From: a virus
IMG/VR virus record: IMGVR_UViG_3300034418_001298
Location: 1 to 27,669 of that record
Length of the DNA: 27,669 bases
Reading direction: 5' to 3' (one strand)
The translations under genes were made by a program, and so were the position numbers. Each line of letters starts with the position of its first letter. The stretch's first letter is position 1. Shown here piece after piece: positions 1 to 27,669 of this stretch. A model generated the notes under the pieces. The model had not been told where the DNA came from. It was given only the letters and a program-made list of their open reading frames with translations, and ran no database searches.

Positions 1-143
1 TCCGCCCAGAGCATGTAGGCGTAAGTGGTGCTCGGAGCCGTAGCACCGCTGTTCAGCGTGACGATGGCCGCAAGGCCGTTGTTCAGGTCAGCGCGAAACG
101 CAGCCCCCGATTGGTTGGCAATGACGTAATCGTGCTGTGCCAT
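1..143 (-). CDS. Phage tail fibre-like protein, N-terminal 47 residues only (runs off the left edge)
   Basis: An open frame begins with ATG at 143 and is still open at base 1. It starts MAQHDYVIANQSGAAF and continues with a segment containing RADLNNGLAAIV and APSTTYAYMLWAD. The start shares one base with the stop of the gpJ-like gene (TAATG), so the two are translationally coupled. From memory, this N-terminal module (MAQHDYVIANQ...ATAPSTTYAY.WWAD) is common at the start of fibre or tail-associated proteins in cyanophages and many environmental phages. Position directly after J fits a side-tail-fibre or receptor-binding role. The rest of the protein lies outside the window, so its size and tip domain are unknown. 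Confidence 0.8.
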   Translation of the reverse strand, partial: MAQHDYVIANQSGAAFRADLNNGLAAIVTLNSGATAPSTTYAYMLWA

Positions 144-3100
144 TAGGTGATCTCCCGACCGTAGCCGATAGCAGTGTAGGTGAATTGTCTGCTGACAGCA
201 GTGCCGGCGCTGTTTCGGAACACCACGTCAAAGCCGGAGCGCGTGACGCTGCTGATGGCAAAGTAGTCGCCGGTAGCCATGTCAAAAGCGGTGATGCCCA
301 CGCTAGGTGCTTGGTAAAACTTTTCGGCAAACGTTGCCGTATATGTCCCAGTGCCGCTGGTGAGCGTGGCCGATGATGTCGTTCGTTGCTGTAGTTCCAC
401 CTCGCAACCGAGTTCGTCGATAACGATGTTTTGGTCGATGGCCGTGCTGGTAGCAATGGTTTTGAACTGAAATGCGCGGCCACGCGGAATGGCATTGCTG
501 AACTCACGCCAGCTGCCCCAAGTCGGCGATGCGTTGGGATCGTTGTCAGTGGCACGCACGTACAGCGCTGCGTTGACCTGATCAGCTGTTGGCCCATCAA
601 TATCAATCCAGGTGTCAATTAGATCAAAAAAATCATCCCAAAGTTGAGATGCAATGTATGGCCGTGTTACAAAATAACGACGGATATTAACATCAAATAT
701 GCCGCCAAGATCCAGTGTGCTGCCGAACTCGTATTCGCCTGTGCCAGCGTTGCTGCTTAATCCGTCAATCAATCCCAAGCCGTCCCAGTTGTTGTCTGTT
801 GCAAAGTCATCTATTGGATCCCCAGTTGCAAGGATAAGCCCGTCAAATTCCGAGCTATAGATCATATTGGTAAAATTGCCTGAGAACGGCGGAGTTTCCT
901 GATCCTCGCGGTAAGACTGAATCAGCAAACGTGGCTGTGGTGTTGGCAAATCGACAACGATAGCCGCAGCTGCAGCGCTACGCCTGCCGCCGTCATCTTC
1001 AAATTTGACAAGGTATGTACCTTCAAGTAACGGCACTTGCTTTTGCGTTTGTCCGCCTGATGCCGAAGACACAATATCTTGCGCTTGATCCCAAGCAGGA
1101 GTAACAATGTTAGTGCTGTGTCGGATAAGCACTTTGCCGCCTAGCAGCACATCAAGTTCAGTTGAACGATCCCAATTAAGGATGGCGCTTGCCTGGTCGA
1201 TGGCAATCAGATTGAGGTTAGCTGGCGTCGCCGGTAAAGCAGTCTTACCTACGGCTTGGAACGTTAATAAAGCTGGGCTTCTTGAAGGCTTGAGGCTTGC
1301 ATTTAACGAGTACACTTCGATATAATAAGTGCCGATTGTTGTATCAAAAATTTCAAAATCTGGGCGTGCTTGTGTATTTACGGTCCAGTTGCCATTTTGA
1401 GGGCGCCAGCGGATGCGATATTGATTGATGCCATTTACAGGTCGCCAGCTAACAAGAATTTTTGAAGCAGCGCGACCGTTGAGTTCGTATATCTCTTCTT
1501 TTGCGGAAAGGTTTGTAGGTGCAGCTGGGAGTCTGTTTAGATTTGTGATGTCACGATTTAGCAGCCTTTGATCTTGTTCAATGTATGCGTACTTGCTGGC
1601 ATTGTAAGAAAGCGCTGTAACCGCATATTTGCAGTCATCTTGTTCTTGAACGCCTAATACGCGCCAGGTTGATGTTTGAAGATCGTTGGTTTGATAAATC
1701 CAAATACTGTTGGAATTCGGCGCACTGCTAAACGCTGAAGATACGGTGATTACACCGCTGGAAATGCTGCTTACAGATTTGGTCTCCACGGTGCCGTCAG
1801 GGAGAATCACCGAGAGCAGGGGGTTGTTGAAAAGGGTCAAGCCTGTGGCGTCATCCACCGTGATGGCTGTTGTCGTGGCTGATTTGATGCGCCCACCACG
1901 GCGAGAGCCAGCACGTACCGGATCGCTAATTTCAATGACCTGGCCAGGACGGACAACAACGCCAGCGTCAATGGATGAAACAAAGGTGACTGTTTCGGAT
2001 TCTTCCCATTCGGAATAAAGCAACCATTCACCTAGCCGTTTAGCCTGACCGCGAGAGGTGCAGGCAAACGCGCTGACTTGCGTTGTCACAACGCCGTATT
2101 TTGCGATCAACGCTTGATTTTCGACTGCCTCATAGGCAATATCACGGGCCTCAAGATCCAGGTAAGACACCACTGCCACCGTGGGCCGGTTTTTCAGACT
2201 GCTGCTTTGATAGGTAAAGCCTTCCTCGGAAACGTTGGCAAGCGTGAACAGGTAGCTGCTGTCGGCTGGTTTGTCTTGGCTGACAGTCAACGCGCCAGTG
2301 CTCCAGTAGGGCATGACGCGGAACACGGAGCACAAATCGTTGATGAGCTTGTATGCCTCCTCAGCGGTTTGGATGTTGCAGTTCATTGAGAACCGTGGCT
2401 CAAAACCGCCGAAGCCATCGGGCACCAGTGCCGATGAATACTGGGATGCTGCATAGAACGCCCACTTGTCGAGCTGTGCGGCGGCAATGTGATCACCCAA
2501 TCCGTAACGCTTGGACGTGAGTAGATCCCACAAGCACCAAGCTGGATCGGTAGTCCAAACAGCAGCACCAAAGGTGCCATCCCACACGCCGTTGTAAATC
2601 AATCGACCAGTGGTGCTGTCAACAGTGGCATTACTCGGCACTTTAACTTTGATGCCACGAATGAGATAACTGCGCTGGGGAATGGAACTGAACTGCTCGG
2701 CGTCAATACGCAAATACACGAGTGCGCTGTTTGGGTAGCGCAATTTGGCATAAATAATTTCGGTGTAGCTAGTCCAATTAAATGCGTCGCTCAGCTTGGC
2801 CGATGCGCTGTCTGCTGTAACGCGAGTGACTTTAATATCAACAGGAAATGCGCCACTTAGATTTACCAAGTAATCACGCTGGTAAGCGTCTCCTGTGCGG
2901 CCACTGATGGTGTCATCAATGACCGTTGTGTAACCACCGCCATCGTATTGAACGGCAATCTGCAGTTGGATAGAAGAACCAACAATACTGCCGTCATCTT
3001 GAATTAACTGCAGTTGCGGCACCGTAATCGTGACACGCACTGCATCAACGTTGCTGTCTGTAATAGTGCGGATAATCGGTATGGCCTGTTCAACTGTTAC

Positions 3101-3409
3101 GCCAACGGGCTTTTCGTCTCGGATGTTAGACGTGCCAGGGATATGCGATTGGATTTGCGTACCCTTGCGCGTCAGGATAGTTACGTTTTTAAAGTTATAC
3201 GAACCATCAGGATTTTCCAGTGGTGTATTGTTGATAAAGATTGATTTGTTGCCATTTTTAAGGCCTTCGATTTCGCCTTCACTCAGCAAATCGAGAACCT
3301 GTGCGTATTGCGTTGAATTAAGATTGTCAGCTGCTTCTGTCGGGCTGCTGCCTGATCCGCCGCCGCCTTTGCCAGTGCCACCTGATGCGCCACGAATGAG
3401 GTCATCCAT
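143..3409 (-). CDS. Tail tip / host specificity protein, lambda gpJ family
   Basis: This 1088-residue protein is the central tail-tip protein, which forms the tail hub and its distal host-contact part. Residues 1-25 hold a Gly/Ser-rich linker (GTGKGGGGSGSS) followed by STQYAQVLDLLSEGEIEG, matching the gpJ start pattern in which a Gly-rich stretch precedes S-T-Q-...-D-..-SEG-.IEG. Two fibronectin-III-like domains lie at roughly residues 630-725 (from PAAPTNLSAKEE) and 728-820 (from LPATPANLNL). The last 80 residues (TYTATFAEKF.QAPSVGITA...VSSVTRSGFDVVF) look like a small beta-sandwich resembling H-type-lectin-like tips of other phage tail proteins; that assignment is tentative. Length is close to lambda gpJ (1132). 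It follows the I gene with a TGATG overlap and completes the H-M-L-K-I-J order. Confidence 0.93.
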   Translation of the reverse strand: MDDLIRGASGGTGKGGGGSGSSPTEAADNLNSTQYAQVLDLLSEGEIEGLKNGNKSIFINNTPLENPDGSYNFKNVTILTRKGTQIQSHIPGTSNIRDEKPVGVTVEQAIPIIRTITDSNVDAVRVTITVPQLQLIQDDGSIVGSSIQLQIAVQYDGGGYTTVIDDTISGRTGDAYQRDYLVNLSGAFPVDIKVTRVTADSASAKLSDAFNWTSYTEIIYAKLRYPNSALVYLRIDAEQFSSIPQRSYLIRGIKVKVPSNATVDSTTGRLIYNGVWDGTFGAAVWTTDPAWCLWDLLTSKRYGLGDHIAAAQLDKWAFYAASQYSSALVPDGFGGFEPRFSMNCNIQTAEEAYKLINDLCSVFRVMPYWSTGALTVSQDKPADSSYLFTLANVSEEGFTYQSSSLKNRPTVAVVSYLDLEARDIAYEAVENQALIAKYGVVTTQVSAFACTSRGQAKRLGEWLLYSEWEESETVTFVSSIDAGVVVRPGQVIEISDPVRAGSRRGGRIKSATTTAITVDDATGLTLFNNPLLSVILPDGTVETKSVSSISSGVITVSSAFSSAPNSNSIWIYQTNDLQTSTWRVLGVQEQDDCKYAVTALSYNASKYAYIEQDQRLLNRDITNLNRLPAAPTNLSAKEEIYELNGRAASKILVSWRPVNGINQYRIRWRPQNGNWTVNTQARPDFEIFDTTIGTYYIEVYSLNASLKPSRSPALLTFQAVGKTALPATPANLNLIAIDQASAILNWDRSTELDVLLGGKVLIRHSTNIVTPAWDQAQDIVSSASGGQTQKQVPLLEGTYLVKFEDDGGRRSAAAAAIVVDLPTPQPRLLIQSYREDQETPPFSGNFTNMIYSSEFDGLILATGDPIDDFATDNNWDGLGLIDGLSSNAGTGEYEFGSTLDLGGIFDVNIRRYFVTRPYIASQLWDDFFDLIDTWIDIDGPTADQVNAALYVRATDNDPNASPTWGSWREFSNAIPRGRAFQFKTIATSTAIDQNIVIDELGCEVELQQRTTSSATLTSGTGTYTATFAEKFYQAPSVGITAFDMATGDYFAISSVTRSGFDVVFRNSAGTAVSRQFTYTAIGYGREIT

Positions 3410-4020
3410 CAGCCGGTTACCTGCACAGTATCGATTTCGGCGCTGATCACGATAGAGCCGACCAGCGTTTCACCGTAGACTACCGGCACAGGTAGGCCTT
3501 GGCGGCTGGTTTGCTGGATGCCGCTAAATGAAAACGACTTGCGTGGGTCTTGATCAGCGTTGCTGATTCTTGGGACTGGCGTGAGTAATTGAGCAACGCC
3601 ACCAAGCACTAAAGCGCCGCCTATATACACACCGGCTTGTGTAGCAAATGCAATAGCTTGTAGCCCAAACCCGCTCAAATTTCCAGCTAAAGCAGCGCCA
3701 GCGGCAAGACTGGCAACACCGAAAGATAAAGCAATTAGCGCTACACCCAAAATAATTCTTCCAGCGGCGCTACCCGCACCCGCCATCACCGGCACAATCT
3801 TGATCGGTTGCTGTCCCGCTGGATTGTGCAGCTCATCCAACGTGATGTCGTCGCTGCCAACACTGACGCGATAGTGCTGATCCGCCATGTGCTTTTCGAG
3901 CTGCGGAAAGTTGGTCACAAGAAAACGGACGGCCTCGGCGGCGCTGGCTACGTCGGCCTTAAACACACGCCGCTTCAGGAATTTTGCAAGCTGTCCGTAG
4001 ACTTTGATCTCGCGCAGCAT
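3409..4020 (-). CDS. Tail assembly protein, lambda gpI family
   Basis: A 203-residue protein with a ubiquitin-like (beta-grasp) N-terminal part (about residues 1-75, starting MLREIKVYGQLAKFLKRR and ending KIVPVMAGAG). A strongly hydrophobic Ala/Gly-rich middle follows (residues 80-150, e.g. ILGVALIALSFGVASLAAGA), then a polar C-terminus with SFSGIQQTSRQGLPVPVVYG. The last motif is typical of gpI, which is needed for tail-tip assembly in lambda but is not found in the mature tail. It lies between K and J as in lambda. The start follows the K stop by 3 bases, with the Shine-Dalgarno sequence AGGTAAG containing the K stop codon. It ends in a 1-base overlap with J. The hydrophobic region might also interact with membrane during assembly, but I cannot show that. 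Confidence 0.9.
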   Translation of the reverse strand: MLREIKVYGQLAKFLKRRVFKADVASAAEAVRFLVTNFPQLEKHMADQHYRVSVGSDDITLDELHNPAGQQPIKIVPVMAGAGSAAGRIILGVALIALSFGVASLAAGAALAGNLSGFGLQAIAFATQAGVYIGGALVLGGVAQLLTPVPRISNADQDPRKSFSFSGIQQTSRQGLPVPVVYGETLVGSIVISAEIDTVQVTG

Positions 4021-4023
4021 GAC

Positions 4024-4740
4024 TTACCTCAGCTCCAACCCATCATGGCGCAAACGGCGCCCAACGCACTTTTGCAGCCAGCCGCCAAATAGGTCACGGC
4101 TGCTTAGTCGATACCGGACGTGGTGCAACACCATCTGATCGCCGACGTAAACGCCAATATGATTCAGGCCGATGCCTTGCATGTTCATCAGCAGTGCGTC
4201 CCCGATTTCCAGCGACTCGTCTTCGCCCAGTTCACGGAAACCAGCTTCGATCCAGCAGTCATCAAAAAATGGTGCAGCCTCAAATTCTTCTGGCGTCAAT
4301 GGACGCTTCCAGTCCGGCAGTCGAAGACCGTGCTCGCCATACCAATCACGAACCAGGGCCCAGCAGTCGGTAATACCCCAAGTCCACTCGCGGCCAATCA
4401 ACGGAGCCTTGAATCCTGATGGCTTGCACTCGCCCCATGTCTCCAGCTTGGGATTAACAATGTGCCATGGCAGGCCGCTGTGCTCACATGCAACGCGATC
4501 AGGCTGGCTCGGTTGCGGTGGTGTTGCAGGGTGACTATGAACCACGGCGACTACTTCGCCGGCATCTTCAGCAGCGGCCCAGTCGTCTGGGTTGAGGATG
4601 AACTGATCAGTGCCTTGCGAGAGATTGCGGCATGGCCAATAACGCTTGCGGCCTTTGATGATCACAACCAGTCCGCAGGCTTCACGCGGATCATCAGCCT
4701 TTGCGTGTTTCAACGCTGCTTGGCGCCATTTACTGATCAT
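4024..4740 (-). CDS. Tail tip assembly peptidase, lambda gpK family (JAMM/MPN + NlpC/P60 domains)
   Basis: A 238-residue two-domain protein. Residues 1-85 are a JAB/MPN metalloprotease-like domain: E20 in REACGLVV, H68 and H70 in HSHP, and S78 and D81 in SQPD form the complete JAMM metal site. Residues 115-238 are an NlpC/P60-type cysteine peptidase: C126 in [11 protein letters not shown] and H194 in NHIGVYVG supply the catalytic Cys and His. In lambda, gpK is part of tail-tip assembly, and the NlpC/P60 fold is that of cell-wall peptidases. All visible active-site residues are intact, so the protein may be catalytically active. It overlaps L by four bases (ATGA) and precedes I by three. Confidence 0.93.
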
Positions 4741-6089
4741 GTGTAATAGGTTCCAATGCCAGGGTAAGAGCCGAACGGCAGAGCATCGGTAGCTGGGTTA
4801 CGAAAAACGTAGCTCGGACTTCCAGAAAAATTATAGGTATCCGGCGTGTAACCAGACAGAGTGTAAAAACTAAAAGACTGAGCGGATACAGGGTTGGCAA
4901 CACTATATGACAAATTAACGTAATCTGTTCCGATAGAAGTTATTTTTACGGAATAATCCGTGGGCAATTCTGGTCCCATTACGGACATGCCAACAGTGAG
5001 GCCTGTTGTTGTCAAATTTATTATTCTGTTTGGAGGGGAAGGTATATTTGTTATTATTGAGCCGGTTTGCGTTGTAAATAACGTGTAGTTGCGAATTGCA
5101 GGTTGATTAAGCGTTATCGTGGACCCACTAATTGCGGCGATTGTTGTCCCATCTGCAAGGTTTGGTCCGCTAATCGCCATGCCTGGAGCAAGGCCGGTTG
5201 AGTTTACTAAAACCAGCTCAGTAGTGTTTGTTTGAATTGTTCCTGTCTTGGACGCATTGGTTGTGGCAGTGGCATTTGCACTCATTGTTACGGTCAAACC
5301 AGATATAGATGACACCGTTGTTCCGGCGGGGATGCCAAATCCAGACACTGCCTCGCCGGATCCGACTATTACTGATTGCGTCAAAACCAGTTGATTGCTG
5401 CCGGAGGTGACTGAGCCATTCACCGTAAAACTCTTGAATCGCGCTTGGCAGCTGCTCAGTCGCTTACCGCAAACATCATTGGCAGAACTTGTTACAGGGT
5501 TATCGTTAGCATCAAAATACGCAGTGCCAGCGTATCCGCACTCTGTAGATTTATATTGCCACTGGCAAATGTTGGCGATGCACTGCCGCTTTGGTGCCCT
5601 GATGCCAGCAAGATCAAATACGGCGGCCAGTTCATACTCAACGAAATCGCGTGTTTCGGCTGATTTGCGATCCACATAAAAGATTTCACGTGGAAACTCA
5701 GCTGTTGAATCTGCTGTTGGATTGCCGCTAGGGAAGTTGGCAGCATCGAGATATTTTGCCAGCGTCCTGATGCGCGTCATTTTTGCGCCTTCAAGGCCAT
5801 CCGGTAAACTCAGTATCAACGCTGTAATGGTGCCAAAAATGTTGGACACGCGGATTTTCGGACGCGGCAGTTGACCGTTGCCGCTGTATTCAAATCCTTC
5901 TGCTTCAACGGGAAACCGCAGATAAGTATCACCTGCCCAGACGACTTCGCCGTTGCTGTTTAGGTTGCTGCCTGCATGAAAACGGTACACATCATTTGTG
6001 CCATGCTGCGTAGTATTCAGCTCCAGTACAAACAGTTCGATGATTGAACTGGGTGCAATGGCTTGAAGATCTGAAACGGGAACGCTCAT
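4737..6089 (-). CDS. Minor tail protein, lambda gpL family, with an inserted beta-repeat region
   Basis: Residues 1-218 and 430-450 match gpL, a tail-tip protein that carries an iron-sulphur cluster in lambda. Cysteines C175, C184, C207 and C214 are spaced 9, 23 and 7 residues apart, which as I recall is the spacing of the four cluster ligands in lambda gpL. An extra C170 is present. The normal C-terminal motif (LPFGSYPG) appears only at residues 437-444. Between CQARF (214-218) and that motif lies about 210 residues of three Thr/Ser/Gly-rich beta repeats (roughly 219-280, 281-341, 342-410), each with a pattern like LVL..S..L..GM.ISG...G.TI..ISG.TITL. This makes the protein 450 residues against about 232 in lambda. 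The inserted DNA is AT-rich (94 G/C in 240 bases by hand count, 4861-5100). It overlaps M and K by ATGA. Confidence 0.9.
4800..5435 (-). repeat. Three degenerate beta repeats inserted in the gpL homologue
   Basis: This segment encodes residues about 219-430 of the gpL-like protein. Three consecutive units of about 60-65 residues share a pattern of G-(S/T)-(V/I)-x...LVL/INL...GLxxGMxxxGPxLxxGTTIxxISGxTITL. The copies have diverged at protein level and are not evident as DNA repeats. Base composition is clearly lower in G+C than the flanking gpL and gpK coding sequence. Confidence 0.7.
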
Positions 6090-6787
6090 GGCTCAAATAC
6101 CCTGCGGAATGTCGCGTCAATGTTGCTGTTGTTGAAGTTTACATATTCAATGCTCCACTCGTCGCAAACAAACCTAGCCGCTTGCCCACTTCTTGGGTCC
6201 GTCCAAGCAAATGCTGTAACACCTTTGGCGCCACGTAGGTAATCGCGTATCTGACCACGCTCGGCATTGGTTCGATTTTGAAACGACAATCTCCATGCTT
6301 CTTCTTGTGGCTGCAGGCCAAATACAACACGCTGGCGGTAGCCATCGCCAAATGCAGTAACTCGTGCCCGACTATCAAAAGATTGCTGTGCAGAAAATTC
6401 AGGCTTGTACGAAAACGCAACTGCTGGCGCGGCAGGCAGCGTCAGGTTTGGCCCGGCCGGCACGTATTGCACTTCAAATGTGGCGGCAATTGTGCTGTAA
6501 TCACACGAATCAAGAGTGGTGCTCCATGAAGAGCAGATAAAGCTGCCAGTCTCCCCAAACGGTGTTTCCCATTGAAATGGCTCAGTGCCAGCACGAGCCT
6601 GTAGGAAAGAGTAAATACCATCACGATCAGCTGCCGTGCGTCCGCTGAAAGTCAGGCTCCAGGAGTCCTGCAGTGGATTCAGACCAAAGGTGGTGCGCTG
6701 TTCATAGTTTGGATAGGCAAGCCGGCTGACACGAGGTGTGGTGCTCTCTTGTGCCGGGAAGTCAGGAACGTAGGTGAATGTTGGCAT
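6086..6787 (-). CDS. Minor tail protein, lambda gpM family, tandemly duplicated
   Basis: A 233-residue protein made of two homologous halves, about residues 9-110 and 129-233. Corresponding segments are FPAQESTTPRVSRLAYPNYEQ with FSAQQSFDSRARVTAFGDGY, FGLNPLQDSWSLTFSGRT with FGLQPQEEAWRLSFQNRT, and GIYSFLQARAGTEPFQW with QIRDYLRGAKGVTAFAW. Each half corresponds to one gpM-like domain (lambda gpM is 109 residues), which sits in the tail tip where the tube meets the hub. The second half has the more canonical gpM features (AFGDGYRQR, FVCDEW). It follows the tape measure gene by 3 bases with the Shine-Dalgarno AGGTAAG overlapping the upstream stop, and overlaps L by ATGA. Confidence 0.9.
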   Translation of the reverse strand: MPTFTYVPDFPAQESTTPRVSRLAYPNYEQRTTFGLNPLQDSWSLTFSGRTAADRDGIYSFLQARAGTEPFQWETPFGETGSFICSSWSTTLDSCDYSTIAATFEVQYVPAGPNLTLPAAPAVAFSYKPEFSAQQSFDSRARVTAFGDGYRQRVVFGLQPQEEAWRLSFQNRTNAERGQIRDYLRGAKGVTAFAWTDPRSGQAARFVCDEWSIEYVNFNNSNIDATFRRVFEP

Positions 6788-6790
6788 GTC

Positions 6791-9700
6791 TTACCTTGTG
6801 TTTGCCAGCAGCCCACCAGGGCGTTGCTGTTTGATCAACTCAGCCTGAACAGCGCCAGCAATAACACGTCCCAGTGCTGCGCCTTGGCCTGGGTCACCCT
6901 GTACCTGTGTACCCTTGGCGTCTACTGAAACGTTGACCGTTACACCACTACCGCCACCTGTGGCGGCAACACCGAGCTTGCCATCGGCGCCGCGCTTAAG
7001 TGGCATGATCGCTTCAGGGCCAGCCTCGCCCATGAGGCCGGTTTGCATGGTGCCACCACGGGCAAACTTAAACATCGTTGGCCTATTGACGATGCCGCCC
7101 TTGGCGTAGGGGACAATGCCGTTTTGGGCGAAGGCGTTGCCGTTGGCGTTCAAAACGCCTAGTGGGTTGTTGATTGTTGCTGGGGCAGACAAATCAGAAA
7201 GCCCCGCGCCGGCAGTGGGATTAAAAATCCTGAAGATTGTATTCAGAATCGCCAGCTTGATCCACTCGGCAATCATCCGGGCCGCCATGTCAGCAAAGTA
7301 ATCTGCCACGCTGCTGAAGAAGCCCGCTAGTGCTTCGCGTGCGCTGGTGGCGCCAGTGATCAAGCCCTTAAATGAATTGGAGAACGCATCACCAATGGCG
7401 GTGGCGGCGTTGATTATTTGCTTAGCTGGATCAGAAAGCTCTGCCAGCTGATCTTTAATGTTTTCAATTGCAATGCCAATTTGAATGTTGGCGGGGATAT
7501 TTGTAAGTGCTTCAGCAAATCCTATGGCAGCAGCTTGGGCGCTAAACAAAGAATCTTTCAGATTCTTGTAAAATTCTTCCAATCCGGCCAAGTCCTTGGG
7601 ATCTACCAAGGCCGCCGCTTTTTCATATGCCGCGTCTAGTCCAGCAAGTGCGCTTTCAAAAGATTGCTGAATTTCGTAAAATCGTTCAGCGAAATCACCT
7701 CGCTTGCCTTCACGCCGCAACGAAAATACTCCAATAATTTTATCGTACTCCGATTGCAGGCTTTCCCGAAGCCCAAGAATGCCCTGCATTGCTTGAGCGC
7801 TTTCATTTACAAACTGCTGGGCAAATTTTGCCTGCCCAAGTTTTTCAAAAACTGCCTTTGATTTATCACTTAGACTGCCAAGCGCTTTATTGGCGCGGGA
7901 CACGGTTTGAATCAAGTCATCTATATTTACATTTATACTGCTGATTGCCGGACCGGCAATTCCTGTGGCAGTTGGCAAGGAAGCCAGTGCTTTGTCAGCA
8001 TTTTGAATAGCTTCTGTAGCCTTAATAAAATCTCTAGCCGCTGTCAACGCAGCCGGGCTTACCCGCTTGGCAGCCTCAAGAAGGTCAGCAGCACTAAAAA
8101 CATCTTCCGCGACTTGATACCCTTTACCTGAGGCGATAATCGAAGCGCCTGTTGCCGCAGTAAAGGCTTGCTTTGCGGTAGCTCGATCAATGTAAGCCGA
8201 TGCCAGCCGTCCGGCCGCTTCAAGCCGTTTGCCGGCTCTTCCGGTCCCCTCTTCAATAATTTTTGCAACTGCGCGTGCATATTCACGCTGCGCGTCTCCA
8301 ATCGTTTTGGCATAGCGAAGATTGGCTTCATTGATGGCCGTTGAAGTGTTAATTTTTAATTCTTCAATTGCTTTTGTCCTTTCGGTTTGCTCATCCAATA
8401 AAGTTTGCTCAAGTTGAATGCGCTCTTCGTTGCGCTGACGTGCCGCTTCTGTAATTCGCTGTTGAATACGCACTATTTCAGGATCGCCACCAGTGGCAGC
8501 AGCACGCACCGCGCTAAGTTCAAACCCAATATCTTGTTGCACGCCTGCAAGTTCGCGCCTGGCTTGTGCAATTTCGCGCTCCTTGCTTAGACGTTGCTGC
8601 GCAAACCGCTCCTCTAATTGTTTGGTTTGCTCAACAGCCTGCTTGCGGATTTCCTGGGCTTGCTCCTCAAGTTGAATGCGGGCTTGCGCAATAGCATTCT
8701 CGCGCTGTTCAATGGCCTGCAGGAATGATTGCGCACGTTGCTCTTTGGCTCGATCTTCTTTTTCTTTCTCTATTGCCGGATCTCGCTCTTTTACCCCTTG
8801 CTGGAATTTACGCAACCTCTTGAGCGCATCTTCAAGTGCCTTCAACTCAGGCCCTGGATCCGTCCCCAAAAGTGTTCTCAATCCGAATGAAAAATCAAAT
8901 TCTTTGGTTGCAGCTCTTAGCCTGGCAACTCTTTTCTCGGCTTCTTCTACTTTCAACGCCCCAGTAAGCAGTTGCTCAAAATAATATGATGGGCTTTGTA
9001 TTAACCCTAGATCCATCATTGCGCTACCCAATGAGTTAATATCTTCCAAAATAGCGGCAGTGGTATCTTGCACAATAGCGCCAGTAGACTCAAACGTGCG
9101 GCCAATGTTTACCTGAACTATCTCTAATGCTTTTTCATAGCGACGGCCAGCAAATTCAGCGCTAGTGGCAAGACTGTCGTAATACTTTTCGCCGTCCTTA
9201 AAGTTGCGTTTAGCAAATTTGAAAAACTCATCAACGGTTACTTCGCTGTCTTTAAAGGCTTGCTCCAGTTCTTCAGTGCTGCGTCCAGTCTCTTGGGCAA
9301 ATTTAATAATTGCGCCAGGCAATCTTTCACCCAACTGCGAGCGAATTTCTTCTGCTTGAGGCCGCCCTTTGGAGAGCACCTGCACGATGGCACGCATCGC
9401 GCCCTGTACATCATTAAGATTGCCACCCGTTTGGAACACAGCCGTAGCAGTGCCCTCAAATAGCATCTTGGTATCTTCAAGCGAATATCCAAGTTCAACC
9501 GTGTTAGCCCGAAGCTGGGCCATGATTCGATAAGAATCAGCAAGCGGGATAAGCAGACGCTTCGATGATTCCTCAGTTATCCGAACCAGTTGGGTGAACT
9601 CAGTAAAATTATTACTTGAGGCAGCCAAGCCTTGGCGTAGGCGATTGATTTCGGCAGACATTTCGGCATAGGAGCCGATTGCCTGTCGAATCATTCCAAC

Positions 9701-11065
9701 CTGCGCACCAATCGCAGCACCAGCAAAGGCACCTGGGACGCCGCCAACTACGGCACCAATACCACCGCCAATGGCGCCTTCAGGCCCACCAAAGATGCCG
9801 CCACTGATGACAGCGCCAGCAGCCTGTGTCGCCTCCATGGCGCTCATGCGACGGCGGCGTTGCTGCACGCGATCAAGTTGGCGATCGACGCGCTCCAGCT
9901 CTTTACTAATCTCGCGGTATGCCTTGCTTGATGGATTCAACTGCGCAAGCAAGCCTTGCCACGCACCGCGTTGTGCCTGCAGGCTCTGCACACTGCCATT
10001 TGATGCAGCAGTTGCATTACGAATATCTTGGGCCACGTCTTGATAGCTCTTGCCCATCAGCTCGATCTGGCTGATGACAGGCTGTAAGCCGATCTGCCCA
10101 ATCTGTTGAAACAGCCCGCTGATCTCCAGCATTGGCTGCTGGATTGGCACTGGCTGCCTTCCAGCAACAGTGCCGCGAGCAATCATCGCCCCTGTCGCAG
10201 GATCTCTAAATCCACCTACGCCAGGGGCAGTTGGTCCCTGCGTGCGGTAATACTCTTGAATTTTTTTGATCTTCTCAGCCCGTCGAATCGCTGCATTTTC
10301 TGCGGCGGCCAGCCGGTCATAGCTGGTCGCAGTGCCAATAATGTTGCGGGATAATTCTTCTTGAAGATTGCTAATCTGACGCGCAGTGCTTACATAGTCT
10401 TCACTTGCTCGATCAAGATTTTCAAGGTTATTCTGCAGTTCAGTAATTTGCAATCGTAATGCTGCCGTCGTATTTGGCAATTCCTGCTCTGGCATCATCG
10501 CACCAATCAATGGTGCGCCAACTGCCTGTGCGCCAGCAATTACACCTTGACGTGCGCGAGCACGCCCAAATGCTGCTTCCCTGATTGTGATCTCAGTTAG
10601 CTTGTCACCATATGCGGTGGAGCTAACACTTAAACCATCAAGTTCACGTCGCAGCGCGGCAATTTGTACGCGAAATGCTTCGGCACGACGGGCAGGAAAT
10701 TGATTGGCGATCTGCCTATCGGTTTGTTCAGCAGCACGCCCAACTGCCTTGTAATCCTCCTCCAACCCCTTCAGCGTCTTGCTGAGCCGGGTTACATCAT
10801 TAGCAAGCTGTGCATAAACATTGCCTCCAACAGTTGCCTGAGTCCGAAGATTTTGAAGAGCCTGAATTTGACCCTTTAATGCTTGCTCACTATTGCCAAG
10901 GCTTTTAGCATAGTCATTGATCTTTCTGCGGGCACTCTCAATCTGGGGATCGGTAAGTGCAGTCGCTCTTGCCAGCTCCCGAAACCCACTAGAAATCTTC
11001 TTAAGCTCTTCCCCGCCCTGGAACTTCAGCTCAACCAGCAGCTCTTCAATCCGGTTCCTAGCCAT
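6791..11065 (-). CDS. Tail tape measure protein (lambda gpH type)
   Basis: At 1424 residues this is the longest gene. It spans the tail tube during assembly and sets tail length. The N-terminal third is helical and charged. A Gly/Ala-rich hydrophobic stretch lies at about residues 415-460 (GGIFGGPEGAIGGGIGAVVGG). The conserved tape-measure domain follows at about 470-690, with GSYAEMSAEINRLRQGLA, LLIPLADSYRIMAQL and RSQLGERLPGAIIKFAQETG. Residues 705-940 are strongly coiled-coil (Glu/Gln/Arg/Ala-rich). The C-terminus has the usual ending, with YAKGGIVNRPTMFKFARGG and GLMGEAGPEAIMPLKRG. At roughly 0.15 nm per residue, a rule of thumb, the tail would be around 200 nm. The start overlaps the T frame by eight bases (ATGGCTAG). 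Confidence 0.95.
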   Translation of the reverse strand: MARNRIEELLVELKFQGGEELKKISSGFRELARATALTDPQIESARRKINDYAKSLGNSEQALKGQIQALQNLRTQATVGGNVYAQLANDVTRLSKTLKGLEEDYKAVGRAAEQTDRQIANQFPARRAEAFRVQIAALRRELDGLSVSSTAYGDKLTEITIREAAFGRARARQGVIAGAQAVGAPLIGAMMPEQELPNTTAALRLQITELQNNLENLDRASEDYVSTARQISNLQEELSRNIIGTATSYDRLAAAENAAIRRAEKIKKIQEYYRTQGPTAPGVGGFRDPATGAMIARGTVAGRQPVPIQQPMLEISGLFQQIGQIGLQPVISQIELMGKSYQDVAQDIRNATAASNGSVQSLQAQRGAWQGLLAQLNPSSKAYREISKELERVDRQLDRVQQRRRRMSAMEATQAAGAVISGGIFGGPEGAIGGGIGAVVGGVPGAFAGAAIGAQVGMIRQAIGSYAEMSAEINRLRQGLAASSNNFTEFTQLVRITEESSKRLLIPLADSYRIMAQLRANTVELGYSLEDTKMLFEGTATAVFQTGGNLNDVQGAMRAIVQVLSKGRPQAEEIRSQLGERLPGAIIKFAQETGRSTEELEQAFKDSEVTVDEFFKFAKRNFKDGEKYYDSLATSAEFAGRRYEKALEIVQVNIGRTFESTGAIVQDTTAAILEDINSLGSAMMDLGLIQSPSYYFEQLLTGALKVEEAEKRVARLRAATKEFDFSFGLRTLLGTDPGPELKALEDALKRLRKFQQGVKERDPAIEKEKEDRAKEQRAQSFLQAIEQRENAIAQARIQLEEQAQEIRKQAVEQTKQLEERFAQQRLSKEREIAQARRELAGVQQDIGFELSAVRAAATGGDPEIVRIQQRITEAARQRNEERIQLEQTLLDEQTERTKAIEELKINTSTAINEANLRYAKTIGDAQREYARAVAKIIEEGTGRAGKRLEAAGRLASAYIDRATAKQAFTAATGASIIASGKGYQVAEDVFSAADLLEAAKRVSPAALTAARDFIKATEAIQNADKALASLPTATGIAGPAISSINVNIDDLIQTVSRANKALGSLSDKSKAVFEKLGQAKFAQQFVNESAQAMQGILGLRESLQSEYDKIIGVFSLRREGKRGDFAERFYEIQQSFESALAGLDAAYEKAAALVDPKDLAGLEEFYKNLKDSLFSAQAAAIGFAEALTNIPANIQIGIAIENIKDQLAELSDPAKQIINAATAIGDAFSNSFKGLITGATSAREALAGFFSSVADYFADMAARMIAEWIKLAILNTIFRIFNPTAGAGLSDLSAPATINNPLGVLNANGNAFAQNGIVPYAKGGIVNRPTMFKFARGGTMQTGLMGEAGPEAIMPLKRGADGKLGVAATGGGSGVTVNVSVDAKGTQVQGDPGQGAALGRVIAGAVQAELIKQQRPGGLLANTR

Positions 11066-11369
11066 TGGCCTTCTCCTTGTGCAGCTCAGCTAGGGCGGCG
11101 GTCTCCATGATCTGCAGGTCTTCCAACATGCCGCGCCGGTCCTTGACATCATAAAGCTCAAACATCCCTCCGGCACCTAGCAACACCTCATACTTCATAC
11201 CCGTATAACCAGCCATGCTCACCTGCCACTGCGTACCCATACGTAGGAACATCATCACCGCTTCCCAGTTTTCGTCCCATACCACGAAGCCCTCAGGCTC
11301 AGAGGGCTTCTTCTCCTTGGGCAGGATCAAACCAAATGCTTTGGCGTCGTCATCTGTCTTGTCTTCCAC
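11058..11369 (-). CDS. Tail assembly chaperone T domain (DUF1799-like), probably made as a frameshifted GT fusion
   Basis: The ORF from a GTG at 11369 gives 103 residues with the DUF1799 pattern: GFVVWDENWEAVMMFLRMGTQW, then GYTGMKYEVLL and DRRGMLEDLQIMETAAL. In lambda-like phages the T domain is expressed only as a C-terminal extension of G through -1 frameshifting. Here this reading frame is open upstream of the GTG, back to the slippery site, and encodes LKDAAIYWAGGAQQ, which looks like normal family sequence. The true product is therefore probably the 225-residue GT fusion (11734 to 11411, then 11411 to 11058), and the GTG may not be used. GT helps recruit tail tube subunits to the tape measure. 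It overlaps the tape measure start by eight bases. Confidence 0.88.
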   Translation of the reverse strand: MEDKTDDDAKAFGLILPKEKKPSEPEGFVVWDENWEAVMMFLRMGTQWQVSMAGYTGMKYEVLLGAGGMFELYDVKDRRGMLEDLQIMETAALAELHKEKANG

Positions 11370-11407
11370 CTGCTGCGCTCCACCTGCCCAGTAGATCGCA
11401 GCATCCT

Positions 11408-11417
11408 TTAGTTTCCC
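11408..11417 (-). promoter_or_regulatory. -1 programmed ribosomal frameshift site (GGGAAAC) followed by stop
   Basis: On the minus strand the end of gpG reads GAG GGA AAC TAA. This contains the heptamer G GGA AAC (11417-11411) in the phase required for X-XXY-YYZ slippage, directly followed by the zero-frame stop. Slipping back one base gives CTA AAG GAT GCT, which continues without a stop through the DUF1799-like T frame to 11058. Lambda uses the closely similar GGGAAAG at the same gene junction. Heptamer, phase, stop and downstream open frame are visible directly; function is inferred from the lambda precedent. Confidence 0.88.
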
Positions 11418-11734
11418 TCGCGTGCCGCGTTAAAGGTCTCGGTGTAAGCCTTCAGGACGCCACGGATCCAGTACGGATCATCAGCAAACTCCTTAAGCGT
11501 TGCTTGGGAGAACGGAATGGGCTTGCCATCCTCATCATCAATGCCATCCCAGCCGACAAGTACCGCCTGCAGCATCTGCAGATCGCCCTTCTCGCTCAGC
11601 TTGGCAAACTCACTGCGCCCCAAGCGCTTGAACGTAGCGTCAAAAGTGCTGGAATCAAAAGTCCCGCCATCAGTGGGTTCTTCCACCGTGACGGGCCACT
11701 TGAAGGTCTTCACCTTCTTTCGGATAAAAGCCAT
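11408..11734 (-). CDS. Tail assembly chaperone, gpG-like
   Basis: A 108-residue protein beginning MAFIRKKVKTFKWPVTVEEP with a central FKRLGRSEFAKL and VLVGWDGIDDEDGKPIPFS, a pattern typical of phage tail assembly chaperones (G) that sit between the major tail protein and the tape measure. It coats the tape measure during tail assembly and is absent from the finished tail. The stop codon TAA immediately follows the heptamer GGGAAAC, so a fraction of ribosomes is expected to continue in the -1 frame into T. It is the first gene after a strong terminator. Its Shine-Dalgarno region is poor (TAACTCTC before ATG). Confidence 0.9.
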   Translation of the reverse strand: MAFIRKKVKTFKWPVTVEEPTDGGTFDSSTFDATFKRLGRSEFAKLSEKGDLQMLQAVLVGWDGIDDEDGKPIPFSQATLKEFADDPYWIRGVLKAYTETFNAAREGN

Positions 11735-11770
11735 GAGAGTTAATGGACTGCAAATAGCATACCGCCAAAT

Positions 11771-11796
11771 AAAAAAGCCGCCCCCAGGAGGGCGGC
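11771..11796 (-). terminator. Intrinsic terminator after the major tail protein gene
   Basis: Read on the minus strand, GCCGCCC, a six-base loop and GGGCGGC are followed immediately by TTTTTT and then ATTT. The hairpin (11796-11777) has a seven-base G/C-only stem and an uninterrupted run of six T residues. It lies 23 bases after the stop of the major tail protein (11819) and about 37 bases before the G start (11734). It probably reduces readthrough, so that the major tail protein is made in excess over the chaperones and tip proteins. Confidence 0.9.
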
Positions 11797-11818
11797 CAAG
11801 GCAGGGGACGGGTTGAGC

Positions 11819-12982
11819 TTAGGCGAAGACCAAGCGGAACTCGTCGTTGCCGCTGGTGCTCGGAATCGCCGTGTACGGCAGCGACAGCATGTGGATGCCA
11901 TCTTGGTCTTGGTAGCTGGGGTCACCGATGTCCACGCGAGTGGACTGCAGCGCCACGATGTTGCCACCAGTGGTGCCATGGATGAACGACAGCTCGCCCA
12001 GGGTGCCATCAGTCAGCGCAGCAGTGAAGTAATCCTTCTCCGCAATAGTCGGCGCCTCAATCACGACCGTGCCAGTGGTGGCGCGATCAGTGATCAGCAC
12101 TTCCTTGGTGCAGCCCACCAGCTCGCGGTACACCGTGCTGTTGCCCACATCCATTGAAACGGACTGGAGACAGCCGCTGTAATTCAGCAGGGTAAACGCA
12201 CCGCTGTTGCCAGCCTTGAAGATCCGAGGCGTGGCTTGGTCGGCGTAGGTGACAGCTGGAGCAGCAGTGTCGGTCGGAGCGTTGTAAACCCCGGTCATCG
12301 TGAAGTCGATAGTCGGGATTTCGCCAACAGCAGTGTTAATCGAGAACGTTCCACGGCAACCAGTGAGCTTATGCAGCACACCGTCAATGTTGTAATGAAT
12401 CGTCACCGAGCCAAACGTGGCGCTCACCGGGGTGTAGACCACATGAGCGTCAATGCTGTAAACACTGGTGTTGTCCAGCGTCACCGCAGCACCAATGGGA
12501 CGCAGCGTGGCGACCTTCGTCGAACCGATGTAATCAGTAATCAGGAACACTGAGCCGGCGCCAAGGCCGCCAGTGATGCGAATTACTTGGCCGTTGTAGA
12601 AGTCGTTGGTGGCGCTAGCACCGGCAGCCAGTGTGATGCTGTTGGAGGCACCAGCCGCAGCAGTTCCGGTCACCGCAGGGGAGACCGTTGTCTCAGCCAA
12701 GGCACATGCCTTCAGCACCTTGCCGAAGCGCGGTGCCGTGCCAGCAGTGCCGCTGCCGGCCAGTTCCACGCTGAAGGTGCATTCAACGCGAGTGTTGGCT
12801 AGCAGCTGCTCAGATGCGCCCAAGTAAGGACGCACCAAGTCGCGGTTCACCACATCGCTCTGCTGAGGGGTGATGCTCAGATCACGCACCAGGATGGCAT
12901 CAGCGCCATCAGGGCCAGGATCAGAACCGTAGGTTCCCTCAGTCTCCGCCAGGATCAGGCGTTTGCGTGTCAGAAGTGGCAT
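11819..12982 (-). CDS. Major tail (tube) protein
   Basis: A 387-residue protein starting MPLLTRKRLILAETEGTYG, followed by a run with DAILVRDLSITPQQSDVVNRD, a recognised start pattern of phage tail tube proteins. The middle is beta-rich (VTIHYNIDGVLHKLTGCRGTF, GEIPTIDFTMTGVYNAP, VVIEAPTIAEKDYFTAAL), matching tube proteins where the sheet lines the tail lumen. Its position (after a gpU-like gene, before G/GT and the tape measure) is that of lambda gpV. It is longer than lambda gpV (246); the extra segment at about residues 100-165 is Ala/Thr/Gly-rich and may be an inserted surface domain. The start lies inside the end of the preceding gene (44-base overlap), with AGAGGT about nine bases upstream. 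An intrinsic terminator follows. Confidence 0.9.
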   Translation of the reverse strand: MPLLTRKRLILAETEGTYGSDPGPDGADAILVRDLSITPQQSDVVNRDLVRPYLGASEQLLANTRVECTFSVELAGSGTAGTAPRFGKVLKACALAETTVSPAVTGTAAAGASNSITLAAGASATNDFYNGQVIRITGGLGAGSVFLITDYIGSTKVATLRPIGAAVTLDNTSVYSIDAHVVYTPVSATFGSVTIHYNIDGVLHKLTGCRGTFSINTAVGEIPTIDFTMTGVYNAPTDTAAPAVTYADQATPRIFKAGNSGAFTLLNYSGCLQSVSMDVGNSTVYRELVGCTKEVLITDRATTGTVVIEAPTIAEKDYFTAALTDGTLGELSFIHGTTGGNIVALQSTRVDIGDPSYQDQDGIHMLSLPYTAIPSTSGNDEFRLVFA

Positions 12983-13157
12983 CGGAAATTACCTCTTGGA
13001 TTTCAGGTTCCCCCGCCATTTCCGGGGGCAAAGTGCGCTGCACCAAGGTGCGAACGCCGGTTGCGGAGTCAAGGATGTACGAGCCACCTTGCCCTTGGTA
13101 CGCATCTACAACAATAGGCTCAGGGGCTTGATACTCCTTACGCTGTCGTGATGTCAT
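12939..13157 (-). CDS. Small conserved-looking phage protein of unknown function (72 aa)
   Basis: I do not recognise this protein. It has a basic start (MTSRQRKEYQAPEP), a central VVDAYQGQGGSYILDSATG and an acidic, proline-containing C-terminus (EPEIQEVISDATSDTQTP). It overlaps the upstream gpU-like gene by four bases (ATGA) and the major tail protein by 44 bases, so it is locked into the tail operon by coupling. The acidic end falls largely in the region overlapping the major tail protein reading frame. It might be a tail-assembly accessory protein, but nothing in the sequence shows this directly. Confidence 0.8.
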   Translation of the reverse strand: MTSRQRKEYQAPEPIVVDAYQGQGGSYILDSATGVRTLVQRTLPPEMAGEPEIQEVISDATSDTQTPDPGGD

Positions 13158-13579
13158 GCGGTCAAGTCTCCAACTTGCGTGCGATAAAGCACGTCGTACT
13201 CACAAGAGATTACTCCAGCTGGCTGGTCAGCCTCGACCATGTTGAAAGTCGTCAGCGCTGGTTGGATGTCAATTGCCAAACCACCCAACGTCAGATCTGC
13301 CATCAGCTTGCTGTGCATATTGACAATTGTTGGGTCTGCAAGCTGATCAGGCACTGCGCCACGCACAATCACAACCACTCGCACCCTGAGTGTGGCATCC
13401 AGCTTTGGCAGACTGGTGTTTTGCTCATACGTGATCGTTGCAGGTTCGATCACGATCGCAGGCGTCTCTCCACGCGCCATTGGCTCGACGCGACTGCGGT
13501 AAATCCTGGTACTAACGCCAGTGGTGCCCACAAGCGCAGTCGCTATTGCGCTCATGATCTGTTCGCGTTTACTTGTCAT
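13154..13579 (-). CDS. Tail terminator / minor tail protein, gpU-like
   Basis: A 141-residue protein with an N-terminal helix (KREQIMSAIATALVG), a PAIVIEPATITYEQ strand, a beta segment LDATLRVRVVVIVRG, then a helix with NMHSKLMADLTLGGLAID and a C-terminal strand ISCEYDVLYRTQ. This order (helix, PAV strand, long strands, helix, terminal Y.V.Y strand) matches phage tail terminator proteins such as lambda gpU, which caps the tail tube and joins it to the head. Position two genes before the major tail protein agrees. Sequence identity to gpU looks low, so the assignment rests on pattern and order. The start lies within the previous 49-aa gene (11-base overlap), and the end overlaps the 72-aa gene by ATGA. 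Confidence 0.75.
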   Translation of the reverse strand: MTSKREQIMSAIATALVGTTGVSTRIYRSRVEPMARGETPAIVIEPATITYEQNTSLPKLDATLRVRVVVIVRGAVPDQLADPTIVNMHSKLMADLTLGGLAIDIQPALTTFNMVEADQPAGVISCEYDVLYRTQVGDLTA

Positions 13580-13718
13580 TGATGAATCCCGGCGGTCCTG
13601 GGTCGTAGCCCCTTGTCAGTATCGCAACAGCACGCTTGTAGTAATAGCAGTCGGTCTTGCCGGCACGCTCCAAGGCCTCCTTGACCTTGAGCCAGTTTTC
13701 GCGGGTATATGGATCCAT
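13569..13718 (-). CDS. Short conserved-looking phage protein (49 aa)
   Basis: An ATG at 13718 opens a 49-residue frame beginning MDPYTRENWLKVKEALERAG, with KTDCYYYKRAVAILTRG in the middle and ending PGPPGFINDK, stop TAA at 13571-13569. Upstream AAGGTG lies five bases from the ATG, a good ribosome binding site. The stop overlaps the next gene's start by 11 bases, as for the other tail genes. It looks like a compact helical protein with aromatic and charged residues and is not low-complexity. From memory, similar MDPYTRENW-type small proteins occur in cyanophage-like genomes. Function is unknown. It is short enough to be missed by a length cutoff. Confidence 0.75.
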   Translation of the reverse strand: MDPYTRENWLKVKEALERAGKTDCYYYKRAVAILTRGYDPGPPGFINDK

Positions 13719-13767
13719 GGTTACACCTTAGCGATCTGGTTATCGTTGAACCATCTGTGGTGTGGCG

Positions 13768-14088
13768 ATGCTGTCAACTAAGTACCGCCTGCGGCTGGAA
13801 TTCATCTGCGCACGCATCGCAACAGGCCAGTCGGTTGAATTAGCTGACCGCATCTGGGCGAACAAACTTGGTGAAGTCAATCGCACTGCAGCGACGATGC
13901 TGCGCCAAGCGCAACGGCGAGCGCAAAATCCTGACATGCAGGATGGTGATGTTGATGACTTTTTGAATCGACTTGACTTGGGTGGCGTAGGCGATGAAGC
14001 CAAAGGCGTCAGGCGCTTTGAGTCACCCGATCAAATTGCAGACTTTTTTCGACGTGATACGCCCGATGACTGGCGGCAGCGAGATTGA
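13768..14088 (+). CDS. Conserved-looking hypothetical protein on the opposite strand (106 aa)
   Basis: This is the only convincing plus-strand gene. The frame begins MLSTKYRLRLEFICARIATG and contains ELADRIWANKLGEV, MLRQAQRRAQNP and the ending FRRDTPDDWRQRD. Composition is balanced (charged helices, few low-complexity runs), unlike the antisense frame. I chose ATG at 13768; a GTG at 13762 would add two residues (MA). The upstream GGTGTGG is a weak ribosome binding site. As I recall, cyanophages carry small proteins starting MLSTKYRLRLE and ending DDWRQRD, usually near structural genes. Function is unknown. It diverges from the tail gene at 13718 (49-base spacer) and converges on the gene ending at 14195, so it must have its own transcript. 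Confidence 0.75.
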   Translation: MLSTKYRLRLEFICARIATGQSVELADRIWANKLGEVNRTAATMLRQAQRRAQNPDMQDGDVDDFLNRLDLGGVGDEAKGVRRFESPDQIADFFRRDTPDDWRQRD

Positions 14089-14194
14089 TGAGTGCATCTA
14101 AAAACCCCAGCCTTTAACAAGCCGCCGCTGCCGGGCCATGGGCAACGGTGCCTTTAGTAAGCGCGGCGCGTAGGCACTGCAACTACTGAGCAAC
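14089..14194. other. Convergent intergenic region without a supported gene
   Basis: This 106-base stretch separates the plus-strand gene from the minus-strand gene ending at 14195. Only tiny open frames of 9-13 codons are present, none with a clear ribosome binding site. It is G+C-rich in the middle (gccgccgctgccgggcc, 14121-14137). I see no clean bidirectional terminator, although AAAAACCCCAGCC (14100-14112) would give a short T run on the minus strand. Confidence 0.5.
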
Positions 14195-14587
14195 TCACGC
14201 TTCGTTCACGTCAGGCGTGGCGGGATCGTCGGCTATGAAGGTGCCGCCTTGGCTAGGGGCTTGAACTTGCTCATTTCCCCACGGCAAACCTTGGGCTTTG
14301 GATGGGGCACGCTGCTCATCAAGTTGAGCCTGCAAGGCTGCATGGATTTCGGTGACTTTTTCTTCGCCTCCGAGTTTGGCTTGCACCCAGCCGATCACGA
14401 GCTCCTCGGTCAAGTCAGCGAAGGGAATCAGTTCCCCTTCCGGGCGCTCCAAGCCAATAGAGCCATAGGCGCCCGCACGATAGGTGTCATCAGTGGCATC
14501 AACGGTGTAGTGAGCCGTGTAAACGTAGCCATCGGCGGTTTCGCGCTCTAGTTGCGCTATGCGCCAGGTGTAAGTAGTGGTGGTCAT
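14195..14587 (-). CDS. Conserved phage protein, DUF7936-like (130 aa)
   Basis: A 130-residue protein starting MTTTTYTWRIAQLERETADG, with VYTAHYTVDATDDTY, GAYGSIGLERPEG, and LTEELVIGWVQAKLGGEEKV, then a Gln/Glu-rich helix and a Pro/Gly-containing acidic tail (PWGNEQVQAPSQGG). I remember this pattern (TYTW.I..LER...DG.V..AHYTV, LI.WV..KLG) from many cyanophage genomes, where it lies beside fibre or structural genes and has no assigned function; DUF7936 is my best guess at the family name. It follows the glycine-rich fibre gene by 5 bases in the same direction. A role in fibre assembly is possible by position only. Confidence 0.8.
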   Translation of the reverse strand: MTTTTYTWRIAQLERETADGYVYTAHYTVDATDDTYRAGAYGSIGLERPEGELIPFADLTEELVIGWVQAKLGGEEKVTEIHAALQAQLDEQRAPSKAQGLPWGNEQVQAPSQGGTFIADDPATPDVNEA

Positions 14588-14592
14588 GGTGA

Positions 14593-16674
14593 TTAACCGT
14601 AGGTGTAAACAATAACTTTGCCGTCGCCGCCGTCGCCGCCTTTGCCGGACGTGGCGACGTTGCCGGAAGTGGTGGCCACGCGAGCGCCGCCTCCTCCACC
14701 GCCGCCAGCCCCAACGCCGCCGGCATTGCCGCCAGCGCCAGCCGTTGCACTGCCTGAGGATGTGGCGCAGTTACCGCCGCCGCCGCCACCTGATGCCTGG
14801 GTTCCAGCGGCATTGACAGAGCCGTCGCCACCATCGGTGGCGTTGCCGTTGGTTGTTGAGCTGGTGCCGGCCGTACCACCGGATAAAGCACCGGCATCAG
14901 CGCCTGCCGTGGCGTTTACGGCTGTCGCTGCAGCACCGACGCCACCACCTGCGCCGCCGCCGGATGACATGAACACCGTGGCAGTTGGAGCGGCGCCCGT
15001 TGTCGGGCTGTTGTCCGTGGCGGCACCGTTACCGCCATTGCCGCCAACCTCGATAGGAATGGTGTAACCAGCAATGACTTGAGCACCAATTCCGCCGCCA
15101 CCAACAGCGTTGTTAGCTGTGTTGACCGTGCCGCCCGCTCCGCCTTCGGCAGTCAGCCATGCTCCAAACTTGCTATCACCGCCAGCCACGCCAGGATCGC
15201 TAACGGTGCCGCCGTTGGAACCTGCTGCGGTAAAGGTTCTAGAAGCCCCGCCCGTGCCTTTGGCACCGACGGTGATGGTCTCCGTTGCGCCAAGGATGGA
15301 TGCCGGAAGTGTGCGTTGCACCACTGCGCCGGCAGCGCCGCCGCCAGCACCGCCATAGCCAACGTTGGCCGATGCACCGCCCGATGCACCACCGCCGCCG
15401 GCGCCAATAGCAATCACCAGCACCAGTTGTGCGCCGGATGGCTTAGTCCAGGTGTCAGTTCCGACGGTTGTATAGGTATTGGTGGCAAGTAGCGACATAC
15501 TGCCGGCTGCTGCCCAACTCAATGTGCCAGAGCCGTTGGTTGTTAGCTGCTGTCCGTCGGTGCCGTCCGTTGCCGGCAGGGTGTAGGTGGTGGAGCCAGC
15601 CGCTGCTGCAGGCGATAGGCCGACATAGCCAGATGTCGAGCCCGACAGGCGTACGGTGCCTTTTACGTCAAGGGTGGAACCGGGTGAGCTGGTTCCAATC
15701 CCCATCCTGCCCGAGCTGTCAATCCGCATCCGCTCAACTGGGCTGCTTGCTCCATCAGCGGTGGTGTAAAAGACCAGGCGACCTGGCATGTCATTAACGC
15801 CAGGGGTGCCATCTACTTGACCAATTATTGCTGCTGCGGTTGAGTTTCTATCTGTTCCATCTGCACCTTGAAAGGCGATTGCACCCAGCCAATCACCGCT
15901 AGCAACAATTGTTGTTGATCCTACTGCATTGCTTTTTGCATAGCCAAGGAATAAATATGCCGGTTCGTTGCTAGCATCATTACTAATGATTGCCAGGCTA
16001 GAGTTGTTATAGTCAGGACCTTCAATTTTTACTTTAGGTGTAATTCCCCAAAAAGTTTCTGCGCTATTTGTTGTCCCAATCCCCATCCTGCCCGAGCTGT
16101 CGATGCGGAGGCGTTCGGTGCCACCAGTGCTAGCTGCAAGCGTGTCGGCGGCGGGGCTCCAGAAGCCGGTGTTGGTATCTGTACCGGGATAAATCGAGGG
16201 CAGTGCGGCAGTGCCCAGCGGGAAACTGATCGTGCTGTCAAACGTCGCAGCACTGGTGACATCCAGCGTGCCTGGGATGTCGACGTTGCTCGTCCACTCC
16301 ACTCCAGTGCCAGCCGCATCGGTCTGGAGCAGTTGTCGGGCAGCACCATCTGCCAACTTGCTGACCGCGATCTCGGCACTGGCGCTGATGTCGCCATCGA
16401 CAATGGTGCCATCCGCGATCTTGGCGCTGGTGACTACGCCGCTGTCAATGGTCCAAGTTGAGCCACTGCCGCTGACGGTGATGTCGCCTTTATCACCATC
16501 AGAGACACCTCCGCCGCCGCCCGATAGCTCAACGATGCTGGCGGTGCCGTCGTCCTTCTTGGTGTAGAGCTTGCCGTCGTAGGTGTTGAGCGCCAGCTCA
16601 CCCAACTCCAGTTGGCCGGTGGTTGGCACTGCGCCTTGTACGGCGCTGCGTTTGATCTTGATGGTGTTTGCCAT
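14593..16674 (-). CDS. Fibre-like structural protein with glycine-rich C-terminal domain (693 aa)
   Basis: Residues 1-50 form a fibre N-terminal module (MANTIKIKRSAVQG, TTGQLELGELALNTYDGKLY) shared in pattern with the two neighbouring genes. The middle carries shaft-like repeats, including ERLRIDSSGRMGIGT near residue 190 and ERMRIDSSGRMGIGT near residue 318, encoded by an identical 26-bp DNA repeat. A TTYTLPATDGTDGQQL...LSW motif, common near fibre ends, lies around residue 365. From about residue 420 the protein is extremely Gly/Ala-rich (AIGAGGGGASGG, GGGGGGGARVATTSG), with low-complexity Gly runs to the end (VIVYTYG). Comparable Gly-rich domains occur at the receptor-contacting tips of several phage fibres. 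A strong AAAGGGGAG ribosome binding site precedes the ATG. It could be a tail fibre or a capsid-attached fibre; the location between head and tail genes leaves this open. Confidence 0.85.
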   Translation of the reverse strand: MANTIKIKRSAVQGAVPTTGQLELGELALNTYDGKLYTKKDDGTASIVELSGGGGGVSDGDKGDITVSGSGSTWTIDSGVVTSAKIADGTIVDGDISASAEIAVSKLADGAARQLLQTDAAGTGVEWTSNVDIPGTLDVTSAATFDSTISFPLGTAALPSIYPGTDTNTGFWSPAADTLAASTGGTERLRIDSSGRMGIGTTNSAETFWGITPKVKIEGPDYNNSSLAIISNDASNEPAYLFLGYAKSNAVGSTTIVASGDWLGAIAFQGADGTDRNSTAAAIIGQVDGTPGVNDMPGRLVFYTTADGASSPVERMRIDSSGRMGIGTSSPGSTLDVKGTVRLSGSTSGYVGLSPAAAAGSTTYTLPATDGTDGQQLTTNGSGTLSWAAAGSMSLLATNTYTTVGTDTWTKPSGAQLVLVIAIGAGGGGASGGASANVGYGGAGGGAAGAVVQRTLPASILGATETITVGAKGTGGASRTFTAAGSNGGTVSDPGVAGGDSKFGAWLTAEGGAGGTVNTANNAVGGGGIGAQVIAGYTIPIEVGGNGGNGAATDNSPTTGAAPTATVFMSSGGGAGGGVGAAATAVNATAGADAGALSGGTAGTSSTTNGNATDGGDGSVNAAGTQASGGGGGGNCATSSGSATAGAGGNAGGVGAGGGGGGGARVATTSGNVATSGKGGDGGDGKVIVYTYG
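15695..15720 (-). repeat. 26-bp direct repeat, copy 1, in the glycine-rich fibre gene
   Basis: Starts ccaatccccatcctg and ends ccgagctgtc. The identical 26 bases recur at 16076-16101. The minus strand encodes the fibre shaft motif DSSGRMGIG. Perfect DNA identity over 26 bases suggests recent duplication or ongoing recombination between shaft modules. Confidence 0.85.
16076..16101 (-). repeat. 26-bp direct repeat, copy 2, in the glycine-rich fibre gene
   Basis: Identical to 15695-15720, 381 bases away (a multiple of three, so in frame). It encodes the same DSSGRMGIG motif. Confidence 0.85.
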
Positions 16675-16710
16675 GTGGCTCCCCTTTGGTTGCTATGTAG
16701 CAGGGTTGAA

Positions 16711-16728
16711 GCCCCGTAGCGACGGGGC
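16711..16728 (-). other. Stem-loop between two fibre genes
   Basis: GCCCCGT and ACGGGGC form a seven-base G/C-rich stem around a four-base loop, in the 62-base gap between the stop at 16737 and the next start at 16674. On the minus strand it is followed by TTCAACCCTG, not by a T run, so it is a weak candidate for an intrinsic terminator. It may instead be an RNA-processing or stability hairpin. Confidence 0.5.
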
Positions 16729-16736
16729 GGGAACAG

Positions 16737-18179
16737 TTAGAAAGTGCCTCCGTCAATATCGAAACCGGAGGCGGTGCCATCCTCAAGGAATGTCACTAGG
16801 TCCGATAGTGCCACCTGCACCATCGTGCCGTTGTCGTTGATCACCATGCGGTCTGCTTGCGCCAGCGTGGTAGCAGTGGCAGTGGTGCTGCCATCAATTA
16901 CTGCAACTTCCGTAGAAGTAAGCAGCGCGAGCGCCGTGGCAGCACCTGTCTGCATCCCGGCCAAGGTGGCTAGGTCATCATCAAGGTCCAGCTCGGTGCT
17001 GGTAATGACAAGGCCGCGACCACTTCTAATGTCCAGCGAAAACTCGTTGCCGACGCTTAGGTCTAGGCCGTCGCCAGCGGTATAGGTGGTGTTGGTATCG
17101 GTGGCATTAATGGTGATGGCACCATTGCCATTGGTGATCGAAACATTGGTGCCAGCCGTCAGTGTTGCCTTAGTTAGCCCGCCAGCGGTGTTGCCGATCA
17201 GCAGTTGGCCGTCGGTGTAGGTGGTCTGGCCGGTGCCGCCATCACCTACGGCAAGAGTGCCGGTAATGCTAGAAGCGCCAAGATCCAATGCCAGCTCAGT
17301 GGTCTCGATAACCAAGCCGCCGTTGGCCTTGAGGTCAAGGCTGAACTCAGATCCAACCAGATCGAGGCCGTCACCTGCTGTGTAGCTGGTGCCGGTGCTG
17401 TTGATGGTGATCGAGCCGTTGCCGTTGGTGATCGACACTCCGGTGCCAGCGGTCAGCGTCGCCTTGGTCAGCCCACCGGCGGTGTTGCCAATCAGCAGTT
17501 GGCCGTCGGTGTAGGTGGTCTGGCCAGTGCCGCCGTAGCCGGTGCCAATCGTGGTGCCTTGCCAGGTGCCGGTGCCGATAGTGCCCACCGAGGTCAGGCT
17601 GGAGCCGGTAACGCCACTACCCAGCGTGGTGCTGCTCAGAACGCTGGAGCCGTTGATGTAGTACGCCTTGCCGGTGAGCAGGTTCAGGTGCTCGCTGGAG
17701 GTCCAGGCGTCGGTGGCGTCAACCCAGTTGAAGGTCTTGTCAGTGGTGCCCTTCAGCGTGATACCGCCGCCGTCGGCAGCAGCATCGGAGGGAGAGGCGG
17801 TGTCGGCCAAGACGATGTTCTTGTCGTCTGTGGTGACTGTGGTGCTGTTGATTGTGGTGGTCGTGCCGTTGACGGTGAAGTCGCCGGTAACAGTCAGGTT
17901 ATTGCTGAAAGTGGCGTTACCGCTAAGGGTGGCGCTGCCGAGTGCCAGCGTGCCCGTGATGGTTTTGGTGCCGCTGATGGTTTGGTTGCCGGTCAGACTG
18001 ACAAAAGCGCCATCGCCGGCAATCGCCGGAATGGTGGTGGCATCGCCGTTGCCGTCAGCACCCTTGCCGTAGTAGAGGATGTTGTCAACCTCATTGAAGG
18101 CCAACTCGGCGTTTTTCAGTCCAGCTGGGGCGCCAGTGGCGCCGCTGACGCGGCGCTTAATCCGCAGGGTGTTGGCCAT
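16737..18179 (-). CDS. Fibre-like structural protein with internal 98-residue duplication (480 aa)
   Basis: The N-terminus (MANTLRIKRRVSGATGAPAG, then LKNAELAFNEVDNILYYGKG) is the same type of fibre module as in the neighbours. Residues 60-130 are a beta-helical shaft-like region (TISGTKTITGTLALGSATLSG, LTVTGDFTVNGTTTTINST). Residues 214-311 and 312-408 are two copies of one unit beginning G(Y/D)GGTGQTTYTDGQLLIG, with YTAGDGLDL and EFSLD at matching places. The last part is ATAL/STEVAVIDGSTTATATT and the protein ends FDIDGGTF. Composition is Thr/Gly/Ser-rich and nearly free of Cys and His, typical of trimeric phage fibres. The C-terminal DGGTF resembles the DGGNF end of the upstream protein. 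AAGG lies about 10 bases before the ATG. Confidence 0.85.
   Translation of the reverse strand: MANTLRIKRRVSGATGAPAGLKNAELAFNEVDNILYYGKGADGNGDATTIPAIAGDGAFVSLTGNQTISGTKTITGTLALGSATLSGNATFSNNLTVTGDFTVNGTTTTINSTTVTTDDKNIVLADTASPSDAAADGGGITLKGTTDKTFNWVDATDAWTSSEHLNLLTGKAYYINGSSVLSSTTLGSGVTGSSLTSVGTIGTGTWQGTTIGTGYGGTGQTTYTDGQLLIGNTAGGLTKATLTAGTGVSITNGNGSITINSTGTSYTAGDGLDLVGSEFSLDLKANGGLVIETTELALDLGASSITGTLAVGDGGTGQTTYTDGQLLIGNTAGGLTKATLTAGTNVSITNGNGAITINATDTNTTYTAGDGLDLSVGNEFSLDIRSGRGLVITSTELDLDDDLATLAGMQTGAATALALLTSTEVAVIDGSTTATATTLAQADRMVINDNGTMVQVALSDLVTFLEDGTASGFDIDGGTF
16953..17540 (-). repeat. Tandem 294-bp duplication within the fibre gene
   Basis: Two adjacent 294-bp units, 17540-17247 and 17246-16953, encode residues 214-311 and 312-409. 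DNA conservation is highest at the start of each unit (for example cagcagttggccgtcggtg in both), and falls towards the end of the unit. Confidence 0.8.
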
Positions 18180-18231
18180 GAAGCTACAGCCTTAACAGTG
18201 TTTCGATTCTAGGGGGCTTACAGGATAAAGC

Positions 18232-19179
18232 CTAAAAATTTCCACCATCCGTCACTTCAAAGATTGTAGTGGATGGTCCACCAATCCATTTGTTAGCCGT
18301 TGAATCATAAATCAATAAACTTTGATTAACTTTTGCAGATACATCTACATCGGTAAGAGCCTGAAGAGATGTAGAAGCACCTGGCACAGATGAAGACTGC
18401 CACCTACCATTGGCAGAGTTATATGCTAAAACATTCCCATTAGAAGGATTTGCCGCTTCAACATCATGCAAATCTGAAAGCCTTGATCCCGTTGCCCATC
18501 TAACAAAAATAGAGCCATTATTTGCTGCATTGATTACAGCCGCAACCGCCAGCTTTAGATTTGGCGCTTCTGGCTCCGTCGTAGTGAATCCGCCCGCAAC
18601 GGCTGGATTACACCAAAGAATGTCACCATCTTGATACGCAGAAGTATTGATGCCACGAATCTTGCCAAAAACAGTGACATAGCCATCAGCGCCGCCCGCA
18701 ATAATCTGATCAGTTACGCCAAAAAACACATAACCGGGCAGCGAGCCATCGGCAACCATTGGGGCAACTTTTAAGCGACCGCTATTGCCAACCGAACCAG
18801 CAAAGCGGACAGCGGTGCCCTTGGGAATGGCAACCGAGTTGCTGTTATTTCGACACAAGAGCATTGTCTCTTGGCCGATGTAATTACTAATTCCACCAAG
18901 TTTTCCAAGCTCAAGTGTGCCCTCATCGGCATTCCAAGCCAGCTCACCAGGATTATCAACGTTGCCGCCACTGGTCAGCAATTGAATCGACTGAAGAATC
19001 GGGTCTTGATTCCATGGCGCATAGGTCAGCGCACTCCATGCACTGCTGCCATCGCCAACCTTGACTTGCTTTGTATCGCTTTCATATCCAACCTCACCAG
19101 CGGCTAAGACAGGATTAGCAGCGGTCCAGTTCGCTGCCGTATCACGGCGTAGCTTGATCCGCTGCCGAGTTGTTGCCAT
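18232..19179 (-). CDS. Fibre-like structural protein (315 aa)
   Basis: Residues 5-55 (RIKLRRDTAANWTAANPVLA, then GEVGYESDTKQVKVGDGSSAW) are a well-known phage fibre N-terminal module found in hyaluronidase-like and tropism-determinant-like fibre proteins, thought to mediate attachment or trimer start. The middle (about 105-230) contains VAIPKGTAVRFAGSVG, LPGYVFFGVTDQIIAGGADG and DGDILWCNPAVAGG, a beta-rich domain common in phage structural proteins. The end has two copies of a short unit (about 232-262 and 271-300): LSDLHDVEAANPSNGNVLAY and LQALTDVDVSAKVNQSLLIY. It terminates EVTDGGNF. The start overlaps the gpFII-like gene by one base (TGATG). DNA here looks more AT-rich than in the neighbouring fibre genes. 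Confidence 0.85.
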   Translation of the reverse strand: MATTRQRIKLRRDTAANWTAANPVLAAGEVGYESDTKQVKVGDGSSAWSALTYAPWNQDPILQSIQLLTSGGNVDNPGELAWNADEGTLELGKLGGISNYIGQETMLLCRNNSNSVAIPKGTAVRFAGSVGNSGRLKVAPMVADGSLPGYVFFGVTDQIIAGGADGYVTVFGKIRGINTSAYQDGDILWCNPAVAGGFTTTEPEAPNLKLAVAAVINAANNGSIFVRWATGSRLSDLHDVEAANPSNGNVLAYNSANGRWQSSSVPGASTSLQALTDVDVSAKVNQSLLIYDSTANKWIGGPSTTIFEVTDGGNF

Positions 19180-19613
19180 CAGCTCGCACCTCCACCATCA
19201 ACTTCTGGTGTATCCACCCATTCTGTCCCGTTATGCACCAGCAAGTCGCCTTGCTGAGCATTGGTGATATTTACATCAGTGAGATCGTTAAGACCAAACA
19301 CACGCGGATCTTGCCCCGGCGCTGCACTTTCAGGCGGCACACGAATCAGCATCAGCTCTGTGAAGCTGCCATCATCTACCTTCATGGCTTCACGTACCTG
19401 ATAATTCACTCCGTCCACCGTTACCGCTGCGCCGTAAATCAAGCCACCGAACTGCGAAGTTTTTACTGTCACCTTGTAATCGGTTGTCAAGACGACGCCA
19501 TCAGCAACAATCTCACTTGGCATATCCAAAATGCCAAGACCACTGACGGCACCAGAGCTGACTGGCACCCCGAAGTCGGCCAAAAACAGATCCAGGTCTT
19601 CGCTGAATGCCAT
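19179..19613 (-). CDS. Head-tail connector, gpFII-like, with fibre-type C-terminal tag
   Basis: Residues 1-95 resemble the head-tail joining protein gpFII of lambda: an N-terminal helix (SEDLDLFLADFG), LTTDYKVTVKTSQFGGLIYG, then TVDGVNYQVREAMKVDDGSF and a terminal strand ELMLIRVPP. The protein would sit at the bottom of the portal complex and join the tail. Residues 106-144 are additional: FGLNDLTDVNITNAQQGDLL and NGTEWVDTPEVDGGGAS. This extension closely resembles the short units at the end of the next gene (LTDV...LLIYDS...KW...DGG), which suggests a shared interaction tag. The start is just downstream of a strong terminator, with no good Shine-Dalgarno sequence. The connector assignment is by fold pattern and position. 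Confidence 0.75.
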   Translation of the reverse strand: MAFSEDLDLFLADFGVPVSSGAVSGLGILDMPSEIVADGVVLTTDYKVTVKTSQFGGLIYGAAVTVDGVNYQVREAMKVDDGSFTELMLIRVPPESAAPGQDPRVFGLNDLTDVNITNAQQGDLLVHNGTEWVDTPEVDGGGAS

Positions 19614-19639
19614 GACGCCATGCTAACTCGGCAAAGCAA

Positions 19640-19666
19640 AAGCCCTTGGGTAAAACCCAAGGGCTT
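19640..19666 (-). terminator. Intrinsic terminator after the head genes
   Basis: AAGCCCTTGGGT and ACCCAAGGGCTT form a perfect 12-base-pair stem with a three-base loop. On the minus strand it is followed by TTGCTTTGCC, so the stem end plus the following bases supply TTTTGCTTT as an imperfect T run. It lies 19 bases after the stop of the gene ending at 19685 and 26 bases before the start at 19613. It separates abundant head proteins from the connector and fibre genes. Confidence 0.88.
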
Positions 19667-19684
19667 GGTCAGATACAGCCAGAA

Positions 19685-20095
19685 TCAGGCGTACTTCTTC
19701 ACGCCCACGCCATTAATGGAGTAGGTATGAGTGGAGGTGCTGGTGGTAGACACAGCCTTGATCCAACGCTTGGCAGCACCCTTAGGGAACACCAGATACT
19801 GCTTGGAAGCAGAGGTGCTCACTTGGGCAAAGGCAACGGCGGCAGAAGCCTGCTCAGTGCCACCACGGCTAAACACAGTAGTGACATCGCCATAGCTACC
19901 GCCAGAAGTGTCGCTCGACTGGATTTTGACATCCAGAGTCGAGGTGCCACCAGCCTCGACATCAAGAATGATTACAAGGTCGCCCTCGTAGTCATTCATG
20001 TCAACAGCAGTGCCATTCAGGTTGGAGGTGCGCTCAGCCGTAGGAGCCAGAGCAAAGTGCTGGAGTTTTTCCAGCCCGGTCGAAAGAATAGACAT
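19685..20095 (-). CDS. Probable head-surface (decoration-like) structural protein (136 aa)
   Basis: I recognise the general pattern, not a specific family: LNGTAVDMNDYEGDLVIILD, then AGGTSTLDVKIQSSDTSGGSY, AVAFAQVS and RWIKAVSTTS with a beta-rich, Thr/Ser/Gly-rich composition. Small beta proteins with N..A.D..DYEG.L.I.LDV...G...L.VKIQ.S are common one or two genes after the capsid gene in phages and are thought to bind the capsid surface. It is the last gene before a strong terminator, and high output would suit a protein needed in hundreds of copies. AAGGA lies next to the ATG region, overlapping the upstream stop. A minor tail role cannot be excluded. Confidence 0.7.
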   Translation of the reverse strand: MSILSTGLEKLQHFALAPTAERTSNLNGTAVDMNDYEGDLVIILDVEAGGTSTLDVKIQSSDTSGGSYGDVTTVFSRGGTEQASAAVAFAQVSTSASKQYLVFPKGAAKRWIKAVSTTSTSTHTYSINGVGVKKYA

Positions 20096-20098
20096 GGA

Positions 20099-20338
20099 TC
20101 AGTCCTTGGTAGCAGGGGCGGTGGTGCGAGCCCTGCGGGCGGGCTTCGCGGGTTCTGCTTCAGATTCAACCACTGGGGCTGGATCAGGTTCAGCAGGAGT
20201 GGCAGGGGCCTCAGCTGCAATCGCAGCCTTGCCCATGCCGATCAAAAGATGAGCAACCGAATCATCAAGGTCAAGGAAGGAGCCGGCCGCAACCGGCTCC
20301 CCAGAGACCATGACGGAACGCAGGATCTCAACCTTCAT
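20099..20338 (-). CDS. Small protein after the capsid gene, function unknown (79 aa)
   Basis: The first 40 residues (MKVEILRSVMVSGEPVAAGS, FLDLDDSVAHLLIGMGKA) form a compact motif often seen in small proteins directly downstream of capsid genes: a short strand, (V/E)AG, D(D)..A..LIG.GKA. Residues 41-79 are a flexible Ala/Pro/Glu-rich linker with a basic end (KPARRARTTAPATKD). It is two bases after the capsid stop, in the junction TGATCATG. It may be a head accessory protein, comparable in position to lambda gpFI, but sequence similarity to gpFI is not evident. Confidence 0.8.
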   Translation of the reverse strand: MKVEILRSVMVSGEPVAAGSFLDLDDSVAHLLIGMGKAAIAAEAPATPAEPDPAPVVESEAEPAKPARRARTTAPATKD

Positions 20339-20340
20339 GA

Positions 20341-23022
20341 TCAGGTGCCATAGCAGAAGGCGCCGGGCTGCTTCACAGCCACGTCCAGATCCTGGTGGGC
20401 GATCACACGCACGGTGCCAGCAGTGGCACCAGCATAAGGATCAACCATCAGGTCCAGACCGGACCACATGCCCATCACCATCTGGCTGAAATCACCAAAC
20501 AGAGCATCGTTGCTGGCGAGCTGGTTGGAGACGATCACCGGATAACCGTTGACCTCATTGTTCTCCCACACAAACGAAGCCTCGGTGCCAGCCTTGCTGG
20601 TGGACTTCAGAAGGCCACGAGCAGTGGCATTCATGATGTACCGCAGCGAACCCACATCAGCGTTCGCAACAGCCACATCGGTCTCCATCGCAATCAGCTG
20701 GGTGAAAGTGCCAGCGTTGGTCAGGGTCTCGGTGCCGATGCCGGTGGTGTTGATCAGGCCCAGAGGCTGGTTGCTGGAGCCGGTGCCATAGATGGCAGCA
20801 CGGTCAACTTCCAGGGCGATCACACGAGCCAGGTCATTGCGGATCATGCCCTCAACGTCGATGCTCGACTGGAGCAGCAGACGACGGCTGTAGTCCACAA
20901 AAGCGGCAACAGTCTTGGGGGTCATGTTGACCTGATCAATCGCTTGCTGCGATTCGGTCGGAGCAACATTCTCACCAACCCAGTAAGCAGTAGCAGCGCT
21001 GCTCTGACGAGGGATCGAGATGTTGCCCTGCAGCCCGGTCAGCATGGTCACGCCAGCCTGCGCAATGGCCAGACGGTTGCGCAGCAGGTCGATGAACGAA
21101 CCAGCCAGCAGCTCATCAGCCACCAGGTTGCCGCCAGAGGCAGGGATGTCCACCACCAGATCACGACGCAGCACCTCGTTCGGCACCACGATGCCGTTAG
21201 AAGAGCGCTCGTACTTGGCAGCAGCAGCCTTGCCAACCTCAATCTCAAACTCAGCGGCACGGCGAGCGCCGGCATCGCTGGGGTTGGCGAGGTAGTTAAG
21301 GGCCTTCATGAAGCTGAAGCGCTTCACTTCCTTGTTGTCGAGACCCAGATCGTTCTGAGTCACATCTTGAGAGCGAATAGGTTGTTCCATGGGGGCTTGG
21401 CCGAGTTTGTCGAGGACAGCAGCACGCGCTTCATCGAGGGTGCGACCACCTTCGATCAACTCGCGGGCCAGATCTTGCAGCTGGTGCTTTTCGCCCAGTG
21501 CATTGATGGCGGCGATACGGCTCCGCTCGGCCTCAGCGGCCTTGGACCGGATCACCTCCACATCAGGGGTGTTGTTTTCCATTTGAACCTCAGGTTCGGG
21601 TGATGCGGCGGAAACCGCTTGACTGCGCACTTCCTCCTCAACGGATTCAGTGACTTCAGTTTCGATCTTAGTCTCCTCGGGTTGCATAGTTTCCTCGGGA
21701 ATCAGTGAACGTCCCACACCCACCGTAGGGTCAGCGGGAATAGAGACAACGCTGATTTCATAAGGAGACCAGCGCGTGGCGACCATTGCGCCGCCACGCT
21801 CTTCCATCTCATCAATCGAATAACCAAAGCTCACGCCACGCAGAATCCCGTCACGCACGTCATCAAGGATCTCCTGAGCAGCCTTGCTACGGCTGAAGCG
21901 CACCTTGGCATAGCCACGCTTCTTCTTCCCATCAACCCATGCACGCTCAACCACGCCCAATACGCGATCGGGATCATGGTTAAACAGGAGTGGAGCACCA
22001 TCATTTAACCGCTCAAGGATTGCTGCATCCATCTCATGGCTCAGCACCTCCTTGCCGAAATAACGCTCAACCGGATACTCCGAGCTGAATGGAAACTCCA
22101 TCACACGCTCTTCAACGGCGCGAAACTGCGTCGCTTCAGTGCGCTGATACTTGCCCTTGTAATCCCGTTTGTCGTCCATAGACCTCAATGCCTCAATTTT
22201 GGTCAACGTACTGAAGCGATGACCAACAAGGGTCTCCGTTTCCTGCCATTCATTATCGCTGTCTTGCCTATAGATACGAATCAATGCAGCCGGATCATCA
22301 GCTGTTGCATTGATGCTGAAGCTACTTTCCGGCACTCCCAGCACCCCTTCGCGCATCACATGCTCGATGCGGCCTCGCGCCGTACCACCAGAACTGTTCC
22401 ATGACACGAAATCACCCTCCTTGAGCGCGTCAGGCGCTGCACGCAACTCACGCTCGCCAGTCGCCTCCTCAAACTCAATCGGCTCGTAGTCACGATCACG
22501 CAACCACTGACGCGCTTCTGCAGCCGTGAACTGGCTCAAACGGAAACGGATCGCCTGCAGCTCAGCGCCTTCTTCTCCTTCCTTGATGCCAAAAATGAAG
22601 TCCACGCCTTCACCAGCCGCATTATTGCGACGACGAAAGCTGTCGTACTGCCCAGGATCACGCAATCGAGCAGCATGTTCATTCGGATAAGGGCGTTCCT
22701 CTTGCATGGTGCGATCCATCTTTGCGACAAGACTATCTGCCCAGGCTTTACCAGGGTCACCACCCCATGCAGCCCACGCCACCCTGCCAGGTGATGGATA
22801 CCCCTCCTCGCCAGGGCTGAAGCCCTGTCCCTGCTTATCCACCTCATGACGCGCAAACCATGCGCTCATCGTCACAATCGTCTCGTCACTCAGTTCTTCA
22901 CCGCTCAAAATCTGCCCGGCACGCCGTGCCGCAACCTCAGTGCCACCCTTGCGGCCTTCTTCCTTCCACGCTCGATAACGACGCGCCTCCTCGCGCATCC
23001 CTTGAGTTGGCATCGCGCTCAT
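20341..23022 (-). CDS. Fused prohead protease and HK97-type major capsid protein with extra N-terminal domains (893 aa)
   Basis: Five parts are visible. Residues 1-105: a helical domain (TQGMREEARRYRAWKEEGRK, SAWFARHEVDKQGQGFSPGE, YPSPGRVAWAAWGGDPGKAW). Residues 110-185: RPYPNEHAARLRDPGQYDSF with DFIFGIKEG and ARQWLRDRDYEPIEFEEA. Residues 198-278: a tudor/SH3-like barrel (LKEGDFVSWNSSGGTARGRI, ETLVGHRFSTLTKI). Residues 285-440: HK97-type serine protease with H349 in LLFNHD and S398 in GVSFGY. Residues 490-893: capsid protein, beginning with a helical delta-like segment (EAERSRIAAINALGEKHQ) and ending in the HK97 fold (TAYWVGENVAPTESQQAID, AIYGTGSSNQPLGLIN, VIAHQDLDVAVKQPGAFCYG). No stop interrupts the frame. 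Internal ATGs at residues 446 and 481 have good Shine-Dalgarno sequences and could yield capsid protein alone. It overlaps the portal gene by ATGA. Confidence 0.92.
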   Translation of the reverse strand: MSAMPTQGMREEARRYRAWKEEGRKGGTEVAARRAGQILSGEELSDETIVTMSAWFARHEVDKQGQGFSPGEEGYPSPGRVAWAAWGGDPGKAWADSLVAKMDRTMQEERPYPNEHAARLRDPGQYDSFRRRNNAAGEGVDFIFGIKEGEEGAELQAIRFRLSQFTAAEARQWLRDRDYEPIEFEEATGERELRAAPDALKEGDFVSWNSSGGTARGRIEHVMREGVLGVPESSFSINATADDPAALIRIYRQDSDNEWQETETLVGHRFSTLTKIEALRSMDDKRDYKGKYQRTEATQFRAVEERVMEFPFSSEYPVERYFGKEVLSHEMDAAILERLNDGAPLLFNHDPDRVLGVVERAWVDGKKKRGYAKVRFSRSKAAQEILDDVRDGILRGVSFGYSIDEMEERGGAMVATRWSPYEISVVSIPADPTVGVGRSLIPEETMQPEETKIETEVTESVEEEVRSQAVSAASPEPEVQMENNTPDVEVIRSKAAEAERSRIAAINALGEKHQLQDLARELIEGGRTLDEARAAVLDKLGQAPMEQPIRSQDVTQNDLGLDNKEVKRFSFMKALNYLANPSDAGARRAAEFEIEVGKAAAAKYERSSNGIVVPNEVLRRDLVVDIPASGGNLVADELLAGSFIDLLRNRLAIAQAGVTMLTGLQGNISIPRQSSAATAYWVGENVAPTESQQAIDQVNMTPKTVAAFVDYSRRLLLQSSIDVEGMIRNDLARVIALEVDRAAIYGTGSSNQPLGLINTTGIGTETLTNAGTFTQLIAMETDVAVANADVGSLRYIMNATARGLLKSTSKAGTEASFVWENNEVNGYPVIVSNQLASNDALFGDFSQMVMGMWSGLDLMVDPYAGATAGTVRVIAHQDLDVAVKQPGAFCYGT
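21580..21593 (-). promoter_or_regulatory. Candidate internal ribosome binding site and start for free capsid protein
   Basis: On the minus strand the sequence is CTGAGGTTCAAATGG. TGAGG is five bases from ATG at 21582-21580, which is codon 481 of the fusion. Initiation here would give a 413-residue protein starting MENNTPDVEVIRSKAAEAER, the usual size and start of an HK97-type capsid precursor. A second candidate, GAGGAAACTATG with ATG at 21687, would start at codon 446. Use of either site is inferred from spacing and position only. Confidence 0.5.
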
Positions 23023-24539
23023 GGTTGCTCCTCAGCAGCGGGTTGCGGCGGCGGGATTGCCCCCAGCAGATCCTTGTCCAAACTCACCCCAGCAGCATCA
23101 GCAACGCTCTGCTCACGCGCTAGTTCAGCCACATTGTCATCAAAGTCACCGCCACCTGACTGCGCAATGATCTGCGCCTTGGTCATGTAGCCCGCCTGTT
23201 CAGCTTCGCGGTATGCCTTGACTTCCTTAAGCGGATCCACCCAGCTCCAGCCACGAGTCAACCACTTCGGGCTGTCGTACCGCTCAGGCCGTAGCTCATA
23301 GTCCTGAAATGGCAGCTCACCAGCTAGCACCGCCAAGTTCAACCACTCGCGGTACACCCGCATGTGGAAATTTTCGATCAGGTAGTTCTGCACCACCCGC
23401 CAATGCTCACGATCCTCCAGCAGGCTTAGCCGGCTGCTGCTGTAGTTGGTCTCGCTGAAATCACGGCTCAGCGTCTCGTAGCTACATCCAAAACCTGACG
23501 CAAAGCGCCGCACCTTATTGCGCACAAACATCTCAAACTGCTGATCCGGTGAGTCGATGTTCGGCACCGTCACGTTTTCACCCGGCGCAAGATACTTAAA
23601 CGTCCCAGGCTCAAACTCGCTGATCCGCTGGTTGTTCTCAATATCATCCGGCGTCAGCTCGCCTTCATTATTCGTAATAAAACCCATCAAGCTGGCACCG
23701 GCCCTTGCCCGAATAACTGCTGCCTCTTCATACCCCTGCAGCTGGTGTGCATCAGCCATCACCGCATGGAACCACGGCACACCACGGTTTTGCCCTGGCC
23801 GCTCCGGCAGGAACAAATGAATCACATCCTCCGCCGGCAGGAATACATGCTTTTCATTTCGCTGCTTGCCGTTCTGGAACCAGTAATCACCCGGATGCCG
23901 CGTCAACATCGCGTAACGCACCGGACGCCCCCATTCATTCACCTCAACGCCATTACGCCATTCATTACCAGCCGCCAGCGTGCCGCCTTGATACTCCTCA
24001 TCCAGCATGTCCGCCTCAAGGATCTGCAATGCCAGCGGCACAGTCGATCCACCAAATGGCCGCCGCACAATCCGAAACAACGCCTCCCCGCTCTCAGGCA
24101 ATGCTCCAGCAGCCAGCCACTCCAAGTCGTGGAAGCTGTATCGCCCAGCAACATCACAGTGCTCCTTGCGGCACCATGTCTTCCATTTACCCTCAATCAA
24201 CTTATTGATGCGCTCATCACGGCGATTACCCCGCAGCAGCATCACCTGCGCCTGCAACGCAACTCCAGTGCCAACCACATTGATCTGCGTTGTCCTTTTT
24301 GCCTGCTTGGCATAAGGATTGTTACGAACCATTTCGCGGGAACGATCCCGCAACTTCCGCAAACTGGTGCGAATCTCTGCATCAGCGCTCGTCTGCGTTG
24401 CCAGCCAATCAGCCGTCAACCTGCTGATAATTGCACCCTGATACGTCCGCTTCAACCTGCGCGGCGCGGCTTGATCCAATGAACCTGCCTTGGGTTCACC
24501 AAAGCCAAATGCGTGGCGGATGCGGTCGCGGAGTCCCAT
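23019..24539 (-). CDS. Portal protein, lambda gpB family
   Basis: A 506-residue portal protein, the dodecameric vertex ring through which DNA enters the head. Family motifs are visible in order: RKLRDRSREMVRNNPYAKQA (about 61-80) followed by NVVGTGVALQ; FHDLEWLAAGALPESGEALF (about 136-155); VIHLFLPERPGQNRGVPWFH (about 239-258); and GCSYETLSRDFSETNYSSSR (about 350-370). The length agrees with lambda gpB (533). The N-terminal 25 residues are basic (MGLRDRIRHAFGFGEPK). In lambda, gpB is trimmed and works with the protease/scaffold gene that follows, and the same order is found here. It begins two bases after the gpW-like gene (junction TGATCATG) and ends in an ATGA overlap with the fusion gene. 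Confidence 0.95.
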   Translation of the reverse strand: MGLRDRIRHAFGFGEPKAGSLDQAAPRRLKRTYQGAIISRLTADWLATQTSADAEIRTSLRKLRDRSREMVRNNPYAKQAKRTTQINVVGTGVALQAQVMLLRGNRRDERINKLIEGKWKTWCRKEHCDVAGRYSFHDLEWLAAGALPESGEALFRIVRRPFGGSTVPLALQILEADMLDEEYQGGTLAAGNEWRNGVEVNEWGRPVRYAMLTRHPGDYWFQNGKQRNEKHVFLPAEDVIHLFLPERPGQNRGVPWFHAVMADAHQLQGYEEAAVIRARAGASLMGFITNNEGELTPDDIENNQRISEFEPGTFKYLAPGENVTVPNIDSPDQQFEMFVRNKVRRFASGFGCSYETLSRDFSETNYSSSRLSLLEDREHWRVVQNYLIENFHMRVYREWLNLAVLAGELPFQDYELRPERYDSPKWLTRGWSWVDPLKEVKAYREAEQAGYMTKAQIIAQSGGGDFDDNVAELAREQSVADAAGVSLDKDLLGAIPPPQPAAEEQP

Positions 24540-24541
24540 GA

Positions 24542-25120
24542 TCAGGCGTTAAATCGAACGAACATATTGCGTGGATTGCCAAGGCCATTGGCAATCATCT
24601 CAGCCTGCTTCTCACGCGCTACATCAGCCTTCAACTTACCCTCAAGCTGCAGCAGCTCCGCCAAGTCATACCTCTTGATGCTGCGATTACCAATCCGGTA
24701 CTCCTTAGTGCTACCACCAGCAAGCAGCGTCCTGATAGCACTTTGTACGGCCTCCAGATCCTTCTCGGCTTGGCTGCGACCGTCATAAGCAGCAGCAGTG
24801 CCCGTATAAGCAAGGCTGGGCTCCAAGGTCAGTGAGCCACTGCCAAGCGTCGTCTTGCTTGAATCGCTGATCTTGGTCGCTACCGCCTGCCAATAAAAGG
24901 TGGTCGGAGCTGTGATCGCTTCATTCACCACCCAGGTAAATCGCCACTGACTGCCTTGCACCGTCCCAGTCAACGTCTCCGCTGCTGCGCTGGCGTTTGC
25001 ACGCAGGTAATAAATCAACGTATGGGTGGTCGCGTCAATCGCCTGCCCAAATACGTCCACCGTTGGCTCATCCAGCCAAATCACGGTGTCGCCATTCCTA
25101 GCTGACTGTGGAATCCTCAT
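24542..25120 (-). CDS. Head-completion protein, gpW-like C-terminus with an N-terminal beta domain (192 aa)
   Basis: Residues 115-190 resemble gpW, the lambda protein that stabilises the filled head and forms part of the head-tail neck: a helix (EKDLEAVQSAIRTLLAG), a beta hairpin STKEYRIGNRSIKRYDLAEL, a second helix LQLEGKLKADVAREK and an end RNMFVRF. This matches the A..AL..L..G......DGR...... L...I..LE pattern. Residues 1-105 are extra relative to lambda gpW (68 residues): an immunoglobulin-like or lipocalin-like beta pattern with DTVIWLDEPTVDVFGQAID, TLIYYLRAN, WRFTWVVNEAI and TTFYWQAVATKI. Position between large terminase and portal is exactly that of W. The family of the N-terminal domain is not known to me. 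Confidence 0.75.
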   Translation of the reverse strand: MRIPQSARNGDTVIWLDEPTVDVFGQAIDATTHTLIYYLRANASAAAETLTGTVQGSQWRFTWVVNEAITAPTTFYWQAVATKISDSSKTTLGSGSLTLEPSLAYTGTAAAYDGRSQAEKDLEAVQSAIRTLLAGGSTKEYRIGNRSIKRYDLAELLQLEGKLKADVAREKQAEMIANGLGNPRNMFVRFNA

Positions 25121-25139
25121 GCCCGCAGTCTAAACCTGC

Positions 25140-26996
25140 TTACCACTGACTAACAAAGCTCCGTTTGCGCTGCGGTGTCATCTGCTTGCGCTCTTCTGCT
25201 GGCTTCTGCTCGCCCTCCAGCTTTCGCTCCATTTGATCCCAGATCGTCCGCTTGTCATACACCATGTACAACCGATGCAACGCCGCATAGCCGTACACCA
25301 ATTCGTCCACCGCCTCATTCGCCGCATTAGGGCGCTTCACCCAATGACGCTCAGGGAAGCCATTCTTGAAACGCATCACCTGCTTCTCAGCCGTCAACTC
25401 CTCAAAGTAATCACTTGGTGTCGTCGGGAAGAAATGCAGATACCCGGCGCCAGGGTCGTTGTGCCGCAACCTCGCAAACAACAGCGACTTCACTGTGTCG
25501 CCACCCACCGGAAACACCTGCGCCCCGCGCTTCACCGTCTTGCCTTGGCTGTTCAAATCCACTTTTGTTGGCTTGCCAATTGGCGGCTTACCCTTCTGCG
25601 CCATGCCCTTCACCGCAATCACGCCCATCGCTTGGCGCTCCTTGGCGTACTGATACACCACATGCGCGTTAAAGCCTGAGTCAATCGCGCAACACAGCAC
25701 ACGCCGCTCTGAGCCATCTTCTGCCTTGTATGGCGCCTGCAGCACCTGATCAAGTTGGTTCCACGCCTCAGGCCGCGTCGGATCGCCATACAGCTTGATC
25801 CGATCAATCAGCCAACCTTCCTCCTCACGGCCCCAGCCCCACACGCTCAAGCTCAATCTGTCGTGCTGCACGTCGCAGCCAATCGTCAGCGCCAACACCT
25901 CAGCAGGCACCACACCCTGCTTGTACTTCTCCTTACCAGCACGCTCTGCCAGCGCATCAGCGCCAATCTTGCTCGCGTACTCGTCCTCCCACGTCTCACC
26001 TAACACCGTGTTTACAAACGTCTTGAGCTGCTCTGCATCGTTCTTTGCCTCCAGGAACTCCTCCACCAGATTTGGCCAAGTCGCATTCGGGCTGTAGCTA
26101 TATGCCGCCCAGATATGAAACGACACATGCTTGCCATTGCCAGGTGCCGTAGGTCGCCATTCGCCCCGCTCCACCATCCACCGCTTCTTGGTATGCGGAA
26201 TCCAAGTTCCACATTTTTCGCAGCAGTAGCTAGCAGTATCAGGATCGCCGTCGCGCCACTTCACATTCCCCCATCTCAAATACTGCATGTGCTCGCAGTC
26301 CGGGCATGGCACGAAATACCTGCGCTGATCACCCTGCAGATACATCCGCTCCACACGGCTGAAATCCTTGATCGTTGGCGTCGAACCGGCCACGATCTTG
26401 CGATTCCAGTAATACTCCGTCCTCCTGATGCCCAGCTTGATCTGGTCGCCCTCCGTACCAGCTGATGCCGGATAGCCATCAACCTCATCAAATAACACCA
26501 CCCTTCTGCTCACACGCCTGAAGCCACGCGGGCTGTTGGCACCCACCAGACTCAGCGAGCCCCCAGGGAACTGCTTTTGCAGGATCGTGTTTGCACCATC
26601 CTTCGCCTTGGCATCACTCACCAAGCCCACCAAGCACGGCGTATCGCGCAGCATCGGCGCGATCTCCTCCTTTGAATACCCCTGCGCGTCCTCGATGGTC
26701 GGCTGAACAATCATCAAAGGACATGGATCCTGATGAATGTGATACGCCGCAACGTGATTTAGGATTTTGCTGTAGCCCACTCGGGCGGATTTCATCACAG
26801 TGATTTGCTCTACCCTTGGATCTGTTATTGCATCCATAATTCCCTTTTGGTATGGCAAAGTATGCCATCTACCGCCTTCTGCGCTGCTTTCTGCACTTAA
26901 ATACGCAAAATTGTTAGCCCATTCGCTCAAACTAAGCCGCTTTGGCGGCTTAAACGCCAGCAGCGCTGCTTTTTCCAGCTTAGTGACGTTACTCAT
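25140..26996 (-). CDS. terL: Terminase large subunit, lambda gpA (GpA) family
   Basis: A 618-residue DNA packaging motor and nuclease. The GpA-type Walker A variant lies at K69-SARVGYSK, and the Walker B-like acidic motif at RVVLFDEVDGYPASAG (D170, E171). A coupling motif AGSTPTI follows at 203-209. A putative zinc ribbon is formed by CPDC (231-234) and CEKC (259-262). The nuclease domain starts at TIGCDVQHDRLSLSVWGWG (D375), with a second acidic cluster at CCAIDSGFN (D439). All expected catalytic residues look intact. Length compares well with lambda gpA (641). It overlaps the small subunit gene by eight bases (ATGAGTAA). GpA-type terminases usually belong to cos-packaging phages, so cohesive ends would be expected near the start of this operon. 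Confidence 0.96.
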   Translation of the reverse strand: MSNVTKLEKAALLAFKPPKRLSLSEWANNFAYLSAESSAEGGRWHTLPYQKGIMDAITDPRVEQITVMKSARVGYSKILNHVAAYHIHQDPCPLMIVQPTIEDAQGYSKEEIAPMLRDTPCLVGLVSDAKAKDGANTILQKQFPGGSLSLVGANSPRGFRRVSRRVVLFDEVDGYPASAGTEGDQIKLGIRRTEYYWNRKIVAGSTPTIKDFSRVERMYLQGDQRRYFVPCPDCEHMQYLRWGNVKWRDGDPDTASYCCEKCGTWIPHTKKRWMVERGEWRPTAPGNGKHVSFHIWAAYSYSPNATWPNLVEEFLEAKNDAEQLKTFVNTVLGETWEDEYASKIGADALAERAGKEKYKQGVVPAEVLALTIGCDVQHDRLSLSVWGWGREEEGWLIDRIKLYGDPTRPEAWNQLDQVLQAPYKAEDGSERRVLCCAIDSGFNAHVVYQYAKERQAMGVIAVKGMAQKGKPPIGKPTKVDLNSQGKTVKRGAQVFPVGGDTVKSLLFARLRHNDPGAGYLHFFPTTPSDYFEELTAEKQVMRFKNGFPERHWVKRPNAANEAVDELVYGYAALHRLYMVYDKRTIWDQMERKLEGEQKPAEERKQMTPQRKRSFVSQW

Positions 26997-27543
26997 CGTC
27001 CTCCGGCGCCTCTCCGGCCAAATCCTCCAGCGTTTCTCTCACGATCGCATCCAAAACACTGATTGCATCCACATCCAAATCAGGTATTCGCTGCTTCGCC
27101 TTGGTGGGAATACCCATGATCTTGGTGCGGGCCAACACCACGATCTCGACCCACTTGGCCTCAACATCAGCAGCTGGCACCAGCAGCCCCTCCTTTTGCT
27201 TGCGCTCCAGCTCCAGCAGCTCCGCCTTGAGATGCTCAGTCCTAGCCCTGCTCTCGTCGTAGTCAGGGATGGCCTCGTTCGTCTTGGTGATACGAGGTGA
27301 CATTCGCTCTTCGCGGCTACGAAGCCCTGGCCTGCTCACTGCATCTCCTGGTGGTTTTGGCCCAACCCCAATCCGAGGCTGGCTCTTCCCTCTCCATTCC
27401 TCATACATCGTCTCACTGTTCACTCGGATCTGGCCGTCTGCACATTCCTTGGATGTCAGGCGTCCCTCCTTGACGGCCCTGTACACGGATTGCTTGCTGA
27501 CGCCCAAAGCACGGGCGGCTTCAGCCCTAGTGATCATTGGCAT
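26989..27543 (-). CDS. terS: Terminase small subunit (HTH DNA-recognition protein, Nu1-like)
   Basis: A 184-residue protein (lambda Nu1 is 181). Residues 4-30 form a helix-turn-helix (TRAEAARALGVSKQSVYRAV) followed by a wing (KEGRLTSKECADGQIRV), as in Nu1-type small subunits that bind the cos region. The central part (about 80-125) is helical and coiled-coil-like (ARTEHLKAELLELERKQKEG, VEIVVLARTK), typical of the oligomerisation and large-subunit contact region. The C-terminus is acidic (EAPEDDE). ATG at 27543 is followed by a second in-frame ATG at codon 3; AAGG lies 12 bases upstream of the first ATG and 18 upstream of the second, so the first is preferred. It is the first structural gene read on the minus strand in the window. 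Confidence 0.9.
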   Translation of the reverse strand: MPMITRAEAARALGVSKQSVYRAVKEGRLTSKECADGQIRVNSETMYEEWRGKSQPRIGVGPKPPGDAVSRPGLRSREERMSPRITKTNEAIPDYDESRARTEHLKAELLELERKQKEGLLVPAADVEAKWVEIVVLARTKIMGIPTKAKQRIPDLDVDAISVLDAIVRETLEDLAGEAPEDDE

Positions 27544-27669
27544 ACACGAATACTACCTTGCAGTTGGATAAGCGTGCTACAGTGCCCCGCTTTTTTTGGG
27601 GAGGGGGAGGAATTGTTTATACATAGACAACCTACTTTTGGTTGCTGTGCCTAGCTTACTAGAGCGACT
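27544..27669. other. Leader region upstream of the terminase operon; candidate cos/regulatory region
   Basis: There is no supported gene in these 126 bases. It holds CCCCGC-TTTTTTT-GGGG (27585-27601), a purine tract GGGGAGGGGGAGGAA (27598-27612) and an 18-bp near-palindrome (27613-27630). On the minus strand TATAAA occurs, but no convincing -35 box at the right distance. In cos phages with gpA-type terminases the cohesive-end site normally lies just upstream of the small subunit gene, so this is where one would expect it. I cannot identify the cut site. Confidence 0.5.
27613..27630. promoter_or_regulatory. 18-bp near-perfect inverted repeat, candidate operator
   Basis: TTGTTTATACATAGACAA: the arms TTGTTTAT and ATAGACAA are complementary at seven of eight positions around a central AC. 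Such AT-rich dyads with TTGT/ACAA ends resemble binding sites for HTH repressors or small terminases. It lies 70 bases upstream of the small terminase start. Confidence 0.45.

Follow-up and report, generated by a model that had tools for sequence, protein, structure and literature searches.

An internal start codon conserved at the protease-capsid junction of fused phage head genes points to two products from one frame

The 27.7 kb virus record analyzed here (the window) contains an intact open reading frame (ORF) of 893 codons at 20341-23022, encoding a product of 98 kDa. It lies on the minus strand, as do all of the window's features below unless indicated otherwise. The genes met in the window are ordered terminase, connector, lambda-type portal and fusion, as they are in annotated relatives, and the portal stop overlaps the start of the fusion gene in an ATGA (23019-23022). 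A start that overlaps or abuts the stop of the upstream ORF is found in 68 of the 101 loci in which this could be judged. According to Pfam, PHROGs and AlphaFold, the full-length protein is composed of N-terminal domains, an S78 prohead protease, a linker, a delta/scaffold segment and an HK97-fold capsid protein. The protease spans residues 304-434 (21721-22113; Pfam, PHROGs), and the Pfam profiles Peptidase_S78 and Phage_capsid match residues 331-434 and 630-892, respectively. An earlier sequence-only reading had described a protease-capsid fusion in a single 893-codon frame, with which both the ORF and the Pfam domains agree; the catalytic residues that it named, H349 (21976-21978) and S398 (21829-21831), are correctly positioned and invariant in an alignment of 48 sequences. 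The protease is followed by a disordered, hypervariable linker (residues 437-485; 21568-21714; pLDDT below 50, indels of up to about 30 amino acids), the delta/scaffold segment (residues 481-629; 21136-21582; first helix at residues 488-512 in AlphaFold) and the mature capsid region (residues 630-893; 20344-21135; 27.9 kDa; Pfam and 8gta match). The boundary between the last two is taken from the mature major capsid protein of phage R4C (8gta).

The family closest to the fusion is PHROG 617, which groups head proteins fused in this way (E = 1.2e-164 across residues 302-893). The window's gene shares with the PHROG 617 fusions an S78 protease and an HK97-fold capsid in a single open frame, as well as the catalytic His and Ser. 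It is a member of these fused protease-capsid genes, homologous across protease, delta and capsid to those of S-CBS1, S-CBS3, S-LBS1, R4C, RcRhea, VP882 and phiHAP-1. In the PHROG 617 records examined, a single major capsid protein is annotated, without an internal start. The protein scores 191 bits with NF045541, under the curated cut-off of 525, and 22.6 bits with NF045540 (cut-off 475), its protease being of the S78 rather than the ClpP-like type, which places it outside both of these families. The closest isolates are the Synechococcus phages S-CBS1 and S-CBS3, followed by roseophages; a cyanobacterial host is therefore likely. The extra N-terminal domains of the window's clade (22276-23013) comprise a PHROG 2859-like helical domain (residues 4-104; 22711-23013; PHROGs, AlphaFold), a small alpha/beta domain and a Tudor-like domain (Hva1_TUDOR in Pfam, residues 203-249; 22276-22416). 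They occur in the fusions of cyanophages and roseophages and are missing from many other, shorter PHROG 617 members. On the plus strand, a 402-amino-acid ORF (20395-21603) covers almost exactly the delta-capsid segment, whose strong codon bias is probably what gives rise to it. Antisense ORFs are also annotated within the corresponding fused gene in the VP882 record. Elsewhere in the window, three ORFs in a row (14593-19179) have similar N-termini (MATTRQRIKLRRDT, MANTLRIKRR and MANTIKIKRS) and apparently encode paralogous structural proteins of the tail or fibre type.

Three in-frame ATGs within the fusion gene, each with an upstream GAGG, had been proposed from the sequence alone as additional starts, namely codons 282 (22177-22179), 446 (21685-21687) and 481 (21580-21582). 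All three ATGs and their motifs are where they had been reported. Since GAGG-type motifs ahead of an in-frame ATG or GTG are frequent by chance in this gene, such motifs prove nothing by themselves; the feature that stands above chance is the conservation of the start at codon 481. The proposal is strongly supported for this codon, on grounds of conservation, Shine-Dalgarno (SD) complementarity, codon usage, mRNA folding and a split homologue, while conservation speaks against the other two. The close relatives consist of 80 IMG/VR loci (54 sequences after dereplication), all with one open frame throughout the part covered. A Met is found at the codon-481 position in 80 out of 80, though the linker around it is hypervariable, with blocks of around 30 residues present or absent, and it is retained even where an indel parts it from the next conserved residues. 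After dereplication it is likewise universal (53 of the 54 as aligned; in the remaining one, L011, it is off by one codon). Synonymous divergence, scaled to expectation, falls from about 1.25 ahead of codon 440 to 0.35 at codons 481-500, the lowest value in the gene, and is about 0.8 in the capsid part. In the window, an SD-like GAGGT lies 4 nt ahead of the ATG (21587-21591).

Scanning viral and bacterial collections by alignment yielded 268 fused loci, or 143 after dereplication. An in-frame ATG is present in the linker of all 143, which is slightly above the 134 expected from codon-shuffled linkers, and the weight of the evidence for a start at the junction is carried by SD enrichment rather than by the presence of the ATG. 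An SD of at least 4 nt precedes the ATG in 113 of the 143 genes against an expectation of 39.5 ± 4.6 in the same shuffles, one of at least 5 nt in 56 (11 expected) and one of at least 6 nt in 22 (2.7 expected). The enrichment persists among sequences below 50% identity (n = 35), where the ATG and SDs of at least 4, 5 and 6 nt are counted in 35, 30, 20 and 13 genes, compared to 32.7, 9.6, 2.7 and 0.6 in the shuffled expectation. As an internal control, SDs of at least 5 nt are found ahead of 28% of the linker ATGs, but only of 1.6% of GTG, 3.7% of ATC and 5.9% of CTG codons. In-frame ATGs with an SD of at least 5 nt peak at the junction (57 genes), a peak that is missing in the other frames and whose sharpness is partly built in, as in linkers holding several ATGs the one with the strongest SD was chosen to represent the junction. 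This choice does not affect the shuffle test or the codon control. The SDs encode varied peptides, with 55 distinct 4-mers among 56 genes. All eighteen annotated phages have a Met in the linker ahead of delta, and an SD is usual in the non-cyanophage ones; examples of the junction SD and ATG are R4C (cggaggacgcaATG), VP882 (agaggtgcagaaATG), CRP-821 (caaaggagtgatcccATG) and CRP-811 (taaggagaacactATG). Homologues devoid of the GAGG-ATG pair had been named as an argument against internal initiation. The ATG half of the pair turns out to be universal; the SD half is found in most homologues of the proteobacterial type and is missing in most of those from cyanophages.

The same position is marked by codon usage and mRNA folding. 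In the window's close clade, codon choice shifts from protease-like to capsid-like, with the best change point at codon 493 and a nearly equal score at 481. This step at codons 481-493 outlines a putative nested delta-capsid gene (20341-21582) of 413 amino acids and 44.2 kDa. Family-wide, the delta segment, which was excluded from the training of the comparison, is capsid-like in 117 of 140 genes, against only 29 of 140 for the adjacent upstream linker. Across 40-nt windows, the mean folding energy is about -9.5 kcal/mol but weakens to -4.6 at the junction ATG, a dip that closes within about 40 nt on either side; codon-shuffled linkers in which the ATG was kept give -7.2 kcal/mol. These signals are those expected of a real start codon ahead of a more heavily translated sequence. 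In the AlphaFold prediction, run on the 48-sequence alignment, the protease is folded up to about residue 430, residues 437-485 are disordered, the delta helix begins at 488 and the HK97 fold follows. M481 thus lies in the disordered linker, seven residues ahead of the first delta helix. The best PDB match is 8gta, the R4C capsid, in which the chain starts at residue 362 of a 629-residue ORF. Because this residue aligns to residue 630 of the window's protein, the mature shell would begin at or shortly before that position. The junction Met of R4C is residue 189, giving a delta of 173 residues. A start at M481 would therefore yield an intact 44 kDa delta-capsid protein and, after maturation, a shell protein of approximately 28 kDa.

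The SD ahead of the junction ATG is missing in most cyanophage members, and the GAGGT of the window is confined to its close clade. Cyanophage relatives instead conserve a hairpin-like GCGG...CCGCA motif (in the window GCGGTTTCCGCCGCA, 21604-21618, 21 nt upstream of the internal ATG), found 15-33 nt upstream of the ATG in loci such as L016, L082, L087 and L124. Its Ala codon choice is conserved and it is mostly exclusive with an SD: counted over loci that were not dereplicated, 80 have the motif without an SD, 64 an SD without the motif, 15 both and 22 neither. Around 20 nt downstream of ATG 481, a nearly invariant GGAGGTGATCCGGTCC (21544-21559) in the window's clade is complementary to the 3' end of the 16S rRNA. 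It forms part of the gene's most stable consensus RNA fold and includes CGG, an otherwise rare Arg codon in the capsid part. Most base pairs of the upstream hairpin and the downstream element are invariant in the close clade, and no Rfam family matches the junction above its gathering score. One possibility is that they act in initiation without an SD, as stabilising or standby elements. The downstream GGAGGTGATCC was also considered as the SD of a further start and rejected, as no start codon lies at a usable distance.

A homologue with a separate capsid gene had been suggested as a way of telling codon 446 from codon 481. Such a case is L287, a Bacillota MAG in which protease and capsid are separate genes with a stop/start overlap of ATGA (cacaggagaaatcgaATGA, in the region 1960-2050); its capsid ATG, preceded by an AGGAG SD, is situated at the codon-481 junction. 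Two other candidates, the 'split' capsid annotation of CRP-823 and L307, were discarded since their frames break elsewhere than at the junction. In CRP-823 (2480-5408), two 'major capsid proteins' are annotated because the frame is broken ahead of the protease, possibly through a sequencing error. Beyond PHROG 617, every readable junction among the loci retrieved with the NF045541 model contains an ATG, nearly always with an SD; the capsid of most of these loci is unmatched by the profile used and two are of the PHROG 617 type. In the ClpP-type fusions (NF045540), the junction ATG is present in three out of three. Like the window's gene, the NF045541 (S78) and NF045540 (ClpP-type, Gifsy-2-like) fusions carry an ATG right after the protease, in most cases with an SD, but their capsid belongs to another family and, in NF045540, the protease has another fold as well. 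Given the split, NF045541 and NF045540 cases, a start at the junction seems to be a general solution, the latter two samples being small and without a shuffle control, and nearly all phages with protease-capsid fusions seem to share it.

A gene that produced only the fusion would make protease and capsid in a 1:1 ratio, which two starts in one frame would resolve. What the evidence backs in such an arrangement is the single open frame, the order of the domains, the conservation of the internal start and the codon adaptation from that start onward; the conserved start is documented by sequence evolution, not at the protein level. Very probably, the frame gives rise to two products, an abundant short delta-capsid protein and a minority long protease carrier. 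The long form (residues 1-893; 98 kDa) would start at 23022, overlapping the portal stop, and would be the only one to carry the extra N-terminal domains. The short form (residues 481-893; 44 kDa), starting at ATG 21582, would consist of delta and capsid only and, as we infer for the relative amounts, would be the abundant procapsid subunit. The minority long form would presumably co-assemble with it through its own delta and capsid part, thereby bringing the protease inside the prohead. There, the protease would remove delta at or shortly before residue 630, along with the tethered protease and linker, in an order of cleavage that we can only presume, leaving the mature 28 kDa shell protein.

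If, alternatively, translation yielded the full-length protein only, an active S78 protease could cut the disordered linker to free delta-capsid, and the junction Met would either have a structural role or be the fossil of an ancestral capsid gene that stood apart. The single open frame of all fused loci suits this explanation, and the R4C structure, which shows the mature shell protein only, is predicted by it and by two starts alike. A fossil Met would, however, decay in a hypervariable linker, whereas the ATG is found without exception; the SDs encode differing peptides and occur specifically ahead of ATG, and a shift in codon usage and synonymous constraint at the ATG is not predicted by one translation unit. 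We consider a polyprotein of this kind quite improbable. An internal promoter within the protease region, giving a second, shorter mRNA from which the capsid is translated at the same ATG, would likewise account for the step in codon usage and for the conserved elements near the ATG. No sigma-70-like promoter was found inside the gene at 21480-22100, though phage and cyanobacterial promoters may differ, and an internal promoter is unlikely, if somewhat less so than the polyprotein. As it still requires an internal start codon, it would modify rather than replace the two-start model.

The two remaining ATGs fare worse. Codon 446, as the start or as one of two, has its GAGG five bases upstream and is kept in the closest clade, and in L011 a GGAGG precedes it at a spacing of 5. 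Met446 is nevertheless found in only 6 of the 54 dereplicated relatives, the linker segment around it is deleted in most, and codons 441-480 are strongly non-capsid-like in usage, so that we reject it as a very improbable start. A protease-only product from codon 282, the least credible of all, has a GAGG three bases upstream, a poor spacing, and Met282 occurs in 11 of the 54 relatives, on which ground it was rejected; moreover, its product could not end as a protease alone, since no stop follows the protease.

Head protease genes with a nested in-frame start are known from lambda (gpC/Nu3) and Mu (gpI/gpZ), where this internal start gives an abundant, protease-less C-terminal product. That product is a scaffold, the capsid having a gene of its own, whereas the nested product of the window would comprise delta and the whole capsid. 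The likeness to lambda C/Nu3 that had been drawn from the sequence thus extends to an in-frame internal start conserved beyond chance, but not to a nested ORF limited to scaffold: the window's gene works like lambda C/Nu3 without being a member, as its nested ORF includes the capsid. The head module of HK97 and D3 shares with the window's gene the S78 protease, the layout of delta and capsid and the HK97 fold; in HK97, however, protease and capsid are two separate genes instead of a single frame with a nested start. By analogy only, retroviral Gag/Gag-Pol also relies on a minority extended form to carry a protease into the assembling shell. Gag-Pol is made by frameshifting or readthrough, on the C-terminal side, and has no homology to the fusion. 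HK97 prohead I contains 415 capsid subunits and about 60 proteases (PMC12749128). In the fused gene of EpicDab, an ATG ahead of the protease represents a different situation (PMC9671378). No internal start in protease-capsid fusions was found reported in the open-access literature, and neither N-terminal sequencing nor ribosome profiling nor virion proteomics turned up for any member; subscription papers on Gifsy-2, phiHAP-1, VP882 and the S-CBS phages may carry relevant protein data. Judged against the open-access literature, what appears to be new is a complete capsid gene nested in a protease-capsid fusion and conserved across fusion families. A broader view, which we rate slightly below an even chance and put forward tentatively, is that internal initiation at the protease-scaffold junction is general and possibly convergent (S78/PHROG 617, S78/NF045541 and ClpP/NF045540), that it creates a Gag/Gag-Pol-like pair whose long form, started where the portal gene ends, is the built-in protease carrier, and that the conserved hairpin or downstream element of cyanophages has taken the place of the SD and drives initiation without it.

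Protease-capsid fusions are widespread, the 268 fused loci stemming from phages of cyanobacteria and several proteobacterial groups. Should each of them make two proteins, their gene models, the mass-spectrometry searches of their virions and the models of their assembly would have to be revised. The elements at the cyanophage junction are candidates for an SD-independent internal initiation element. If true, the two-start arrangement would offer a compact, testable system for the packaging of a maturation protease, and it would explain how a fused gene supplies few proteases alongside about 415 capsid subunits.
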